Assembly: GCA_021779955.1 (NCBI GenBank)
Contig: JAJXZS010000027.1
Coordinates: forward strand, 1 to 64,000
Direction of reading: 5' to 3'
Origin: Chloroflexota bacterium
GTDB taxonomy: Bacteria > Chloroflexota > Anaerolineae > Anaerolineales > Anaerolineaceae
Length of the DNA: 64,000 nucleotides
Part shown: one piece after another, positions 1 through 64,000 of the stretch
Layout: each line of letters begins with the position of its first letter
Numbering within the stretch: position 1 is the first letter of the stretch
Position numbers and translations under genes: made by a program
The notes under the pieces: generated by a model
The model's database searches: none
The model's input: only the letters and a program-made list of their open reading frames with translations
What the model was told of the DNA's origin: nothing

Positions 1-1
1 A

Positions 2-328
2 AGCCCATTGATGGAATTTCAGGTGGTGCAAGACATCCTGCCTGAACACGAGAACAATCCTCAGAATGCACTGCGCAGCATTCTGCGAACCGCCATCGAG
101 CAGACGCGTCCGGAAGGCGAAAGAAAATACACAAGCGAGTGGATATTGTATAATATTCTCGACTTGAAATTCATGGAAGGCAAAAGAGTTCGAGAAATCG
201 CACGCAGGTTGGCCATCAGCGAAGCGGATCTTTACCGCAAACAGAGGGTGGCAGTGGAGGCTATTACCAACAATATTGTTCAAATGGAACTAAAAGCATT
301 GGAAATGAAAAAGGGAACTGTCGGTTAG
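2..328 (+). CDS. C-terminal part of a sigma-70 region-4-like HTH protein (5' truncated)
   Basis: The frame is open to the window edge and the first internal ATG (position 11) has no Shine-Dalgarno sequence, so this is probably the end of a longer gene. The last 60 residues hold a helix-turn-helix of the kind seen in sigma-70 region 4: a basic helix (GKRVREIARRLAIS) followed by a recognition helix (EADLYRKQRVAVEAI). DNA binding is inferred from this motif. The gene ends 38 bases before the S1-domain gene and could share its transcript. Without the N-terminus it cannot be told whether this is a true sigma factor or a regulator that borrowed the HTH. Confidence 0.6.
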   Translation, partial: SPLMEFQVVQDILPEHENNPQNALRSILRTAIEQTRPEGERKYTSEWILYNILDLKFMEGKRVREIARRLAISEADLYRKQRVAVEAITNNIVQMELKALEMKKGTVG

Positions 329-366
329 CATTATGGCCTTTATTGTAAGCCAGGGAGGGGATATCC

Positions 367-1314
367 ATGGAACAGGACGAAGTTGTACGGGAGGGTTGTG
401 ATGACGTCCCTGAGCTCGACGAGGGATGGTGGTCGTCAATATTGAACGACGAGAGCTCTTACACTGAGGACTCAAGCGTAGTCGAGACAAAAACAAATCC
501 CGTTCCGCAAGTGGGAGCGCTGGATTGGGATTGTGTCAGAGAGCTTTATGAACACGATGAGGTGGTTTTGCTCACAGTGCACGGGTTCAACCGGGGCGGG
601 TTGCTCGTCCAGGGCGATTGCATCCAGGGATTTGTACCCGTGAGCCACCTTGTGGACATGCCGACAAATGTGACGGATGAACAGCGGCATAACCTGCTAT
701 CCGAATATATCGGAAAATCGCTCTATTTGAAGGTGATCGAGTGCGAGCCTTCGTGCGACAGGGTCGTTCTCTCAGAAAGGGCTGCCCAGGCGGGTGAAGG
801 GAAACGCAAGGAGCTTTTCGAATCACTGAGAGCAGGGTCGACCCTCAGCGGCATCGTGACGAATATCACCGATTTCGGCGCATTCATCGATCTTGGAGGG
901 GTGGAAGGCCTGATCCACGTTTCCGAGCTGTCGTGGGGTCGGGTGGACAAACCCGATAAATTCCTCCAGATCGGTCAGCAGGTAAGGGTGATGGTGCTTT
1001 CAGTTAACGAAGAGACCAGCCGGATTGCGCTCAGCTTGAAGCGTTTGGCCGCGAATCCGTGGGAAGAACTGCTCAGGAAGTACAGCATCGGCGACGTCGT
1101 CGAAGCGTATATTACTTCCATCCTGAAATTTGGCGCATTCGCCAGGCTGGACGAGGGCGTGGAGGGGCTGATCCATATTTCGTGCATCGCGCAGGGAAAC
1201 GATCACCCCAACCTGCAAAAGATGTTCACTAGCGGACAAAAAGTCACCGTGCGCATTCTGCATATCGACGCAGAAAGACGGCGCCTTGGATTGGGCCTGG
1301 TCACTACGGAATGA
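367..1314 (+). CDS. S1 RNA-binding domain protein (ribosomal protein S1-like)
   Basis: A 315-residue protein starting after an AGGGAGGGG ribosome-binding site. An acidic N-terminal 50 residues is followed by three S1 OB-fold repeats: a divergent one at about 55-135, and two clear ones at about 156-226 (SGIVTNITDFGAFIDLGG, GLIHVSELSW) and 240-310 (SILKFGAFARLDEGVEGLIH). Proteins with two to four S1 repeats bind single-stranded RNA and usually act in translation. It is shorter than E. coli S1 (six repeats) and closer to the short S1 homologues of other phyla. Its stop codon overlaps the ftsK start in an ATGA, implying translational coupling to the DNA translocase. Confidence 0.88.
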   Translation: MEQDEVVREGCDDVPELDEGWWSSILNDESSYTEDSSVVETKTNPVPQVGALDWDCVRELYEHDEVVLLTVHGFNRGGLLVQGDCIQGFVPVSHLVDMPTNVTDEQRHNLLSEYIGKSLYLKVIECEPSCDRVVLSERAAQAGEGKRKELFESLRAGSTLSGIVTNITDFGAFIDLGGVEGLIHVSELSWGRVDKPDKFLQIGQQVRVMVLSVNEETSRIALSLKRLAANPWEELLRKYSIGDVVEAYITSILKFGAFARLDEGVEGLIHISCIAQGNDHPNLQKMFTSGQKVTVRILHIDAERRRLGLGLVTTE

Positions 1315-3479
1315 ATTTGAAATCAGATCCAACGCGCAGTAATATGAGCGGCAAGAACCTGTCCCTCGAACCGCTGGGTGCTGCACCAGGCGGCGGAAGG
1401 CAGGTTCTTTCGCACATCCATAAGTTTGCCTGGGATTTACTGGGCACACTGATTCTATTGCTTGCCGCGTTGATCTTTTTGGGCACGTTTCGCTTTTCGC
1501 AAGGTTTTTTGATCAATCCTCTGGTCGGTTTGGTCAGGCAGGGGATTGGATGGGGGATCTACCTCTTCATTTTGATGCTCCTGCTGCTCGGAATTGCCTG
1601 TTTCAGGCATAGGGCGGGCAAACCCGTTGGTCTCACCCTCGGACAGGTTGTCTCGATCGAGGGGTTATTCTTCTGCATCATCAGCCTGGCATCGGTCTTT
1701 GGCGGGTTCTCCATCGAAAGGGCGGGTGCGGGGCAGGATGGGGGCACCATCGGCTGGGGACTTGCCCAGTTTATCTTCTCGTTTCTGCCTGCGCCGTTCG
1801 GCACGATCCTCATCTTTTTGTTGATGGTATTGTTCGTCTACTGGGGCTTTGGAATTTCCAAACTCGTAGCTCGAAATCTTGGCCAATGGGTGGACTCGAC
1901 AGCGCGTCCCATTCCGACGGCTGAGGAAGCCAGGGCTGACCTGGCGCGCAGGGAACAAACCCGGGTTCGTCCGAATGATCCGCAGCAGGTGGAGAAGCTC
2001 ATGCCGCAGGCGCTCTGGCGAGATGACCGCCTTCCGCCCATCAACTTGCTGATCCAGGATCAGAGCGTCAAGCCGGATGAAGAGATGATTCGCATGAATG
2101 CCCTGGTCATCGAGAAGACGCTGGGTGAATTCGGCATACCGGCAAAGGTCATTGGATACCGCATGGGGCCGACTGTCACCCAATACGCGCTCGAGCCGGG
2201 TTTCATCGAACGCCAGGGTCCTGATGGCGAGATGGTGAAGCAAAAAGTAAGGGTTTCGCAGATTTCGACGCTGTCCAAAGACCTCGCACTGGCGCTCTCA
2301 GCCGAGAGGCTGCGCATCGAAGCCCCCGTGCCCGGGCGTTCATATATGGGTATCGAGGTGCCAAACTCGCAAAGCACGGTGGTGCATTTGCGTGGGCTGC
2401 TGGAATCGGATGAGTTCAAGCGGATGGCATCCCCGCTGGCGCTGGTGCTTGGCAAAAGCGTTTCGGGTGAACCGGTGCTTGGAGACCTGGCGCGGATGCC
2501 CCACCTGTTGATCGCAGGCACCACCGGATCGGGGAAGTCGGTGTGCATTGCAGCCATCACAGCCTGCCTGGTGATGAACAACACGCCAGACGATCTGAAA
2601 ATGGTGATGCTCGACCCGAAAATGGTCGAATTGGTGCGCTTCAATGGATTGCCGCATTTGCTTGGCAAGGTGGAAACCGATCTCGAGCGGATGCTGGCAG
2701 TATTGCGATGGGCGCAAGCGGAAATGGATGCGCGCTACCGTATGCTCGAAACAGTGCATGCGCGCGACCTGGAGGATTACAACCGCAAGATGCAGCGCAA
2801 GAAGCAGCCGACCTTGCCGCAAATCGTGCTCATGATCGATGAGCTGGCAGACTTGATGATGTCTGCTCCCGAGCAAACCGAGCACAGCCTGGTGCGCCTG
2901 GCGCAGATGGCGCGAGCAACGGGAATTCATCTCGTGGTTGCCACGCAGCGGCCAAGTACCGACGTGGTCACCGGGCTGATCAAGGCAAATTTCCCGGCAC
3001 GCATATCCTTTACGGTTGCGTCGTCGGTGGATTCGCGGGTTGTGCTGGATATGAACGGTGCGGAAACGCTGCTTGGCAAGGGTGACATGCTATTCCTCGA
3101 TCCTGAGGTGGGCTCATTGCAGCGCGCCCAGGGCGCCATGGTGATGGATCAGGAAGTCGAGAAGATCATGAACCACTGGCAGGAGTTCAAGAAAACCAGC
3201 GTTGAGGTTGGAGCCCCCTGGGAATCGCTGATCGAGTCGCATGGCGACGAGGATTCTGACGCGCTGGTCGAACAGGCCATCGAGGTGGTCAAGAATGCCG
3301 GTAAAGCCAGCGCTTCGCTATTGCAGAGGAGACTGCGCGTGGGATATCCAAGAGCCGCGAGGCTGATCGATGAACTCGAGGATATGGGCGTGGTTGGGCC
3401 GGCAGTGGGAAGCGGCAAGGATAGGGAAGTGCTCATCGATGGCGCCTCAGACCCGGACCTCGATGAGGAGATCGAGTAA
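1311..3479 (+). CDS. ftsK: DNA translocase FtsK/SpoIIIE
   Basis: A 722-residue membrane-anchored ATPase that pumps chromosomal DNA at the division septum. Four hydrophobic segments lie at about 42-62, 80-100, 118-134 and 153-178. The alpha/beta motor domain follows, with Walker A AGTTGSGKSV near residue 402 and Walker B VLMIDELADLM near 505. The last 70 residues form the winged-helix gamma domain that reads orientation sequences in family members. The length is close to SpoIIIE, with a short linker rather than the long one of E. coli FtsK. The start overlaps the upstream S1 gene by four bases. Confidence 0.97.
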   Translation: MNLKSDPTRSNMSGKNLSLEPLGAAPGGGRQVLSHIHKFAWDLLGTLILLLAALIFLGTFRFSQGFLINPLVGLVRQGIGWGIYLFILMLLLLGIACFRHRAGKPVGLTLGQVVSIEGLFFCIISLASVFGGFSIERAGAGQDGGTIGWGLAQFIFSFLPAPFGTILIFLLMVLFVYWGFGISKLVARNLGQWVDSTARPIPTAEEARADLARREQTRVRPNDPQQVEKLMPQALWRDDRLPPINLLIQDQSVKPDEEMIRMNALVIEKTLGEFGIPAKVIGYRMGPTVTQYALEPGFIERQGPDGEMVKQKVRVSQISTLSKDLALALSAERLRIEAPVPGRSYMGIEVPNSQSTVVHLRGLLESDEFKRMASPLALVLGKSVSGEPVLGDLARMPHLLIAGTTGSGKSVCIAAITACLVMNNTPDDLKMVMLDPKMVELVRFNGLPHLLGKVETDLERMLAVLRWAQAEMDARYRMLETVHARDLEDYNRKMQRKKQPTLPQIVLMIDELADLMMSAPEQTEHSLVRLAQMARATGIHLVVATQRPSTDVVTGLIKANFPARISFTVASSVDSRVVLDMNGAETLLGKGDMLFLDPEVGSLQRAQGAMVMDQEVEKIMNHWQEFKKTSVEVGAPWESLIESHGDEDSDALVEQAIEVVKNAGKASASLLQRRLRVGYPRAARLIDELEDMGVVGPAVGSGKDREVLIDGASDPDLDEEIE

Positions 3480-3563
3480 TATATTCTTGACATGTATCCC
3501 CAGAACGATTAGGATACAACTCGATTGGTGGTAAGATAGCACATGCTTAATGAAGGAATCCGG

Positions 3564-4166
3564 ATGTCCGAAGAAAAATGGTCTTTTGAACAATTTCTGA
3601 GGAACACATTCAAAAGACCTTTAGATTCGATCGCAGGTTTTCTGCTTCGAATTGGAGTGACCGCAAATGCCGTTACCGTATTTGGCTTGGTGGTCAGCGC
3701 CGCGGCTGCGGTGCTGATCGGCATGGGCCAACTTCTGCCGGGCGGCCTTATTTTGCTCTTTGGAGCGCCAATGGATGCCCTGGACGGCGCGCTGGCCAGG
3801 TTATCCGGGAAATCTTCGAATTTCGGCGCATTCCTCGATTCTGTGACAGACCGGTATGAAGAGATTTTCGTCTTTGGCGGCTTGCTCTTTTATTTTTTGC
3901 AGGCGGGCGACGCTCTTGCGTGCGTACTCGTGTTTGTTTCGGCGGCAGGAAGCGTACTGGTTTCGTATGTCAAAGCCAGGGCGGAAGCGTTGGGTTTTGA
4001 AGCCAAGGTCGGGCTATTTTCACGCGTCGGACGATTGGTCATTTTGATCCCCTGCTTGATTTTCAACATCCCCCTGGTCGCGCTGTGGATACTTGCCATC
4101 TTCACCAATGTAACGGCGATTCAACGATTTATCCATGTTCAAAGGCAATCGCGCCTTGGGCAATAG
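3564..4166 (+). CDS. CDP-alcohol phosphatidyltransferase family protein
   Basis: Integral membrane enzyme of phospholipid head-group synthesis. It carries the complete family signature D-x2-DG-x2-AR-x8-G-x3-D-x3-D, seen as DALDGALAR followed by G, AFLD and SVTD at about residues 71-97; the aspartates hold the catalytic metals. Several hydrophobic helices follow. The ATG at 3564 is chosen because it has a GAAGGA site at proper spacing; an upstream in-frame ATG at 3543 has none. The head-group alcohol (glycerol phosphate, inositol phosphate or another) cannot be read from the sequence. It precedes lgt, another membrane-lipid-using enzyme, by 29 bases. Confidence 0.9.
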   Translation: MSEEKWSFEQFLRNTFKRPLDSIAGFLLRIGVTANAVTVFGLVVSAAAAVLIGMGQLLPGGLILLFGAPMDALDGALARLSGKSSNFGAFLDSVTDRYEEIFVFGGLLFYFLQAGDALACVLVFVSAAGSVLVSYVKARAEALGFEAKVGLFSRVGRLVILIPCLIFNIPLVALWILAIFTNVTAIQRFIHVQRQSRLGQ

Positions 4167-4195
4167 CGATCCTACTTAGATAAGGAAACAACCTC

Positions 4196-5044
4196 ATGCC
4201 TGGAATTACGATATTTGGAGTCTCGATCCACTTCTACGGGATCATCATCATGGGCGGCGCGATTGCTGCTGCTTTCATGTCTGCGTGGCTGGCGAAAAAG
4301 CACGGCCAGAACCCGGACGATATTTGGGATATGCTTCCCTGGATATTGATTGCCGGCATTATCGGTGCAAGGTTGTGGCATGTGTTCACGCCGCCGGCTT
4401 CGAGCCTGATCAATGGAGTCAATCCCTATTTCATTCATCCATTGGACGCCCTGTATATCTGGCGCGGCGGGCTGGGAATTCCGGGCGCGGTAATGGGCGG
4501 GGCGCTTGCCCTATTTATCTACACGCGAGCAAAAAAGCAAAGCTTCCTCACGTGGACGGATATCATCGCACCGGGATTGGCGCTTGCCCAGGCGGTCGGG
4601 CGCTGGGGCAATTTCGTCAACCAGGAAGTTTACGGTTTACCTTCCAATCTGCCCTGGGCGATCTATATCGATCCTGCTCACCGGCTGCCCGGTTACGAGA
4701 ATGTTGCATACTACCAGCCGACGTTCCTGTACGAATCGATTTGGGACCTGTTGAACATGGGTCTGTTGCTTTGGCTGACCTTCAGGCGATCCGACAAACT
4801 CAAGCCCGGCGATATTTTCCTCACTTACCTGATCGTGTACCCGGTGGGAAGGTTCTTGCTTGAGTTCATCCGCATTGACTATTCACCGGTGTTTGGCATC
4901 AATATCAACCAGTGGTTGATGGCCGTGATCGCAGTTGCAGCTTCGATTGCTATGATCATCAGGCATCGCAAGGGCGCGAAGGCGACTGAACCCGGTGCGC
5001 CTGCCGCTTCTTCACCGCAGGAGCCCCCATCGGGCGCTGAATAA
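4196..5044 (+). CDS. lgt: Prolipoprotein diacylglyceryl transferase
   Basis: Seven-helix membrane enzyme that moves a diacylglyceryl group from phosphatidylglycerol onto the lipobox cysteine of prolipoproteins. The diagnostic Lgt signature GRWGNFVNQEVYG is present at about residues 135-147, the catalytic N-terminal region contains the expected HFYGIIIMGG, and the 282-residue length is normal. An AAGGAA site precedes the ATG. A client exists in this window: the PD40-repeat protein at 44281 has a classic lipobox. The C-terminal 25 residues are Ala/Pro-rich, an unimportant extension. Confidence 0.97.
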   Translation: MPGITIFGVSIHFYGIIIMGGAIAAAFMSAWLAKKHGQNPDDIWDMLPWILIAGIIGARLWHVFTPPASSLINGVNPYFIHPLDALYIWRGGLGIPGAVMGGALALFIYTRAKKQSFLTWTDIIAPGLALAQAVGRWGNFVNQEVYGLPSNLPWAIYIDPAHRLPGYENVAYYQPTFLYESIWDLLNMGLLLWLTFRRSDKLKPGDIFLTYLIVYPVGRFLLEFIRIDYSPVFGININQWLMAVIAVAASIAMIIRHRKGAKATEPGAPAASSPQEPPSGAE

Positions 5045-5055
5045 GCCTGACTTGA

Positions 5056-5083
5056 TTGAACTAGTGGCTGCCCGCCGTATAAT
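5056..5083 (+). promoter_or_regulatory. Sigma-70-type promoter of the metallo-hydrolase gene
   Basis: TTGAAC at 5056-5061 and TATAAT at 5078-5083 are separated by 16 bases and lie 36 bases before the ATG at 5119. Confidence 0.7.
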
Positions 5084-5118
5084 GGATGAGGTAGCCATTA
5101 TTCATTTAAGGAGGATGT

Positions 5119-5871
5119 ATGGAACGATTGACCATCCTGGGCTCGGCTTACGCGATTCCCAACATGAATCAAGATAATTCTCATCTACTGGTCGAGACGT
5201 CGAAGCGCATCATCCTGATCGACTGCGGCAATTCCCCTGTAGTTAAACTCGCAAAGGCGGAGATTGCCATCAATTCGGTCACCGACCTGATCATCACCCA
5301 TTTTCATGCCGACCACGTTGCGAGCCTGCCGCTGCTGCTGATGGATATGTGGCTGGAGAAACGCACTGATCCGCTGCGGATTTACGGCCTTGAGTTCACG
5401 CTTGAGCACATCCGCATGTTGATGGATGTATTCGATTGGCAGAAGTGGGAACCCATGTTCCCTGTGGAGTTCATCCGCCTATCGGACACGGCCGAGACTT
5501 CATTGATCAGCGACGACCAGCTCAAGATCTTGAGCATGCCGGTCAAACACCTGGTGCCAAATGTCGGCTTGCGCATGGAGTTTCCGGCGAGGCGCTGCAC
5601 CGCCGTCTATACCAGCGACACAGAGCCGTGCGACAATATCATCAAGCTGGCCCGGGGCGCGGATATCTTGATGCAGGAGACGTCAGGCAGAGCCAAGGGG
5701 CATACATCTGCCACCCAGGCAGGCGAGTTGGCGGCAGAAGCCGGCGTGAAGCGGCTGATCATGATCCATTACGATTCGACGATCCCGGAAGAGCGCCTGC
5801 TTGCGGACGCTGTGAAGTCATTCAACGGGAGAATCGATCTGGCTAGAGACTGGATGGTGCTGTTGGATTGA
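5119..5871 (+). CDS. MBL-fold metallo-hydrolase (RNase Z-like group)
   Basis: A 250-residue metallo-beta-lactamase-fold protein. The zinc-binding motif HFHADH is at about residues 60-65 in an LIITHFHADH strand-loop, a later metal ligand is in YTSDTEP (about 170), and a third histidine lies in the C-terminal IMIHYDS. The arrangement is that of the RNase Z/ElaC and phosphodiesterase branch rather than true beta-lactamases. An ideal AAGGAGGA site fixes the start. It has its own promoter. Substrate is unknown; tRNA 3' processing or cyclic phosphodiester hydrolysis are the family options. Confidence 0.85.
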   Translation: MERLTILGSAYAIPNMNQDNSHLLVETSKRIILIDCGNSPVVKLAKAEIAINSVTDLIITHFHADHVASLPLLLMDMWLEKRTDPLRIYGLEFTLEHIRMLMDVFDWQKWEPMFPVEFIRLSDTAETSLISDDQLKILSMPVKHLVPNVGLRMEFPARRCTAVYTSDTEPCDNIIKLARGADILMQETSGRAKGHTSATQAGELAAEAGVKRLIMIHYDSTIPEERLLADAVKSFNGRIDLARDWMVLLD

Positions 5872-5874
5872 CCG

Positions 5875-6378
5875 CTACCAGCCCTGAAGGTAGTCCGTCC
5901 ATTCCTGATTCTCCGGAAGGTAATGCCCGAAGATGTAATTGGCAGAGTGGGGCGGTTCTTTGGGGAGATTGGTCAAAGTCATCCCCGATTCCTTAAGCGA
6001 CAGGCCGCCTTTGCGGTGATTGCAGGATGGGCAGGCAGCCACAACATTCGTCCACATGTGGGCGCCACCCATGTGACGCGGCAGAACGTGGTCGATGGTG
6101 AGGTTGGTGGTTTGCTTTCCGCAGTACTGGCAGGTATAGTGGTCGCGGCGGAGGATCTCGCGGCGGGTGAGGCGGACGTGAGGATGCGGGGCGTGGATCA
6201 TCTGTTGCAGGCGGATGACGGAAGGGATGGGGTATTCGGCGCGGGCAGTGTGTATGACGCCCCTGCCGTTGAGAATCAGAAGAGCTTTGTCCGCCAGCAT
6301 CAAGCCAAGCGCGCGATGGAAGTTGGTGACGTTGACGGGTTCGTAGTTCGCATTGAGAACCAATACAGCGTGTTCCAT
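5875..6378 (-). CDS. HNH endonuclease family protein
   Basis: A 167-residue single-domain HNH nuclease. Two CxxC zinc knuckles (CQYC and CPSC) bracket the HNH core, seen as LTIDHVLPRHMGG, WTNVVAAC and NHRKGG at about residues 92-130. The N-terminal half (AVLVLNANYEPVNV, then LLADKALLIL) matches the widespread stand-alone HNH proteins of bacteria, which are not linked to introns or restriction systems here. The ATG at 6378 is preferred because family members start at MEHAVLVLN and because a -10 box sits nine bases upstream. Convergent with the metallo-hydrolase, only 3 bases apart. The biological role of this family is poorly defined. Confidence 0.88.
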   Translation of the reverse strand: MEHAVLVLNANYEPVNVTNFHRALGLMLADKALLILNGRGVIHTARAEYPIPSVIRLQQMIHAPHPHVRLTRREILRRDHYTCQYCGKQTTNLTIDHVLPRHMGGAHMWTNVVAACPSCNHRKGGLSLKESGMTLTNLPKEPPHSANYIFGHYLPENQEWTDYLQGW

Positions 6379-6387
6379 ATTTTTACG

Positions 6388-6396
6388 ATTATAGCA
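6388..6396 (-). promoter_or_regulatory. Extended -10 element giving a probably leaderless HNH mRNA
   Basis: On the minus strand TGCTATAAT ends nine bases before the ATG at 6378. A start point 6-8 bases below the -10 leaves almost no leader, and no Shine-Dalgarno sequence is present. Confidence 0.6.
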
Positions 6397-6434
6397 TCGA
6401 ATAACCGGGAAAGCAGTCATATTTGGAGGTTAAG

Positions 6435-7355
6435 ATGCGCATAGCCATTATAGGGGGAAGAGGGTTGATCGGGATGGCAGCGGCGAGGGAATTGCGGGCT
6501 GCCGGTCATGATGCGGTACTGCTGAGCCGGCGCGCCGAACCTGGCGAAACTGTGGATCGCTTTGAAGTCAGGCAGTGGGACGGCCGGAGCGCAGACGAAC
6601 TTGCCAGGATCGTCGATGGAATGGACGGGCTGGTCAACCTGGCGGGGGAGAGCATCGGGAAAGGCCGCTGGAGCGAGCGGCGAAAGCAAGTGATTGTGGA
6701 TAGCCGCCTGCGGCCGGCATGGGCAATCGTGGAGGCATGGCCCAGGTTGAAAGCACCTCCCGCTGTGTTTGTGCAGGCGAGCGCCATGGGTTTCTACGGC
6801 AATTCCGTACAACCGGTGGATGAAAGCTCACCGGCAGGGACCGGATTTCAAGCCGCGTTGTGCGTAAAATGGGAAGCATCCACTCAAGCCGTTGCCCAAT
6901 CCTCCACCAGGCGCGTGGTTATCCGCTCCGGGTTGGTGCTGGATCGAGCGCGGGGCATATTGCCACAGATGATGCTGCCTTTCAGGCTGTTTGTGGGCGG
7001 CGCAGAGGGCAGCGGCAGTCAATGGATGAGCTGGATCCATATTGCCGATGAAGCCCACGCCATCCGGTATTTACTCGAGCATGAGGAGGCGAGCGGGGTC
7101 TACAATCTAACGTCGCCCCAACCTGTCACCAATGCGGAGTTTGGCCGGGAGATTGCGAAGGCGCTACGGCGTCCCTACTGGTTCAAGATTCCCGCGTTCG
7201 CACTGCGCCTGGTGCTTGGCGAAATGAGCAGCCTTTTGCTTGAAAGTCAAAAAGTGCTCCCAACCCGGCTGACGAACAGCGGATTCGAATTTCAGTACCC
7301 CAATTTACGCGATGCCTTGGCCGACCTTTTGAGCTCACGAAGTCAAAACGGCTGA
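6435..7355 (+). CDS. TIGR01777 family epimerase (SDR superfamily)
   Basis: A 306-residue extended short-chain dehydrogenase fold protein. The Rossmann motif IGGRGLIG is at the N-terminus, GLVNLAGE (about residue 70) is the family's hallmark after the second beta-alpha unit, and VFVQASAMGFYG contains the YG-type active-site region. The C-terminal DUF1731-like part ends in TNSGFEFQYP. This is the YfcH/SDR39U1 group, whose physiological substrate is not known. The ATG at 6435 has a consensus GGAGG at 7-base spacing. Divergent from the HNH gene by 56 bases, so both start in the same short region. Confidence 0.92.
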   Translation: MRIAIIGGRGLIGMAAARELRAAGHDAVLLSRRAEPGETVDRFEVRQWDGRSADELARIVDGMDGLVNLAGESIGKGRWSERRKQVIVDSRLRPAWAIVEAWPRLKAPPAVFVQASAMGFYGNSVQPVDESSPAGTGFQAALCVKWEASTQAVAQSSTRRVVIRSGLVLDRARGILPQMMLPFRLFVGGAEGSGSQWMSWIHIADEAHAIRYLLEHEEASGVYNLTSPQPVTNAEFGREIAKALRRPYWFKIPAFALRLVLGEMSSLLLESQKVLPTRLTNSGFEFQYPNLRDALADLLSSRSQNG

Positions 7356-7369
7356 ATTTGAGAAAGGAT

Positions 7370-7378
7370 TGGTATAAT
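7370..7378 (+). promoter_or_regulatory. Extended -10 promoter of tyrS
   Basis: TGGTATAAT fits the TGn-TATAAT extended -10 consensus 44 bases before the tyrS ATG. No good -35 is visible. The short leader excludes a T-box. Confidence 0.55.
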
Positions 7379-7422
7379 CAGGCTATTAATCTTTTCTCAT
7401 AGTTCTCACAAAGGAGGCCGCA

Positions 7423-8643
7423 ATGAACATAGATGAACAGGTCGAATATTTGATGCAGGGCACCGAATATGGCGACGAGCAGCTCAAGAAGAACATGGCA
7501 GATGAGCTGCGTTCACGGTTGATCGCATGTCAAAAGGAAGGACGTCCTTTGCGTGTTTATTGCGGCTTCGACCCCCGTACGACCGACCTTCACCTTGGCC
7601 ACACGGTGCCGCTGCGCAAGATGCGCCAGTTCCAGGAACTTGGGCATGACGTGACCTTCCTGGTGGGCACATACACTTCGCTGATCGGAGACCCTTCGGA
7701 CAAGGATGTGCTGCGTCCGCAATTGTCGCCGGAGACCGTGAAACAGAACGCCCTGACCTACGCCGAGCAGGTTTTTAATATCGGCGTGCTTGACCCAACG
7801 ATAACGCACGTCCGATTCAATGACGAATGGCTTTCGAAGGTGACTTTCGAGCAGTTGATCAAGATGGCATCCAACTTCACGGTGCAGCAATTCATGACCC
7901 GCGAGAATTTCAAGCTGCGCTGGGAAAAGCAAGACGCGATCTACCTGCACGAGACGTTTTACTCGCTGATGCAGGGCTTCGACGCCTACACGTTGAAGGC
8001 CGATGTGCAGATCGGGGGCTCTGACCAATTGTTCAATATCATGACCGCCGCCCGCAAAATTATGACTTCCATGGGAGAATTGCCGAACATCGCCATCATC
8101 GTCGGCATATTGCCCGGCACAGACGGCGTGGTCAAGATGAGCAAGTCGCTGGGCAACCATATACCGCTCAATACCGGTGCCTCAGACATGTACGGCAAGG
8201 TGATGAGCATTCCCGATTCCGCCGTAGGGAAATTCTTCCGTCTTGTCACGCCGATGACCCCGCCGCAGATCGCCGAAGTGGAGAATGCGGTCAAAGCCGG
8301 AACGCTGCACCCGCGCGATGCGAAGATGCGGCTTGCACGCGAAATTGTAGCGGCTTTCTTCAGCAAACAGGAAGCGGAAGATGCCGAGCATAATTTCGTC
8401 GAGACATTCCAGAAGGGCGGCATGCCCGGGGAGATCGACGAGTTCAAAGTCGGCGACGGAATGCCGCTTGTCGACCTGCTTGTCTCGGCAGGCTTGGCGA
8501 AAAGCAAGAACGAATCGCGCCGGCTGATCGACCAGAAAGGCGTCAAGCTCGATGGCGCCGTGCTTACCGACCCGATGCTCGTCATTCACGGTAATGGCGT
8601 TCTGCAAGTCGGCAAACGACACTTCCTGAAACTGGTGAAATAA
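7423..8643 (+). CDS. tyrS: Tyrosyl-tRNA synthetase
   Basis: Class I aminoacyl-tRNA synthetase that charges tRNA-Tyr. The HIGH-type motif appears as HLGH (about residue 55), KMSKS as VKMSKSLGNHI (about 237), and the last 60 residues form an S4 RNA-binding domain (VDLLVSAGLAKSKNESRRLI). At 406 residues it fits the TyrZ-like subgroup of bacterial enzymes. AAAGGAGG precedes the ATG. A rho-independent terminator follows within 10 bases, so this is likely a single-gene unit. Confidence 0.96.
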   Translation: MNIDEQVEYLMQGTEYGDEQLKKNMADELRSRLIACQKEGRPLRVYCGFDPRTTDLHLGHTVPLRKMRQFQELGHDVTFLVGTYTSLIGDPSDKDVLRPQLSPETVKQNALTYAEQVFNIGVLDPTITHVRFNDEWLSKVTFEQLIKMASNFTVQQFMTRENFKLRWEKQDAIYLHETFYSLMQGFDAYTLKADVQIGGSDQLFNIMTAARKIMTSMGELPNIAIIVGILPGTDGVVKMSKSLGNHIPLNTGASDMYGKVMSIPDSAVGKFFRLVTPMTPPQIAEVENAVKAGTLHPRDAKMRLAREIVAAFFSKQEAEDAEHNFVETFQKGGMPGEIDEFKVGDGMPLVDLLVSAGLAKSKNESRRLIDQKGVKLDGAVLTDPMLVIHGNGVLQVGKRHFLKLVK

Positions 8644-8650
8644 GAATGAA

Positions 8651-8679
8651 ACCTTCCGCATTTGCGGGAGGTTTTTTTG
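8651..8679 (+). terminator. Intrinsic terminator of tyrS
   Basis: ACCTTCCGC pairs with GCGGGAGGT around an ATTT loop, followed by seven T residues. Confidence 0.9.
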
Positions 8680-11304
8680 TCAGCTTCCAAAGGGCGTGAC
8701 CGCTGAAAGGAACATCTCCTCGCCAATCGAGCGGGTGGTCTCAGGGTTTCCACCCTCAAGCACCACAACGAGTGCAAGAGGCGCTCCCTTCCACTCTGGC
8801 GTTGTTCCAGCGATGAACCAATCGACCGTGTGATCTCCATCGATCATGTGCGATATCGTCTCCCAACCGGGAAACGAGGTGGTTGCCAGGTTTTCCGTTG
8901 CAGCAGGCGCATTGAGCATGTCCGCAGTTTTTAAGGCGGATAAGTCCGGCATGGCAATCCAATCTTTGCTTGGATCTTGATAGGCTGTTACCAAAATGGG
9001 GGAAGGCACGTGCCCATTGTTGGACAGGGCTGAGGCAGCAATCAAGAGTTGCAAAGGCGAAATTCGCCAACTGGATGGGGGAGAGACAAGGGTTGAACTG
9101 GTAAACGGCGCACTGAGCGAGGTTGCCTTTGCGGTTTCGATGGGCAGGTTGGGTTGGGCAAAAAAGCCCAATCGCGAGATCATGCTCATCTGGGTTGCCG
9201 GAGCGATTGCCGAGGCGAGCAGGCGTGTGGCAATTGGGCAACCCGAGATGACCAGGTTTGCCAGGTCTGGCGCAGGGCCGGGCGAAACGGCGCAATCCTG
9301 GAGGTCGACGGCGCTCAGATCGGACGGAACAGGGGGAAGGCCGGTCTGCAGAGCTGTGGCATAGAGAAATGCAGTGACTCCCGTGCCAAGCGGATACTGG
9401 CCCTGGCTCACCCTGTTGAGCAGGGGAGCATTCGTGTCGGCCATCCATGTGGACCAATTTGCCTGGAGATCGTTGGCATTAAAAGTGGGTGCGGTTGCCA
9501 CGACGAGAAGCTCGCCCGACTCGGCGTTCATCAGTGCGATGGCGCCCTTGCGCCCCGCGAGCAATGCATCGGCTTTGCTCTGCAGCATCGAGTCGATGCT
9601 CAGGCGGATATTCAGGCCGGGAGGATACTGCCCGTAAAGAGCATGATCCCACCAGACGATCGTGGGTGAATTCCCCTCCACGCCGCGAAGATATCCGTCC
9701 ATGCTGTACTCGATACCCGTCTGACCGTAATCCGGGTTGCTGTAGCCGACCGTCGCGCTCAGCGATGGCACTTCGATGGTGCGGACGTAATCGCCGGGCG
9801 TCCCTGTCGATTCAGCAAGCACTACATTGTTGCGATCGAGGATTTCACCCCGCAATACGTAAGTATCAGAAATTGCCCTGCGGGGATTGTCGCTTCTGGC
9901 CAGCAGGCTCGATGAGCGGATCAACGACCACCAGCCTGTAAAAAGTGCGATCACAAATAGGCCCGTCAGAAACAGGGAGCCAATGAGTGTATATGGTCTC
10001 AATCTTTCGATTGCGGCAGGCTGATCTTCGGCCTGGTTGCTGATCATCAGAAGCAGCAGAAACGAGAAGAACGAAGTTACAAGCGAAGACCCGCCATAAG
10101 ACACGAAAGGCAGGGTGACTCCTGTCAACGGAAACAGGCGGATATTCCCGCCGATGATCAATCCCGCCTGAACGATGAACGTGGTCGAGATGCCAATCGC
10201 CAGGAAGCGCTGATATTGATTGGGGGCGTGCAAAGCAATCTCGATGCCGCGAATGGTGAGTATAGCCATCACGGCCAGAAGAGCCACTGCTCCAAACAGC
10301 CCCGCTTCTTCAGCGATGGCCGAATAAATGAAATCAGACTGCGCCACCGGTACGACACCCGGACTGCCCAGGCCTAGCCCCCGCCCGAAGAGACCGCCAT
10401 TTGCGACAGCCATTAAAGATTGGACGATCTGATACGACCGGCCCGAGGGGTCGAGCCAGGGATTCAGCCAGGCTTCGATGCGCAAGCGGATGACGTCAAA
10501 GGTGAGATACCCGGCAACGAGTGCCGCAACGATCACGAAAAAGCTGATCAGAAGCACCCTGCGCTTGCCCGAAGCGACATAGACGATCAGGCAGTAAAGG
10601 AGAATGAAGATCGATGCAGTGCCCAAATCGCGTTGGGCGATGAGGATGGCGATCGAGGCGCCTGCGACGACCAGCGTTGGAGCGAGAAGCTGCATGAACC
10701 GGAAATGCGCCGGCATGCTGTCTGCCAGGTAGGCAGCGAGATAGATGATCAACGCCAGTTTCAGCAATTCGGATGGCTGCAGATAAACGCCGAACATTTG
10801 CAGCCACAAGCCCGGACCGTCGCCCGTGCCACCCGGATAGGTGCCGAGGAACAAGGTCAGCACCGTCAGCACCAGAACGCTGGTGAGCCAGACGTACTTA
10901 TATCTGCGTAAAATGGGCAGCAGTCTGGGATAGCGGATGCCAACCAGCAAACCGGCGATACAGAGAACGAACCAGATTGTCTGGCGAAAACCAAGGTCTG
11001 GATTCAACCTGAAGATGGTGACCAATCCCCAACCAGATAACAGCCCAACTATGGGCACCAGGTAAGGATCACGATCGGGGAGAAAACGATTGACCCCGCG
11101 ATAGAGGAGTGAAAAGCCCACCAGCCAGATCAGCCAGGCAACCCACTGCTGCCATCTGACGGTTCCCGTCCATTCATGCAGGCGCACTGCAGGCGCAAAG
11201 GTGAGCACGAGACAGTCGAAGAATAAAAAGGCGGCCGCAAGAGTCAACAGACGGCTTTGCAGTTTGATATGGGGCGAATCTGCGGTCGGAAATATCCAGT
11301 TCAC
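8680..11304 (-). CDS. RodA/FtsW (SEDS) glycosyltransferase fused to a degenerate penicillin-binding transpeptidase domain
   Basis: An 874-residue fusion. Residues 1-420 are a full multi-helix SEDS peptidoglycan polymerase; SDFIYSAIAEE near 323 contains the Asp that is essential in RodA/FtsW, and VSYGGSS follows near 400. After another membrane helix comes a PbpA-like class B PBP module: EILDRNNVVLAES, GYSNPDYGQTGIEYSMD and WRISPLQLLIAASALSNNG align with family landmarks. The catalytic motifs are gone: the expected PPGSTFK is PLGTGVT (about 636-642), no SxN is seen near ISGCPIAT, and KTGT before DWFIAG is missing. So polymerase activity is likely and transpeptidase activity is not. It overlaps the MTA phosphorylase gene by an ATGA. 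Last gene of the FHA operon. Confidence 0.88.
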   Translation of the reverse strand: MNWIFPTADSPHIKLQSRLLTLAAAFLFFDCLVLTFAPAVRLHEWTGTVRWQQWVAWLIWLVGFSLLYRGVNRFLPDRDPYLVPIVGLLSGWGLVTIFRLNPDLGFRQTIWFVLCIAGLLVGIRYPRLLPILRRYKYVWLTSVLVLTVLTLFLGTYPGGTGDGPGLWLQMFGVYLQPSELLKLALIIYLAAYLADSMPAHFRFMQLLAPTLVVAGASIAILIAQRDLGTASIFILLYCLIVYVASGKRRVLLISFFVIVAALVAGYLTFDVIRLRIEAWLNPWLDPSGRSYQIVQSLMAVANGGLFGRGLGLGSPGVVPVAQSDFIYSAIAEEAGLFGAVALLAVMAILTIRGIEIALHAPNQYQRFLAIGISTTFIVQAGLIIGGNIRLFPLTGVTLPFVSYGGSSLVTSFFSFLLLLMISNQAEDQPAAIERLRPYTLIGSLFLTGLFVIALFTGWWSLIRSSSLLARSDNPRRAISDTYVLRGEILDRNNVVLAESTGTPGDYVRTIEVPSLSATVGYSNPDYGQTGIEYSMDGYLRGVEGNSPTIVWWDHALYGQYPPGLNIRLSIDSMLQSKADALLAGRKGAIALMNAESGELLVVATAPTFNANDLQANWSTWMADTNAPLLNRVSQGQYPLGTGVTAFLYATALQTGLPPVPSDLSAVDLQDCAVSPGPAPDLANLVISGCPIATRLLASAIAPATQMSMISRLGFFAQPNLPIETAKATSLSAPFTSSTLVSPPSSWRISPLQLLIAASALSNNGHVPSPILVTAYQDPSKDWIAMPDLSALKTADMLNAPAATENLATTSFPGWETISHMIDGDHTVDWFIAGTTPEWKGAPLALVVVLEGGNPETTRSIGEEMFLSAVTPFGS

Positions 11305-12167
11305 TTGAAGTATTTGTCTACCAGGGGTCCCAGTTTTTTGATCGTCTCAGGCGGAATGGCATCTCGATGGGTGATGAAAGCATTTTCGAGAGCATTCCTG
11401 CAATTGCAGGTTGACTCACCCTGCAGATTCTCGACCACAGATTGAATGGTCCTTTGTGCGATTTCCGTGTTCTTGTTCAAAGTCTTGACCACGATATCGA
11501 CGGTGACATCCTCTTCATGCATGTGCCAGACGTCGTAGTCGGTGACGTGCGCCATCACCGCATAGCACATTTCAGCCTCGCGCGCCAGAAATGCCTCGGG
11601 GGCAGTGGTCATGCCGATTAGCGCAATTCCCCAGGAGCGATAGGTGTTGGACTCGATCTTGGTGGAGAAACGCGGGCCTTCGATGGTGATCATTGCGCCG
11701 CCCATATGCGCCTGGGCGTTCATCATCGAAACCGTCTGAAATAATTGCGTGGAAAGATCCGGGCAGAACGGTTCGCCGGGGCTGATGTGGACGACCATGC
11801 CATCGCCGAAGAAAGAACGCGCTCGGCTGCGGGTATTGTCGAATAGCTGGTCTGGGATCACGATCTCTCCCGGAGCGAAATCTTCGCGCAGTGATCCGCA
11901 CGCGCTTACGCTGATGATCCTGGTAACGCCAAGCGTCTTCAGGGCATAAATATTGGCGCGGTAGGGCACTTCAGTTGGTGAAAGGGTATGCCCAATGCCG
12001 TGCCTGGCAAGAAAAGCCACAGGCCGTCCGGAGAGCATGCCCAGCGCGATTGGCGCGCTCGGCTTGCCAAAGGGGGTATCGGGGTAGATTGTTTCGATGG
12101 TTTCGAGGGCAGGATAATTGTATAAGCCTGAACCGCCAATGACTGCGAGGACGGGGGTCTTATCCAT
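11301..12167 (-). CDS. mtnP: S-methyl-5'-thioadenosine phosphorylase family (purine nucleoside phosphorylase)
   Basis: A 288-residue PNP/MTAP-type enzyme that splits 5'-methylthioadenosine (or another purine nucleoside) with phosphate to give base and sugar-1-phosphate. Seen: the N-terminal AVIGGSGLY, phosphate site RHGIGH, base-binding GSLREDFAPGEIVIPDQ, and the C-terminal IEGPRFSTKIES, GMTTAPEAFLAREAEMCYA and TDYD. The start at 12167 has AGGAG at proper spacing; upstream in-frame residues belong to the FHA gene. It lies between the two FHA genes and the SEDS fusion, a place where Actinobacteria carry a phosphatase gene, so its presence in a cell-wall operon is odd. Confidence 0.92.
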   Translation of the reverse strand: MDKTPVLAVIGGSGLYNYPALETIETIYPDTPFGKPSAPIALGMLSGRPVAFLARHGIGHTLSPTEVPYRANIYALKTLGVTRIISVSACGSLREDFAPGEIVIPDQLFDNTRSRARSFFGDGMVVHISPGEPFCPDLSTQLFQTVSMMNAQAHMGGAMITIEGPRFSTKIESNTYRSWGIALIGMTTAPEAFLAREAEMCYAVMAHVTDYDVWHMHEEDVTVDIVVKTLNKNTEIAQRTIQSVVENLQGESTCNCRNALENAFITHRDAIPPETIKKLGPLVDKYFK

Positions 12168-12180
12168 AAGATTTACTCCT

Positions 12181-12615
12181 TTACTGTTCAAAGGGTTGAA
12201 TTTCAACCAGGATGGGAATTTGACCGATGCGAATCTCGTCCCCATTGATGATGATCGTCGGCGTTTCCACTCTCTCATCGTTCAGGAAAGTGCCGTTGGT
12301 GGATTGCATATCTTCCACCCACCACTGAAGATAGCGGTAGCTGAGCTTTGCGTGCCTGGCAGAGACTGTTTCATCTGCCAGAGGAAAATCCGACGTCGAA
12401 TCTCTTCCGATGACTACCTCGGTTGAGGTGAAAGTCTTGCGGGTGTCTTCGGATCCGCTTGCCAGGCTCAGGCTGATGGGTGGTATCTTTCGGGTTGTCA
12501 CCATTTCGCTCTGGAAGCGCAGGTCCCGCCAGAGGGTGTACAAAGCCCAGCCCAGGAATCCGAAAAGGGCAATTGCTGCAAGGATGCGGAGTATGAATAC
12601 GAGGAAGGGTAGCAT
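12181..12615 (-). CDS. Membrane-anchored FHA domain protein (FhaB-like)
   Basis: A 144-residue protein with one N-terminal transmembrane helix (about 5-27) and a cytoplasmic forkhead-associated domain at about 60-140. The phosphothreonine-binding residues are intact: IGRDSTSDFPL, then VSARHA, then STNGTFLNDE. The layout is that of actinobacterial FhaB, which sits beside rodA-pbpA and binds phosphorylated cell-wall proteins. No Ser/Thr kinase gene lies in this window, so the phosphorylated partner must be encoded elsewhere. Follows the FhaA-like gene by 6 bases. Confidence 0.9.
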   Translation of the reverse strand: MLPFLVFILRILAAIALFGFLGWALYTLWRDLRFQSEMVTTRKIPPISLSLASGSEDTRKTFTSTEVVIGRDSTSDFPLADETVSARHAKLSYRYLQWWVEDMQSTNGTFLNDERVETPTIIINGDEIRIGQIPILVEIQPFEQ

Positions 12616-12621
12616 GCGATC

Positions 12622-13407
12622 TTATCCCTGGTCGTTCGAAATCTTCATGTCTGTTGTATGTTGCCTTGGACGCGTGTTGTCGCCCGGCTCGTCGATGGTA
12701 AATATCAATTTGACTCCTGCCAGCGAGATCACATCCCCAGATCTCAGGCGATATTGCGAAATCCTCTCGCCGTTGATAAAGGTTCCCCCGCTCGAACCGG
12801 TGTCGAAGATGATAAAACTTCCATTGACGTAGCGGATCTGTGCATGTCCGCGCGAAACCCGCAGGTCGCTGATGACAAGGTGGTTCGTGCTGCGCCTGCC
12901 AATATTGGTGACTCTTTGTTCGATGGGGAAGACAGTCTCATTTTCCAGGATGAGGGCCGCCCTCACCGGAATCCCGGCAGGCGCACGGGCAAGCAGCGCT
13001 TCGGGGCTGATGGGCACAACGTTCGTGATGCCGATCGGTTCGACGGGGTACACAGCTTCGATGGCGATTTCGGAGTAGTTGAAGGCAGGGTTTGGGACAA
13101 GGTTCAGTGTGGGCGGATTTTCGAACTTCAGCCCAAGTTCCTTGGATGTATCGATCAGCGTATGGGCGATGGCGAATTCCCAGTCCGGTTCATCTTTCCA
13201 TTTCACGCATTCCTGCGGAGACATGGAAATACTGAGCCGGTTGGGCAATATCTGCTGGTTGCCATCGAGGGAATTGATAAACGCCTGGAAGGCTTCGACC
13301 AGACGGTGGACCGATATCGCGTGCTCGTCCATCCATGGAAAGACAGCCGCGCTGCTTTCGATGATTTCTTTGATCTTGCTTTCGAGCAGATCCATTGGGT
13401 TCGACAT
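12622..13407 (-). CDS. FhaA-like protein: DUF3662 domain plus FHA domain
   Basis: A 261-residue soluble protein. The N-terminal 115 residues (DLLESKIKEIIES, a long helical stretch, then a WEFAIAHTLIDTSKELGL segment) match the DUF3662 domain of actinobacterial FhaA; the C-terminal 80 residues are a canonical FHA domain (IGRRSTNHLVI, VSRGHAQI, SSGGTFINGE). In mycobacteria FhaA takes part in regulating peptidoglycan synthesis through the MviN-related complex. First gene of the minus-strand operon fhaA-fhaB-mtnP-SEDS/PBP. The ATG has no Shine-Dalgarno sequence and follows a -10 box by 8 bases. Confidence 0.88.
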   Translation of the reverse strand: MSNPMDLLESKIKEIIESSAAVFPWMDEHAISVHRLVEAFQAFINSLDGNQQILPNRLSISMSPQECVKWKDEPDWEFAIAHTLIDTSKELGLKFENPPTLNLVPNPAFNYSEIAIEAVYPVEPIGITNVVPISPEALLARAPAGIPVRAALILENETVFPIEQRVTNIGRRSTNHLVISDLRVSRGHAQIRYVNGSFIIFDTGSSGGTFINGERISQYRLRSGDVISLAGVKLIFTIDEPGDNTRPRQHTTDMKISNDQG

Positions 13408-13423
13408 ACATAACTATTATAAT
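13395..13423. promoter_or_regulatory. Divergent promoter sharing one symmetrical -10 (FHA operon / archease-rtcB)
   Basis: ATTATAAT at 13416-13423 reads TATAAT on both strands. Rightward, TTGGGT at 13395-13400 lies 17 bases before it and serves archease. Leftward, the same -10 ends 8 bases before the FhaA-like ATG; no good leftward -35 is seen. Confidence 0.6.
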
Positions 13424-13464
13424 CAAAGAGCTTCGATAATAAGGAAATCAGGCTGGGTGATTCG

Positions 13465-13860
13465 ATGGGGTATCGGGAAATTGAGCATCTATCGGACCGC
13501 GCGATCGTTGTGACCGCGCCTTCGCTTGCCGGGCTTTTTGCCGACGCTGCGGCGGGAATGTACGCCGTCATGGACGTGCTCACCGGAAGTGAAACGGCAA
13601 GCCGTGATCTCGAGATCAAGGGCTTCGATTGGGAGACCCTGCTGGTTGGCTTTCTTTCGGAGTGCCTGAATATCGCCGAACTGGACCGGTTGGCTGTTCA
13701 AAGCATGGAGATTTCGTTCGAGCCCGAGCGCTGCAGAGCGCGCTTGCAACTGGCGCGAATCACAAGCATGCACGAAAACATCAAAGCAGTGACCTACTCG
13801 CAGATGAAGATCGTGCAAAAGGATGGAAATTTCGAGACAATAATCGTATTCGACCTTTAG
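13465..13860 (+). CDS. Archease
   Basis: A 131-residue archease, the small protein that speeds guanylylation and turnover of the RNA ligase RtcB. Family features are present: REIEHLSDRAIVV at the N-terminus with the metal-binding Asp, LFADAAAGMYAVM, and the C-terminal FETIIVFDL ending in the conserved Asp. It is followed after 11 bases by rtcB, the standard operon partner, which makes the call secure. A GGGTGA element precedes the ATG. Confidence 0.95.
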   Translation: MGYREIEHLSDRAIVVTAPSLAGLFADAAAGMYAVMDVLTGSETASRDLEIKGFDWETLLVGFLSECLNIAELDRLAVQSMEISFEPERCRARLQLARITSMHENIKAVTYSQMKIVQKDGNFETIIVFDL

Positions 13861-13871
13861 CGGAGGGGAAA

Positions 13872-15320
13872 ATGGTAGAAAACTCGATCGTCAAACAAAT
13901 CTCTGAGTTTACCTGGGAAATTCCCAGGGGCGCGATGCCCCAGATGCAAGTGCCGGTCAGAATCTTCGCCACCGAAGAGATTATCAAGCATGCATTGACA
14001 GACATCTCGTTCCAGCAGGCTATGAATGTCGCCTGCCTGCCCGGGGTGGAAGAGGCGGTGATGGTGATGCCGGATGTCCACCAGGGCTACGGCTTTCCGA
14101 TCGGGGCCGTGGCCGCCATGCGCTTGAACGACGGTGTGATCTCGCCCGGCGGAATCGGTTACGACATCAATTGTGGAGTCAGGCTGCTTTCCTCGCAGAT
14201 TCCGTTCAAGAATGCAAAAGATAAACTCGAAAAGCTGTCTTACCTGCTCGATGCGGCTGCGCCCAGCGGAGTTGGCGCGACGAGTTCGTTCAATCTCAAA
14301 CGGGATGATCTCGAGAAGATTTGCTCACAAGGGGTGGCCTGGGCGCGCGGGGCGGGCTATGCCACCGAAAACGACCTCAGACGCATCGAGGAGCACGGAT
14401 CGCTCGCAGGCGGCTCGTTGAGCGCGGTCAGCAGCAGGGCCATCGAGCGGGGGATGCATCAACTGGGCACGCTCGGGTCGGGCAACCATTTCCTTGAGGT
14501 CGATGTCGTCGATGAAATCTTTTTTCCCGAGGCCGCTGCAGCATACGGCCTTTTCGAGGGATGCCTCGTGGTGCAGATTCACTGCGGCTCGCGCGGGTTC
14601 GGGCATCAGATCTGCACGGATTATGTGCAGGAGTTTCAGAACTCGGTCCGCCGCTACGGCATCGAGGTGATGGACCGCGAACTCGTCTGTGCTCCGCTGG
14701 ATTCGAAAGATGCCAACGAATATTTGCAGGCCATGCGCGCGGCTGCCAATTATGCTTTTGTCAACCGCCAGATCCTGGCGAACGGCGTCAGGCAGGCTTT
14801 CGAGCAATGCTTTTCTGGCAGCGAGCGAGGCTATTTACAACAGGTTTATGATGTGGCGCACAATATCGGCAAAATGGAGACTCACATCGTGCACGGCATC
14901 AAGAAGAAGTTGTGCGTCCACCGCAAGGGTGCAACGCGAGCCTTTGGCCCCGGGCACCCCGATCTGCCTGAGGAGTACAGTTCTGTGGGCCAACCTGTGC
15001 TTATCCCGGGGAGCATGGGCACGGCATCATGGGTGCTTGCGGGTACGCAAAAGAGCATGGAAGTCTCATTCGGATCGGCATGTCACGGCGCCGGGCGGCT
15101 GAAGAGCCGTGCGCAGGCCAAAAGATCGGTCCGCGGAGATCAATTGGTTCACGATCTGGCCAAACAGGGGATCATCGTGCGTGCCGGTTCGCTGAGCGGC
15201 GTGGCCGAAGAGGCGCCAAACGCCTATAAGGATGTCGACGAGGTCATCGAAGCGGTTACCGGCGTTGGAATTGCTCGCAAGGTGGCCAGGCTCAAGCCTG
15301 TGGTTGTGGTGAAGGGCTAG
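13872..15320 (+). CDS. rtcB: RNA-splicing ligase RtcB
   Basis: A 482-residue RNA ligase joining 2',3'-cyclic phosphate (or 3'-phosphate) and 5'-OH ends using GTP and Mn2+. Visible sites: GGIGYDINCG (metal-binding Asp and Cys, about residue 93), HCGSRGFGH, HNIGKMETH (about 329) and HRKGATRAFG (about 349), the last in the region of the His that receives GMP. The start at 13872 has GGAGGGG and gives the normal family length; the open frame upstream only overlaps archease. Roles reported for the family are tRNA or rRNA repair; no intron-bearing tRNA is visible here. Confidence 0.97.
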   Translation: MVENSIVKQISEFTWEIPRGAMPQMQVPVRIFATEEIIKHALTDISFQQAMNVACLPGVEEAVMVMPDVHQGYGFPIGAVAAMRLNDGVISPGGIGYDINCGVRLLSSQIPFKNAKDKLEKLSYLLDAAAPSGVGATSSFNLKRDDLEKICSQGVAWARGAGYATENDLRRIEEHGSLAGGSLSAVSSRAIERGMHQLGTLGSGNHFLEVDVVDEIFFPEAAAAYGLFEGCLVVQIHCGSRGFGHQICTDYVQEFQNSVRRYGIEVMDRELVCAPLDSKDANEYLQAMRAAANYAFVNRQILANGVRQAFEQCFSGSERGYLQQVYDVAHNIGKMETHIVHGIKKKLCVHRKGATRAFGPGHPDLPEEYSSVGQPVLIPGSMGTASWVLAGTQKSMEVSFGSACHGAGRLKSRAQAKRSVRGDQLVHDLAKQGIIVRAGSLSGVAEEAPNAYKDVDEVIEAVTGVGIARKVARLKPVVVVKG

Positions 15321-15328
15321 CGTTTGAC

Positions 15329-15805
15329 TTAAAGGAACTGGGCAATCGGAGCGGTGCGCGCTTTCGTCAGCTTGATCAAATCGCCTGGCGCAATGCGGAT
15401 GTTCAGTCCCCGCTGCCCGCCTGAGATGTGCATTTGCGGCAGCATCAGCACAGAGTCGTCGACAATCACCTGAAAGCCTTTATTGAGCAGGGCAAGCGGC
15501 GAGATTCCACCTGCCTGCAAGCCCGTTTCCGCTTCAGCCTCTGCCTGGGTGGGTACGTGCACTTTCTTTTCCCCGAGAAAGGCAGCCACGGCTTTCAAGT
15601 CCACCTCGCTGTCGGCGGGAACCACGCATAGAATCAATTTTCCGTTCGTCCGTTTGACCACGATGGTCTTGAAGACAATTTCGAGGGGAATATTCAGAAT
15701 CTCGGCGGTTTCGATCGCTCCAAGCTTCTCAGGGGGCAGTTCGAAAGCCGTGTATGCAATCTTTTTTGAGTCGAGCAGCCGCGTGACATTATTCGAGATG
15801 GCCAT
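15329..15805 (-). CDS. ybaK: YbaK/EbsC-type aminoacyl-tRNA deacylase
   Basis: A 158-residue protein of the YbaK/ProX editing family, which hydrolyses mischarged tRNA, typically Cys-tRNA-Pro. The fold landmarks are VFKTIVVK (residue Lys of the active site), LCVVPADSEVDLKAVA, and the C-terminal ISGGQRGLNIRIAPGDL with the conserved G-rich turn. The start overlaps the upstream PHP gene's end by 17 bases, so the two are co-transcribed on the minus strand. Confidence 0.9.
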   Translation of the reverse strand: MAISNNVTRLLDSKKIAYTAFELPPEKLGAIETAEILNIPLEIVFKTIVVKRTNGKLILCVVPADSEVDLKAVAAFLGEKKVHVPTQAEAEAETGLQAGGISPLALLNKGFQVIVDDSVLMLPQMHISGGQRGLNIRIAPGDLIKLTKARTAPIAQFL

Positions 15806-16877
15806 AGCTCTCTTTCTTCTCCGCGTAGATCGGATTCGAGAAAATCCAGCCCCTTTCTTTCCCGTGAAATTCGATGCGGCACTCCACCCGGTAGGAGCCG
15901 GGTTCAGTGCCTGTGGCGACCATCTTGTCCACGCCGCTCCAGGTCATGATGGTTTTACCGTTGCAGATCAGGCGGGTATTGGCCGGTCGGGGGGTATGGA
16001 TACGGAATGTGACTCCATGCTCGATGCCGATGGTCTCACCCATGGACGCTTCGATATCCCCGTTTTCAGCAGTAAATCGAAATCCGCGCGTATCCGCCGG
16101 CAGATCGTATCCCACGAAGGTCGAACCGGCAGCCAACGCCCTGTAGACCAATGCCCGATCGTGCTCGAGCTCTCCTGTCGGTTCTTCTTTGATCAAAATG
16201 TGGTTGTTGATGCTTCTGAAGTGATGCCTGTAAGGGAAAATGGTTTTCTGCAAAAAGAGCCGCCTAAAATGGAGCGCATGCGAATCCGAGCCCCCCACCG
16301 CGACGACTCGATTGCCGGCGCCCAGAAGCTCATCCCATTTGGCCAATGTGTCAGGCCTTGGGCCAAGGGGGTAGTATTCGGGATGGAAGGCGTTGAAGAG
16401 CATTTTCCAGAATGTGGAAGCAGCGTCTTTGAATTCGCTGAAATGGTTCCAGATTTCCAGCCCCGTGAAGCCGCTGACGCTCCAATCCATCCAGGAGATA
16501 TTTGGCTCGTGGAACATCGGCAATTCCGATTCGTTTGGATGCGCCAGGAAAGTCAGGCCGCCGGCCTGATTGGCCCGGTCGATCAATTCCTGCGGAGAAG
16601 ATGCAAATTGAGCAAGCTCGCGGTTTGCACCGATGACGAGGGTGTGATTCTTTTGAGGCTCGCGGTTTTGATCGTGCACTTCTTCGGCAGCCAGGAACAG
16701 CAGGCGTCTGCCGTTCGCCGAGACGTACCGGTCAGCACCCCGGACGAGAACGTTGTGGTCGGTGGTGATCAGGACATCGATCCCTGCATCGAGCGCCTGG
16801 CTGATGACATACTTGTGGGAACCGCTGCCGTCAGAATAAATGGTATGATTGTGAAGGTTGACTACCAGTTCTTTCAT
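15789..16877 (-). CDS. PHP-domain metal-dependent phosphoesterase
   Basis: A 362-residue PHP (polymerase and histidinol phosphatase) domain protein. Metal ligands are visible in LHNHTIYSDGSG near the N-terminus, TTDHN (about 40) and VGGSDSHALHF (about 195). The last 100 residues look like a beta-sandwich (NGDIEASMGETIGIEHGVTFRI), seen in stand-alone PHP phosphoesterases with an added C-terminal module. Start: ATG at 16877 is preferred; an in-frame TTG at 16901 would add 8 residues and neither has a strong Shine-Dalgarno. Substrate unknown; nucleotidase or small phosphoester hydrolysis is likely. Confidence 0.85.
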   Translation of the reverse strand: MKELVVNLHNHTIYSDGSGSHKYVISQALDAGIDVLITTDHNVLVRGADRYVSANGRRLLFLAAEEVHDQNREPQKNHTLVIGANRELAQFASSPQELIDRANQAGGLTFLAHPNESELPMFHEPNISWMDWSVSGFTGLEIWNHFSEFKDAASTFWKMLFNAFHPEYYPLGPRPDTLAKWDELLGAGNRVVAVGGSDSHALHFRRLFLQKTIFPYRHHFRSINNHILIKEEPTGELEHDRALVYRALAAGSTFVGYDLPADTRGFRFTAENGDIEASMGETIGIEHGVTFRIHTPRPANTRLICNGKTIMTWSGVDKMVATGTEPGSYRVECRIEFHGKERGWIFSNPIYAEKKESYGHLE

Positions 16878-16880
16878 AGG

Positions 16881-16910
16881 TTGACTTTTTGCCGAAATCA
16901 AAGGTATAAT
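16881..16910 (+). promoter_or_regulatory. Promoter of secG
   Basis: TTGACT at 16881-16886 and TATAAT at 16905-16910, spacing 18, lie 31 bases before the secG start. Confidence 0.7.
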
Positions 16911-16941
16911 TTCGTCTGCTATCTACTCCAGGAGGAATACC

Positions 16942-17163
16942 TTGAAATCTTATATTGACATCGCATTGATTATAGCTTCAATCGCACTCATCGTCAGCGT
17001 GATCCTTCAAAATAAGGGCGTTGGCCTGGGTGGATTGACGAATACCGATTCCGGCGGTGTCTTTACAGCTCGGCGTGGTATCGAAAAGACCCTCTTCTGG
17101 GTGACCATTGTTCTTTCGGTTCTGTTCTTCATGCTTACTGTAGCTTCGATTTTAGTCAAGTAA
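16942..17163 (+). CDS. secG: Protein-export membrane protein SecG
   Basis: A 73-residue SecG, the small subunit of the SecYEG translocon. Two transmembrane helices (about 4-24 and 50-70) flank the conserved cytoplasmic loop with QNKGVGLGGL and FTARRGIEK. It begins with TTG; the choice is set by a perfect AGGAGG six bases upstream, and no other start gives the first helix. Confidence 0.95.
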   Translation: MKSYIDIALIIASIALIVSVILQNKGVGLGGLTNTDSGGVFTARRGIEKTLFWVTIVLSVLFFMLTVASILVK

Positions 17164-17211
17164 TCAAGGTTTTCCCTGGATCGTTTACTCCACACATCCC
17201 AGGATTTCGAG

Positions 17212-17244
17212 GGCGACTCTCCTTGAACAAGGGAAGTCGCCTTT
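17212..17244 (+). terminator. Probable terminator after secG
   Basis: GGCGACT pairs with AGTCGCC and CCTTG with CAAGG inside, forming a long hairpin with a small internal bulge. The T tail is short (CTTTC), so it may act as an attenuator before the next gene. Confidence 0.5.
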
Positions 17245-17257
17245 CACTATAAATCAT

Positions 17258-18940
17258 ATGAAAAAATTCAAATGGCAACTGATCATCATCTTCCTGACTG
17301 GATTGATTGTTGGGATATTACTTCTCCTTGAAAAAGGAAACGGCGGCACCCTGCCTTTCGGAGCGAATCCTGCTTCCGGCGGCATCTACACTGAAGCGCT
17401 GATCGGCCAATTCCAACGATTGAATCCATTGCTCGACCATGAAAATCAAGCTGACATGGACGTTGATCGTTTGATTTTCTCCGGGCTGTTGAAGTTCGAT
17501 TCTCGAGGATTGCCTGTGCCCGATCTGGCAGCCGGCTGGTCCGTTTCGGGCAGCGGCACCATTTACACATTTACACTCAAAGACGGTCTCAAGTGGCAGG
17601 ACGGAAGACCTCTCACATCAGCCGATGTGGTATTCACGGTTCAATTGATGCAGAGCGGCGGCAGCGTGGTTGCCGATGATGTGAAAACGTTCTGGAACGC
17701 GATCAAAGTGATCCGGCTCGATGATACGCATCTTCAATTCGTTCTGCCCGAAGCGTACGCGCCATTTCTCGATCATTTGACCTTTGGCATTTTGCCGGAG
17801 CATCTCCTGGGCGACCAAACCATCGATGCCATCGTCAATTCGAACTTCAACCTGAATCCGATCGGCAGCGGGCCGTATCAGCTGACCAGCATCGAATCAG
17901 AGAATAATGTCATCACCGGCATTACGCTCACAGCATTCAAGGACTACGCGGGCGGCAAACCGCTCATCAGCCAGATCGTTTTCAAGTATTATCCCGACAG
18001 CGCCTCAGCCTTCAAGGCATATCAAGATGGAATGGCGCAAGGGGTTAGCCAGATTACACCCGATGTTCTGCCTGCTGCCCTGGCGCAACCTGACCTTTCG
18101 CTTTACACAAGCCGGCTGCCTGAAATGAGCATGGTCTTGCTGAATCAAAACGACGAATCGGTCAAATTCTTCCAGGAAGTCGATATCCGCAAGGCGCTCT
18201 ATATGGCGATCGACCGCACCGCGATCATCAAGCAGGTGCTGGATAACCAGGCGATCGAAGCAAACGGCGTGATCTTCCCTGAATCATGGGCGTATCTCTC
18301 GAGCCTCACGCCAACCGAGTACAATCCCGACCAGGCGATTACACTTTTGAAGGAAGCGGGATACGTCATCACAGGCGAGCAGAGCTCCGTGCGGATGAAG
18401 AGCGACGTAGCCCTGAAATTTGTTTTCTCTTACCCCGATGATGCCACTCACAAGGCAATTGCCGAGATGATCCAGAAGAACTGGCAGGCAATCGGTGCGG
18501 ACGTGACACTCGAGCCGGTTCCCGCCGACCTGTTCATCGCCGATAAACTGACCGCACGGGCTTACCAGGCTGCTCTCGTGGACTTGAATTTATCCAGCAC
18601 GCCCGATCCCGATCCATATCCCTTCTGGGATCAGAGCGAGGCCTCCAGCGGACAAAATTATTCACAATGGAGCAACCGTGTGGCAAGTGATATCCTGGAA
18701 CAGGCGAGAACGACGACCGACCTGGCTGAGCGCACGCGCCTGTATCACAATTTCCAGGCGATCTTCGCTCAAGAATTGCCGGCTTTGCCCTTGTATTACC
18801 CCGTCTACACCTACGCCGTGAGCTCCCAGGTGCAGGGCGTAACCATGGGTCCATTGATCGACACAGGCTACCGGTTCGATACCGTCGCGTCGTGGTATCT
18901 CAATGTGCAACGAGTAGCGGATACCACCACGACACCTTAA
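17258..18940 (+). CDS. Peptide/oligopeptide ABC transporter substrate-binding protein (SBP_bac_5)
   Basis: A 560-residue family-5 extracellular solute-binding protein. A single N-terminal hydrophobic helix (about 7-24) without a lipobox cysteine suggests a membrane-tethered rather than lipidated form. The family core is clear: LNPLLDHENQADMDVDRLIFSGL, DGLKWQDGRPLTSADVVF, NPIGSGPYQL and DIRKALYMAIDRTAII. No permease or ATPase genes lie beside it, so it must use distant transporter subunits or have another role. First gene of an operon with an unknown protein, a cobalamin adenosyltransferase and DUF554. Confidence 0.9.
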   Translation: MKKFKWQLIIIFLTGLIVGILLLLEKGNGGTLPFGANPASGGIYTEALIGQFQRLNPLLDHENQADMDVDRLIFSGLLKFDSRGLPVPDLAAGWSVSGSGTIYTFTLKDGLKWQDGRPLTSADVVFTVQLMQSGGSVVADDVKTFWNAIKVIRLDDTHLQFVLPEAYAPFLDHLTFGILPEHLLGDQTIDAIVNSNFNLNPIGSGPYQLTSIESENNVITGITLTAFKDYAGGKPLISQIVFKYYPDSASAFKAYQDGMAQGVSQITPDVLPAALAQPDLSLYTSRLPEMSMVLLNQNDESVKFFQEVDIRKALYMAIDRTAIIKQVLDNQAIEANGVIFPESWAYLSSLTPTEYNPDQAITLLKEAGYVITGEQSSVRMKSDVALKFVFSYPDDATHKAIAEMIQKNWQAIGADVTLEPVPADLFIADKLTARAYQAALVDLNLSSTPDPDPYPFWDQSEASSGQNYSQWSNRVASDILEQARTTTDLAERTRLYHNFQAIFAQELPALPLYYPVYTYAVSSQVQGVTMGPLIDTGYRFDTVASWYLNVQRVADTTTTP

Positions 18941-18956
18941 GAAAGCAAAGGTCTCG

Positions 18957-19505
18957 ATGGATGATGGGTCAGATGATCTCAGGTATTTGATCGCGGGCGC
19001 AGATGCGCTTGCACCCTATCTCGAATCCGACGTCTTGTTCTGGCCGCTCCAGTTTGAATCACAACCGCTCACTATCGGCAACCTTCTTCTCGCGCAGAAG
19101 AGGGTTGCTGCTTTTTCAAGCCGACTTGACCCCCAAGTTCAAAAGGCGGACGCGACAATCGAAAAGGAACGGAGCAGGTGGGAGGCAGCCTGGAAACGGA
19201 AAGCGTCAGCCGACTTTCACGCCAGGTTGGCCCAGTACAGGTCGACGCTCACCGATGCAGCCGAGGAAGACGGCGCCGGGGTCAATTATTCGGTGCTGGC
19301 CAGGTTGAGGACGATCATCGAACTGCTGCTGGGCGAAACGGACGGCGACATCCGGCTCGAGAATCAACTCGCGGCGCTGGATGGTCAACTCCAGCGGCTC
19401 ACCGAACCTGGCGAGTTTCTGTGGCCTTCTCAGCTTCAAAGCGCGTTTCCGTCAGACAAGTTTTGGTTCCTCTATGCGAAGTTTGTGAAAGGATGGGCAA
19501 AATGA
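18957..19505 (+). CDS. Hypothetical protein, mostly helical
   Basis: I do not recognise this 182-residue protein. It has no signal peptide or membrane helix, is rich in Leu, Ala, Arg and Glu, and its middle (about 40-130) looks like a helical hairpin or coiled coil (ATIEKERSRWEAAWKRK and LRTIIELLLGETDGDI). It starts 16 bases after the peptide-binding protein gene and its stop overlaps the adenosyltransferase start (ATGA), so the two are translationally coupled. A service role for one of these neighbours is possible but not shown. Confidence 0.75.
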   Translation: MDDGSDDLRYLIAGADALAPYLESDVLFWPLQFESQPLTIGNLLLAQKRVAAFSSRLDPQVQKADATIEKERSRWEAAWKRKASADFHARLAQYRSTLTDAAEEDGAGVNYSVLARLRTIIELLLGETDGDIRLENQLAALDGQLQRLTEPGEFLWPSQLQSAFPSDKFWFLYAKFVKGWAK

Positions 19506-20041
19506 ACAAGCTTTTCACCGGCGCCGGTGATGACGGCAGCACAGGGTTCCTGGGCGAAGGCCGGATGCCCAAGGACGATATCCGATTCGAGACGCTTGGC
19601 ACCCTGGATGAAGCTTCTGCGCACTGCGGACTGGTACGCTCGCTGCTTGGCAATACTGCCGAAAGAGAGACAATCAAGCAAATTCAGGCGGACCTTTACC
19701 ATATCATGGCTGAGACGGCATCCGATCCTGAAAATGCCGAGAAATATCGAGCCATCGGCCAGGAGCAAATCACATGGCTGGAAAAGCAGGCTGAGCGGCT
19801 CGCAGAGACGGTAAAAATGCCTTCAGGGTTCATTCTACCGGGCGACACGTTATTGAGCGCGCAGGTCTCCATAACGCGCACAGTGGTGCGCAGGGCGGAA
19901 CGCAGGCTTGCAGCCATGATTCATCAGGGAATGCTTGAAAACACATATCTGCTGAAGTACTTGAACCGGTTATCTTCACTTCTGTTCGTTCTTGAAGTCA
20001 AAACAGCAAAAGAACCCGGTTCTCACATCACATTTGCATAG
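19502..20041 (+). CDS. Cob(I)yrinic acid a,c-diamide adenosyltransferase, PduO type
   Basis: A 179-residue trimeric-type ATP:cob(I)alamin adenosyltransferase that makes adenosylcobalamin. The N-terminal ATP loop is TGAGDDGSTGF, the subunit core has LGTLDEASAHCGL, and the nucleotide- and cobalamin-binding helices contain VSITRTVVRRAERRL (about 126) and YLLKYLNRLSSLLFV (about 150). The motif order and length exclude the CobA and EutT types. No cobalamin riboswitch or B12-enzyme gene is in the window. Coupled to the preceding gene by an ATGA overlap. Confidence 0.94.
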   Translation: MNKLFTGAGDDGSTGFLGEGRMPKDDIRFETLGTLDEASAHCGLVRSLLGNTAERETIKQIQADLYHIMAETASDPENAEKYRAIGQEQITWLEKQAERLAETVKMPSGFILPGDTLLSAQVSITRTVVRRAERRLAAMIHQGMLENTYLLKYLNRLSSLLFVLEVKTAKEPGSHITFA

Positions 20042-20052
20042 AGAGAAGCTTG

Positions 20053-20757
20053 ATGACGGGAACATTATTGAATGCAGGAGCCATCATCGTCGGTGGTGGT
20101 TTGGGATTATTGTTGGGTTCGAGGCTTTCCGCAAAGCTGAAGCAGACCATCGTCGCAGGACTTGGCTTGTTCACTCTGGTCTACGGCATCACAATGTTCT
20201 TCAAGACGCAAAACTCCCTGATCGTGCTTGGAAGCCTGGTGATCGGCACGATTCTTGGAGAGTGGATGCGGATCGAAGAAGGGCTGGCGGTGCTGGGCCA
20301 GAAGCTGGAAAAAACCTTCAATCACGCCGATGAATCCGAGGAAAAAGAACGATTCATCAAAGGATTCCTCACGGCTTCGCTCATATTTTGCGTTGGACCC
20401 ATGGCAATCCTTGGCTCGATCGAAAATGGTTTGACCGGCAGTTTCAACACCCTCGCGGTCAAGTCGATCCTGGACGGATTCACGGCAATGGCATTCGCCT
20501 CAACCCTTGGGGTCGGCGTTTTGTTCTCGGCAGTGCTTGTCTTTCTCTACCAGGGCGGCATCACGCTGCTGGCAGGGCAGGTGCAGAATGTGACCACGAC
20601 AGCCATGATGAACGAGTTGACGGCCGTCGGCGGAGTGATCCTGGTCGGAATTGCCGTCAGCAGTCTGCTTGAGATCAAGAAAATCCGGACGGCGAGCTTT
20701 CTGCCGTCGTTGCTGATGGCTCCCGTCATCGTGTTCATCATTTCGCTGTTTGGCTGA
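20053..20757 (+). CDS. DUF554 family integral membrane protein
   Basis: A 234-residue protein with about six or seven hydrophobic segments and the DUF554 (YdfK-like) signature: an N-terminal LLNAGAIIVGGGLGLLLG, the central FCVGPMAILGSIENGLTG, and KSILDGFTAMAFASTLG. Function of the family is unknown; a transport role is often guessed. The start is ATG at 20053, 11 bases after the adenosyltransferase stop. A strong terminator follows. Confidence 0.9.
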   Translation: MTGTLLNAGAIIVGGGLGLLLGSRLSAKLKQTIVAGLGLFTLVYGITMFFKTQNSLIVLGSLVIGTILGEWMRIEEGLAVLGQKLEKTFNHADESEEKERFIKGFLTASLIFCVGPMAILGSIENGLTGSFNTLAVKSILDGFTAMAFASTLGVGVLFSAVLVFLYQGGITLLAGQVQNVTTTAMMNELTAVGGVILVGIAVSSLLEIKKIRTASFLPSLLMAPVIVFIISLFG

Positions 20758-20776
20758 ATCGCGGCTTGGAGATAAG

Positions 20777-20814
20777 AAAAGCTGGAGCGGATCCATTCTC
20801 GCTCCAGCTTTTTT
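20777..20814. terminator. Bidirectional terminator between DUF554 and DsbA-like genes
   Basis: GCTGGAGCG pairs with CGCTCCAGC; AAAA precedes and TTTTTT follows, so it can stop transcription from both convergent genes. Confidence 0.92.
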
Positions 20815-20830
20815 GCGTCAGTTAGGTCAG

Positions 20831-21535
20831 CTATTTGGATGCTGCCAGGGCCGCGTCGATCGTAGCCTGCAATGTGTCTGCGTGGACGAGTGTGCCGTTG
20901 ACCAGGAAGGATGGCGTACCCTGCACATTGAACGACTGGGCATATTGTCTATCCGTCTCGATCTGCGATGCATATTTATGACTGTCCAGGCAGCTATTGA
21001 ACGTCGTCATATCCAGCCCGAGGCCTTCCGCCATGGCTTTGAGCCTCGCTATGGTGTATGAACCCTTGTATTCTCCGAGGTAATTTGTAAATAAGGTGTC
21101 GTGATATTCCCAGAACTTGCCCTGATCATTCGCGCAATAGGCAGCCTCAGCCGCATCCTCGGATTCAGAATTCTGCGTGAAGATAACGAAGGGTGAGAAC
21201 GTGTAATACACCTCGCCTGTAGCGACATAGGTGCTGATGATCGTAGGTTCGATTTGCTGCCAATATTGATAACAAACAATGCACTGGAAATCGGCAAATT
21301 CGATCACTTTCACCGGTGCACTTGGATCGCCGAGGTTCAATCCCGACTCAAGTGGTTTGGGCGTAAGGGTGGGAATGGTGACATTCGCCGAGGGGGAATT
21401 TTTGGGCAGCTGCGTGGCAATGATCAAGCCGATCACAACTACCGCGAAAGCAGCGATGATAATAATTACCGTTAGATTGGTTCTTCTTTGTTGCGCAGCG
21501 CGATTCTGTTTCTTCTTTGATACGGGTTTTGCCAT
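20831..21535 (-). CDS. Membrane-anchored DsbA-like thiol-disulfide oxidoreductase
   Basis: A 234-residue thioredoxin-fold protein: a basic N-terminus, one transmembrane helix (about 24-44), a short linker, then a DsbA/Thioredoxin_4-type domain facing outside. The redox site is CIVC in FADFQCIVCYQYW, and the cis-proline loop is QGTPSFLVNG. The architecture is that of BdbD-type proteins that introduce disulfides in secreted proteins, though no DsbB/VKOR partner is visible here. The ATG at 21535 is fixed by GGAGG. Last gene of a minus-strand run from the double-HTH gene. Confidence 0.92.
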   Translation of the reverse strand: MAKPVSKKKQNRAAQQRRTNLTVIIIIAAFAVVVIGLIIATQLPKNSPSANVTIPTLTPKPLESGLNLGDPSAPVKVIEFADFQCIVCYQYWQQIEPTIISTYVATGEVYYTFSPFVIFTQNSESEDAAEAAYCANDQGKFWEYHDTLFTNYLGEYKGSYTIARLKAMAEGLGLDMTTFNSCLDSHKYASQIETDRQYAQSFNVQGTPSFLVNGTLVHADTLQATIDAALAASK

Positions 21536-21599
21536 GGCTTCCTCCAGGTAGCTCAAATTCTGCCACAAACACAATGAATTGTCCAGTTGTTGCTCGATT

Positions 21600-22445
21600 T
21601 CAGCGGTTGTAGACGAGGATCGGGTAATGCTCTCCGGTGATCTCGAAGCCCAATTTGCTGTAGAGCGTCAGGGATGAGTGATTGTTGTGCTGGGTATTCA
21701 CTGTAATCTGGGCGATTTCTTTTTTTTGAAAATGTTGAAACAGCGAGTAGACCAGGCTGTACCCAACGCCGTGCCTTTGATAATCTGGTAGCACGGCGAG
21801 ACGAGCCAGATGCGCCGACCACTGGTTGGACGTGCTCAACTGGTAGCCTACTATCTGACCGGCGTACTCGGCCACTTCTGCAAAAGTAGATTGGCGATAT
21901 GCCAACCGGATCGTCTCGGCCGAATTGACCCAAAGCGCCTCGAACGATCCCTGATCGACCTTTGTCACTTCTTCGATATCAGACTCAAGCATCGGTCGGA
22001 TATCGAACAACGGTGGCAGCGGTTGGTTTTGCGGCATCTTCCGGTTCCAGGTAAGCACGATGATGTCCTGGAAATGCGAAAAATTATGCGAGGTGAGTAG
22101 CTCTGAAAACCATTCCTGGAGGCCAACCGCGCAAATCACGGCTTTCTGTGCTTCATCGCACTTGAGCGATTCTGCAAACAAAGCAGTCCAAAGCTTCGAG
22201 GGCGAACTCAGCGGCGCGCAGGCAAAACAGCGAATCCACGAGATGCCGGGAGGATCGGGGGGGTAAGCAAGGAGCCCGACCAGCCTGTTCGAGTCTTCTG
22301 CCAGACAAAACGGCTGGGTGCCGACCCAGTCGATTGTTGTTCGCCAATCCAGATGCCTGTGGACATACCTGGCCGACGCCAGAAACGAACTGATCGCGGG
22401 AATGTCGGCTCTTTCGGCAGTTCGAATGGTATGTCTTTCACTCAT
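21600..22445 (-). CDS. GNAT acetyltransferase family protein with tandem GNAT-like halves
   Basis: A 281-residue protein. The C-terminal half is a good GNAT domain: LARLAVLPDYQRHGVGYSLV is the acetyl-CoA pyrophosphate-binding loop, and NNHSSLTLYSKLGFEITGEHYP the usual C-terminal strands. The N-terminal half (IRTAERADIPAISSFL, then FCLAEDSNRLVGLLAYPPDPPG) has a weaker GNAT-like pattern. Such two-domain GNATs often have one inactive half. The acceptor substrate is unknown. It begins 16 bases after the TPR gene's stop. Confidence 0.85.
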   Translation of the reverse strand: MSERHTIRTAERADIPAISSFLASARYVHRHLDWRTTIDWVGTQPFCLAEDSNRLVGLLAYPPDPPGISWIRCFACAPLSSPSKLWTALFAESLKCDEAQKAVICAVGLQEWFSELLTSHNFSHFQDIIVLTWNRKMPQNQPLPPLFDIRPMLESDIEEVTKVDQGSFEALWVNSAETIRLAYRQSTFAEVAEYAGQIVGYQLSTSNQWSAHLARLAVLPDYQRHGVGYSLVYSLFQHFQKKEIAQITVNTQHNNHSSLTLYSKLGFEITGEHYPILVYNR

Positions 22446-22461
22446 ATTGTGTCAGTGCTCG

Positions 22462-22992
22462 CTAATTTCGCTTGAAGATTTTGTTGAATGCCTTTTGGAG
22501 TATCTTCTCTTTCAAATCCGGCCGGGGTTTCTCGTCGATCGCGGCTGAAAGGGTGGCTGCGCCTTGAAAAGCTTCACCGGTCTTCGCCTGCAGGTTTGCC
22601 TTGCGGTGGAGCAGCATTGATCGGGTTTCTCCCTCATTTTGACCCTTCAACAGGTCGGTGGCCTGCCCGTAAAGCTTCAGCGCTTCCGGATATTTCTTCA
22701 GTTCTTCGAGCGCCTGGGCTGCATTTCCAAGAGCCATCGCCTGGCGTTTGATATCGTTATGCGCCTGGAATACCTGGTCGGTGCCTGCTGCGGCTTCATA
22801 TGCTTGCCGGGCATTGCCCGCGAACAGGAGCGCCACGCTTAGATTGTTCTTCTGCTCGGCTTCATCGAGGTCGAGCTGTTCACTATGGGCAAGGTCAACT
22901 GCTTTGGAGAAGAAGTCGGCGGCAAGCGTATATTGCTTCTTGTTGAAATGCTTCATGCCCGTCTGCGACAATGAATGAAGTTCTTCGCTCAT
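22462..22992 (-). CDS. TPR-repeat protein
   Basis: A 176-residue all-helical protein built of tetratricopeptide-like repeats: SQTGMKHFNKKQYTLAADFFSKAVDLA (repeat core about 8-34), AEQKNNLSVALLFAGN and ALGNAAQALEELKKYPEALKLYGQA. No signal peptide. TPRs bind other proteins; the partner is not evident. It lies 8 bases after the double-HTH regulator gene and is presumably co-expressed. Confidence 0.85.
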   Translation of the reverse strand: MSEELHSLSQTGMKHFNKKQYTLAADFFSKAVDLAHSEQLDLDEAEQKNNLSVALLFAGNARQAYEAAAGTDQVFQAHNDIKRQAMALGNAAQALEELKKYPEALKLYGQATDLLKGQNEGETRSMLLHRKANLQAKTGEAFQGAATLSAAIDEKPRPDLKEKILQKAFNKIFKRN

Positions 22993-23000
22993 GATGACCT

Positions 23001-23684
23001 TTAATATGTGATCTCGAGCAAGCTTTCCGCAACCATACGCAGGCGCTCGACATTCATTTCACTGAGCTTTTGCGCCAATTCGAGGTATGGGCGGTTGATC
23101 GGTTTGTTGACAAAGTCGTACAACTCGGGAGTAAGCTCCGCAATCTTCTTCCTGACATCTTCAACTTCGGCGGGAGCTTTCTTTTTCTTCAGAGGACCAT
23201 GCGAAGAATACAGCGATTTGAGATCCAGATCGAGGTATTTGCTGAGGCTTTCGAGAACGGGGTAGGGAATCGACTTCTCAGCTTTCTCATAAGCCGAAAG
23301 ATCCGCCGCAGAGATGCCGCAGGCTTCCGCCAATACCTCGGGGGATACCTGCTTTTGTTGGCGCGCCTTCGAAAGGTATGCCGCTATGACGTGTTCGCGC
23401 AGCTTGACGATCTTGCTCAAGACCGGCGCATCCGTGGCCGAAACGGCATCTGGCTCAGATTGCCACGTGATCAGTTGCTCGACAGGCACATTGAAATACA
23501 GGCCGAGCATTTCAAGCTGCGGCAGAGATGGGGTGGTTACGCCCTTTTCGTATGCCGTGTACTGCTCGGGGGTGATTCCCAGGTACCTGGCGGTATCTTC
23601 GACGGACTTGCGAGCCTTTTGACGAGTGTCTGCAATGCAGACCCCGATTTTTTTCGAGCGAATTGCCAATATTCTAGGGTCCAT
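23001..23684 (-). CDS. Transcriptional regulator with two XRE-type HTH domains
   Basis: A 227-residue soluble protein holding two Cro/C1-type HTH modules: one at about 15-70 (SVEDTARYLGITPEQYTAYEKGVTTP) and one at about 105-160 (SPEVLAEACGISAADLSAYEKAEKSIP), followed by a charged helical tail. Tandem HTH in one chain suggests binding of a two-part operator as a monomer, or one half used for protein contacts. The ATG at 23684 has GAGGAAAA; longer in-frame starts lack a site. It heads the run HTH-TPR-GNAT-DsbA and has its own promoter. Confidence 0.85.
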   Translation of the reverse strand: MDPRILAIRSKKIGVCIADTRQKARKSVEDTARYLGITPEQYTAYEKGVTTPSLPQLEMLGLYFNVPVEQLITWQSEPDAVSATDAPVLSKIVKLREHVIAAYLSKARQQKQVSPEVLAEACGISAADLSAYEKAEKSIPYPVLESLSKYLDLDLKSLYSSHGPLKKKKAPAEVEDVRKKIAELTPELYDFVNKPINRPYLELAQKLSEMNVERLRMVAESLLEITY

Positions 23685-23724
23685 TTTTTCCTCGCGTGTC
23701 TGCTGAAATGTTCTTGATTTAAGC

Positions 23725-23752
23725 ATTATACAATAGCCCTCAACGGACACAA
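23725..23752 (-). promoter_or_regulatory. Promoter of the double-HTH gene run
   Basis: On the minus strand TTGTGT, a 16-base spacer and TATAAT lie about 40 bases above the ATG at 23684. Confidence 0.6.
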
Positions 23753-23762
23753 TCGTTTCAAG

Positions 23763-24458
23763 CTATTGGCTGACAACCGGCATCTGATATCCCATTCCCG
23801 TGCGCGTGACGATGTGCACGGGCGAATGAGGATTATCTTCCAGCTTCTGGCGCAGGCGGGCGATACTTACCCAGAGGATCTCTTTCTCCTCTTTGTAAGT
23901 TGTTCCCCAGGTGGCTTCGAGAAGTTCTTCGGCGGTCAAGACCTGGCCAACGTGATGCGCAAAGTGGAGCAGCAATTTGTACTCGGTGGCGGACAGGAAG
24001 ATTTTCTCTTCACCTTTGTAGACTTCCGCCTTTGCGAGGTCGATCTTTAGCGTGCCGTGGGTGAAGATCTTGTTCGTTTCGGAGGCAGCCCTGATCTGCG
24101 TGCGGCGCAAGACAGCACGGACTCGCGCCACGAGCTCGGTCGCCGAGAAGGGTTTCACGACATAATCGTCAGCTCCGATGTTCAACCCATTGACCCGATC
24201 GTGCTCTTCGCCCATCGCGGTGAGGAGGATGATGGGCACCGTCGAAAATTGCCGGATCCGCAGGCAGGTGGTGATCCCGTCCATATTGGGCATCATCACA
24301 TCCAGGATGATCAGATCGGGAACCTGGCGCGAGACCATGTCGAGGGCTTTTTCGCCATCCGTTGCCGTCAATACTTCGTACCCTTCGGACTCGAGGTTTA
24401 CTTTCAGCAGGTGAATATAAAGTGGTTCATCGTCAACTACCAGAATTTTTGTGGCCAT
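23763..24458 (-). CDS. OmpR/PhoB-family response regulator
   Basis: A 231-residue two-domain regulator. The receiver domain has the acidic pair in LVVDDEP, the phosphorylated Asp in LIILDVMMPNMDG (about residue 53), the Thr in LLTAMGE and the Lys in VVKPFSATEL. The C-terminal winged helix (about 130-228; SATEYKLLLHFAHHVGQVLT, WGTTYKEEKEILWVSIARLRQKL) is of the OmpR DNA-binding type. It is the only response regulator here and sits downstream of two histidine kinase genes, 10 bases after the nearer one. Confidence 0.96.
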   Translation of the reverse strand: MATKILVVDDEPLYIHLLKVNLESEGYEVLTATDGEKALDMVSRQVPDLIILDVMMPNMDGITTCLRIRQFSTVPIILLTAMGEEHDRVNGLNIGADDYVVKPFSATELVARVRAVLRRTQIRAASETNKIFTHGTLKIDLAKAEVYKGEEKIFLSATEYKLLLHFAHHVGQVLTAEELLEATWGTTYKEEKEILWVSIARLRQKLEDNPHSPVHIVTRTGMGYQMPVVSQ

Positions 24459-24468
24459 AAATCAACTC

Positions 24469-25716
24469 CTATTCATTGCTTTCGCAGGGGGAAGATCCCA
24501 TCGGCAGGGTGATTGTGAATAACACGCCGCCCTCTTCCGGTGAAGACGCTGTCAGCGTTCCCCGGTGCTGCTCGACGATTTGTTTGCAGATGTATAAGCC
24601 AAGGCCAGTGCCGTGTGCTTTCATCGATTGGTCGGGTGTGCGATAAAAACGAGTGAAGATCTGTGAAAGGTAAGGCTCGGGAATTCTCGGGCCGTTGTTG
24701 CTGTAATAAATGGTCATCCGCTGCGGGTCGCGCCTTACTTTGAAGCTGATGGCTGCGCCCGGTGCGTACTTGACACTGTTGCTGAGCAGGTTGTCGAAAA
24801 CCTGGGCAAGGCGGCGCGGGTCGCCCTCGATTGGCGGCACCTCCGGCTCGAAATAGAAGCGCACATCCAGGTCAGGATGGTTGAGCTGCGCGCGTTTGAC
24901 CTCGTCGCGGATCAGTGAATCGACCCTGACCGCCTGAAGATCGAATCTCAATTGCCCGCTTTGAAGCCGGGCAGAATCGAGGAGGTTATCGAAAAGGTCT
25001 TCGAGGTGATTGGTTTCACGGTCGATGATGTTCAAAAAATCGGTTTGAGTCTTCTTATCCCATTGAATATCTTCGCGCAGCAGGGTGGTGACGTATCCCT
25101 TGATGAATCCGAGGGGACTGCGCAATTCATGCGACACGGTATGGATGAATTCTTCCTGCAGTTGGGATGCTTTGCGCTGACGCTCGACGATCGTGCCCAT
25201 GTCGTTGATCACCTTGTGGGCGACGATCGTATTGATCTGGCGCGCAGCGAATCGCGCGATTTCCTGGTCATGTGCGTTGAATTCGGGCCCGCCAAAGCGG
25301 ACAAAAACCAGGCTGCCTGGCAAATTCTCTCCGGCCATCAGCGGGATGCCCAGTAGAATCGGCGTTGAAAGACGGTCTTTGGAGCCGCCAGCGCCGGGGT
25401 AATCGAGTAGAGACTTTTGCTCCTGGGCCACTGCGGCAGCGATCGACTCGCCCCAGTTGCTGTCTGCTTCGGCTGATTTTCCGCGTCCAAGCGCGCGGGC
25501 GTAGATCACTTCGAGGCGGTGCGTCTCGAAATCTGTCTGGTAAACCACGATATTGTCGAAAATGACAGAATTTCTGAGCCTGTGCACGAACTCATCCAGC
25601 GTCCTTTTCCAGTTTTCTGAATAATCGACCAGTTGACTCAGTTCCAGCAGGCTGGCGTCAGGCGCGGAGAGTTTTTCGTCAAGTGCTTTCGTTTCATAAC
25701 TATGCATGATGGGCAC
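24469..25716 (-). CDS. Soluble sensor histidine kinase with GAF-like domain
   Basis: A 415-residue kinase without membrane helices. The N-terminal 170 residues look like a GAF sensor (VIFDNIVVYQTDFETHRLEV, ILLGIPLMAGENLPGSLVFVRF). HisKA follows with the phosphorylated His in FIHTVSHELRSPLGF (about 203), then a HATPase domain with DNLLSNSVKYAPG (N box), YYSNNGPRI (G1-like) and GTGLGLYICKQIV (G2). The GTG at 25716 is chosen because AAGGA lies five bases upstream; the next ATG at 25707 has none at usable spacing. It overlaps the upstream kinase gene by 17 bases. Confidence 0.92.
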   Translation of the reverse strand: MPIMHSYETKALDEKLSAPDASLLELSQLVDYSENWKRTLDEFVHRLRNSVIFDNIVVYQTDFETHRLEVIYARALGRGKSAEADSNWGESIAAAVAQEQKSLLDYPGAGGSKDRLSTPILLGIPLMAGENLPGSLVFVRFGGPEFNAHDQEIARFAARQINTIVAHKVINDMGTIVERQRKASQLQEEFIHTVSHELRSPLGFIKGYVTTLLREDIQWDKKTQTDFLNIIDRETNHLEDLFDNLLDSARLQSGQLRFDLQAVRVDSLIRDEVKRAQLNHPDLDVRFYFEPEVPPIEGDPRRLAQVFDNLLSNSVKYAPGAAISFKVRRDPQRMTIYYSNNGPRIPEPYLSQIFTRFYRTPDQSMKAHGTGLGLYICKQIVEQHRGTLTASSPEEGGVLFTITLPMGSSPCESNE

Positions 25717-26731
25717 TCTGATCCTTTTCGCCTGTCTTCAGGCGAAATTCAAACCGGCTGCCCTGGTTGGGCGTCGACGAAACCTCGATCTTCGAATTGT
25801 GGGCTTCAACGATCTTCTTTACGAGAGCCAAACCCAGCCCTGTGCCGCCCTGGGTGCGCGTTGAAGAACCGTCCAACTGGTGGAAAGGTTCGAAGATCTC
25901 ATCGATTTTTGATTCTTCGATGCCTATGCCGGTATCGATAATGGCGATCTTTATGGTGCACTCCGTTGCATCAGGGATCAGCTTGATACACACTTCTCCT
26001 TGCTTATTGGTGTACTTGATTGCATTATCCACAAGTTGGTTGATAACCCAGTTGATGCGCTCAGGATCGCCAACAACCTTTGTCGATCCTTCTTCGGCGC
26101 TCAACCAGAGATTGATGTTCTTGTGCTTTGCCGCCAAAGCATTGCGGTGAATGATGGCGTTGACCTGCGGAATGAGATCGAAGGGCTGCACCTGGAGGCG
26201 GATATTTCCCGATTCGGACGTGGAAAAGAGAATCAGGTCGTCGATCAGGCGGCCGAGGCGGTCGGTGGCGCGGTTCATCACGTCGAGGGCCTTCTTTTGC
26301 TCAAGGGTGATCGGGCCGAAATCGTTGGCAAGCATCAGGTCGAGGTAACCCTTCAGGTGCGTCAGCGGCGTGCGCAGTTCGTGCGAGATATTGGAGATGA
26401 AATTCTCTTTGAGTTTCGAAAGCTCAGCCAGCTTCTCGTATGCCCGTTGCAGCGCTGCCGTGCGTTCTTCGACCCGTTTTTCGAGCATTTCGTTCGATTC
26501 CTGCAGGGCGCGCTGCAGGCGGATGATCTGGACCGTGATGGCTTGATCCATCGTCGTCCTGTCGATTTTGCCCATGTCGACCAGGATTTGGCCGATCAAA
26601 GGAGCCTGGCCTGTTGTCCTGAGCTGCCTCTGATAATCGAGCGCCTGGTCGAGGTCTTCGGTTGTCAGAAGGCCTTGCTCTACCAGGACGTCGCCCAAAC
26701 GGGGAATGAGGATTTCAGGAGTCAATGCCAT
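25700..26731 (-). CDS. Histidine kinase with N-terminal MshEN (T2SSE_N-like) domain
   Basis: A 343-residue soluble kinase. Residues 9-75 resemble the N-terminal domain of GspE/MshE secretion ATPases. Residues 11-34 fit the MshEN c-di-GMP motif exactly (RLG-x2-LV-x2-G-LL-x4-L-x3-L-x2-Q, seen as RLGDVLVEQGLL...). A second copy at about 45-68 keeps the spacing but has LIG in place of RLG. A coiled coil (ESNEMLEKRVEERTAAL) leads to HisKA with FISNISHELRTPLTH, then a HATPase with NQLVDNAIKYTN, DTGIGI and GGTGLGLALVKK. Ligand binding is inferred from the motif. Overlaps the second kinase gene; both precede one response regulator. Confidence 0.9.
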   Translation of the reverse strand: MALTPEILIPRLGDVLVEQGLLTTEDLDQALDYQRQLRTTGQAPLIGQILVDMGKIDRTTMDQAITVQIIRLQRALQESNEMLEKRVEERTAALQRAYEKLAELSKLKENFISNISHELRTPLTHLKGYLDLMLANDFGPITLEQKKALDVMNRATDRLGRLIDDLILFSTSESGNIRLQVQPFDLIPQVNAIIHRNALAAKHKNINLWLSAEEGSTKVVGDPERINWVINQLVDNAIKYTNKQGEVCIKLIPDATECTIKIAIIDTGIGIEESKIDEIFEPFHQLDGSSTRTQGGTGLGLALVKKIVEAHNSKIEVSSTPNQGSRFEFRLKTGEKDQSAHHA

Positions 26732-26743
26732 AGGTTGCTGCCT

Positions 26744-28330
26744 CTAGTGACCTTCGATGACCCATTGCCCGTCAACCATAACCGACGAGGGTCGGACGGA
26801 ATGCAGTTCAGAAGGAGGGAGCGCAAAAGGATCGCGGTCGAGGACGATGAGATCAGCTTTCAAGCCCGGTCGCAATTCGCCAATGACGCCGGCACGCCCG
26901 CTGATCTCCGCGGGGGTTTTGGTGTATGCCTTGAGCGCAGCCGAAAGCGAAATTTTTTCCGCAGGATACCAGCCATCGGCGGAAGGGGTGCCGTCGGGAC
27001 GCATGCGTGTGACCGCTGCGTGCATGCCCCTGAATGGATTGGGGCTCTCCACTGGCGCATCCGAGCCGAAGATGACCGGGGCTCCGGATTTTATCATCGT
27101 ATTGAAGAGATAAGCGTATTTGGCGCGTTTTCCCCAATGCTTGTCTGCTGTGAACATATCCGAAGTGGCGTGCAGCGGCTGCATGGATGCGGTGATATTC
27201 AATTGCCAGGGCTTCATGATGTCGTCGGGATGGAGCAGTTGAAGGTGTTCGATGCGGTGGAGCAAGCCCGGCAGGTGATTCTGATGCTCGTATTCGCGCA
27301 GCATCCCATATCCGTTGAGCACCTGGTTGGTTGCCTTGTCGCCAATGGCATGGATTGCCAGGCTCAGGCCGCTGTTGACTGCGCGGATGCCAATCTCGAA
27401 GACTTCGTCGGCCGTCAACAGGAGCGTGCCGGTGTCGGACGATGATCCTTCATAAGGCGCGAGCATTGCAGCCGTTTGCGGGCCCAATGCGCCGTCGGCG
27501 AAAAGCTTCAGCGAGCCAAGCCACAGATGGTCGCTGCCGAAGCCGCTGTGCAGGTGCATGGCAATGGCGCTGTCGAGCAAGGCAAACGGAATGCCCTTGC
27601 AGACTCTCAACTTCAGCTTGCCGCCGCTTTCAAGCGACTGAAGTGAGGCAAAGCATTCTTCGCCGTCGAAATCATGCACGCTCGTCACGCCGTAGAACAG
27701 AAGTCGCTCCTGCGCGGCGAGGATCGAGGTTTCGAGCTGGTCGGGGGTCACCTGGGGAATGATCGCTTCGATCAACCTGACCGCATTTTCGAATAATATG
27801 CCGGTTGGCTCTCCATCCTTATCGCGCTGAATGGTTCCGCCTTCGGGATCGGATAACGAAGATGTAACGCCGGCGAGCTGAAGGGCCAGGGTGTTCGCCC
27901 AGGCCGAATGGATCGCTTTATCGGTGAGATAGACCGGGTGGCGCGAAGTGATCCGGTCGAGGTCGGCGGCACAAGGGAAACCGCCTTCCCAGATATTCTG
28001 ATTCCAGCCGTGTCCCAGAATCCATTCGCCTTCAGGCGTTTCCTTCGCTTTTTTTGCGACCCGCTCAAGGCATTCCTGTTTGGTGGGGGTTTCGCAATCG
28101 ATCTGGGTAAGGAACTCCCCGTACATTTGAAGATGAAGGTGCGAGTCGGTCAATCCCGGCCAGACCGTTTTACCTTCGAGGTTGAATTTCTTTGCAGAAG
28201 CTGACGCTGCGGCCAGGATCTCATCGTCACTGCCGGCAGCCGCGATCCGCGCGCCGTCGATGGCGATCGCCGAAGCGGGTGGGTTCAGCTTATCTGGAGA
28301 GTGGATTCTGGCATTGTAGAGAATGATCAT
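26744..28330 (-). CDS. Amidohydrolase family protein (YtcJ-like)
   Basis: A 528-residue metal-dependent amidohydrolase of the YtcJ/AepA group. The N-terminal beta sandwich leads to the metal motif DSHLHLQMYG (about 60); further ligands appear in VHDFDG, IHAIGDKATNQVL and HRIEHLQLL, and the catalytic Asp in FGSDAPVE (about 420). The C-terminal ELRPGLKADLIVLDRDPF closes the sandwich. Substrates of this group are mostly uncharacterised amides or formyl compounds. It starts three bases after the parB stop with no clear ribosome-binding site, so it may be translated by coupling. Confidence 0.92.
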   Translation of the reverse strand: MIILYNARIHSPDKLNPPASAIAIDGARIAAAGSDDEILAAASASAKKFNLEGKTVWPGLTDSHLHLQMYGEFLTQIDCETPTKQECLERVAKKAKETPEGEWILGHGWNQNIWEGGFPCAADLDRITSRHPVYLTDKAIHSAWANTLALQLAGVTSSLSDPEGGTIQRDKDGEPTGILFENAVRLIEAIIPQVTPDQLETSILAAQERLLFYGVTSVHDFDGEECFASLQSLESGGKLKLRVCKGIPFALLDSAIAMHLHSGFGSDHLWLGSLKLFADGALGPQTAAMLAPYEGSSSDTGTLLLTADEVFEIGIRAVNSGLSLAIHAIGDKATNQVLNGYGMLREYEHQNHLPGLLHRIEHLQLLHPDDIMKPWQLNITASMQPLHATSDMFTADKHWGKRAKYAYLFNTMIKSGAPVIFGSDAPVESPNPFRGMHAAVTRMRPDGTPSADGWYPAEKISLSAALKAYTKTPAEISGRAGVIGELRPGLKADLIVLDRDPFALPPSELHSVRPSSVMVDGQWVIEGH

Positions 28331-28332
28331 GG

Positions 28333-29187
28333 TCAATCATGCATGATTTGCGAGAGCAAATCTGTCAGCTCCTCGTCTGAATAATAGTGAATGGTCAGCG
28401 TGCCGCCCTTGGCGCCGTGGCGCAGCGATACCTTCGTGCCCAGGTAATCTTGCAGTCTTTCCTCGATCGCCTTGATCTCGGGGTCGGCCGGCTTTTCGGC
28501 CGGTTTCTCGGGTTTCTGTCCAGAGTATTTGCGCACCAGTTCTTCCACCTGGCGGACGTTGAGGTCTTGATTGAGGATGGTCTGGAGCACCGCAAGCTGA
28601 GATTGCGTGCTGTTGAGCGCAAGCAGCGCCCTGGCATGACCTTCGGTGATTTTGCCCTCAGCCAGAGCTTCCTGCACTTGTGCCGGCAGCTTGAGCAGAC
28701 GCAGGGTGTTTGTCACCGCCACGCGGCTCTTACCCACGCGTGCTGCGATTTCGTCGTGTGAAAGCTTGAATTCCTCGGCAAGCTGGCGGAAGGCTTCAGC
28801 GGTCTCGAGCGGAGACAGGTCGGAACGCTGCACGTTCTCGATCAGCGCAAGTTCGAGCCGCTCGCGGTTCGTTGCGGTACGGACGATCACAGGTACCGAA
28901 TCGAGCCCCGCTATTTTGGCTGCGCGCAGCCTGCGTTCGCCTGCGATCAATGTGTACTGGCCGGTCATTTCATCGTGCGTGACGATGAGCGGCTGCAGGA
29001 TGCCGTGCTCTTTGATCGATTGCGCCAGTTCCAGCAGGTTTTCCTCAGGCATCCTCTCGCGCGGCTGCATCGGGTTGGGAATGATCATTGAGACAGGGGC
29101 GAGCTTTTCAGATGTCCCGGTTTCTGACGAGAAATCGTCTGGGATGATTGCGTTCAAACCTTTGCCTAAACCACCTTTTCGAGCCAT
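28333..29187 (-). CDS. parB: Chromosome-partitioning protein ParB
   Basis: A 284-residue parS-binding CTPase-type partition protein. Seen in order: KGLGKGLNAIIP-like start (GGLGKGLNAIIPDDF), the box I region IPNPMQPRERMPEENLLELA, IAGERRLRAAKIAG (about 85), a central HTH (LSHDEIAARVGKSRVAVTNTLRLL, about 140-163) and a C-terminal dimerisation helix after a Lys/Pro-rich linker. The ATG at 29187 has AGGTG; it overlaps the parA end by 11 bases. No parS palindrome was noticed nearby. Confidence 0.95.
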   Translation of the reverse strand: MARKGGLGKGLNAIIPDDFSSETGTSEKLAPVSMIIPNPMQPRERMPEENLLELAQSIKEHGILQPLIVTHDEMTGQYTLIAGERRLRAAKIAGLDSVPVIVRTATNRERLELALIENVQRSDLSPLETAEAFRQLAEEFKLSHDEIAARVGKSRVAVTNTLRLLKLPAQVQEALAEGKITEGHARALLALNSTQSQLAVLQTILNQDLNVRQVEELVRKYSGQKPEKPAEKPADPEIKAIEERLQDYLGTKVSLRHGAKGGTLTIHYYSDEELTDLLSQIMHD

Positions 29188-29197
29188 GTGCACCTGC

Positions 29198-29986
29198 CTA
29201 TTCAACGAACGGACTTATGCTGACGCCATCTTGCACCATGATCTCGCGTGCGAGCGCGGCGTACGATTTTGCAGCATTGGATTCGGGGGCGTAGTTTGTG
29301 ATGGGCAAACCGTACGACGGCGCTTCTGCAAGCCTGATGCTGCGCGGGATGATCGCCTGCAGCACCTGGTTGGGGAAGACTTTCCGCACTTCGTTCACTA
29401 CATCAGTTGCAAGGTTCGTGCGACCATCGAACATGGTCAGAATCACACCGCGGATTTTCAGCTCCGGGTACAGGGATGCGCGGATGCGGTTGAGCGTTTG
29501 AGTCAACTGGCCGATGCCTTCCAGGGCCAGGTATTCGCATTGAACGGGGATGAGCACGCCATCCCGGGCAGCCATCAGGCCGTTCACGGTCAGGAGGCTG
29601 AGCGAAGGCGGGCAATCGATCAGGATGTAATCATAGCGGTCCGAAAATGCCTTGAGGATCTCGCGCAGGCGGAACTCGCGTTTTGGAGTATCGATCAGTT
29701 CGATTTCAGCCCCGGCGAGCGATGGCGAAGAAGGCAGCAGAGAGAGTTTGAGTTTTGGGTTGTGCAGGATATTCGGTGTGGTGTGATCGCCGATCAGCAT
29801 CTCGTATGTGCCGGATTCGACAGTGTACTTGTTTATGCCGAGCGACGACGTGGCGTTGGCCTGAGGATCAAGATCGACCAAAAGCACTTTCTGGCCGAAT
29901 TGACCCAGGAATGCGCCAAGGTTGATCGCCGTGGTCGTTTTGCCAACCCCACCTTTTTGATTTACCAGCGAATAGATTCTTGTCAT
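29198..29986 (-). CDS. parA: Chromosome-partitioning ATPase ParA (Soj)
   Basis: A 262-residue ParA/MinD-superfamily ATPase that positions ParB-bound origin regions. The deviant Walker A is NQKGGVGKTTTAINL (about 9-23), Walker A' is VLLVDLDPQANATSSLG, and Walker B is YILIDCPPSLSLLT. Lacking an N-terminal HTH, it is the chromosomal (Soj) type, not a plasmid ParA. It starts 8 bases after the PfkB kinase gene and overlaps parB. Confidence 0.96.
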   Translation of the reverse strand: MTRIYSLVNQKGGVGKTTTAINLGAFLGQFGQKVLLVDLDPQANATSSLGINKYTVESGTYEMLIGDHTTPNILHNPKLKLSLLPSSPSLAGAEIELIDTPKREFRLREILKAFSDRYDYILIDCPPSLSLLTVNGLMAARDGVLIPVQCEYLALEGIGQLTQTLNRIRASLYPELKIRGVILTMFDGRTNLATDVVNEVRKVFPNQVLQAIIPRSIRLAEAPSYGLPITNYAPESNAAKSYAALAREIMVQDGVSISPFVE

Positions 29987-29993
29987 AAGCCCA

Positions 29994-30845
29994 TTACTTT
30001 ACGATCTCTGAAGTGATGGTTTTGATCTCATCTTGCGTGGGGATGCTCTGGAGTCCTTTTCTTGTCACTGAATTCGATGCGATCCGCGTGGCAAAGCGCG
30101 CAGCTTCCCACGGGTCGCGGGTTTGAGTGTAGCGCACAAAGAAACTTGTGGCAAAGATATCGCCTGCGCCTGTCGCGTCCACCTCTTCCTTCTCCGGCGG
30201 CTTGAATACGCGCACATCGCCGTTCCAATAGACCCTCGCATCCGCTTCGCCAAAGGTGACCACCAGGATCGGCACCGCTTCGGCGAATTTCTGGATCTCT
30301 TCCTCGTCGCTGCTGACGTCTTCAAGCGAAAGGATCGCGGCATTGGCATAAGGCAGCACGCTCGCAGAATCGCCCCATTTGCACGGGAAAACCCTGCCTT
30401 CATCGTCCCAATCGCGCAGCCAACCCTGGGGCGTCACGCCGACGAACGAATTTGGGAACGCCCTGGCCAGCGAAGGGTCCACTTCCTGCGCCACGGGTCC
30501 CAGGTGGACGATGGGCGTGTTGCGCCATTGAAGCGGAATATCCGCTGCGCTGATCGTTTCGGCTCGGTTGTGAATGTGCTGCACCCTTCCGTGAGGCGTG
30601 TAGACGTTTTCGAAAGTGGTGGAATGCTCGGCGTCTTTGCGCACGACCCTGATCGAGTCAAGTTCGTTCAGCATCAAATCCGGCGCGCACGAAGTGACCA
30701 TTCCGACTCGCAATCCAAGCGCCGCAGCGGTCAGCGATGAATAAGAAACCGTCCCGCCTAATGCAAATCCATTCGGGAGGATGTCTTGCGTGATATGTCC
30801 AATAACCAGATAATCTACCGGTTCGATGAGGGCGATATTGTTCAT
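29994..30845 (-). CDS. PfkB-family carbohydrate kinase
   Basis: A 283-residue ribokinase-fold sugar or nucleoside kinase. The N-terminal GG motif is in FALGGTVSYSSLTAAALG (about 30), and the second PfkB signature DATGAGDIFATSFF with the catalytic Asp is at about 220. It is shorter than fructokinases and lacks one beta-lid strand. Substrate cannot be told. It precedes parA by 8 bases, so it may share the partition operon; the pairing with parAB is unexplained. Confidence 0.88.
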   Translation of the reverse strand: MNNIALIEPVDYLVIGHITQDILPNGFALGGTVSYSSLTAAALGLRVGMVTSCAPDLMLNELDSIRVVRKDAEHSTTFENVYTPHGRVQHIHNRAETISAADIPLQWRNTPIVHLGPVAQEVDPSLARAFPNSFVGVTPQGWLRDWDDEGRVFPCKWGDSASVLPYANAAILSLEDVSSDEEEIQKFAEAVPILVVTFGEADARVYWNGDVRVFKPPEKEEVDATGAGDIFATSFFVRYTQTRDPWEAARFATRIASNSVTRKGLQSIPTQDEIKTITSEIVK

Positions 30846-30860
30846 GCAGCAGAAACCGTT

Positions 30861-31370
30861 CTACGGGCGGTTGCCAAAATCTTGATCAAAGGGGATCAAT
30901 TCGTCTTCGTCGCCTATGGATTCGGAGCGCATGCCAGGCACGGGAGTCCCGCAATAGGGGCACAGGTTCCAGGGCAGTTCGATCGTCCTGCCGCAATGCT
31001 CGCACACCTTCTTCAGGCGCGTGTGGCAGTTGGGGCAGGCGATCCATTCCATCTGCACCCTGCGATTGCAGCCGGGGCACACAGGCGCGTCTTCCACGGT
31101 TTGAAGCAGCGCTTCTTCTTCCAGCGTACGTTGATACTCCTCTTCGAGCGTTCGCGCAGGCCTGAGGATCAGGTAGATCAGAATTCCGGGCAGGAAGAGC
31201 AGCACGGCTACGATCACTGCCAGGATGCGCATGAATGGATCGCGCGTGCGCGAGCGGATATCGCGGAAGACCCAGAAGATCAGGCTCAACCAGAGGGCCG
31301 CCAGGAAGGCCGCCCCAAAGCCGGTAAGAAGTATGGAGATTTGTTTGAGCAAGGCTGGGTCAAGCGTCAT
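30861..31370 (-). CDS. Membrane protein with double zinc ribbon
   Basis: A 169-residue protein with two transmembrane helices (about 10-34 and 46-66) and a C-terminal cytoplasmic region carrying four CxxC knuckles: CPGC, CPNC, CEHC and CPYC, which form two zinc ribbons of the DZR type. Such proteins are frequent and of unknown function, perhaps in protein contacts. The ATG at 31370 has GGGAGAG; a -10 box (TGCTATAAT, minus strand, 31390-31398) sits 19 bases upstream. It is divergent from radC. Confidence 0.85.
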   Translation of the reverse strand: MTLDPALLKQISILLTGFGAAFLAALWLSLIFWVFRDIRSRTRDPFMRILAVIVAVLLFLPGILIYLILRPARTLEEEYQRTLEEEALLQTVEDAPVCPGCNRRVQMEWIACPNCHTRLKKVCEHCGRTIELPWNLCPYCGTPVPGMRSESIGDEDELIPFDQDFGNRP

Positions 31371-31427
31371 GGTTCTCTCCCATTCCAAGATTATAGCATG
31401 GAAAAAAATCGCGCATTGGATTTTAGC

Positions 31428-31456
31428 TTGCGCTGCATCTCTCTTTATACTATAAA
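31428..31456 (+). promoter_or_regulatory. Promoter of radC
   Basis: TTGCGC and TATAAA at 17-base spacing, ending 33 bases before the radC ATG. Confidence 0.5.
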
Positions 31457-31489
31457 ATTCCTAAGAACATGAAGCATCGGAGCGGGTCA

Positions 31490-32194
31490 ATGGTCAAAGA
31501 GGCTCACGGAACCTATCGCATTGCAGACCTGGCGGAAAATGATCGTCCGCGTGAACGGCTGGCTTTGCTCGGCGCTGAACAGCTCGAGAAAGCGGAATTG
31601 ATGGCGATCCTGCTCAGGGTTGGCGTGGAGGGCAAAAGCGCCATCCAGCTCGGGGATGAGATCCTGAGGACGATGGGCGGGCTGCTGGGCATCCAGAAGG
31701 CCTCCATCGCCGATCTGTGCTCCGTCAATGGGGTGGGGCCCGCCAAGGCGGCCCAAATCAAAGCCGCCATCGAACTGGGCAGACGATTGGCGCTCGACAG
31801 CCCGCAGAGCCAGGAAGCCATCAGCACACCCGGGCAGGCGGCCGACCTGGTGCGCTACGAGATGCAGGCGCTGGCAGAGGAAAACCTGTGGGTGATCCTG
31901 CTCGACATCCGCAACCACAAGATCGACATCGAAAAACTGTACAAGGGATCGGTGACCACATCCCAGGTGCGCATAGGCGAATTGTTCAGCAAGGCCGTGT
32001 TGAAGAAAGCAGCTTCGATCATCATCGTGCACAACCATCCAAGTGGCGACCCGAGCCCCAGCCCCGAGGATGTTGCCCTGACCAAGGGGGCGGTGCAGGC
32101 CGGCAAGCTGCTCGACATCGAGGTGCTCGATCACCTCGTCATCGGCGCGGGCACCTTCGTCTCCCTCAAGGAGAAGGGCCTGGGATTCGCCTAG
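31490..32194 (+). CDS. radC: RadC-family JAB/MPN protein
   Basis: A 234-residue RadC/YeeS homologue. The N-terminal part has a helix-hairpin-helix region (LCSVNGVGPAKAAQIKAAIELGRRL) and the C-terminal two thirds is a JAMM metalloprotease-like domain with the motif HNHPSGDPSPSPED (about 180). The historic link to DNA repair is doubtful, and the biochemical role is unsettled. The ATG at 31490 follows GGAGCGGG; an earlier ATG at 31469 has no site. Confidence 0.93.
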   Translation: MVKEAHGTYRIADLAENDRPRERLALLGAEQLEKAELMAILLRVGVEGKSAIQLGDEILRTMGGLLGIQKASIADLCSVNGVGPAKAAQIKAAIELGRRLALDSPQSQEAISTPGQAADLVRYEMQALAEENLWVILLDIRNHKIDIEKLYKGSVTTSQVRIGELFSKAVLKKAASIIIVHNHPSGDPSPSPEDVALTKGAVQAGKLLDIEVLDHLVIGAGTFVSLKEKGLGFA

Positions 32195-32210
32195 TCCGTA
32201 TTCGATTTCG

Positions 32211-32239
32211 TTGACAAAACGGGGGGTGTACGTTAAAAT
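32211..32239 (+). promoter_or_regulatory. tRNA promoter
   Basis: TTGACA at 32211-32216 and TAAAAT at 32234-32239, spacing 17, end 11 bases before the tRNA. This is the best-matching promoter in the window. Confidence 0.8.
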
Positions 32240-32250
32240 TCCACGTTGTT

Positions 32251-32322
32251 GGCGAGGTAGCTCAATGGTGGAGCAGTGGACTCATAAGCCATTGGATGTG
32301 GGTTCAAATCCCACCCTCGCCA
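32251..32322 (+). tRNA. tRNA with anticodon CAU (elongator Met; Ile2 not excluded)
   Basis: The full cloverleaf can be drawn: acceptor GGCGAGG/CCTCGCC, D stem GCTC/GAGC, anticodon loop CTCATAA with CAT at 32283-32285, five-base variable loop, T stem GTGGG/CCCAC with loop TTCAAAT, discriminator A. CCA is not encoded. The anticodon stem (GTGGA/GCCAT) has one A-G mismatch next to the loop. It lacks the three G-C pairs of initiator tRNA. CAU may instead be lysidine-modified tRNA-Ile, which sequence alone cannot settle. Confidence 0.95.
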
Positions 32323-32740
32323 CTTTTGATTTAAATCCCAAGAACAAAAAGGGTTTGCTGAAAAAGACCAGCACTTCGCAAATCCCACCCGCACCAATTT
32401 TAAGTACAAAGCAAGGTAACGTCGAATATGAACCCCCTGCAGATGATTGTGCTTCAACGGCGCACCAGACCTGCTACCTCGCCGAAAACATTCAACAACA
32501 GTACGCGTGAGGGCTGTCGCATTTTTGGGATCATAAATCCAAGCACTTGTTTCCCTGGAATCAACTGATGTATTATTTACATGGCAGGTCACGCTGTCTT
32601 TATTAACAAAATGGCGATAGTAGAAAATTCCGCCTATTCGGGAGAAGCAGCCAAAGCTATTGCTTGATGGATTTGCGGAACGCATGAAATGATAATTGCT
32701 CTCCGATGGTTAGGTTTGGGGTCTACAGAGGAGTTGCATC
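32323..32740 (+). other. Gene-poor stretch after the tRNA with a partial copy of the tRNA 3' arm
   Basis: No convincing gene. At 32378-32396 the 12 bases CAAATCCCACCC recur exactly as in the tRNA T arm (32305-32316), followed by GCACCA instead of TCGCCA. This may be a decayed attachment-site copy from an element that integrated at the tRNA. Confidence 0.45.
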
Positions 32741-33517
32741 ATGGAAAAAACACAAGGGGGTTGGAAAGTAATTATGATCGCTTTAGCAGCGGTCATTCTT
32801 CCCATTGTAGTCATTGGACTGTTCACCGATGGTGCAAATAAGAATTCAGGAAAAGCAGCGACATCGAGTCCAACAATTCTCTTCACTGAAATGCCTGTAG
32901 CTGTAACAGTCCTTCAAACACAAAGACCAATAGTGCCAACTACGGTTCCAACGATATTCGCTTCCTCCCAAACGGTACTCTCTTTGATATCCCAGACACC
33001 CACGGAAACTCCTACCATTACTTCATCCATTAGTTCGACTAATACTCCTAATATTACCTCAACACGTACCATAACAAATACGATTGCGCCTAGCCCCACC
33101 AAGGATTGCTTAGTGGATGTTCCGTCATTATTAGGTAAAGATGTTTTCCAGGTAGAACAAATTCTAGGGCCTACCATATTGATCACTCCAAACGATGATT
33201 ATGACGACCACACAGGTGGGGGAGAATATAGAGACTACCAAATTGGCGATTACTTGACTTTTATTTCGTTTGATAAATCCGGAATTGCTCGGATTTTTAC
33301 CGTGCTTGATGGCTTGGAGCAAGAAGGATATTCCCTCAATCAATGGCAAGAAATTCTTCCCCGCTTTGGAGTGAATATTGGATCTTTTCCTGATAAACAG
33401 GAACCAGCAGCTTTTTATTGGACGAATTATCAAGGATTATTCATTGGAATGGCCGCAGATGGTACATCGGGATTCCCAGTATGGACCGTAAAGATAGCTC
33501 AAAAAGGGTATGAATAA
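32741..33517 (+). CDS. Hypothetical membrane-anchored protein with Thr/Ser/Pro-rich stalk
   Basis: A 258-residue orphan. One transmembrane helix (about 9-27) is followed by a roughly 95-residue low-complexity stalk of Thr, Ser, Pro, Asn and Ile (about 35-128) and a 130-residue extracellular domain starting CLVDVPSLLGKDVFQVEQILG. That domain has Gly/Trp/Tyr-rich turns but matches nothing I know. The layout is that of surface proteins in Anaerolineae. Base composition is distinctly AT-rich compared with radC upstream, which suggests transfer. GAGGAG at 7-base spacing supports the start. Confidence 0.75.
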   Translation: MEKTQGGWKVIMIALAAVILPIVVIGLFTDGANKNSGKAATSSPTILFTEMPVAVTVLQTQRPIVPTTVPTIFASSQTVLSLISQTPTETPTITSSISSTNTPNITSTRTITNTIAPSPTKDCLVDVPSLLGKDVFQVEQILGPTILITPNDDYDDHTGGGEYRDYQIGDYLTFISFDKSGIARIFTVLDGLEQEGYSLNQWQEILPRFGVNIGSFPDKQEPAAFYWTNYQGLFIGMAADGTSGFPVWTVKIAQKGYE

Positions 33518-33580
33518 AGATTGATCACTTTGGGACAAATACTCACTTCGCAGGCTATGAGCACCGTCCAAAAGTAGGGT

Positions 33581-33596
33581 GCGTTCGATTTTAAAC
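33581..33596 (+). repeat. Imperfect 16-bp direct repeat, copy 1
   Basis: GCGTTCGATTTTAAAC matches 14 of 16 bases with the copy at 34581-34596, exactly 1,000 bp away. The two copies flank the next gene. Function unknown; this could be a remnant of an insertion boundary. Confidence 0.4.
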
Positions 33597-33720
33597 AATG
33601 CCAAGCGCAGTTGCGTGTAAGGGGTGCAACCCACCGGCTTTCATCAAATCCATGTGACCTGTCAGTCCTAACAATGAAGTTAGGCGAATCCGATTAGTTT
33701 AATTTAGCAGAGCATATATA

Positions 33721-34578
33721 TTGAGTCAACCAAGTAAATCTATTCTTGAAAAGAATGTAGAATACAGAAAACGCTTCTTGCGGGGGTATTCGATGATATT
33801 CAACTACCTAAAAGACATTTCCAAAGAATGGACTTCGTGGATATTCGCATTGTCTACACTCTTGGGTATTTACTCACAAGTCACTGGGAAGAATATTCTA
33901 TTTCTACCTTGGGTATATGGAGTTGTAGCATTGTTTTGCTTTATTGGAGCAAATATCCAAATCTATAATCAAATGAAGAAAAAAATGCGGCAATATGAAG
34001 GCGAGGAAGCGGACTTACAACTCGCGGTAAGCCATCCAGAGATATCTCTAAAGGTAAATCCTGGCCGTTTTGGCTATGAAGAAGATCGAGCAATAGGTAA
34101 GAATGGAATACCATTTGGCATTATTGTGCGTGTTGATTGCGAAATTGAAAATCTCGGACGAGAAATGGGGGTTTTTGAATGGGAGCTTTCGTCTACACTA
34201 TTAGGAAGCTTCTTAAAAATCACTGATATCGAACCAAATGGTAAATTTGCCAATTACAACAATCGCTCTCCAAATGGTTACCAGCTTAGTGATTTCTCAG
34301 GAGAAGTCAAAGGTAGGGAAAGAATTAATGGAGGGTGGAGTTTAGAACTTGAACCGTCTGATAATCACGTTGATGAATTTATAAAGCTTTTACTTGATCC
34401 AGGAAAACTTGAAATTGTCATTGTTTATTGGACAAAGAAGCTCGGGGGAAAAGGAAGAAAGAAGCAGGTCGTAATTGCTGCGGACCTATCGGGTTTGGTT
34501 TCTGATATTGCCGATCGATGGGAACGAGAAGGGTGGGTGAAATATACCCAATTCGTTCGTGAAGGAAAACTAAATTAG
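33721..34578 (+). CDS. Hypothetical membrane protein, AT-rich orphan
   Basis: A 285-residue protein not recognised. Two transmembrane helices (about 39-55 and 63-80) are followed by a basic coil (QMKKKMRQYEG) and a soluble C-terminal domain of about 190 residues with beta-rich pattern (IPFGIIVRVDCEIENLG, FEWELSSTLLGSF, LEIVIVYWTKK). A stop at 33700 limits the frame, leaving TTG at 33721 as the longest start, with a poor ribosome-binding site; an internal ATG at 33793 is possible but would remove part of the N-terminus. AT-rich like its neighbour and flanked by imperfect repeats. Confidence 0.65.
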   Translation: MSQPSKSILEKNVEYRKRFLRGYSMIFNYLKDISKEWTSWIFALSTLLGIYSQVTGKNILFLPWVYGVVALFCFIGANIQIYNQMKKKMRQYEGEEADLQLAVSHPEISLKVNPGRFGYEEDRAIGKNGIPFGIIVRVDCEIENLGREMGVFEWELSSTLLGSFLKITDIEPNGKFANYNNRSPNGYQLSDFSGEVKGRERINGGWSLELEPSDNHVDEFIKLLLDPGKLEIVIVYWTKKLGGKGRKKQVVIAADLSGLVSDIADRWEREGWVKYTQFVREGKLN

Positions 34579-34580
34579 GG

Positions 34581-34596
34581 GCGTTCGAGTTTGAAC
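34581..34596 (+). repeat. Imperfect 16-bp direct repeat, copy 2 (also a small palindrome)
   Basis: GCGTTCGAGTTTGAAC, extending to GAACGC, so that GCGTTC and GAACGC form an inverted repeat. It lies three bases after the stop codon of the flanked gene. Confidence 0.4.
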
Positions 34597-34689
34597 GCAC
34601 TTATTTCAATGGGGCATCAGCAATCCGAGCCACCTGCCAACCTCGTTTTCCATCTCGGTTTCTATCTCGCGAAGTCTGCGATCGCCCAC

Positions 34690-34709
34690 ATTTTTTAAGC
34701 TTAAAAAAT
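34690..34709. repeat. Perfect 20-bp AT palindrome
   Basis: ATTTTTTAAGC followed by its reverse complement, centred on an AAGCTT. It lies 11 bases above the orphan SOS-type promoter and may be a protein-binding site or a weak hairpin. Confidence 0.5.
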
Positions 34710-34720
34710 CCCAAACCCTC

Positions 34721-34748
34721 TTGACAAATAGAACATATGTGCTATAAT
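34721..34748 (+). promoter_or_regulatory. Consensus promoter overlapped by a LexA-like box, with no clear gene
   Basis: TTGACA (34721-34726), 16-base spacer and TATAAT (34743-34748). The spacer contains GAACATATGTGC at 34731-34742, one base off the Gram-positive SOS box GAAC-N4-GTTC, and the same GAAC-N4-GTGC occurs before uvrB in this window. The ATG at 34753 is only 4 bases below the -10 and its 89-codon frame does not look like a protein. The next real gene is the metalloprotease at 35044. Confidence 0.55.
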
Positions 34749-34984
34749 ATACATGGAAACATCCTGTACCTTTACAATTTATAGCTTCTCATTTACCTCT
34801 GCGTATGATTGTGGGTTGTCCTCAATGCTCAATTTAAAAGTAATCCAACCGCCAATCTCTTGTTCGCAGCCGCTGGTGAGCGATTCGTTTCGATTCATTC
34901 CCGCAGTTATCGAAAGCATCCCAAATTACTCTGAATTGTTGCCGTTAAGCAGTCCGGGACACCCAGGCCGCCACTGTTATCTTG

Positions 34985-35014
34985 TTGACTATACATCCAC
35001 GTTTATGCTAAACT
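34985..35014 (+). promoter_or_regulatory. Promoter of the M35-type protease gene
   Basis: TTGACT (34985-34990), 18-base spacer and TAAACT (35009-35014) preceded by TGC, about 30 bases before the ATG. Confidence 0.55.
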
Positions 35015-35043
35015 CTTTTTAATCCCTGATTAAGGAGAAAAAC

Positions 35044-36102
35044 ATGAACAGGAAGATCTTTGGCATTTTTGTTATTTTTACCCTCATCATTGCCTTGTTG
35101 ATTACCGCAGGTGAAGCGAGAGCGTCTGCCAACGGCAGCCCGCTTGTCAGCCTGAGTGCAGACCAGGCCAAATACTCTGCCGCGCAGGACGTCCTGATCA
35201 CGGCCACGATCTCGAACCCCACCGGTCACTCGCTGCGCATTCTCAAGTGGTTCACCCCGGCGGATGGGCTTGAAGAGCCAATCTTGAAAGTGAGCGTGAA
35301 TGGACGGTCGGTGTCCTATACCGGCGCGGTGTATAAGCGTCCGGCGCCAACCGGCAGCGATTACATCACGCTCAAGAGCGGCGAATCGGTCACCTTCACC
35401 ATTCCATTGGGCGAGTATTATGACCTTTCGGCTACGGGTCGATACGAGATCGCTTATGCTGCTGCGTCGCCTGCTCTTTTCAACGAAAAAGGCAAGGCTG
35501 TCGAAACCCTGAGCTCCTCCAAGCTCGTTCTGGAGATTAAGGGACGATCCCCAAAAGTGAAACCCACCCCTCCGCCGCCGCCCCCGGATGGCGGGAGCAG
35601 TTTCACCAGTTGTTCGGTAACGCAACAGGCTATTCTGAACAACGCGCGCGAGGGAGCGATCCAGTATGCTTCTGGCGCCGACGCCTACCTGCAGCGCATC
35701 AACTCCGGCACTGAACGCTACGTGGAGTGGTTCGGCGTTTTCGACTCATCGCGGTACAACATCGTTGCTGATCATTTCGTTGCTATTGATGACGCATGGG
35801 TCAATGCGGGGGTCAATTTTGACTGCAAGTGCAAACAACCCTATTATGCCTACGTCTACCCAGACAAGCCTTACTATATTTATCTGTGCAAGGTCTTCTG
35901 GCAGGCGCCCCTGACAGGTACGGATTCGCAGGCAGGCACACTGATCCACGAGATGAGCCATTTTAACGTTGTCGCGCAGACGGATGACTATGTGTATGGT
36001 CAAACCGGGGCGATAAACCTCGCCATCACCAACCCCGCCCAGGCCATCATGAACGCGGATAACCACGAATATTTCGCCGAGAACAACCCTGCGCTCCCTT
36101 AG
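35044..36102 (+). CDS. Secreted M35 (deuterolysin/peptidyl-Lys endopeptidase-like) metalloprotease
   Basis: A 352-residue secreted protein: signal peptide (about 1-28, ending near ARASA), a beta-sandwich domain (about 30-165), a proline-rich hinge (PTPPPPPP) and a C-terminal protease domain. The aspzincin site is complete: HEMSH (about 300) for zinc and catalysis, then TDDYVYG, the family's GTxDxxYG-type third ligand motif, and a late NADNHEYFAEN. Four cysteines in the protease half could form disulfides. M35 enzymes are best known in fungi and a few bacteria, so its place in an accessory region suggests transfer. AAGGAG sets the start. Confidence 0.88.
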   Translation: MNRKIFGIFVIFTLIIALLITAGEARASANGSPLVSLSADQAKYSAAQDVLITATISNPTGHSLRILKWFTPADGLEEPILKVSVNGRSVSYTGAVYKRPAPTGSDYITLKSGESVTFTIPLGEYYDLSATGRYEIAYAAASPALFNEKGKAVETLSSSKLVLEIKGRSPKVKPTPPPPPPDGGSSFTSCSVTQQAILNNAREGAIQYASGADAYLQRINSGTERYVEWFGVFDSSRYNIVADHFVAIDDAWVNAGVNFDCKCKQPYYAYVYPDKPYYIYLCKVFWQAPLTGTDSQAGTLIHEMSHFNVVAQTDDYVYGQTGAINLAITNPAQAIMNADNHEYFAENNPALP

Positions 36103-36117
36103 TCCAGCGGCGATCAT

Positions 36118-36152
36118 AAAAAACAACTCCCCATCTGCAAAGATGGGGAGTT
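36118..36152 (-). terminator. Strong hairpin terminator reading leftward (displaced yihY terminator)
   Basis: A perfect 12-bp stem (AACTCCCCATCT / AGATGGGGAGTT, loop GCAA). On the minus strand it is followed by GTTTTTTATG, a terminator tail; on the plus strand no T run follows. The only minus-strand coding sequence that ends beside it is the yihY 3' remnant at 36163. Confidence 0.8.
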
Positions 36153-36162
36153 ACTGTGACCA

Positions 36163-36207
36163 TTATCGTCTGGTATGCCTGTCGATCGACGAGGTGAGGT
36201 GCATGCC
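36163..36207 (-). pseudogene. Remnant of the 3' end of yihY (last 14 codons plus stop)
   Basis: Encodes GMHLTSSIDRHTRR and stop, against GAHLTSSIDRHTKR and stop at the end of the intact yihY at 38134; 36 of 45 bases agree, including 23 consecutive ones. Upstream of this tail the minus-strand frame no longer resembles YihY. It and the terminator next to it look like the original end of yihY, cut off by an insertion. Confidence 0.7.
36173..36195 (+). repeat. Exact 23-bp direct repeat, left copy
   Basis: Begins GTATGCCTGTCGATC and ends GACGAGGT. Identical to 38144-38166. The repeats bracket about 1.97 kb containing the GT-C gene. Confidence 0.9.
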
Positions 36208-36455
36208 GGGACCATACTGTTCCCAAACCAACATGCCCGGGCGTAGACGATCGACGTCAGCGGTCCCAATCATCACTTCGCCGTCGCCGGCCGTGATTGT
36301 GTAGGAACAAAAGTAAATTGCCGGCAATCTCGATAAAGATACTATAATCAATGCATCCTTCAGGAATCTACGCTGCTGTGATGCGAGATTATCTTGCGGA
36401 TTCGCAAATTTGAAATGGACATAAATGCAACCCATTCCGCCCTTATTTCTGTGCT
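36208..36455 (+). other. Non-coding stretch upstream of the GT-C gene
   Basis: Contains a TATAAT at 36353-36358 that may serve the gene at 36456, with a weak -35. A 15-codon ORF from ATG 36425 overlaps the next start. Nothing else is recognisable. Confidence 0.4.
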
Positions 36456-37967
36456 ATGGATCAAGAGAATAATAACACGCTAAAAGCCGGCGGTCTGCCA
36501 TTCTCAATTGACCGGCACGCTCTACTTCTTATCATACCAATCCTGGTGTTTGGTCTTTTGGTATCTTATACCTGGTCATACACCCTTGACGATTCGTTTA
36601 TCTTCTTACATTACGCTCAGAATCTTGGCTCAGGGCATGGTCTGGTCTGGAATATTGGAGAAATCCTCCCGACGGAAGGTTACACCTCCATACTTTGGGT
36701 TTTGATATTATCCTTTTTTGCGTTTCTGCAGGCCGACCTGGTGACCGTGGCAAAAATTATCGGGATCATCCTTGTCCTCCTGACAGCCTGGCTGGGTTTT
36801 AGCGAACTTATCAAAAGGCAGCATCGCTTTTCGGCGATCGCATTTGTTTTTCTTTTCCTCTGTAGTCCTTACACAGCATTAAATGCCATTTCGGGGATGG
36901 ATACCGCTCTGGCGATCTTCCTGGTGACGTCGTTCATCCTGATCATGAGCAGGTTTGTCGATGCTCCTACACCTCGAAAAGCTGCCTTGTGTGGCATCGT
37001 CGCTCTGGCGCTATGCCTGAGCCGACCGGAAGCGGTCATTCTGGTCATCTTTACCATGTTTCTGGTGGGAGTTCTATTTCCATCAAGCCGAAAGACACTG
37101 TTCGTCTATGGGTTCCTTCCATTTGTGATCTTGGGCGCTGCCTATTTTGCCTGGCGCTACGCATACTTCGGCATGCTGTTCCCATTGCCTTTCTATATCA
37201 AGCAGGCAAACGTGGGCCTGTTTGCCGGCCTTTCAGATGTAAGGGCGTATTTGTTTTTTGTACTGCCCATCCTGATCCTGGCTTTCTTCGGCATCAAATG
37301 GCGCTCTGCAAAAACCCTCGCGCTCGCCGGAGGCGTTCTTGCGCTTATGATCTACTACGTATTCCCCAGGCACCTGATGGGGATGCACTTTAGGTACTTG
37401 TTTCCGCTTTACCCTGCGATTGTTTTGGCTGCCAGCCTCGGCATCGAAAACCTCTTCCGCAAGCGCGCGTTGGGAATTTCGTTGGCTGTAACCGCTGTCT
37501 TGCTGGCATTCGTGGGGCAGCAGGTCGTTGGAGGGCGCAGCGAGGTCATTACTGCGCTAGCGTATTCCACGAACCTTGAAAGATCTTACGTTCAATTGGG
37601 TAAGGATCTTGCCACAAGGGGCAGCGCCCATTGGATCGCTCTGGGCTCCGTGGGCGCCGTGCCCTATTACTCAGGCTGGCAGGTTCTGGACACGTTCGGG
37701 TTGAACAACCCCGTCATCGCCGGAATGACCGATCCCGGACAAAGGGTGGCGTACATTTGGTCACTTAAGCCTGACCTTTTGGTGCTGGTCTCTACGGATG
37801 CAGCCAATATGAAAGCGCTTCACAATTACGACCAGCTCCTGTATCAGACAGCCGATTCTCAAGGATATACCCACGGCTGCACATTCAAATTTAACGATAA
37901 TTATTATCTTTGGCTGTATGCGCGCGCCGGGACACAACTCTCGAATTTTGCATGTGTTCAAACATGA
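36456..37967 (+). CDS. GT-C-type membrane glycosyltransferase (arabinofuranosyltransferase-like)
   Basis: A 503-residue polytopic protein with about ten to eleven hydrophobic helices. The first periplasmic loop contains LDDSFIFLHYAQNLGSGHG and PTEGYTSILW, the pattern of polyprenyl-phosphate-sugar-dependent GT-C transferases of the AftB-like group, with the catalytic acidic pair DD at about 45-46. The last 110 residues form an outer soluble domain. No Shine-Dalgarno precedes the ATG. It stands alone inside a segment bracketed by a 23-bp repeat of the yihY end, so it appears to be cargo added to this locus. The sugar and acceptor are unknown. Confidence 0.82.
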   Translation: MDQENNNTLKAGGLPFSIDRHALLLIIPILVFGLLVSYTWSYTLDDSFIFLHYAQNLGSGHGLVWNIGEILPTEGYTSILWVLILSFFAFLQADLVTVAKIIGIILVLLTAWLGFSELIKRQHRFSAIAFVFLFLCSPYTALNAISGMDTALAIFLVTSFILIMSRFVDAPTPRKAALCGIVALALCLSRPEAVILVIFTMFLVGVLFPSSRKTLFVYGFLPFVILGAAYFAWRYAYFGMLFPLPFYIKQANVGLFAGLSDVRAYLFFVLPILILAFFGIKWRSAKTLALAGGVLALMIYYVFPRHLMGMHFRYLFPLYPAIVLAASLGIENLFRKRALGISLAVTAVLLAFVGQQVVGGRSEVITALAYSTNLERSYVQLGKDLATRGSAHWIALGSVGAVPYYSGWQVLDTFGLNNPVIAGMTDPGQRVAYIWSLKPDLLVLVSTDAANMKALHNYDQLLYQTADSQGYTHGCTFKFNDNYYLWLYARAGTQLSNFACVQT

Positions 37968-38028
37968 ATTGACGGTTTGGATTTAACTGCCCGGTGGATT
38001 TCTCCATCTTCTTGATGATCGATAAAAG

Positions 38029-38075
38029 GCTCAAGCGAAAAAAAGTGTTCGCCTTCTCACTTAAGACGCTTGAGC
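38029..38075. repeat. 9-bp inverted repeat near the right edge of the inserted segment
   Basis: GCTCAAGCG at 38029-38037 and CGCTTGAGC at 38067-38075, perfect complements, 29 bases apart. Confidence 0.5.
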
Positions 38076-38133
38076 ACAATCTGAGAAAAACTCGGGTGTC
38101 ACACTGCTAGACGTAAACTCAGGCTAGTGGCAT

Positions 38134-39042
38134 TTATCTCTTCGTATGCCTGTCGATCGACGAGGTCAAATGCGCGCCAAACAGGATGATCGTGCCGTTC
38201 ATGTAGATCCACGCCAGCAGGGCGATGATCTTGCCAAGCGAGCCATAGACGATCTCGTAATTGGCCATGCCGCTGCTCAAGTAGGCGTTGAATCCGATGG
38301 TGATGCCCTGCCACGCGGATGCTGTGACCACGGCGCCGATGAAGGCTGCCAGCTTTTGCACCTTGATCTGCGGCACCAGGTAGTATAAACCGTAGAACAT
38401 CAACACGCGCAGCGCATTGGGCAGAACGGTGGTGATCAATGCTGACGAAAGCAACTGGCTCAGCCCCAGTGCTTGAAGGTCGATGCCGAAGTTGCTGAAC
38501 AGGTTGATAAAGGTGTTCGAGAACGAGGAGAGGATCAGCAGCACAGCCAGCGAGCCGATGATGGCGAGCGAGACCAGGCGCATCCGGATGAAGCTGTGCG
38601 GCGCAGCCGCCGGCCAGGCCGAGTTGACATTGCGGATGAGCGTCGAAAACACCGATGTGGACGACCAGAGCAAGCCAAGCAGCGCCAGGATGGATACGGC
38701 GCCTCTCTGGGCAAAGATCTGCTGGATATTCGAAAGGATCAGGTCTTGCGAGTTCGGGATGACCTTGGGGATCAATTCCAGAAGTTCGCGTTCGACGACG
38801 GTCTTGTCCACCAGGTAGGAACCCATGGCGACGAAGCTCAGGATCAGGGGGAAGAGCGAGAACAGCGTGTAGTACGCCAGGCTGGCGGAGGCTTCCGCGC
38901 CTTTGGCGTTCGAGAACGTCGAAAACGCGCCTTTCACGATCTTCACAGTGAGGTGCAGGGCGCTCTGGACTCCGACCTGCAGGTTCAAAGCGACATTTGA
39001 CGGCGTCAGTGTTTCCCGCTTCTTTTGATCCATGGTTCTCAT
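38134..39042 (-). CDS. yihY: YihY/BrkB family membrane protein
   Basis: A 302-residue inner-membrane protein with six helices. Family landmarks: ASLAYYTLFSLFPLILSFVAMGSYLV (its core AYYTLFSLFPL at about 58-68), SSTSVFSTLIRNVNSAW, and near the end GSLGKIIALLAWIYMNGTIILFGAHL. The old name RNase BN for relatives was an error; function is unknown. The start could be ATG at 39042 or at 39033. Its last 23 bases of coding sequence recur at 36173-36195 as one side of an insertion. Confidence 0.92.
   Translation of the reverse strand: MRTMDQKKRETLTPSNVALNLQVGVQSALHLTVKIVKGAFSTFSNAKGAEASASLAYYTLFSLFPLILSFVAMGSYLVDKTVVERELLELIPKVIPNSQDLILSNIQQIFAQRGAVSILALLGLLWSSTSVFSTLIRNVNSAWPAAAPHSFIRMRLVSLAIIGSLAVLLILSSFSNTFINLFSNFGIDLQALGLSQLLSSALITTVLPNALRVLMFYGLYYLVPQIKVQKLAAFIGAVVTASAWQGITIGFNAYLSSGMANYEIVYGSLGKIIALLAWIYMNGTIILFGAHLTSSIDRHTKR
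38144..38166 (+). repeat. Exact 23-bp direct repeat, right copy (inside the yihY 3' end)
   Basis: Same sequence as 36173-36195, here encoding the C-terminal residues LTSSIDRHT region of YihY on the minus strand. Confidence 0.9.
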
Positions 39043-39077
39043 CGATCGATTTTGCCTGTTCCCGAAATGTTCACTTC

Positions 39078-39105
39078 ATTATGGCACAATTAACCGCGCA
39101 ATCAA
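39078..39105 (-). promoter_or_regulatory. Promoter of yihY
   Basis: On the minus strand TTGATT, a 16-base spacer ending in TGC, then CATAAT, about 36 bases above the ATG. Confidence 0.55.
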
Positions 39106-39128
39106 GGCTTCGCTTGCTCTGAGTCATT

Positions 39129-40964
39129 CTACTGCTGGTAGGATGGATTGGGCTCCTGCGGCACTTCCGTAAAAGGATCGAACGCCTCTTCCATTTGGTG
39201 GCGGAATTGCTTGGTGTACAGTTGGTAATACTTTCCGCGGATGCGCAGCAGTTCCTGGTGGGTGCCCATCTCTGCGATGTGCCCGTGCTCGATCACCAGG
39301 ATGCGGTTGGCTTTCTTGATGGTGGAGAGCCGGTGCGCGATCACGAAGCTGGTGCAGCGCTGCAGCAGGTTTTCCATGCCCTTCTGGATCAGGGCTTCGG
39401 TGAGCGTGTCCACCGAACTGGTCGCTTCGTCCATCACGAAGACCTCGGGGGTCGCCAGGACGGCGCGAGCCAGGCTGATCAGTTGTTTCTGTCCGACCGA
39501 GAGCAGGTTGCCGCCTTCGCCGACTTCCTCGTCGAATCCCTTGGGGAAGCGCATGATGAAGTCGTACGCGCCGACGAGCTGGGCTGCCCCAACCACTTCC
39601 TCGTCGGAAGCATCCAGGCGCCCGTAACGGATGTTCTCGCGGATATTGCCTGAGAACAGGTGCGGGGTCTGCAGCACCACGCCGATGCGCGATTGGATGG
39701 CCCGCTGCGAAAGCGAGGTGTAGTCGCGCCCGCCGATGAAGATGCGCCCGTTCTTCGGCTCATAGAAGCGGCAGAGCAGGTTGACGATTGTGGATTTTCC
39801 GCCGCCGGTCGGTCCAACGAGCGCAATCGTCTCGCCGCGGCGCACGTGCAGGCTGAAATCCTCGAGCACAGGCTCATCGTTGTCGTAGGCAAAGGTGACG
39901 TGGTCGAAGATGATATCGCCGCGGATGGTACCCGGGTCGATCGCCTTGGGGCGGTCAGCGATATCGGGGCGGGCATCGATCAGCGAGAACATGCGCTCGG
40001 CCGATGCAATCGCCTGCTGCATATCCGAGAACACGCGGGCGAGATCCTGGATGGGCCACAGCATCGACGTGACATAGGCCACGAAAGCGGAGATACCGCC
40101 GATGGTCATGCCGCCGAGTTCAGCCTGGTAGCCGCCGTACCACACGATGGCGCCAAGCGCGATGGCTGCGGTCAGCTGTACTGCGGGCAGGAACAAAGCA
40201 CTCAGCCAGGCCGCCCGGAAGCTGTGGTTGTACATCTCTCCGGTCAGCACCTTGAACTCTTTGAGATTTTCCCTCTCCCTGCCCAGCGCTTTGACCACCC
40301 GCACGCCGCTGATGTTCTCGTTGAAAGCGCCGACGATCTTGGAATTCATCTTGCGCGTGTTGCGGTACTCGTAGAGGATGCGCTTGCGAAACTCGACCGC
40401 CAGGTAGAACATGACAGGCAGCACGGCCAGCACGACAAGCGCCAGCCGCCAGTTGATGATCAGCATGAAGACCATGGAGGTCAGGACGTTCATGAATCCC
40501 CAGGTGGAGTCCACGAGGCCCCAGGTCACCAGGTCTGAAACGCGCTCCGAATCCGAGGTGACGCGGGACATGATCCAGCCGACCGGGGTTTTGCTGTAGT
40601 AGGAGAGCGAGAGCTGCTGCAGGTGGTTGAACATCTTGCGCCGCAGATCGTACCTTACCCGCTCGCCGAGGATGCCTGCAAGGTACACGAAACCGAAAAC
40701 GCCGCCTGCCTGCAAAACGAGCAGCGATCCGTACAGGATCAGGATCTGGATGAGGACCTGGGCGTTGTGCTGCGAGATGCCCTGGTCGATGATCTGCTTG
40801 CTGAGGTACGTAAAAATGGCATCCATCGCCGAAACGAGCGCGATGGTGATCAGAAACCCGATCACCCACCTGATGTGGGGGACGACCAGGGTCAGGATGC
40901 GCCGGAAGGTTTTCCCGCTGAATTGGGTCTGGAACTCTTCCTCTTCGAAATAATCAGCCGGCAC
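39129..40964 (-). CDS. ABC exporter subunit with canonical catalytic site (heterodimer partner)
   Basis: A 611-residue type IV ABC half-exporter: six transmembrane helices (about 30-320), then an ATPase domain with Walker A VGPTGGGKSTI (about 385), signature LSVGQ, and Walker B VFVMDEATSSVD with the catalytic Glu, plus the switch His in FVIAHRLST. The signature is LSVGQ rather than LSGGQ. The GTG at 40964 is set by AAGGAGA at 7-base spacing and overlaps the partner gene by 11 bases. Together they resemble LmrCD, BmrCD and TM287/288 drug or lipid exporters. Confidence 0.94.
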   Translation of the reverse strand: MPADYFEEEEFQTQFSGKTFRRILTLVVPHIRWVIGFLITIALVSAMDAIFTYLSKQIIDQGISQHNAQVLIQILILYGSLLVLQAGGVFGFVYLAGILGERVRYDLRRKMFNHLQQLSLSYYSKTPVGWIMSRVTSDSERVSDLVTWGLVDSTWGFMNVLTSMVFMLIINWRLALVVLAVLPVMFYLAVEFRKRILYEYRNTRKMNSKIVGAFNENISGVRVVKALGRERENLKEFKVLTGEMYNHSFRAAWLSALFLPAVQLTAAIALGAIVWYGGYQAELGGMTIGGISAFVAYVTSMLWPIQDLARVFSDMQQAIASAERMFSLIDARPDIADRPKAIDPGTIRGDIIFDHVTFAYDNDEPVLEDFSLHVRRGETIALVGPTGGGKSTIVNLLCRFYEPKNGRIFIGGRDYTSLSQRAIQSRIGVVLQTPHLFSGNIRENIRYGRLDASDEEVVGAAQLVGAYDFIMRFPKGFDEEVGEGGNLLSVGQKQLISLARAVLATPEVFVMDEATSSVDTLTEALIQKGMENLLQRCTSFVIAHRLSTIKKANRILVIEHGHIAEMGTHQELLRIRGKYYQLYTKQFRHQMEEAFDPFTEVPQEPNPSYQQ

Positions 40965-42777
40965 TGGAAATCTCCTTCTCTAGTTCATCTTCGATGCGTG
41001 TTTGGATGGTGTAGATCTTGCGGTAGATCCCATCCTGGGCGACCAGTTCTTCGTGGCGGCCGCGTTGGACGATCTTGCCCTTGTCCATCACCAGGATCAG
41101 GTCGGCGTTCATGATGCTCTGGATGCGGTGGGCGATGATAAACGTGGTGCGGTCCACCATCAGGTTTTCGAGCGCTCCGCGGATCTCGGCTTCCGTTTCG
41201 GTGTCCACAGCCGAGGTCGAATCATCCATGATCAGAATGCGCGGGTTCTTGAGCAGGCTGCGCGCGATCGTGACGCGTTGTTTCTGACCGCCGGAGAGCG
41301 TCACCCCTTTTTCACCAACGAGCGTCCTGTAGCCGTCCTGGAAGGTGAGGATGACATCGTGGATGGCGGCAGCGCGGGCAGCCCGTTCCACTTCTTCATC
41401 GGTCACTTCGCGGTCGAGGCCGTACGTGATATTTTCGCGGATCGTCCGCGAGAACAGGAACGGCTCCTGTTCGACGATGCCGATCTGCTGGCGCAGGTAC
41501 TTGCGCGGATAGCGGTTGAGCTCGATATCGTCAAGCAGGATCCTGCCGTCTGTATATTCGAAGAAACGCGGCAAAAGATTCACAAGCGTGGTCTTGCCTG
41601 ATCCGGTGGAGCCCAGGAGAGCGATCACCTGGCCGGGCTGGCAGGTAAACGAAATGTCATCCAATGTGCGTTCGCCTGGCTCGTACTCGAAGCCGACATG
41701 CTCAAATTCGAGCTTTCCTTTGACCGGATGGGTGGGCTGAACATCGCCCTCTTCGAGCGGTTCGCGGTTCTGCTTGAGGATCTCGGCGACGCGGTTATAA
41801 GAGACCAGGCCGGTCGAGGTCTGCACGATCAGGCGGCCCAGGTTGCGCATGGGGAAGATGATCCAGACCACCAGGCCGGCATAGGCGATGTAGGTGCCCA
41901 CCGTGATCTGGCCGTTGATCGCCATCAACGCGCCGATGAGGAAGCCAGCCAGCATCTGAAAACCGCAAATGAGATCGGAAAATGGCCAGAAGATCGCCTG
42001 AATGCGCAGTAGATTTCTGCCGCGGACGAATTTTTCCCAGTTGTCCTTCTCGAACTTGTCAATCTCGTACGACTGGCGGGCAAAGGCTTTCACCACGCGC
42101 ACGCCGGAGAGATTCTCCTGCAGGGTGGTGCTCAACGTGGCTTCCTGTTCCTGGTAGGCTTCGTAGGCTTTTGCCACCTTGCGGAAGAAGTACACCGACA
42201 CCAGGAGGATCACAGGGATGGCGATGATCGAATAAAACGCCAGCCTGACGTCCAGGGAAAGGAGCGCGGCAAAGTTGATGATGAACAACAAGATAATGCG
42301 GCCGACGCTGATCGCCTGATCTGCGAAGAAGCGGCGCAGGGCATCCACGTCGGATGTCGAGCGCTGGATCAGCTCGCCGGTCTGCATCTTGGAATGATAC
42401 GAGAAGGTGAGATGCTGAATATGATCGAACAGGAAATTGCGCAGCCTGCGGGTGATGCCTTCAGCCGTGAACGCCGCCAGCCGCCCGCTGAGGAACGAGA
42501 AGCTCCCTTCGACGGCAGCCAGCCCGATGAATCCAAGCGCAATCAGGTACAGAGGTACGCTGCGCACGTCGGTCACGAAATAGGTATCGACGAAGTACTT
42601 GAGTAGCAGGTATGTGCTGGTCTTCGCAGCGGCAGAGATGCCAATGCTTACGGTAGCGCCAAGGTACGGCAGGCGAAATCCCTGCATCATCCGCCAGAGA
42701 CCTGCCAGACGGTTGGCTGAGACGGTCGTCTGTAAGTTGAACTCGTGCAAATCAGGTGTTTTGGTAACGGTGATCAC
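40954..42777 (-). CDS. ABC exporter subunit with degenerate catalytic site (heterodimer partner)
   Basis: A 607-residue type IV ABC half-exporter with six transmembrane helices and an ATPase domain: Walker A LGSTGSGKTTL, signature TLSGGQKQRV and Walker B ILIMDDSTSAVD, in which Asp replaces the catalytic Glu. In a dimer, the weak Walker B here faces the LSVGQ signature of the partner, so one ATP site is degenerate and the other canonical, as in known heterodimeric exporters. GTG start with AAGGATC upstream. Follows the Fpg-like gene by 39 bases. Confidence 0.94.
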   Translation of the reverse strand: MITVTKTPDLHEFNLQTTVSANRLAGLWRMMQGFRLPYLGATVSIGISAAAKTSTYLLLKYFVDTYFVTDVRSVPLYLIALGFIGLAAVEGSFSFLSGRLAAFTAEGITRRLRNFLFDHIQHLTFSYHSKMQTGELIQRSTSDVDALRRFFADQAISVGRIILLFIINFAALLSLDVRLAFYSIIAIPVILLVSVYFFRKVAKAYEAYQEQEATLSTTLQENLSGVRVVKAFARQSYEIDKFEKDNWEKFVRGRNLLRIQAIFWPFSDLICGFQMLAGFLIGALMAINGQITVGTYIAYAGLVVWIIFPMRNLGRLIVQTSTGLVSYNRVAEILKQNREPLEEGDVQPTHPVKGKLEFEHVGFEYEPGERTLDDISFTCQPGQVIALLGSTGSGKTTLVNLLPRFFEYTDGRILLDDIELNRYPRKYLRQQIGIVEQEPFLFSRTIRENITYGLDREVTDEEVERAARAAAIHDVILTFQDGYRTLVGEKGVTLSGGQKQRVTIARSLLKNPRILIMDDSTSAVDTETEAEIRGALENLMVDRTTFIIAHRIQSIMNADLILVMDKGKIVQRGRHEELVAQDGIYRKIYTIQTRIEDELEKEISSAG

Positions 42778-42816
42778 TTTGATCCTTCACAATCTTGTTA
42801 ACGGTTTTGCCAGGAA

Positions 42817-43626
42817 TCACAGCAATTTCTGTTCATTGGGGCAGATAAAACTGCTCGTTCCGCCTGTCTTGATCTTCTGGATGATCGTGCTGCATACAGG
42901 GCAGGGCTTCCCTTCGCGGTATCCGATGAGGATGTCTTCCATCTGGAAGCCTCCTCCATGCCCGTGCAGGTCCACCTCGTAGAAGGCGCCGCCCTTGTCC
43001 AGGCTGGTGCGCAGTTCCTTCTGCACGCTGGCATAGAGCGCGCTGATCTCGTCACCGGTCAGGCTTGGCACTGCCCTGAGCGGATGGAGTTTGGCGAGGA
43101 AGAGGATGTCGTGAATGTAGGCATTGCCGATGCCTGCGATCTTCGACTGGTCGAGCAAAAAGGCCTTCAAGCGGCCCTTCTGGCTTCTCACCAGCGCGGT
43201 AAATTGCTGCTGGTCCAGGTCGAGCGCATTTGAACCGAGCCTGGCTGTCAGCGAGTGCTTGTCGAGCTCATCCAGCGCAGCGTAATGAGTATACCCGAAC
43301 CACCAGAAATTGACACTGAGACACGTCGAATCGCCGAAATCCAGCACTTCGCGGTATTTTTCCGGGAGATGGGAGCGGTCGGTGAGCAAAAGCTCGCCGC
43401 CCATGCCCATATTGATGAGCAGCCATCCTTTGTCCGTGCGCCCTTCGATCCACTTGCCGCGATAACGAAAATCCTCGAACCGTGCGCCTCGCAGATGGCT
43501 TACATATTCATCGACAGAAAGATTCAGGCATTTGGGCTGCAGCACTTCGATGTTTTGAACGACTTTGCCCTTCAATTCACGCTGCATTTCTGCAGTTCGC
43601 GAGGCAATTTCCGGCAGTTCAGGCAT
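42817..43626 (-). CDS. Fpg/Nei family DNA glycosylase with atypical zinc finger
   Basis: A 269-residue formamidopyrimidine-DNA glycosylase homologue for oxidised bases. The catalytic N-terminus MPELPE is intact (Pro2, Glu3), the beta-hairpin Lys is in YRGKWIEG, and the H2TH region reads QSKIAGIGNAYIHDILFLAKLHP. The C-terminal zinc finger is incomplete: CPVC and then SFICPNEQ, with Glu where the fourth Cys should be, and the usual DNA-contacting Arg before the third Cys is not seen. This may be a zinc-free or specialised branch. AAGGAGCG sets the start, and an own promoter lies upstream. Confidence 0.9.
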   Translation of the reverse strand: MPELPEIASRTAEMQRELKGKVVQNIEVLQPKCLNLSVDEYVSHLRGARFEDFRYRGKWIEGRTDKGWLLINMGMGGELLLTDRSHLPEKYREVLDFGDSTCLSVNFWWFGYTHYAALDELDKHSLTARLGSNALDLDQQQFTALVRSQKGRLKAFLLDQSKIAGIGNAYIHDILFLAKLHPLRAVPSLTGDEISALYASVQKELRTSLDKGGAFYEVDLHGHGGGFQMEDILIGYREGKPCPVCSTIIQKIKTGGTSSFICPNEQKLL

Positions 43627-43659
43627 GGCGCGCTCCTTTTGACCCCTATTGGTACAAAT

Positions 43660-43687
43660 ATTCTATCATATTCCATTTTCTTCTCAA
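43660..43687 (-). promoter_or_regulatory. Promoter of the Fpg-like gene and ABC exporter operon
   Basis: On the minus strand TTGAGA and TAGAAT with a 16-base spacer, ending 33 bases above the ATG at 43626. Confidence 0.5.
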
Positions 43688-43741
43688 CAAATGTAGTTGA
43701 ATTTGTCATAAAATCTCTAAATGGTTTTGCAGATATGTTAA

Positions 43742-43770
43742 TTGATTTTCAGTCTGAAATTATGTATAAT
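43742..43770 (+). promoter_or_regulatory. Promoter of the MauE-like gene region
   Basis: TTGATT (43742-43747), 17-base spacer, TATAAT (43765-43770). The predicted leader to the 16-codon ORF is about 75 bases. Confidence 0.65.
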
Positions 43771-43851
43771 CAAAATAGCAAGTTGTGGGGTAAATAATGT
43801 CATTTAATCAATAAGATTAATAATCAAAACAAAATCTAAAAAGGGGTAAGC

Positions 43852-43902
43852 ATGCCAATCTTAATGGACAGGGTTATTTTGAGTTATGGTAATTGGCGAT
43901 GA
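43852..43902 (+). CDS. Short upstream ORF (16 codons) coupled to the MauE-like gene
   Basis: ATG with an AAAGGGG site at good spacing encodes MPILMDRVILSYGNWR; its TGA overlaps the ATG of the next gene. The downstream start has no Shine-Dalgarno of its own, so translation of this ORF may be what brings ribosomes to it. It could be a leader peptide or the leftover start of a lost gene. Confidence 0.4.
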   Translation: MPILMDRVILSYGNWR

Positions 43903-44249
43903 TCGATTTATTGCCACGAATTGCTCCATATTTTCTCGCATTTATTCGCTACCTCCTTGCGGTAATCTTCTTCCAATCATCTCTAGAAAAGTTACGCGAA
44001 CGTCAAAAGTTCGTTGATACAGTTGCTTCTTATCAGCTCTTGCCTGGGTTTGCAGTCCGACCTTTTGGACTATCTCTCCCTGGGGTAGAGTTAATCTTGG
44101 CATTAATCCTGCTATCCGGATGGCAGGCTCGCTTGGCGGCAGTGTTTACTTCATTGCTCTATCTACTCTTCATAGGAGCATTGAGTATCACCATCTTTCG
44201 AGGACGGACGAATATAGATTGTGGCTGTTATGGCTTAAGGCTAGACTAA
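43899..44249 (+). CDS. MauE/DoxX-like membrane protein, short form
   Basis: A 116-residue membrane protein with three to four helices of the MauE/DoxX superfamily: FIRYLLAVIFFQSSLEKLRE, a helix-turn LPGVELILALILLSGW, and the family motif DCGCYG at the C-terminus. Full MauE proteins run on for one more helix, but here the frame ends five residues after the Cys pair. MauE relatives help thiol redox or quinone metabolism. Whether the short form is functional is unclear. It lies in an AT-rich patch unlike the flanking genes. Confidence 0.7.
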   Translation: MIDLLPRIAPYFLAFIRYLLAVIFFQSSLEKLRERQKFVDTVASYQLLPGFAVRPFGLSLPGVELILALILLSGWQARLAAVFTSLLYLLFIGALSITIFRGRTNIDCGCYGLRLD

Positions 44250-44280
44250 GTATCACTGTAAGAATTGGAGATATCCCTAA

Positions 44281-45768
44281 ATGCTTCGACGAATAACTCA
44301 GATTCTCATTCTTGTCGTCCAAATACTCTTGCTTGCTTCTTGCCAAAGCATAATGGCAACAATTGATGCCCCTGTCGCAACGGCCGGTAAGCCATCAACT
44401 ACTCCGATTCAATCAACTGCAAACTCCTCACCGCTCCCAAACCCTGGCATACCTCCAATCGGCTCACCAACGCCTGCTCATTTTACTCAGCCAACTTCGA
44501 CCCCTTTAAATCCTGCTGTTTACCACAATAGTTTCGCAGATGCCTTCTCTGCGGATGGTCAAGAGCTTGCATTTACCAGCAGCGTCGTTGGTCTGATCCA
44601 TGGTGACCTTAGTGACGGGATAAGATCATATATTTATCAAACGCAATCTGGAGCTATCCAGCGAATCAGCCCAGAAGATAAGAGTACTTTTGGAAATGCC
44701 CGTCAAATGAAAGCTATAAGTCTCAGCGCGGATGGGCGTTATCTGCTTTATGCTGAACGGGATACCAATTCAATAGAACCAGCTTTCGACCATTTTGATC
44801 ACATTTATTTGCGTGATCTGCAAACAGGTCAGGATGAATCTCTTGATCTTACCCTTCTTGAAAAGCAGTTGGGCGGAGCCCGGGTGACGCCCAAATCTGT
44901 ATCTCCGGATGGATGCTACCTTGCCTTGTCAGTGTATGAAGATCGAACGAGTATTTATTTGTTGGAACTCTCGACCTACAAGCTCGTTCCAGTCAGCGTT
45001 AACCCGAAGAACACCACCAGCGAAAGTCGTGAACCGACCTTTTCTCCAGATGGCGATTTTTTGGCCTTTGTATCCACAGCCGGTAACCTGGTTCCCGGCG
45101 GAGATACCTGTCTACAGGTAAACCCTTGCGCTGACATTTTTGTTTACCAGATCACTACAGGTATGATTGAGCGCATCTCTGCACAAATTCAGTTTACTAT
45201 GGGCGAGCCTTACCCTTCCCTGACCATATCCAACAAAGCCCGTTGGTTAGCCTGGACGGAAGTCGAACGATCTGAATATGCCTCAAGGATGGTGGTTCGC
45301 TTATACGATCGATCGACTGGAAACGCTGAATTGATTTGCGCCGGCGCTGGTCAGGCATGCACCGCCGGCTCGCCTTCAATCTCGAACGATGGTCGTTGGC
45401 TGGCGTTCGACTCCTGGCATCTTGGGGATTCGGTTGGATATCACCCCTCCGAATCTAATGCTCAGGTATACCTGCTGGATCTTCAAACCAGGAAACTGAC
45501 CCTGGTTAGTGCCACTTCGAACGGTGTTCCTGGCGATGGCAACAGCGGGATCGTCTTCCTGCAACAAGAAGGCCACTCTGATGATGTGCGCATATCAGGA
45601 GATGGGCGTTACGTGGCCTTTTCCTCTCAAGCAGCCAATCTGCTTCCAAAAGGCGTCGAGAAAAGCCAATGTTTTGCTCCGAATTTTGGCGGTGCTTATC
45701 CTTGTTATGACTTGTTTATTTATGATAATCAGACAGGGGTGACAACCTGGATTAGTAAGCCTGGCTAA
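44281..45768 (+). CDS. PD40/TolB-like beta-propeller lipoprotein
   Basis: A 495-residue exported lipoprotein. The signal peptide ends in the lipobox LLLASC (Cys at about 21), followed by a 60-residue Thr/Pro/Ser linker and a beta-propeller of PD40-type repeats: SADGQELAFTS, SADGRYLLYAE, SPDGCYLALS, SPDGDFLAFVS, SNDGRWLAFDS and SGDGRYVAFSS. Such propellers bind proteins or polysaccharides. Cysteine pairs in the later blades suggest disulfides. It starts 31 bases after the MauE-like gene, with TTGGAG upstream at wide spacing. No TolA/Pal system genes are nearby. Confidence 0.85.
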   Translation: MLRRITQILILVVQILLLASCQSIMATIDAPVATAGKPSTTPIQSTANSSPLPNPGIPPIGSPTPAHFTQPTSTPLNPAVYHNSFADAFSADGQELAFTSSVVGLIHGDLSDGIRSYIYQTQSGAIQRISPEDKSTFGNARQMKAISLSADGRYLLYAERDTNSIEPAFDHFDHIYLRDLQTGQDESLDLTLLEKQLGGARVTPKSVSPDGCYLALSVYEDRTSIYLLELSTYKLVPVSVNPKNTTSESREPTFSPDGDFLAFVSTAGNLVPGGDTCLQVNPCADIFVYQITTGMIERISAQIQFTMGEPYPSLTISNKARWLAWTEVERSEYASRMVVRLYDRSTGNAELICAGAGQACTAGSPSISNDGRWLAFDSWHLGDSVGYHPSESNAQVYLLDLQTRKLTLVSATSNGVPGDGNSGIVFLQQEGHSDDVRISGDGRYVAFSSQAANLLPKGVEKSQCFAPNFGGAYPCYDLFIYDNQTGVTTWISKPG

Positions 45769-46024
45769 AGTATCATGTTAGGGCCAATTCGGAAATTTGC
45801 TTAAATCTTGTATTCCACGGCGAATTATCTATAAACCTTTTTGTTGATCATCTCCTGAAACGTTGGCTATTGCGGTACTGCTGCGCCTATAGGTTGTTGG
45901 TGATTACCATCAGCGATGAACGCTGGCCCCTCCTGACAGAGCCCTCTTTGACCGGCAAATACTTCCTTGTAGGGATTGACATCGAACAAGAATCCAGATG
46001 TCATAAATCCGTCGACTCCTTGAC
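45769..46024 (+). other. Intergenic stretch without recognisable gene
   Basis: Short open frames here have no ribosome-binding sites or coding character. AT-rich at its left side, it marks the return to core sequence. Confidence 0.5.
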
Positions 46025-46053
46025 TTGCACCCTGCCTGCTAAACCCTTATAAT
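46025..46053 (+). promoter_or_regulatory. Promoter of the ugpC-type ATPase gene
   Basis: TTGCAC (46025-46030), 17-base spacer, TATAAT (46048-46053), 34 bases before the ATG. Confidence 0.65.
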
Positions 46054-46087
46054 AAAATCACTATACTCATTCCGGGAGGAGGAAACA

Positions 46088-47200
46088 ATGGCTGGTGTTA
46101 CATATGATCACGTTGTAAAAAAGTTTGGTGATTTTACTGCAATCAGCGATTTGAGTCTCGAGGTTCAGGACAAGGAATTCCTGGTCCTGGTGGGACCTTC
46201 TGGCTGCGGTAAGACGACAGCTTTACGCTGCCTTGCAGGACTCGAAGAAGTCAACAGTGGAAAGGTGGTCATCGGCGACCGCGTCGTCAATGACGTGGCA
46301 CCCAAAGACCGCGATATAGCCATGGTCTTCCAGTCCTACGCGCTCTATCCGCATATGACCGTGTTCGATAACATGGCATTCGGCTTGAAGCTGCGCAAGG
46401 TTCCGAAGGCTGATATTCAGCGCCGCGTCGAAGAAGCTGCAAAGACCCTCGGTATCGAAGGCCTGCTCAAACGAAAACCGCGTGAATTGTCCGGTGGACA
46501 GCGCCAGCGTGTGGCTCTCGGACGCGCCATCGTCCGCGAACCCAAAGTTTTCCTCTTCGATGAACCGCTCTCGAACCTCGATGCCAAGCTGCGTGTGCAG
46601 ACTCGTGCTGAGATCAGCAAGCTGCATCACCGCTTGCAGACCACCTTCATCTACGTGACCCACGACCAGGTGGAAGCCATGACCATGGCCACCCGTATCG
46701 CTGTCATGAACAAGGGCATTCTGCAGCAATTGGATACTCCGCAGAATCTGTATGACAAGCCGCAGAACCTCTTCGTTGCGGGTTTCATTGGCTCGCCTGC
46801 CATGAACTTCTTCAACATGAAACTGATCAAAGAAGGACAGGATCTGTTTGTGGATAACAGCACAATGAAGGTGAAGATTCCTGCCGACAAACAGGCGGTC
46901 CTGGCCAATCTTGTCGGCCGCGATGTGATCTTCGGCATCCGCCCCGAGGACATCCACAATCCCGATTATGTGCCCGCGAACATCGTAGCTGAGCTTGTGG
47001 AAGCGAAAGTGGACGTCACCGAGTTGATGGGCTTCGAAATCCTGGTCTACCTTGTGAATGGCAACACTACTTTCGTAGCCAGAGTAGATCCCCGCTCTCA
47101 TTACCAGGTTGGCGATACCATCAAGTTGACCTTCAACATGGGCAACTTCCACATCTTCGATCCTTCCCAGGATCCAGAGAACCCGGTTGCAGTAATCTAG
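46088..47200 (+). CDS. ugpC: Carbohydrate ABC transporter ATP-binding protein (UgpC/MsmK type)
   Basis: A 370-residue importer ATPase of the CUT1 class: Walker A VGPSGCGKTTALR (about 37-49), Q loop FQSYALYPHM, signature LSGGQRQRVALGRA (about 135), Walker B VFLFDEPLSNLDAKLR, switch His in THDQVEAM, and a C-terminal regulatory OB/TOBE domain (about 240-370). It stands alone without permease or binding-protein genes, as MsmK-type ATPases that serve several sugar importers often do. GGGAGGAGGAAAC precedes the ATG. Confidence 0.95.
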   Translation: MAGVTYDHVVKKFGDFTAISDLSLEVQDKEFLVLVGPSGCGKTTALRCLAGLEEVNSGKVVIGDRVVNDVAPKDRDIAMVFQSYALYPHMTVFDNMAFGLKLRKVPKADIQRRVEEAAKTLGIEGLLKRKPRELSGGQRQRVALGRAIVREPKVFLFDEPLSNLDAKLRVQTRAEISKLHHRLQTTFIYVTHDQVEAMTMATRIAVMNKGILQQLDTPQNLYDKPQNLFVAGFIGSPAMNFFNMKLIKEGQDLFVDNSTMKVKIPADKQAVLANLVGRDVIFGIRPEDIHNPDYVPANIVAELVEAKVDVTELMGFEILVYLVNGNTTFVARVDPRSHYQVGDTIKLTFNMGNFHIFDPSQDPENPVAVI

Positions 47201-47223
47201 ATTCGTTTCAAAAGACAAGTCAT

Positions 47224-47253
47224 TTGTAGCGCAAGAGAAATCTTGCGCTACAA
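47224..47253 (+). other. Perfect 13-bp stem-loop with GAAA tetraloop
   Basis: TTGTAGCGCAAGA and its exact complement flank GAAA, between the ATPase gene and gpmA. No T run follows on either strand, so it is not a classical terminator; an mRNA 3' stabiliser or processing site is more likely. Confidence 0.75.
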
Positions 47254-47284
47254 TTGTGAATACCAGATAACAGAAGGAGATAAC

Positions 47285-48031
47285 ATGTACAAGATCGTCT
47301 TATTGCGCCATGGCGAAAGCGAATGGAACAAGGAGAATCGCTTCACAGGCTGGACTGACGTAGATCTTTCCGATAAGGGTGTCATCGAAGCCCACACCGC
47401 CGGAAAAACGATGCTCAAGGCAGGGTTTGAGTTCGATCTGGCGTTTACATCTGTGCTCAAACGCGCCATCCGCACCTTATGGATTGCGCTGGATGAAATG
47501 GACCGCATGTGGATTCCGGTCATCAATTCCTGGCGCTTGAATGAACGCCACTACGGCGCTTTGCAGGGGCTGAACAAAGCCGAGACTGCCCAGAAGTACG
47601 GTGAAGAGCAGGTTCACATCTGGCGCCGTAGTTATGCCATCCGCCCGCCTGCGCTGACTCCCGATGATGGCAGGTACCCTGGCAAGGATCCGCGTTACGC
47701 TTCATTGACGCAAGATGAGCTTCCACTGACCGAATGCCTCAAAGACACCGTCGAACGATTCCTGCCTTACTGGCACGGCACGATCGTCCCTGAGGTGAAG
47801 GCAGGCAAAAAAGTGCTCATTGCTGCGCACGGCAACAGCCTGCGGGCGCTCGTGAAGTACCTCGACAATATTTCTGATGAGGAAATCCCCGAGTTGAACA
47901 TCCCCACGGGCATTCCGCTGGTGTACGAACTGGACAAAGATCTCAAGGTGATCAAGCACTATTACCTGGCGGACGAAGAGGAAGTCAAAAAGCAGATGCA
48001 AGCGGTAGCCAACCAGGGCAAGGCGAAATAA
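47285..48031 (+). CDS. gpmA: 2,3-bisphosphoglycerate-dependent phosphoglycerate mutase
   Basis: A 248-residue glycolytic mutase interconverting 3- and 2-phosphoglycerate. The phospho-His is in [10 protein letters not shown] (His about 9), substrate contacts in [12 protein letters not shown], the acid in [11 protein letters not shown] (about 85-95), and the second His in [16 protein letters not shown] (about 182). The full C-terminal tail needed for bisphosphoglycerate binding is present, which separates it from simple phosphatases of the same fold. AGAAGGAGA fixes the ATG at 47285. Confidence 0.97.
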
Positions 48032-48032
48032 C

Positions 48033-48060
48033 AAAAAAACCGGCGGTTCAACCGCCGGTT
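48033..48060 (-). terminator. Terminator between gpmA and the DUF1461 gene
   Basis: AACCGGCGG pairs with CCGCCGGTT (loop TTCAA). The poly-A on its left gives a T tail for minus-strand transcripts; it may also partly stop gpmA. Confidence 0.85.
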
Positions 48061-48066
48061 CACTTT

Positions 48067-48735
48067 CTACGAAGTCTTGCGCGAGGTTTTCCCTCCGAAG
48101 ACACCAAGAAGCACAGCGCCAACCATGGCCAGGATACCGACGAACGTGAAGCCATCTGACCAGAGCTTGAGCGGGAAGAGGCGGATCAGCGTATCTGAGG
48201 TGTAGAACAGCCACGTGTTGCCTGTAAAGAAGATGTGGTGGAAATCTGCGAAGAACTGGTCGAAGTTGATCGCGACGGCAAGCAGCACGGCAACGATCAG
48301 CAAGATGGTCAACCAACCTCCGTAGGCCACCGAGCGCCAGAACTCCTTCTTCCATTTGGTGCGCCAGGTGACGACACCCAGAACGATCAGCGCGACGGAG
48401 ATCACATACCAAACGATCAGCGCCTTCTGGATGACATTCTTCACATCGTTCATGTGGCTCAACTCTCGTTCGTTGTAGAGAGGGGAGCCGTCAGCCTGGC
48501 GCTGGCTCGACAGGAATTCGGGCCCTTGCGAGTTGAAAAGATAGTTCAAAGAGAGCTTGCCCCAGTAGAGACGGTCAGCGGTTGTAAAACCGAACGGATC
48601 TGGGGGGAAATTCGGCAGATTGTACTCGTAATCCAGGTAGAAGGAGTTGAACACGATACGACCGGCAGTCAGTATCAGGAAGAAGGGAACGATCAGGGTC
48701 ACGATGACGCCTGCGATCTTTGACAAAATCTTCAT
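48067..48735 (-). CDS. DUF1461 (TIGR01906) integral membrane protein
   Basis: A 222-residue protein with about five hydrophobic helices and the TIGR01906 pattern: an N-terminal helix, then a long outside loop with NSQGPEFLSSQRQADGSPLYNERELSHMNDVK (core LYNERELSHMNDVK), and FHHIFFTGNTWLFYTSDTLIRLFP near residues 165-188. Function of the family is unknown. The start overlaps the preceding synthase gene (ATGA), so the pair is co-translated. Confidence 0.9.
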   Translation of the reverse strand: MKILSKIAGVIVTLIVPFFLILTAGRIVFNSFYLDYEYNLPNFPPDPFGFTTADRLYWGKLSLNYLFNSQGPEFLSSQRQADGSPLYNERELSHMNDVKNVIQKALIVWYVISVALIVLGVVTWRTKWKKEFWRSVAYGGWLTILLIVAVLLAVAINFDQFFADFHHIFFTGNTWLFYTSDTLIRLFPLKLWSDGFTFVGILAMVGAVLLGVFGGKTSRKTS

Positions 48736-50285
48736 TCTAGATTCTCCACCTGACCAGAAAATAGGAACTTGAGCACCATCGAGTTGGTAATCTGCTCGAC
48801 AGGAGCTTTATCATCCGTAAATAGGGTGCCGCCGCTGGGGGCTGGCTGTAGGCCGGCATACGTCTCGGCCAAAATGTCCAACAGGAAGGACGGTGTCGCC
48901 GGATCAGCCGCAAGAGTCTGATAGTTGCCCATCAACCCGCTGACGTTTGTAGGTTGGGCTGTCGCGTAGATGATGGTATTGAACGAGCCGGCAACATCTG
49001 AAATATATAGCGTTGGGAAGACTTGCCGAATCGTGGCATAGAGTGAATCGGCCAGGCGGCGGTCGTTTGGAGCGATGCCGGCGTTGATCACCATCACGCC
49101 AGATGGCGTGAGATGCTCCTTCACCATCTGGAAGAATTCGACTGTGGTCATTTGCCATGGGATATAGGGCGGGCGGTAGGCATCCACGCTGATGATGTCA
49201 TACTGCTTGTTGCTGTGCGCCAATCCATAGCGCCCGTCCTGGATGATCACGTTAAGGTTGGGCAAGTCCATTCCAAAATACTCTCTACCCACCCTGACAA
49301 TCTCCGGATCGATCTCGAAACCATCGATAGCCGCTGAAGGAAAGACTTGCGACGCTTCACGTGCGGTTGTTCCTGCGGCAAGCCCCACGATGGCGATGTT
49401 CTTGACATTGGCTGTTGCATAAGGCGCCTGGTTGAAGTATGGAGCTGCCAGCACTCGTTCCCATGGACCGTTGAAATTATACTGACCGGCCTTGTAGATC
49501 GAGTGAATGCCCTGGCCCTCGTTCAGGCGGAGGAGCATGTAGCCGTCCTGATCCAGCACCTGGATATAGTTGTAAGCCGAGTCCTTTTCGTAAACCAGGC
49601 CCGGGGACGTTTTATCCATGCCCGGAATGCCGAAGACGCCGAGAAGGATGACTGCAACAGGAATGAGACAATAGAGCAGGCTCTTTTTGAAACCCTGGGC
49701 AAGGATCAATCCGAGCAGGGCGATAGCGATCAACCCCATGCTGATGACGATGAAAGTGCGGTAAGTCCCAAGGATTGGGATGAGCACAAGCACCGGGAGA
49801 AAAGTGCCCAAAAATGAGCCGAGTGTGGAGATGGCGTAGATGCGACCTGAAATCTTGCCTGCTCCCTCTGTATCTTTAATGGCAAGGCGGATGGCGAAGG
49901 GGCTGGCGGTGCCCATCAGGGTGACCGGAATGATGAACAGCACCATCACCACGCTAAACGACCCGAAAAGCACCCCAAGCTGCAGTTGGTCGAAGGCATT
50001 GGCTGCCAGCCTCAACAGGGGCCTGGAAGCCAGAGGCACCAGAGCGATGGCAAATCCTGCCCAGGCAAGAATTTTGTACAGCGTTACGAACCTGGGCGAA
50101 CGGTCAGCCCAGGCGCCACCCAAGAAGTATCCAAGCGTGAGATAGATGAGGATAAGGCCGATGATGCTTGCCCAAACGAGATTGCTCGACCCGAAATAAT
50201 TGCCCAACAGGCGAGATGCTGAAAACTCCACCGCGAGTGACGCCATTCCGGAGAAAAACACAGCGATATAGAGGTATTTGCGCAT
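48732..50285 (-). CDS. Membrane protein fused to a spermidine-synthase-like methyltransferase-fold domain
   Basis: A 517-residue protein. The N-terminal 210 residues hold about seven hydrophobic helices (MASLAVEFSASRLLGNYFG, VTLMGTASPFAIRLA). The C-terminal half has the spermidine synthase fold: IAIVGLAAGTTAREASQVFP is the nucleotide-binding loop, IDGFEIDPEIVRVGREYF the acidic end of strand two, and YDIISVDAYRPPYIPWQM the active-site region. Such fusions are common but their aminopropyl transfer is doubtful. The ATG at 50285 is preferred over one at 50294 because TATAAT ends 7 bases before it. Confidence 0.88.
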   Translation of the reverse strand: MRKYLYIAVFFSGMASLAVEFSASRLLGNYFGSSNLVWASIIGLILIYLTLGYFLGGAWADRSPRFVTLYKILAWAGFAIALVPLASRPLLRLAANAFDQLQLGVLFGSFSVVMVLFIIPVTLMGTASPFAIRLAIKDTEGAGKISGRIYAISTLGSFLGTFLPVLVLIPILGTYRTFIVISMGLIAIALLGLILAQGFKKSLLYCLIPVAVILLGVFGIPGMDKTSPGLVYEKDSAYNYIQVLDQDGYMLLRLNEGQGIHSIYKAGQYNFNGPWERVLAAPYFNQAPYATANVKNIAIVGLAAGTTAREASQVFPSAAIDGFEIDPEIVRVGREYFGMDLPNLNVIIQDGRYGLAHSNKQYDIISVDAYRPPYIPWQMTTVEFFQMVKEHLTPSGVMVINAGIAPNDRRLADSLYATIRQVFPTLYISDVAGSFNTIIYATAQPTNVSGLMGNYQTLAADPATPSFLLDILAETYAGLQPAPSGGTLFTDDKAPVEQITNSMVLKFLFSGQVENLE

Positions 50286-50292
50286 CGCAGTC

Positions 50293-50298
50293 ATTATA
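50293..50298 (-). promoter_or_regulatory. -10 element seven bases above the synthase-like gene (leaderless)
   Basis: On the minus strand TATAAT-GACTGCG-ATG. The expected transcription start is at or next to the ATG at 50285; no Shine-Dalgarno is possible. Confidence 0.6.
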
Positions 50299-50367
50299 CC
50301 GTATTCGCTTCGAACAGAATTCCGGGTTGCCCGGGTTGTATAATATCTCTGTAAAGAGGGAGTGACC

Positions 50368-51963
50368 ATGAAATTAGTATCCGTAGCAGAAATGAAGAAA
50401 ATCGAAGCCGCTGCCGATGCGCAGGGGTATTCGTTCGAAATGATGATGCTCAAAGCAGGCAATGAGCTTGCCAAAATTGTCCACAAACGCTTCTTTGCCA
50501 GGGAAGGGAACCAGGTAATTGGCCTGATCGGATCGGGCAACAACGGCGGCGACACGCTTGTGGCATTAAGCTCACTCTGCACCCTGGGCTGGATTGTGAC
50601 CGCGGTCCTCATAAAATCCAGGGCTGAGGATGACAGGCTGGTGCAGGGGCTGCTTGAGAACGGGGGAAGCGTTATCGATTTGAGTACGAAAGGCGCCGAG
50701 AGAAGGCTTAAATCGGCCCTCGAGAGCTGCAATGTGATCCTGGACGGCCTCCTGGGCACCGGTTTCCATCTGCCGCTTTCCCCCGAATATGCCAAGCAAT
50801 TGTCGGATATCGGCAAGCAACTTGAGGAGCAGATCGTCGTGGCCGTGGATTGTCCGTCCGGCGTGGATTGTGACTCAGGAGCAAGCAGTCCTGAGACACT
50901 CGAAGCCGGCCTGACGGTGTGCATGGAAGCCGTGAAGCAGGGCCTGGTCAGAATGCCGGCGTTCTTGAAATGCGGAGAGATCGTCACCGTCGACCTTGGC
51001 ATTCCCAAAGCTGCCAGGGTGGAGATTTCCTCAGCAAGGCAGGTTGCCGACAGCGACCTGGCGCTTGGGCTCATCCCGCCTCGTCCGCGAGATGCGCACA
51101 AGGGCACCTTCGGCACGGTGATGGTGGTTGGAGGTTCGATCAACTACACCGGTGCGCCGGTGTTGGCGGCGCGCGCGGCCTACAAAGTGGGAGCTGGCCT
51201 GGTTCAACTTGCGGTACCCGCATCCTTGCAGCCAGTGATTGCAGGCAGCATTGTGGAAGCCATCTGGCTGCTGCTGGATGAGCAAATGGGAGCCATCGCC
51301 GAGTCTGCATTTCCCCTGGTTTCATCGCGGCTTGAGAAGATCACTTGCATGATCCTTGGCCCCGGGATCGGGCAGGATGAGACGACGACTCGCTTCATCG
51401 AAGGGCTGTTGATGGGCGAAGTGGCTTCGCAGACGAAGACCATGGGTTTCATCCGGGAAGAGAAAAGCAAAGCAACCGGTTCGAAGCTCCCGCCTTTCGT
51501 GATCGATGCCGATGCGCTGCGCATCCTGGCAAAGTTGCCCGAGTGGTGGGCGCACGTGGCTGCCAGGGGAGTGCTCACACCGCATCCTGCTGAAATGGCA
51601 GCACTCACCGGTTTGAGTGTCGGGGAGATCCAAAGCGATCGCGAAAAGACAGCCGTTGAATTTGCGAAAAAGTGGAATCAGGTGGTCGTGTTGAAAGGCG
51701 CGCTGAGCGTGATTGCAGACCCCGGCGGAGCGACGGTGATCATACCGGTTGCCACGTCAGCCCTGGCAAAAGCAGGCTCTGGAGATGTTCTCTCGGGTAT
51801 TATCGGGGGATTAATGGCTCAAGGCGCAGCTCCATTCAACGCCGCGGTTGCTGGTGCCTGGCTGCATGCCCAGGCAGGCATCTTTGCCGCAGATGCCGTC
51901 GGGGCTGAGGCTTCCGTCATGGCAAGCGATTTGATCGAATATCTACCCTATGTGCTCGAATAA
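50368..51963 (+). CDS. nnrD: Bifunctional NAD(P)H-hydrate epimerase / ADP- or ATP-dependent dehydratase
   Basis: A 531-residue metabolite-repair enzyme. The N-terminal YjeF_N epimerase domain (about 1-215) has the phosphate loop GSGNNGGDTLV and the acidic DGLLGTG and DCPSGVDCDSG. The C-terminal ribokinase-like dehydratase (about 235-530) has KGTFGTVMVVGGS, LGPGIGQ, PHPAEMAALTG and the nucleotide-binding AKAGSGDVLSGIIGG. Together they restore damaged NAD(P)H. A 20-residue polar insertion (REEKSKATGSKLPP, about 370-385) is unusual. GAGGGAG sets ATG 50368; a TATAAT lies at 50339. Confidence 0.95.
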   Translation: MKLVSVAEMKKIEAAADAQGYSFEMMMLKAGNELAKIVHKRFFAREGNQVIGLIGSGNNGGDTLVALSSLCTLGWIVTAVLIKSRAEDDRLVQGLLENGGSVIDLSTKGAERRLKSALESCNVILDGLLGTGFHLPLSPEYAKQLSDIGKQLEEQIVVAVDCPSGVDCDSGASSPETLEAGLTVCMEAVKQGLVRMPAFLKCGEIVTVDLGIPKAARVEISSARQVADSDLALGLIPPRPRDAHKGTFGTVMVVGGSINYTGAPVLAARAAYKVGAGLVQLAVPASLQPVIAGSIVEAIWLLLDEQMGAIAESAFPLVSSRLEKITCMILGPGIGQDETTTRFIEGLLMGEVASQTKTMGFIREEKSKATGSKLPPFVIDADALRILAKLPEWWAHVAARGVLTPHPAEMAALTGLSVGEIQSDREKTAVEFAKKWNQVVVLKGALSVIADPGGATVIIPVATSALAKAGSGDVLSGIIGGLMAQGAAPFNAAVAGAWLHAQAGIFAADAVGAEASVMASDLIEYLPYVLE

Positions 51964-51965
51964 AG

Positions 51966-51988
51966 AAAACCGCCCCGTGAGGGGCGGT
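51966..51988 (-). terminator. Terminator for the minus-strand YtxH gene
   Basis: ACCGCCCC pairs with GGGGCGGT (loop GTGA). On the minus strand TTTTCTTT follows; on the plus strand it also sits right after the repair-enzyme stop. Confidence 0.8.
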
Positions 51989-51996
51989 GCTGTGTG

Positions 51997-52335
51997 CTAG
52001 ATCGAGGGTTCTTCGGGTTTCTTTTTGCTGACTCTTGATTTTGCTTCTTCCAGGATCACCTGACCTTTGGACGTTACGTCTGTAGCCTTTTCTTGAGCAA
52101 CTTTGATCAAGTCCTGTGCCTTGGAAACGGCATCTTCAGCCGCTTTTTCTGCCTTGGCATAGGTTTCTTCAAGGGTGTCGCCGGTCTTGTCGGCGAGTTC
52201 GATTGCCTTCTCTTTGATCACTGTTCGGGTTTCTTCACCGGATTGCGGGGCGTACAAAAGAGCGACCACCGCACCGGTAATTCCGCCAAGTAAGAAACCA
52301 AAGAGAAAAGTACCAAAACCATCGCGATCTGACAT
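51997..52335 (-). CDS. YtxH-domain protein
   Basis: A 112-residue protein with one glycine-rich transmembrane segment (FGTFLFGFLLGGITGAVVALLYAP, about 7-30) followed by a long charged amphipathic helix (Lys, Glu and Ala-rich, about 40-105). This is the YtxH/GvpP-like layout linked to envelope stress in Firmicutes. AAGGAGAAT fixes the ATG at 52335. It follows another small membrane protein gene by 45 bases; both may bind at the membrane. Confidence 0.88.
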   Translation of the reverse strand: MSDRDGFGTFLFGFLLGGITGAVVALLYAPQSGEETRTVIKEKAIELADKTGDTLEETYAKAEKAAEDAVSKAQDLIKVAQEKATDVTSKGQVILEEAKSRVSKKKPEEPSI

Positions 52336-52380
52336 TTTAATTCTCCTTTCGAATTTATTTCCCGTATTCAAGAGTGAAGT

Positions 52381-52824
52381 TCACCGAACAATTTTGAATA
52401 TCTCCAATAGACGTTTCAAGCCTGCCAACGATCCATTCAGCTTAATCACAGGGTCGACCAGGTTCTCGCTAAGAAAATCGGTAGTCCCTTTCAGTGTGTT
52501 GACGGTGTCCGTGGTCGATTTCAGGATGGGCTTGACTTCGTTTTGCACGAGGTTGATTAGCGATGTGATCTGGATGATGAGAACCACCAGGGCCACGCCA
52601 ATGACCAGGGCTTCCAATGCCATGAAGATGATAAAGACATCCCGGATCTGAGCGGTAACACTCGGCTGTGTGCGGAAGAGGAAAAATACCCCAACAGCTA
52701 TCGCTGCCACGATGACGACAATGGCAACAATCCAAATCCACAAGCGCGATTTGCCTTTTGCGGGAGATTGAGTCTCGCTTGAAGGCGTTTCCGACAAAGA
52801 GGGGGAGTGAATGTCATCATTCAT
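52381..52824 (-). CDS. Hypothetical membrane protein with two helices
   Basis: A 147-residue protein: a Ser/Pro-rich polar N-terminus, two hydrophobic helices (about 29-49 and 63-86) and a C-terminal amphipathic helix (LKSTTDTVNTLKGTTDFLSENL). The tail resembles the DUF948-like companions of YtxH proteins, which fits its neighbour, but the resemblance is weak. The ATG at 52824 has no Shine-Dalgarno and lies 10 bases under an extended -10. Confidence 0.75.
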   Translation of the reverse strand: MNDDIHSPSLSETPSSETQSPAKGKSRLWIWIVAIVVIVAAIAVGVFFLFRTQPSVTAQIRDVFIIFMALEALVIGVALVVLIIQITSLINLVQNEVKPILKSTTDTVNTLKGTTDFLSENLVDPVIKLNGSLAGLKRLLEIFKIVR

Positions 52825-52834
52825 ATTGCAATTT

Positions 52835-52843
52835 ATTATAGCA
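52835..52843 (-). promoter_or_regulatory. Extended -10 of the two-helix membrane protein gene
   Basis: On the minus strand TGCTATAAT ends 10 bases above the ATG at 52824, leaving a leader of only a few bases. Confidence 0.55.
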
Positions 52844-52853
52844 CAATAGAATC

Positions 52854-52882
52854 TTGACAATTCAGTGTTATGTTGTCTTAAT
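52854..52882 (+). promoter_or_regulatory. Promoter reading rightward into the small membrane gene and pth
   Basis: TTGACA (52854-52859), 17-base spacer, CTTAAT (52877-52882). Arranged back to back with the minus-strand promoter at 52835. Confidence 0.55.
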
Positions 52883-52928
52883 CGCACATTGCAGCATCAG
52901 TGGGATTGTGTTAATATTAACGGTTGCC

Positions 52929-53222
52929 ATGTTGACAACCTTGCCCGGGGTGTTTGCCCTTTTTCTGTTTCCTGATCCAATTTTCCGGCTGCAACCGGTT
53001 GCCGGATGGAAGTCCGTGCTGATTCCGGCTGCTGCATCTGCGGCTGCAGCGCTAACCGGAATTGTTCCGACGGCAAATCCGGCTGCACTGCAAAAAGGTG
53101 AGCTTATATCCGCTTTGCTCATGGGCTCAATTGTTGGGATGGGGGTTGTCCTGTCCATCGGGGTTTATGCTTTCATTCGCAGCTTGAGCAGGCGTAAGGA
53201 TAGGTGGAAATGCAATTCTTGA
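52929..53222 (+). CDS. Small hypothetical membrane protein
   Basis: A 97-residue protein with about three hydrophobic segments (LPGVFALFLFPDPIF; VLIPAAASAAAALTGIV; LLMGSIVGMGVVLSIGVYAFI) and a basic tail. Not recognised. The start is uncertain: ATG at 52929 is taken because a promoter occupies the sequence further upstream. The end overlaps pth by 13 bases, supporting co-transcription. Confidence 0.6.
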   Translation: MLTTLPGVFALFLFPDPIFRLQPVAGWKSVLIPAAASAAAALTGIVPTANPAALQKGELISALLMGSIVGMGVVLSIGVYAFIRSLSRRKDRWKCNS

Positions 53223-53839
53223 GAAGACTGTTTGGGGAAAAGGATAGGATGGACCAGGAAAGCTCGAACGTATATCTCATCGTGGGACTGGGTAACCCAG
53301 GACGCGATTACCGTCTTACGCGCCATAATATCGGCTTCATGGCCATCGATGCACTTGCCGCATCGCTGGGGTGCAAGCTGACCAAGGTGCAGTTCAAGGC
53401 GATTGTCGGCAGTGCGCAATTGGGCAACCGCAAGATCATTCTTGCCAAGCCTCAGACATTTATGAACCTCTCCGGTCAGGCAGTATCGAGCTTGATGCAC
53501 TTCTACAGGATCCCGGTGGACCATCTCATGGTCATGAATGACGACCTGGATCTCCCCCTCGGCACGATTCGCATCCGTCCCTCTGGCGGATCGGCAGGGC
53601 AGAAAGGCATGGAATCGATCATCGAACGCCTTGGCACGCAGGAGTTTGCACGGTTGCGCCTGGGCATCGGAAGACCACCTGGTCAGATGGATGCGAAGGA
53701 CTACGTTCTGCAATCCTTCTCGAACCCCGAATCCGAAATGCTTAAAGCTGTGCTGGATCGTGCGGTGGATGCCATCAAGACATACATCGATGGCGGGCTT
53801 GACGCGGCGATGAACAAGTTTAATGGTAAGTTGGAATAG
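53210..53839 (+). CDS. pth: Peptidyl-tRNA hydrolase
   Basis: A 209-residue Pth that frees tRNA from dropped-off peptidyl-tRNA. Seen: IVGLGNPGRDY, TRHNIGF with the catalytic His, KPQTFMNLSGQAV, and VMNDDLDLPLG with the supporting Asp. The usual GHNG turn reads GQKG here, so the conserved Asn is replaced by Lys. The N-terminal 20 residues (RLFGEKDR) are longer than usual; ATG at 53249 would give the standard length and also has a usable AAGGA. It lies directly before mfd. Confidence 0.94.
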   Translation: MQFLRRLFGEKDRMDQESSNVYLIVGLGNPGRDYRLTRHNIGFMAIDALAASLGCKLTKVQFKAIVGSAQLGNRKIILAKPQTFMNLSGQAVSSLMHFYRIPVDHLMVMNDDLDLPLGTIRIRPSGGSAGQKGMESIIERLGTQEFARLRLGIGRPPGQMDAKDYVLQSFSNPESEMLKAVLDRAVDAIKTYIDGGLDAAMNKFNGKLE

Positions 53840-53847
53840 GGAACATC

Positions 53848-56800
53848 GTGCTTGAACTCCTTCGAAAACATAATGCGTATATCCATATGCTCGACTCGAT
53901 TAAGGTCGGACAGCAGCTGCCTGGGCTTGGATTGCCACGATCCGCGCGCCTGCCTGTTGTGACGTCCCTGGTCAAAGACCTTAGCATTCCTGTCGTCCTG
54001 CTCACAGATCGGGCTGATCGTGCGCTGACCATGCTCGATGAACTGAATTTCTGGGCGCCAGATATCAACAAGAAGTATTTTCCCGAACCCAACCCGCTCT
54101 TTTATGAACAGGCAGCCTGGGGCTCGGTAACAAGGCGCGAACGCCTCGAAGCATTGACTGCGCTGGCCCTTTATCATATGCCCGGCGCGCGCAAACCCAG
54201 CGAACCGGTGATCATTGTCACCAGTTTGCGCGCTGTGATGACACGCACGCTGCCGCGCCGTGATTTTCTCTCGATGTGCAAGACGATCAAAGTTGGCGTT
54301 TCAGTATCCCCTGAATCCTTGCAGCGGACCTGGGTGGAATTGGGGTATGAAGCCGTCGATACGGTGCTCGAGCATGGGCAGTTCTCGAGGCGCGGCGGCA
54401 TCCTCGATGTCTGGACACCCGCTGAACCCTTTCCTGTGAGGATCGAGTTTTTTGGTAATGAGATCGATACGCTGCGCCGGTTCGACCCGGGCAGCCAGCG
54501 TACCATCCGTCCCCTGGACGATTTGCTTATCACGCCTGCGCGTGAGATTCTGCCTTCGATGTCCGATTTAACTGTGCCCGAGGGTGTTGAGCTTGATGAA
54601 TTCTCCATTCCTCTGGTGCATCCCGTGCCGTCGACCTTGCTGGACTACCTCCCGCGCCAGACCTTGATCATGGTGGATAACCTGGCCAATCTCGAGAGCT
54701 TTGGCGAAGAGATCGAGGAGCAGGCGATCCATATGCGCGCGGATAGTATCAACGAAGGCACGATCCCCGAGGACTTCCCGATTCCATACGAGACTTACTC
54801 GGAGATCAACGACTCGATTCAAATGAGACGGTGGATCGAACTGGGCGGCTCGACAGCTCCTGAAGAGCATCCATTTGGCGAAATCTTCACCCTGGGCGAC
54901 CGGTTTGCGGGTCAGCTCAAGATCTTCCTGGGTACGCTCGAAGATCTGCGCCAAAACCAGAACCCCGCGGTTGTGGTGACCCGCCAGCTTTCCCGCATGA
55001 AGGAGCTTTGGGCAGAACGTGAAGAACCCGACAACCCTTACGAGCCAAAATTCATGGAAGGGACGCTGACTGAAGGCTGGAACCTGTTCCTTGAAAATGG
55101 CCATGAGTTCCATTTCATTACCGATAGTGAAATCTTCGGTTGGGAACGCCCTCAGCCGCGCCAACACATGCACGTCACTTACCAGGCGCCTGAAGCCGGT
55201 TATGCCGACCTGACGCCAGGCGATTGGGTGGTACATGTCGACTATGGCATCGGACGTTTCTCGGGCCTGGTGCGCCGTGTTCTTGAAGGAACCGAGCGCG
55301 AGTTCCTTTGCGTCGAGTACGACGGTGGTGATCAACTCTATGTGCCGATTCACCAGGCGGACCGCCTGAGCCGGTACGTTGGTCCGGAAGGTGGACGCCC
55401 TAAAGCATCTCGGCTTGGCACCGCAGAATGGTCGCAAACCAAGCAATCGGTCAGGGAAGCCGTCATCCAGGTGGCGCAAGACCTGCTCGAACTCTACGCC
55501 AAACGCCAGATGTCGAAGGGATTTGCTTTCAGCCCGGACGGAGCGTGGCAGCAAGAACTCGAAGCCAGTTTCCCTTACGTCGAGACACCGGATCAACTCA
55601 AAGCCATCAAAGACGTCAAGCGCGACATGGAAACACCCAAGCCGATGGACCGCCTGCTTTGCGGCGACGTAGGCTACGGCAAAACCGAGGTAGCCTTGCG
55701 GGCTGCCTTTAAGGCTGTGATGGACGGCAAGCAGGTGGCTGTGCTCGTACCGACAACGGTTCTTGCACAGCAGCATTTCGAGACTTTCAGGCAAAGGCTT
55801 GCTCCTTACCCTGTGACCGTTGAAATGCTTTCACGCTTCCGCAGCCCAAAACAGCAGGATGAGATCATTCTTAAGCTTGTGTTGGGCGAAGTCGACATCG
55901 TCATTGGCACGCACCGCCTGCTCACCTCGGACGTGGTGTTCAAAGATCTGGGCCTGGTGATCATCGATGAGGAACAGCGCTTTGGCGTGACTCATAAGGA
56001 ACACTTCAAGAAGCTGCGCACCGAGGTCGATGTGCTGACCCTTACGGCCACGCCGATCCCGCGGACGCTGTACATGGCATTGACGGGAGCCAGGGACATT
56101 TCGAATATCAACACACCTCCGGCGGAACGCCTGCCGATCATCACGCACATCGGGCCCTATTCTCCCAAACTGGTCCGCCAGGCAATATTGCGCGAGCTTG
56201 ACAGGGGCGGGCAGATTTTCTTCGTCCACAACCGTGTGCAGACGATCTATGCCATGGAGCATCACTTGCAGGCGCTGGTGCCGGAAGCCAGGATCGGTAT
56301 TGGTCACGGACAGATGCGCGAGGATGAACTTTCGAATGTCATGACGAGGTTCACAAAGGGTGAGATCGATATTCTGTTGTGTACATCGATCATCGAATCC
56401 GGTCTTGATATTCCGAACGCGAACACACTCATCGTCGACCGCGGTGACACCTTCGGCCTGGCACAGCTTTATCAACTGCGCGGCAGGGTTGGGCGCGGCG
56501 GGCAGCGGGCGTACGCCTACTTCTTCAGGCACCGCAAGAAACCGCCTACAGTCGAGGGGCAGGAACGGCTCGAAACGATCGCCGAGAACACTCAGCTGGG
56601 TTCGGGTTATTCGATCGCGATGCGCGATCTTGAAATGCGCGGTGCGGGCGATATGCTCGGCGTCAGGCAATCCGGATATATCGCCTCGGTGGGGTTCCAT
56701 CTGTACACGCGCATGCTCGGACAGGCCGTGCGCGAACTGCGCAAGACCATCCCGGATACACGCGATGTGGAACGCACTTTTGGGCTCACCGGCGGGTACA

Positions 56801-57261
56801 GCCCGGTCAGCGTGGACCTGCCACTTGCGGTGGGCATCCCGACCGAATATGTGAGCGATCAAAATCTGCGCTTGCAGCTCTACCGCCGCATGGCAAACCT
56901 GCGCGATGAAGCCGAGCTAGACACGCTGATCGAGGAGTTTACCGACCGTTTTGGATCGCTTGCCGAACCCGTGAACAATCTCCTCTTCCAGATAAGGGTG
57001 AAGTTGAGGGGTGAAAAGGCAGGACTGGTTTCTGTCAGCGTCGAAGGCGACCAGATTGTGCTGCGCTATCCTCCCTTGCCTGAAGGCGTGCCCAGCCGCA
57101 ACCTGCCTCTGGTCAGCGCAGAGGTGCGTGCAGGAAAGAATGCCTACTGGATGTCTCTGGCGGCAGCCGGCGCAGAGTGGCAAAGCAAATTGTTGAATGT
57201 CATTTCTGCCATTACGCCTGTACAAGTTCCGCAAACTGTACAGGATCAGAATGGATCCTGA
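53848..57261 (+). CDS. mfd: Transcription-repair coupling factor
   Basis: An 1137-residue DNA translocase that removes stalled RNA polymerase and recruits UvrA. Order: UvrB-homology module (about 1-330), the RNA-polymerase-interacting CarD-like domain with [17 protein letters not shown] (about 455-525), RecG-type motor with Walker [14 protein letters not shown] (about 604) and the DEEQ box [14 protein letters not shown] (about 706), helicase C domain with [10 protein letters not shown], and the C-terminal TRCF domain. GTG start, 8 bases after pth. Next to uvrB, its functional partner pathway. Confidence 0.97.
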
Positions 57262-57296
57262 ACCATCGATCTCTCATTCAGGCTTAACCTGATGAT

Positions 57297-57314
57297 GAAC
57301 AAATGTGCTAAAAT
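57297..57314 (+). promoter_or_regulatory. Candidate LexA box and -10 of uvrB
   Basis: GAACAAATGTGC at 57297-57308 abuts TAAAAT at 57309-57314. The box shares GAAC-N4-GTGC and its position right above the -10 with the site at 34731. uvrB is a classical SOS gene, so LexA control is plausible. Confidence 0.55.
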
Positions 57315-57342
57315 ATTGGTATTGACAAGGGATAAGTGAGAG

Positions 57343-59400
57343 ATGGAATTCAAATTACACGCTCCATACAAACCTACAGGAGATCAGCCTGAAGCCATCG
57401 ACCAGTTGGTGGCCGGTTTGCGCGCTGGAGATCGGAACCAGGTACTCCTTGGAGCCACCGGAACGGGCAAGACCTTTACGATCGCAAATGTAATCCAGCA
57501 GGTGCAGATGCCCGCCCTGGTGATGGTCCATAACAAGACCCTGGCCGCCCAGCTCTACACCGAATTCACCGAGTTCTTCCCCGAGAACGCGGTGGAATAC
57601 TTCGTTTCCTACTACGATTACTACCAGCCGGAAGCCTATGTGCCTTCCCACGACCTTTACATCGAAAAGGAGACCGAGATCAACGACGAGATCGACCGGC
57701 TGCGCCTGGCTGCCACAACGGCACTGATGTCGCGCAAAGATGTGCTGATCGTTGCATCGGTTTCATGCATCTATGGACTTGGAAGCCCGGAGAATTATGC
57801 CGGCGTGGTGGTCAAGCTGGACGTGGGAGGAATCTACCGGCGCAATGCATTGTTGAGGCAGATGATCGAAGGTCAGTATCAACGCAACGACCTTGAACTG
57901 CGTCCCGGTGTTTTCCGGGTGCATGGGGAGACGATGGAGATTTTCCCTGCTTATGAAGAAAAGAAAGCGTTTCGCATTAGTTTCTTCGGCGATGAGGTGG
58001 AGAAGATTACCGTATTCAACCCGCTGACGGGCGAGGTGTACGACGAACCGGCGCATGCCGAAATCTTCCCGGCCAAACACTACATCGCCAGCGAAGGACG
58101 CATGAAGCAGGCGATTACGGATATCGAGAACGAGTTGAACGACCAACTTGTCTACTTCAAGAAGAATGGCAAGCTGCTTGAAGCGCAACGTCTTGAGCAG
58201 CGTACACGCTACGATCTCGAGATGCTTCGGGAAGTGGGATACTGCTCAGGTATCGAGAACTACTCGCGCCATCTCGACCAGCGGCCTGCCGGATCTGCGC
58301 CATGGACATTGATCGATTATTTGCCCAGCGAGTATCTGCTGGTCATCGATGAAAGCCACATGACGATCCCTCAAATCCGCGGGATGTACAACGGAGACCG
58401 TGCCCGCAAAAATACGCTCGTCGAATATGGATTCCGCCTGCCGAGTGCTGTGGATAACCGCCCCCTGACTTTCGAGGAGTTCAAGAAGCACATGGGGCAA
58501 ACCATTTATACTTCGGCGACGCCTGGACCTTATGAAATGGGCGTTGCCGACCAAGTCGTCGAGCAGATCATCCGGCCCACGGGGCTGGTGGATCCTGAAG
58601 TTGAGGTGCGGCCTTCGAAAGGCCAGGTGGACGATCTCTACGCCGAGATCAAAAAGCGGATCGACAACGGCGAACGCGTTTTGGTTACCACATTGACCAA
58701 ACGGATGGCCGAAGACCTGGCGGATTACCTTGAAGAATTGGGAATCAAGGTGCATTACCTGCACTCTGAAGTGGAGACGCTCGAACGGGTGGGAATCTTG
58801 CGCGACCTGCGCATGGGCATGTACGATGTGGTCGTTGGAATCAACCTGCTGCGTGAAGGGCTCGACCTGCCCGAGGTTTCGCTGGTCGCCATCCTCGATG
58901 CAGACAAGGAAGGTTTCCTGCGCTCGGGTACTGCGCTTGTCCAAACCATCGGACGCGCTGCGCGCAACGTCAACGGCAAGGTCATCATGTACGCCGATAA
59001 GGTCACAGATTCGATGGCGTTCGCGATCAGCGAGACGAACCGGCGCCGTAAGAAGCAGAACGACTATAACATTGCCAACAACATTCAACCGTATACCATC
59101 ATCAAGGCAGTACACGACATCACCGAGCGCCTGACATTGAACCCGGCCATGGCAGCAGCGGCGGAAGGACGAGGCATTTATATGGCTGGGAGCAAACACG
59201 CCGCTCCCTTGCCTGAGAGCGAAATCAAACGTCTTATCGCCGAGTTGGAAAAACAAATGCACCAGGCGGCCAAAGACCTTGAATTCGAGGAGGCTGCGGT
59301 TCTGCGCGATCAGATTCTCGACCTGCGCAAATTGCTTGCAGACGAATCGAACGTTCCGCCGTGGCAGAAAGCCCGCCTGATGGCCGGTGAAGTTGACTGA
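57343..59400 (+). CDS. uvrB: Excinuclease ABC subunit B
   Basis: A 685-residue nucleotide-excision-repair helicase-like protein that verifies damage with UvrA and recruits UvrC. Walker [13 protein letters not shown] (about 37-48), the damage-probing beta-hairpin [15 protein letters not shown] (about 90-105), DE-box VIDESHM, helicase motifs [10 protein letters not shown] and [14 protein letters not shown], and the C-terminal UVR coiled coil ([19 protein letters not shown]) that binds UvrC. GTGAGAG before the ATG. Downstream hairpin ends the unit. Confidence 0.98.
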
Positions 59401-59428
59401 GATCGTGTGAATAGAAAACAGGATAGAG

Positions 59429-59455
59429 AAAGCCCCTCATAAGCGAGGGGCTTTT
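59429..59455. terminator. Bidirectional terminator between uvrB and acylphosphatase
   Basis: AAAGCCCCTC pairs with GAGGGGCTTT, with A residues before and T residues after. Confidence 0.88.
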
Positions 59456-59750
59456 AGTAGGCCGATGGAATAATGGAAAAACGGTCGTGTTTACCTTGCG
59501 CTTCTGACCACTCGAATTCGACGTTTGTCACGACTGCGGTTCCCGGGCCCTGCTGAAGCGCATCCAAAAGGCGGGAGAGATCGTTGTGCGATCCTTCAGC
59601 ATAGACTTCGACCTGCCTTTCCTCTCGGTTGCGCACCCAACCTGTGAGACCGCGCTGCTCGGCAAAGTCCTGAACGAAGTAGCGAAAACCGACGCCTTGC
59701 ACATGTCCTTCGACAACCGCATGCAGACCTTCGTTTCGTTCTTTGCTCAT
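59454..59750 (-). CDS. acyP: Acylphosphatase
   Basis: A 98-residue acylphosphatase that hydrolyses carboxyl-phosphate bonds. The two signatures are present: GHVQGVGFRYFV with the catalytic Arg (about 22) and GLTGWVRNREERQVEVYAEG with the catalytic Asn (about 41). Its stop lies in the shared terminator. The HEAT-repeat gene is 45 bases upstream on the same strand. Confidence 0.95.
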   Translation of the reverse strand: MSKERNEGLHAVVEGHVQGVGFRYFVQDFAEQRGLTGWVRNREERQVEVYAEGSHNDLSRLLDALQQGPGTAVVTNVEFEWSEAQGKHDRFSIIPSAY

Positions 59751-59794
59751 TCTATTCCTCGGATTTGCCGCGTGCGCCTGCAGGCAGCGAGTTC

Positions 59795-60799
59795 TTAATG
59801 GTCAATGTCAGCATCGTCCTGGGCGCTGTCAGGTGAAGGCGGAGCCTGGATATCGAGCAGTTCGAGGCCGCCGCTGGCATTGCTCAATTCCATGTTTTCG
59901 AGGGCTTTATCGATCATCTCGATCTCCTCGCCATCCTGAGACTCATCCATCAACGCTTCGAGTTTGGCCTTGGCTTCTTCGCCGCCGATTTGCGAAAGCG
60001 ACCAGATGATGGCCATTTTGAGATCGGAAGGTTCTGCTTCCTCTTCAAGCAAGGCAAGCAGCTTTTCGGCGGCATCGCCCAGTTCCAGTTCTCCGGCAGC
60101 TCTCACGGCTTCATATTGCACCTCTACATCGGGCGAATCGAGCATGCTGATCACCTGCGGAGCCCATCGTTCGTCCGCCGAACGCCCCATGGCGAACAAG
60201 GCGCTTGCCTTCCAGAGGATATCGTCAGAATCGAAAGCTTCCTGGATCAGGGGGCGAACCTTGGCTTGAGATGAGAATCCAAGCGATTCGAGCGCGCGCC
60301 GCCGCACGGAGGGCATGTCGCTGCCGTTAGCCACATCGTAAAGATTTTGAAAATTGGCGATACGCAGGGAGTCCTGCAAATCGTCAAGCTCGCCGCGCAG
60401 GACGAACATGCCCAAATGCGCAGCAGCCGCGGCTCGGACGGTTTCTTCGGGATCACCCATCATTAATTCGGTCATCACCGGCAACAGGCGCGTGGCGTCA
60501 CATTCTCCAAGCAGTCGAATTGCCAGAACGCGTACCGACGGTTCGGGGTCATCCAAAATGGAAAGGGCGAAATCGTCGAAGTTGACCAGCGTATCCCGCT
60601 CGGCCAATTCTTCAAGCTCCTTGAGCAGCCCCTGTTTGAGTTTGACATCGACTTGCGGCCAAATCCGCCCAAGTTCGCGGATATCTTTTGTTGAAAGGTC
60701 GGAAAGCCTCCGCATCAATCGGGATGGAAAGGGTTGGGATGAGTCCTGCAAAGCGTCGATCACCTGTGCAAGACTTTGATTTGGGGATAATTCACTCAT
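59795..60799 (-). CDS. HEAT-repeat protein
   Basis: A 334-residue soluble alpha-solenoid. About seven HEAT/PBS-type repeats can be counted, such as DDPEPSVRVLAIRLLGE, GDPEETVRAAAAAHLGM, PSVRRRALESLGFS, DSDDILWKASALFAMGR and DSPDVEVQYEAVRAAGEL, with an acidic C-terminal tail. A scaffold or protein-binding role is likely; no enzyme motif is present. AAAGGAAA precedes the ATG, 11 bases after the RseP-type protease gene, suggesting an operon. Confidence 0.9.
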   Translation of the reverse strand: MSELSPNQSLAQVIDALQDSSQPFPSRLMRRLSDLSTKDIRELGRIWPQVDVKLKQGLLKELEELAERDTLVNFDDFALSILDDPEPSVRVLAIRLLGECDATRLLPVMTELMMGDPEETVRAAAAAHLGMFVLRGELDDLQDSLRIANFQNLYDVANGSDMPSVRRRALESLGFSSQAKVRPLIQEAFDSDDILWKASALFAMGRSADERWAPQVISMLDSPDVEVQYEAVRAAGELELGDAAEKLLALLEEEAEPSDLKMAIIWSLSQIGGEEAKAKLEALMDESQDGEEIEMIDKALENMELSNASGGLELLDIQAPPSPDSAQDDADIDH

Positions 60800-60810
60800 A
60801 AGAATTTCCT

Positions 60811-61890
60811 TTAGGGTATGACGATGGGATTCACGATATCGTTAATGACCAGCACCACCATCAATACCATCAAGATTGCGAAGCCGATGTAATGCACCGT
60901 GTTTTCGAGCTCGGGTTTCACCTTCTTTTTGAATAATAGCTCGGGCAACAAGAAGAGAATCCGACCGCCATCCAGGGCTGGAATGGGGAGAAGATTCGTA
61001 TAGCCAAGTGCGATCGAGATGATACCGAAAAACGAGAGCACATTCAGAAACGCATACTGCGGAGTTGCTCCGGAAGCTTGATCCTGCGCCTGGATTTGGG
61101 AGAAGATGTCATATACGCCCACCACACTGACGACTCTGCCTTGTTGCGGAGATATCTTCCCGGCGATCAGTTGATAGGGGAGAAGCAGCAGCTGCTTTCC
61201 CTGGGCGAGCGTGGTTTGAGCCGCCTGAGGGATGGCTGCAAAGATGGAGGTTGGCACCAGTGGATTGCCAATGACCACGCCCAGTGCGCCCTGACCTTGC
61301 GGCGGATTTGCGCGCGGCGTGAGGGTAACCGTCTTGGATACGCCGTTGTCGAGAACCGTTACTTCGACTGGCTTGCCCAGGGATGCGGCGATTGTTTTGC
61401 TGAGTTGATCCATGCTGGTAATCTTGACGCCATCGATCGAGACGAAGATGTCTCCGGTTGTCAGTCCCGCATTTGCAGCCGGGCTGTTCGCAGCTACTTC
61501 CTCGATCTGCACTCTGGTGGGGTCGGGTGTGCCGGTTTGCGTAAAGATAAACGCGAAGATGACCAGCCCGAGCAGCAAATTCATCAGCGGTCCGCCGAGT
61601 AACACAACCAACCTGCGCCAGGCTTTGGCAGCGCCAAAAGACCCGGGCTCGGTTGCGTCGCCTGCTTCGCCTTTCATCTTGGTGAATCCGCCAAATGGGA
61701 TCCAGTTCAGGGAGAAGACCGTGCCATTGCGGGTGAAGAGCTTGGCCATCCGTGGGGGGTAGCCGAATCCAAATTCCTCAACGTCGATCTTATTAAAACG
61801 CGCCATGATGAAATGCCCAAGTTCATGGAGGAATACCAGGATACCAAACGCGAGGACAAATTCACCGATGGTCAGAATTGTATTAAGCAT
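60811..61890 (-). CDS. rseP: RseP-type intramembrane site-2 metalloprotease
   Basis: A 359-residue S2P-family protease that cuts anti-sigma factors or remnant signal peptides in the membrane. HELGHF with zinc ligands is in the first helix (about 22-27), a PDZ domain occupies about 110-200 (ANSPAANAGLTTGDIFVSIDGVKI), and the second zinc site LLPIPALDGGRI (about 308) is near the C-terminus with two more helices. GGAAGG precedes the ATG. No Dxr/uppS genes, its frequent neighbours, are here; a mevalonate-type gene sits upstream instead. Confidence 0.94.
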   Translation of the reverse strand: MLNTILTIGEFVLAFGILVFLHELGHFIMARFNKIDVEEFGFGYPPRMAKLFTRNGTVFSLNWIPFGGFTKMKGEAGDATEPGSFGAAKAWRRLVVLLGGPLMNLLLGLVIFAFIFTQTGTPDPTRVQIEEVAANSPAANAGLTTGDIFVSIDGVKITSMDQLSKTIAASLGKPVEVTVLDNGVSKTVTLTPRANPPQGQGALGVVIGNPLVPTSIFAAIPQAAQTTLAQGKQLLLLPYQLIAGKISPQQGRVVSVVGVYDIFSQIQAQDQASGATPQYAFLNVLSFFGIISIALGYTNLLPIPALDGGRILFLLPELLFKKKVKPELENTVHYIGFAILMVLMVVLVINDIVNPIVIP

Positions 61891-61966
61891 GTTTACCTTC
61901 CAAATTCTTCATAATTCATTGAATTATGCCATAAACTATCTTAATTATCCAGAGGTGCTATTGTGT

Positions 61967-62941
61967 TCATTTAAGCACCGTGGGTCCGCCGGCTTTGGAG
62001 ACCAGGACTTCTTTTACCGCGGGAAGCGAAGAAAGCCGTTGGGCGACGTTTTCGGCAGCCCTTGTTTCGCAGATGATGTGCACGTTTGGCCCGGCATCGA
62101 TGCTGGCAGCCGCAGGGATGCCTGACTTGCGCCATGCTGCCACGGCTTTGACGATATTCAGCGTAGCCGGTTCCCAGTAGAATACCGGCGGGGTCGATGT
62201 CATCATCACGGCGTGCATCATCGTGCTGTCCAACTCGAGTATCGATGCCAGGGCGGCGAAATCGCGCGTTTGGATGGCATTCCGGCACATGTCCAGCCTG
62301 CGCGGCGCATCTTGAACGCGCGCTTCCTGCAGCGGACTTGTGCCAGCCAGTGAATGTCCCTCGGTTGAACTGACTTTCTTTTGAGCGGCTTCGACGATGG
62401 CGATGCAATCAGTCAGATCCCAAAAATCGGCCGCAGCGATCGAAAAGGCGAAGGAATCGCGATCGGTCTCGCCTGCATTCCATTCCACGAAGCCGGCGGG
62501 AATCGAGCGACAGGCGGAGCCTGATCCGCGCCTGGCAATTCGGGTGAGGTCTTTTTCGCCCACTTGCAGACCCAGCGCGGTGGTTACGGCCAGGGTCAAT
62601 GCTGCGAATGCTGATGCCGATGAGGCAATGCCGGAACCTGTTGGAAAGTTGTTTTCACTCAAAATATGGGCATGGATCGCCGTTCCGCGAATTCCGCGGA
62701 TGAGGTTGAGATGTGATACAACGCGTTTGAGTGCCGGGCCCGATTGCCTTGTGCCGTTCAGATCGAAAATATCTTCAGGCAGGTGCGAATCGAAAGTCAC
62801 CCGGGTTTGGGTAGCCAGGCTTTCCAGGTTCATCGAGATCGATCCATTGGAGGGGATACGCAATGCATCATCGCGATTTCCCCAGTACTTGATGAAAGCG
62901 ATGTTAGGATGTGCAACCGCTGTGGCTGTGAGTGTGGACAT
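61967..62941 (-). CDS. mvaD: Diphosphomevalonate decarboxylase family (mevalonate pathway)
   Basis: A 324-residue GHMP-kinase-fold decarboxylase. ANIAFIKYWG-type N-terminus (HPNIAFIKYWGNRD), serine-rich ATP loop FPTGSGIASSASAFAAL (about 98), GSGSACRSIPAGFVEW (about 139) and the catalytic Asp in SIDAGPNVH (about 280) match the family. The usual product is isopentenyl diphosphate. In the Chloroflexota genus Roseiflexus a homologue instead uses mevalonate 5-phosphate, so the exact substrate is open. AGGA upstream. No other mevalonate genes are in the window. Confidence 0.92.
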   Translation of the reverse strand: MSTLTATAVAHPNIAFIKYWGNRDDALRIPSNGSISMNLESLATQTRVTFDSHLPEDIFDLNGTRQSGPALKRVVSHLNLIRGIRGTAIHAHILSENNFPTGSGIASSASAFAALTLAVTTALGLQVGEKDLTRIARRGSGSACRSIPAGFVEWNAGETDRDSFAFSIAAADFWDLTDCIAIVEAAQKKVSSTEGHSLAGTSPLQEARVQDAPRRLDMCRNAIQTRDFAALASILELDSTMMHAVMMTSTPPVFYWEPATLNIVKAVAAWRKSGIPAAASIDAGPNVHIICETRAAENVAQRLSSLPAVKEVLVSKAGGPTVLK

Positions 62942-63135
62942 AACAGATTCCTATAGAAAGTCTACCATGAATGCAGGAGAATTCTGTGTATACAACATAA
63001 ATATTTTATATGGATTTATTGATATGCTGATCTTTCACCTGAACTGCCTTATCCTGCACGTTTCCGGTTTGTTTGGCGCCGCATCCTCCTTGCAGAAGGC
63101 ATCTTCTCCTGAATTCAGCGGCCCCTGAAAATAAC

Positions 63136-63161
63136 GAAACCGCTCGTGGGTGAGCGGTTTC
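63136..63161 (-). terminator. Hairpin downstream of the small XRE/membrane operon
   Basis: GAAACCGCTC pairs with GAGCGGTTTC, loop GTGGGT. On the minus strand GTTATTTTC follows, a weak terminator tail. The rest of 62942-63218 holds no convincing gene. Confidence 0.55.
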
Positions 63162-63218
63162 CGGCAAATGATCTCCACAACATAAGTGCGGTCAATTGTT
63201 GGCGGCCCTCTATTGCCG

Positions 63219-63518
63219 CTATCTCCTGGTCATCATGATTACCAGCACGATCAGTGCAGACAATGCCATCACTCCAAAGAAGAGGACCACCCATTTCCAG
63301 GAAAAGGAAATGGTCTTGTTCTTGATCTGATAGATGGTTGCCGCAAAGCTTGAGACGATCACCAGGGCAAAAAGGTCCCAATTCGTTTGGTTGAGCAGAA
63401 GAGAACGTACCACGATGAGTACCAAAATACCATAGGACAGGATGCTGTAGCCCAGTTTGAAGCTCGCGTTTTCGACTGCGACAAATCTTTCATCTTTTAC
63501 CACTTCGTTCTTATTCAT
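63219..63518 (-). CDS. Small membrane protein paired with XRE regulator (DUF2178/DUF6442-like)
   Basis: A 99-residue protein with three hydrophobic helices (about 25-40, 47-60 and 75-96) and a polar N-terminus. Small three- or four-helix proteins encoded directly after a minimal XRE repressor are common in bacteria and archaea; their function is unknown. AAGGAG fixes the ATG at 63518, which overlaps the regulator gene by 8 bases, so the two are translationally coupled. Confidence 0.75.
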   Translation of the reverse strand: MNKNEVVKDERFVAVENASFKLGYSILSYGILVLIVVRSLLLNQTNWDLFALVIVSSFAATIYQIKNKTISFSWKWVVLFFGVMALSALIVLVIMMTRR

Positions 63519-63732
63519 GATTTGCTCCTTCAAGAAAGAATAATTCCTCGACCGGTTTTTCAAGCTTCCGGGCAACCAGAAAAGCCAGCAGTGCGGATGG
63601 GATGTATTGGCGCGATTCGATCGAGCCGATGGTCTGGCGGCTGACCCCGACCAGAGACGCCAGCTCCTCCTGGGATAGATCTTTTTCTGCCCTGGCAACC
63701 TTCAGGCGATTCCCCAACTGCAAAGATTCCAT
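63511..63732 (-). CDS. Small XRE-family transcriptional regulator
   Basis: A 73-residue single-domain HTH protein of the Cro/C1 type: NRLKVARAEKDLSQEELASLV, then GVSRQTIGSIESRQYIPS with the recognition helix, and a short C-terminal helix (LARKLEKPVEELFF-like end). This compact group (YozG/RelB-type repressors) usually represses its own operon. Two palindromes cover its promoter. AAGGAG fixes the ATG at 63732. Confidence 0.92.
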   Translation of the reverse strand: MESLQLGNRLKVARAEKDLSQEELASLVGVSRQTIGSIESRQYIPSALLAFLVARKLEKPVEELFFLEGANHE

Positions 63733-63750
63733 ATTTTTCTCCTTGCTGAT

Positions 63751-63791
63751 AGTGTACGCTATACTGTACAAAATGTCAAGTTTACTTGACA
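63751..63791 (-). promoter_or_regulatory. Promoter and two palindromic operators of the XRE operon
   Basis: On the minus strand TTGACA (63779-63774), 17-base spacer, TACACT (63756-63751). Palindrome 1, TGTACGCTATACTGTACA at 63753-63770, covers the -10 region; palindrome 2, TGTCAAGT-TT-ACTTGACA at 63774-63791 (8-bp perfect arms), covers the -35. A further half site TTGACAAGT lies at 63794-63802. This is a classic layout for self-repression. Confidence 0.65.
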
Positions 63792-63838
63792 TATTGACAA
63801 GTATGTATCACGTCATGGTGCAAGCAGGAGGTACTGAA

Positions 63839-63913
63839 TTGAAGTTGAAAACCCTTCAATCCGGCAAAGAGTCATTTCCATCTCCCTGCAAAGGGTGCTA
63901 TCATGAAATCTGA
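63839..63913 (+). CDS. Candidate small peptide gene (24 codons) divergent from the XRE regulator
   Basis: TTG start preceded by a perfect AGGAGGT (63826-63832) at ideal spacing. The peptide is Lys/Ser-rich and ends SPCKGCYHEI with a CxxC pair. The consensus ribosome-binding site is hard to explain unless something is translated here. No good rightward promoter is visible apart from TTGACA at 63794. It may be a small regulatory or modified peptide, or the remains of a gene. Confidence 0.4.
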   Translation: MKLKTLQSGKESFPSPCKGCYHEI

Positions 63914-63967
63914 ACCGTGTTTTTTCAAGGTTGCACACAAACAGGGGATCATTTTGATGCTGGAGAG

Positions 63968-64000
63968 ATGATGATGAGAAAAATAAAATTAGGTGTCAGT
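63968..64000 (+). CDS. Start of a gene running off the window (11 codons seen)
   Basis: Three ATG codons in a row after TGGAGAG, then RKIKLGVS. A basic start followed by hydrophobic residues could begin a signal peptide, but too little is visible to say. Confidence 0.45.
   Translation, partial: MMMRKIKLGVS

Follow-up and report, generated by a model that had tools for sequence, protein, structure and literature searches.

A single open reading frame in an Anaerolineaceae genome of the phylum Chloroflexota joins a SEDS polymerase of the RodA/FtsW type to a class B PBP (bPBP) that has lost all three of its transpeptidase (TP) motifs. The gene lies on the minus strand at positions 8680 to 11304 of the window, by which we mean the whole 64,000-nucleotide stretch of DNA that was analysed; it runs from a GTG start at 11304 to a stop that ends at 8680, encodes 874 aa and has homologues in other genomes. 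Judging from its sequence, the protein is probably an accessory polymerase that carries its own regulator, a bPBP no longer able to crosslink. As for its history, we lean slightly towards a natural uncoupled SEDS synthase, whose bPBP would have lost crosslinking once, been kept as a regulatory subunit and later been fused to the polymerase repeatedly.

The polymerase half (residues 1-425; 10030 to 11304, minus strand) carries an N-terminal extension ahead of the Pfam core, which begins at residue 106, and from there to residue 425 it matches FTSW_RODA_SPOVE (PF01098) with 233 bits against a cut-off of 26.4; its PDB matches are RodA (8tj3_B) and FtsW (25hr_A). In E. coli RodA the catalytic residue is Asp262 (PMC10449877), and alignment to 8tj3_B gives Asp324 (10333 to 10335, minus strand) as its counterpart in the fusion, ruling out Asp285 as the catalytic Asp. 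All 140 SEDS sequences compared have Asp in the Asp324 column, and Arg275, Glu179, Gly307 and Pro392 are likewise invariant among them. This agrees with the original prediction of a complete RodA/FtsW-type polymerase, and with its active site intact the polymerase half looks active.

The remainder of the protein has the features of a PbpA-type class B PBP, with dimerisation domain and transpeptidase fold both present and SxxK, SxN and KTG all gone. It begins with a transmembrane (TM) helix (residues 436-462; 9919 to 9999, minus strand), helical in the AlphaFold2 model, which by analogy with characterized complexes is expected to correspond to interface I (cf. PMC10449877, PMC10257715). The pedestal that follows (the PBP_dimer_2 region, residues 466-560; 9625 to 9909, minus strand) was placed by Pfam and conservation and is the best-conserved section of the PBP half, the Pfam match to PBP_dimer_2 (PF21922, the PbpA dimerisation domain) covering residues 485-563 with 33 bits. 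The pseudo-transpeptidase domain (residues 561-871; 8692 to 9624, minus strand) was assigned from Pfam, the AlphaFold2 model and Foldseek, its match to Transpeptidase (PF00905) being weak (residues 587-781, 36 bits). In the alignment, PLGTGVT (residues 638-644; 9373 to 9393) replaces PxGSTFK at the SxxK site, GCP (residues 688-690; 9235 to 9243) stands at the SxN site and WET (residues 814-816; 8857 to 8865) at the KTG site, all on the minus strand; in the last of these the strand reads GWETIS, with Trp814 in the Lys column. An intact set of SxxK, SxN and KTG was sought elsewhere in the PBP domain and none was found. The AlphaFold2 model of the fusion has a mean pLDDT of 91.4 and a pTM of 0.86, and Foldseek relates the PBP half to the PbpA-type enzymes 4mnr, 4r1g and M. 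tuberculosis PbpA (3un7); the PbpA-like fold and the loss of all three motifs, both foreseen when the sequence was first read, are borne out, and the fusion is predicted to be negative for covalent beta-lactam binding. That the domain is still catalytic through non-canonical residues strikes us as highly improbable. A conserved Cys689 does lie close to the SxN site, and Ser is still found at the SxxK position of a few homologues, but the Lys residues of SxxK and KTG survive in isolated cases only, and some lineages have lost Cys689 itself by deletion.

The loss of the motifs is shared by the relatives. Fused genes account for 79 of the 80 loci from named genomes, and none of these 79 fused relatives has an intact SxxK, while every order-level homologue sampled lacks an intact SxxK and KTG; a comparison of homologues, one of the checks originally proposed, therefore found the motif loss conserved. 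Because the pattern is common to the order-level homologues and the 79 fused relatives, sequencing error and chance are excluded. A strain mutation, a frameshift or an assembly error is ruled out as well, given that all close relatives share the loss. Across the phylum, 113 typed loci fall into 33 with a complete set of catalytic residues (S, K, S, N, K) and 80 that retain no more than one of these five. The dead PBPs have kept the landmarks of the fold, but their catalytic Ser and Lys columns have drifted, and 95% of order-level homologues share a newly acquired Trp814 in the Lys column of KTG. Most genomes of the same genus and family (Anaerolineaceae) carry the fusion, and dead fusions are also encoded by two strains in culture, Levilinea saccharolytica and Pelolinea submarina. 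Active, intact pairs are encoded by split genes, both outside the class and in certain lineages within it, and many lineages have a dead PBP in a gene of its own.

Some observations on individual genomes may be added. The Levilinea saccharolytica genome G035 has two copies of the fusion on contig C4 (L027/L201), with equal scores and in opposite orientation, probably an assembly duplication. No full-length match to the fusion was found in five genomes of the same family or order (G017, G020, G027, G031 and G050), which suggests whole-locus loss in some lineages; as these relatives are without the SEDS-PBP locus, its function is dispensable in some lineages. One of them, the single-contig genome G031 of the same family, has a fusion of another kind, FtsW-MurG (L069:5797-8091), whose 765 aa include FTSW_RODA_SPOVE and both Glyco_transf_28 domains.

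The original prediction had suggested that a gene fusion might have been followed by the loss of catalysis, and it is this order that had to be reversed. On a tree computed from 140 SEDS domains, with the PBP columns left out, the dead state requires 3 changes and fusion 7, and the reconstruction gives the main dead clade a split ancestor. A more careful tree and an AU test were made on a 36-row set; the tree unites the dead proteins in one clade (support 96/94), and the test rejects monophyly of the fused ones (p-AU 2.3e-42). Since the dead clade is thus supported, the fused clade is rejected and separate dead PBP genes exist, the loss of catalysis is older than most of the fusions, and a fusion-first pathway is ruled out by the SEDS tree and the AU test. 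On these sequence comparisons, the dead form goes back mainly to a single deep origin, and fusion arose several times, mostly within the already dead clade; some fissions may have taken place alongside repeated fusion. A fusion from another class (L150) has a fully intact transpeptidase, and dead PBPs also occur separately, so that fusion was neither the cause nor the precondition of the loss. Two further losses are separate and later, one in another class (L149) and one in L122, whose sister L106 is intact. The latter two loci come from near sister genomes (G065 and G127); L122 keeps KTG, with SxxK altered and the SxN region deleted, and its loss is recent and independent.

By the Nei-Gojobori method, the dead PBP domains have a dN/dS of about 0.09-0.24 in pairs with usable dS, several dS values being high, a range comparable to the 0.05-0.26 of the active domains, and the dead domain is therefore read as being under purifying selection. 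What differs is the distribution of conservation within the protein. In active PBPs the mean pairwise identity of pedestal and TP domain is 0.39 and 0.45, the TP domain being the higher in 494 of 561 pairs; the dead order-level PBPs have 0.47 and 0.35 (TP higher in 20 of 1035 pairs) and the other dead PBPs 0.43 and 0.33 (53 of 903), these pair counts being descriptive only, because the pairs are not independent. In these alignments the dead PBPs conserve the pedestal, which is expected to face the polymerase and has Arg470, Asn473, Arg475 and Arg485-Gly486 among its conserved residues, better than what used to be the catalytic domain; in active relatives it is the other way round. A functionless remnant, carried along by its fusion to a needed polymerase, is disfavoured, and we give it very little weight. 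The TP half is indeed less conserved than in active relatives, L122 is a recent loss with a shortened PBP, and in L125 the dead PBP is split over two ORFs; against this, separate dead PBP genes stay open across many lineages, dN/dS is well below 1, the fold is confidently predicted, and the pedestal is conserved at least as well as in active relatives. A conserved TM-pedestal unit combined with a relaxed catalytic domain would fit a regulatory subunit retained without crosslinking. Three points run counter to this regulator reading. The locus is dispensable in some lineages, the conservation of the pedestal could reflect another binding partner, and the TP domain, still conserved at about 35% identity, has gained the conserved Trp814 and, in most members, a Cys671/Cys689 pair, new residues for which a simple spacer would have no use.

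The gene order around the fusion points to its ancestry and to a possible input. The stop of a phosphorylase gene (MTAP/PNP family by Pfam; 11301 to 12167, minus strand), likely starting at the ATG at 12167 after AGGAGT, overlaps the start of the fusion by 4 bases (GTGA), and this gene adjoins homologues of the fusion too. Upstream of it, on the same strand, are two genes for FHA-domain proteins, one fhaB-like (12181 to 12615, by Pfam, and syntenic in homologous loci) and one fhaA-like (12622 to 13407; FHA 68.7 bits, FhaA_N 12 bits), the syntenic fhaA orthologue of L152 scoring 103.9 bits for FhaA_N. The order in L152, fhaA, fhaB, phosphorylase, SEDS and intact PBP, is that of the window except for the fusion, and split pairs with an active PBP outside the class have the same order, fhaA-fhaB-MTAP-SEDS-PBP; the FHA genes and the phosphorylase gene each flank homologues in about 50 loci. 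The fusion is probably cotranscribed with the phosphorylase gene and the two FHA genes; promoter and terminator scans stayed at chance level. Divergent from the FHA genes, on the plus strand at 13465-15320, are an archease gene and then one for an RtcB RNA ligase. No Ser/Thr kinase matched at the fusion locus; in the genome as a whole, three kinase-family matches exceed the cut-off, and they lie only on contigs C2, C13 and C32. The mycobacterial fhaA-fhaB-phosphatase-rodA-pbpA-pknA/B operon, which carries kinases and a phosphatase (PMC11898655), likewise has two FHA genes upstream, in keeping with the kinship to actinobacterial rodA-pbpA that had been proposed from the fused order.

These neighbours, together with the new conserved residues, could also be read as marks of a sensor, in which the remodelled region of the former active site would bind a putative ligand, be it lipid II, a protein or a fragment of peptidoglycan, and the dead domain would turn the polymerase on or off, perhaps in concert with the FHA proteins. 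Trp814 (95%), Trp829 (100%), Gly833-Thr834 (91%) and, in most members, Cys671/Cys689 are conserved even as the positions of Ser and Lys vary, selection on the domain is purifying, and FHA synteny is accompanied by the three kinase-family matches. We nevertheless hold a sensor to be unlikely, as the pedestal is more conserved than the TP domain and large deletions affect the SxN region of some dead lineages.

The genome has other enzymes with which the fusion could share the work. Contig C28 carries an mreB-mreC-...-PBP2-RodA cluster and contig C44 a dcw cluster with ftsI...ftsW-murG, and since the mre-RodA-PBP2 and dcw-FtsW-FtsI pairs exist separately, the fusion is a third SEDS protein. Contig C32 encodes a MecA_N-type PBP of 751 aa and contig C31 an intact class A PBP; the intact bPBPs on C28, C32 and C44 and this class A PBP could supply crosslinks. 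A degenerate class A PBP of 957 aa on contig C29 (L074:4867-7740) is the second pseudo-PBP of the genome, its transglycosylase match starting only from profile position 69 and its transpeptidase motifs altered (SLLSPV, no SxN, KIG). With active partners available, the fusion might be a scaffold whose pseudo-PBP recruits an active transpeptidase, the 751-aa MecA_N-type PBP or the class A PBP being candidates, to the product of the SEDS half, much as PBP3 backs an inactive PBP2B (PMC12713402). This we regard as quite unlikely: the precedent and the active bPBPs and class A PBP of the genome speak for it, but genomes with active and with dead versions have similar numbers of transpeptidase genes (4-9 matches).

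Returning to the accessory polymerase with a built-in regulator, it can be hypothesized that the fusion is the Anaerolineaceae version of an actinobacterial-type RodA-PbpA pair, converted to a polymerase-only machine. The SEDS half would polymerise lipid II. The attached PbpA half would have given up crosslinking for a permanent allosteric role: through its TM helix and pedestal it would activate and gate the SEDS half, while what was once the catalytic domain would form a lid or docking surface. Crosslinks for the new glycan would come in trans from the other enzymes of the cell, and the neighbouring FHA proteins might give input. That the dead PBP might activate or regulate its polymerase had already been put forward in the original prediction, and this role is still the best guess. 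By the current view, SEDS-bPBP complexes link the polymerisation of glycan to its crosslinking and so avoid futile cycles; here evolution would have removed one half of this coupling and kept the rest, and a partner that ordinarily crosslinks seems to have been left with only a structural or regulatory task within the polymerase. If true, this would be, as far as we are aware, the first case in nature of a pseudo-bPBP reserved for a SEDS polymerase. It would offer a natural separation-of-function protein for asking what bPBPs do besides crosslinking, with a comparative panel of active split, dead split, dead fused and active fused relatives at hand.

Natural SEDS-PBP fusions, and bPBPs inactivated by laboratory mutation that retain function, are already known; searches of the open-access literature turned up no natural bPBP described as both dead and linked to a SEDS protein. 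The SEDS-then-PbpA order, the PBP_dimer_2 pedestal, the two upstream FHA genes and the PbpA-like fold are shared with actinobacterial RodA-PbpA, whereas the fusion itself, the lost TP motifs, the intervening phosphorylase gene and the lack of a kinase match at the locus are not. With RodA-PBP2 of E. coli and T. thermophilus (8tj3, 6pl5) the fusion shares the SEDS catalytic residues and, by analogy, the expected TM and pedestal contacts, although PBP2 is active and separate there. In those complexes the bPBP activates via interface I and inhibits via interface II (PMC10257715), and the TM helix of PBP2 alone stimulates E. coli RodA (PMC10449877). A natural SEDS-PBP fusion in Rhodococcus RHA1, cited in PMC10449877 (ref. 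18), likewise appears to join SEDS and PBP in one ORF, but fusions of this type are presented there as encoding both GT and TP, with no dead partner mentioned in that account, while here the TP is dead. The closest functional parallel lies in catalytically dead B. subtilis PBP2B, which still supports division while PBP3 supplies transpeptidation, and in C. difficile SpoVD S311A (reviewed in PMC12713402), where, as proposed here, the bPBP is needed apart from its catalysis. Those two, however, are laboratory point mutants, whereas the inactivity described here is natural and inherited across a clade.

Follow-up and report, generated by a model that had tools for sequence, protein, structure and literature searches.

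A probable one-gene insertion at the 3' end of yihY in a Chloroflexota genome, with a similar arrangement in a second species of the genus

The cis-mobilizable elements (CIMEs) of Streptococcus salivarius, as described in PMC7563491, measure 1.2-13 kb and occur in composite islands at the 3' ends of rpmG, rpsI, fda and rplL. For Dehalococcoides, which belongs to the same phylum as the genome studied here, the account in PMC3146451 gives ssrA islands with 20-bp repeats of the target 3' end, 15 of them without an integration module. In the TIGER/Islander survey 43.4% of the islands lay in protein-coding sequences; an integrase was required and islands of less than 2 kb were excluded (PMC12424338). 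Hotspots without mobility genes, in which recombination takes place at flanking core genes, are described as common in PMC5635113, and one-sided homologous recombination (homology-facilitated illegitimate recombination, HFIR) is documented in PMC3240628.

The locus described here was found in a stretch of 64,000 nucleotides (the window) from an Anaerolineaceae genome, G000. Like the CIMEs in the published description, it consists of a small cargo between repeats of the 3' end of a protein-coding gene, without apparent recombination or transfer genes. The borders are exact 23-bp copies in the window and a 67-bp copy in a second species, G003; the insert contains one glycosyltransferase-type ORF, and no match to PF00589 was obtained on the contig of the window. 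The CIMEs are described in tandem with ICEs or IMEs that share their site, whereas at yihY no element of this kind was found; the insert here may be mobile. As in the Dehalococcoides ssrA islands, repeats of the target 3' end border variable cargo. The target of those islands is reported to be the tmRNA, with the serine integrase DsiB in sibling islands, whereas the target here is yihY and no match to PF07508 was present anywhere in the G000 genome. A regenerated target and a displaced fragment mark the ends, as in the TIGER/Islander islands, but no integrase gene was present inside the insert. The locus also resembles the hotspots of PMC5635113, where cargo varies while the core genes around it stay fixed and no integrase is present; the mechanism given there, double homologous recombination, should by our reasoning leave no stump of a flanking gene. 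The nearest known kind is an integrase-less, att-flanked islet similar to a CIME, which the insert resembles.

The intact yihY/brkB gene from the ORF list occupies positions 38134-39042 on the minus strand and encodes 302 amino acids (PF03631, E 1.8e-48; TIGR00765, E 2.9e-33). Two exact direct copies of the 23-bp word ACCTCGTCGATCGACAGGCATAC were present on the minus strand at 36173-36195 and 38144-38166, with a spacing of 1971 bp. With up to three mismatches allowed the window contained no third match, and the expectation from shuffled sequence was 0.00. The right copy, which is similar to an attachment site, lies inside the last codons of yihY (38134-38178). The left copy lies inside a stump of 14 codons plus TAA (36163-36207, minus strand), which is probably the displaced native end of the gene. 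The stump encodes GMHLTSSIDRHTRR followed by a stop, compared with GAHLTSSIDRHTKR and the identical stop in intact yihY, which amounts to two substitutions in 14 residues. When the whole 2.83-Mb assembly was searched with a 121-bp stump query, only the stump and the yihY end were found. The ungapped match between stump and yihY extends over 52 bp with 12 mismatches, all 12 of which fall outside the 23-bp core, and an exact run of at least 23 resulted from only 0.3% of random placements of 12 mismatches.

An intrinsic terminator was found behind the stump at 36122-36155 on the minus strand (15 pairs, -23.7 kcal/mol, fold z -4.9). Read from 36155 to 36122, it is placed and oriented as would be anticipated for the original yihY end. 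With respect to the target, the rebuilt yihY and the displaced fragment are situated at opposite ends of the insert. An earlier sequence-only reading of this DNA had reported an exact 23-bp repeat around about 1.97 kb, a right copy in the end of intact yihY and a left copy in a 14-residue stump with two substitutions and the same stop, a strong leftward terminator beyond the stump and no visible integrase; each of these observations was reproduced.

That reading had also raised the option that the stump belongs to a complete unrelated gene. A 90-aa ORF (36163-36435) runs through the stump in the same frame, but this ORF had no Pfam or NCBIfam match. In a comparison with 61 genomes it matched its own locus, the end of yihY in G000 and in G015, the nearest relative, and otherwise only noise with E values of 0.2-1; nothing coherent was seen in the frames around seven of the noise matches. 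Together with the shuffle expectation and the recurrence of the layout in an independent assembly, this makes chance, an unrelated gene under the stump or an assembly artefact an extremely improbable explanation.

The segment between the cores (36196-38143, 1948 bp) has a GC content of 49.7%, determined on 36201-38143, and contains one long ORF. This cargo gene (36456-37967, plus strand) encodes 503 amino acids and is a putative membrane glycosyltransferase of the GT-C type. The assignment, also made from the sequence alone, comes from distant homologues and from a match to NF047440 (putative glycosyltransferase) with E 2e-9; this match is below the curated cut-off, and no Pfam match was obtained. 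The identity to proteins of relatives was 24-30%. Of 15 further genomes of the genus that were compared, two gave a match, with at best 30% identity, and none contained a close relative of the cargo. Among the 61 genomes searched 28, with G000 counted, contained a match, and none was found to be a donor joining yihY to the same cargo. Seven plasmid records matched at 25-34% identity, including one annotated as GT family 39 at 25%. A phage or plasmid source was rejected, as there was no phage match and the plasmid matches did not exceed these identities. An insertion sequence or transposon was likewise rejected, because the ends of the insert carry no inverted arms and the long ORF is not a transposase according to Pfam and NCBIfam. 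A second terminator-like hairpin lies between the cargo and intact yihY (38030-38065, minus strand); it is weak, with a fold z of -1.9.

The second case was found in Chloroflexi MAG X2_MetaBAT.11 (G003), another species of the genus. Here contig C46 ends with yihY, and a yihY stump of 22 codons is located near the start of contig C22. The two have in common an exact overlap of 99 bp that is absent from the rest of the G003 assembly, so that they most likely adjoin. On the joined contigs the order is radC, tRNA-Met, stump, a 209-codon ORF of the lipoprotein type and yihY, with a period of 890 bp. The repeated block is identical in 64 of 67 bp, and two of the three differences look derived in the stump when read against relatives. 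The cargo is wholly different from that of G000. The two inserts had no common ends and shared only words of 9-15 bp with E values of 0.17 or worse, which is the level of chance. The G003 yihY gene contains a 29-bp tandem duplication (L050:5517-5574) that shifts the frame ahead of the rebuilt end; in view of this, the function of the gene is questionable unless the assembly is at fault.

The exact core corresponds to the same 23-bp yihY interval in G000 and G003, and in both species it is bounded on either side by a mismatch. Core mismatches numbered zero within each genome compared with three between the two stumps. Each stump is thus closer to its own yihY than to the other stump, which suggests independent events or repeated homogenisation; most simply, the two cases are read as separate insertions into the end of the same gene. 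Alternatively, a single old insertion in a common ancestor could have had its cargo swapped between fixed repeats and been lost in G015. The border of radC, tRNA-Met and yihY is common to G000, G003 and G015, as is a displaced tRNA end, which is consistent with such an ancestral event. It would however need repeated homogenisation to account for stumps that match their own yihY, and G015 shows no stump; this history is considered quite improbable.

An insertion into the yihY 3' end is well supported by this arrangement. As to how it arose, site-specific integration, by a recombinase that worked in trans or is no longer present, is favoured with a probability of about 0.5. According to this proposal, a small non-replicating segment with one cargo gene would enter the yihY 3' end by site-specific recombination at a site of about 23 bp made up of the TSSIDRHT codons. 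This segment would bring its own version of the last yihY codons, so that yihY stays whole, while the original yihY end and its terminator would be displaced by about 2 kb to the left and form the stump. With a recombinase that was supplied in trans or has been lost, the segment would be an islet resembling a cis-mobilizable element, and it may still be mobile. This explanation is favoured by the exact core, the shared 23-bp interval and the recurrence in a second species. It is weakened by inserts without a recombinase, by differing left edges and by inserts without common ends, and further by the lack of a virus contig with the motif and of a clean empty site and by the 29-bp duplication in G003. 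The earlier claim of an integration that rebuilt the yihY end therefore held in part: an insertion with a displaced native end is backed by the orientation of the terminator, by a cargo without a close relative in the genus and by the G003 layout with other cargo, while the action of a site-specific recombinase is plausible.

The left edge of homology lies at about 14 codons in G000 compared with about 22 in G003. Such differing edges would be expected from HFIR, in which DNA of a relative carrying yihY and cargo recombines within yihY and the other side is end-joined just inside the end of the recipient yihY. The leftover native yihY end would then be the stump, no recombinase would be needed, and the scar would be nearly the same as that of site-specific integration. 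HFIR also accounts for the missing integrase, the single-gene cargo and the absence of common insert ends, and an insertion at a convergent gene border (yihY versus radC/tRNA) is likely to be harmless. A protein of the ComEC family of DNA-uptake channels was found in G000, G003 and G015; as an E. coli control scored as well, this is weak evidence. HFIR is nevertheless hard to reconcile with an exact core at the same 23-bp interval in both species, and 12 of 12 mismatches outside the core are unlikely (0.3%) for simply diverged orthologues. It also predicts scars at many genes, and yihY was alone among 378 ORFs. HFIR is regarded as a strong rival of site-specific integration, though a less probable one.

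The close agreement of the G003 copies (64 of 67 bp), together with the two differences that look derived in the stump, would also fit template switching, in which a replication fork leaves the yihY end, copies foreign DNA and returns about 45-70 bp upstream, after which the stump decays. Template switching leaves the recurrence at a single gene unexplained and fails on the poor arms beside a perfect core in G000; it is judged improbable.

No recombinase was found in the insert of G000 or G003 or on the contigs carrying either locus. Elsewhere in the G000 genome ten matches to PF00589 were obtained, and supply in trans by one of these tyrosine recombinase candidates is possible. At G000:C27:61167-62437 two neighbouring tyrosine recombinase matches point in opposite directions. 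The virus contigs contained neither the yihY-end motif nor a relative of yihY, and in the fetched loci no stump-bearing element at yihY was found beyond those of G000 and G003.

In G015 (UBA8906), whose YihY is 79% identical, there was no stump at yihY. Between yihY and tRNA-Met this genome has a gene for a Y1-type transposase, REP-like repeats and a run of 42 N. No stumps were found in six further loci of the genus or in 14 loci of the family or order, with 144 to 9000 bp of downstream DNA covered; several of these 14 encode an extended YihY C-terminus that is not homologous to that of G000. The terminator sequence of G000 was absent from 51 loci, so that a clean empty site joining yihY to the terminator was not found; G015, although without a stump, has another insertion and the N run. 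A degenerate pattern of the yihY end occurred in 9 of 147 family genomes, with two copies only in G000 and G003. A scan of a GTDB-based collection gave eight loci, all from genomes already compared.

The frequency of such scars was determined by counting end copies of non-overlapping ORFs of at least 100 aa, an end copy being at least 15 nt from the last 66 bp of the ORF within 8 kb downstream. In the window and 20 sampled stretches of G000 (447 kb) one of 378 ORFs had an end copy, and this was yihY. A separate count across 28 loci with 411 ORFs (the window, nine of the genus, 14 of the family or order and four named records repeating genus contigs) gave three matches: that of yihY and a pair in L085, of which one was a palindrome. 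With these counts, a general habit of the genome or the family was rejected as the origin of the scar. As the scar is rare in G000 yet recurs at yihY in G003, the result speaks for a property of the site. A further reading, considered rather unlikely, is that one-gene cassettes of a single family have their home at the yihY 3' end in this Anaerolineaceae genus; they would differ in their cargo genes, each would bring a spare yihY end, and a recombinase encoded outside the cassettes would insert and swap them. At L085:5440-5790 a 26-bp palindromic word in the end of a 116-aa ORF recurs 1.8 kb downstream.

In the literature collection searched there was no report of yihY/brkB as an integration target and no paper combining yihY with attB. 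It is proposed that yihY/brkB is a new target gene, with a second example in another species. Because TIGER/Islander needs an integrase and at least 2 kb, inserts of 1.97 and 0.89 kb would escape that survey, and single-gene segments that rebuild the target end would be missed by it. The occurrence of such an event at one gene in each of two species suggests that these segments may be a regular route of entry into these bacteria for surface-sugar and secreted-protein genes. A precise 23-bp site is now available for testing integration at yihY.

The stump and the insert belong to a variable region, since accessory genes, partly of 38-44% GC compared with 55-60% in the host, fill the space to the left of the stump up to tRNA-Met and radC. 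The other border is formed by the tRNA-Met gene adjoining radC (32251-32323, plus strand; ARAGORN), and this radC/tRNA-Met neighbour is common to G000, G003 and G015. A close radC-yihY border was seen only in these three genomes; in G009, G005 and G004 both genes are on the same contig at a separation of 12-20 kb. The region from tRNA-Met/radC to yihY appears from these comparisons to be a small insertion hotspot in the clade. A displaced copy of the tRNA-Met 3' end is present at 32380-32397 on the plus strand, with three mismatches in 18 positions and a shuffle expectation of 0.02, and also occurs in G003 and G015 at roughly similar spacing. At 32305-32401 this displaced end, about 56 bp past tRNA-Met, looks like a very small integration remnant.

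Beyond the stump lies an accessory gene for an M35-type metallopeptidase (35044-36102, plus strand; Aspzincin_M35, PF14521, E 9e-46). Two accessory ORFs of 258 and 285 aa with 38-44% GC and without a Pfam or NCBIfam match are present at 32500-35000, between this peptidase gene and tRNA-Met. The 285-aa ORF is flanked by the REP-like palindromic words GTGCGTTC / GAACGCAC at 33579 and 34593, which are also found around the Y1 transposase gene of G015 (L043). A perfect plus-strand sigma-70 consensus, TTGACA-16-TATAAT, at 34721-34748 precedes the M35 peptidase gene by about 300 bp.
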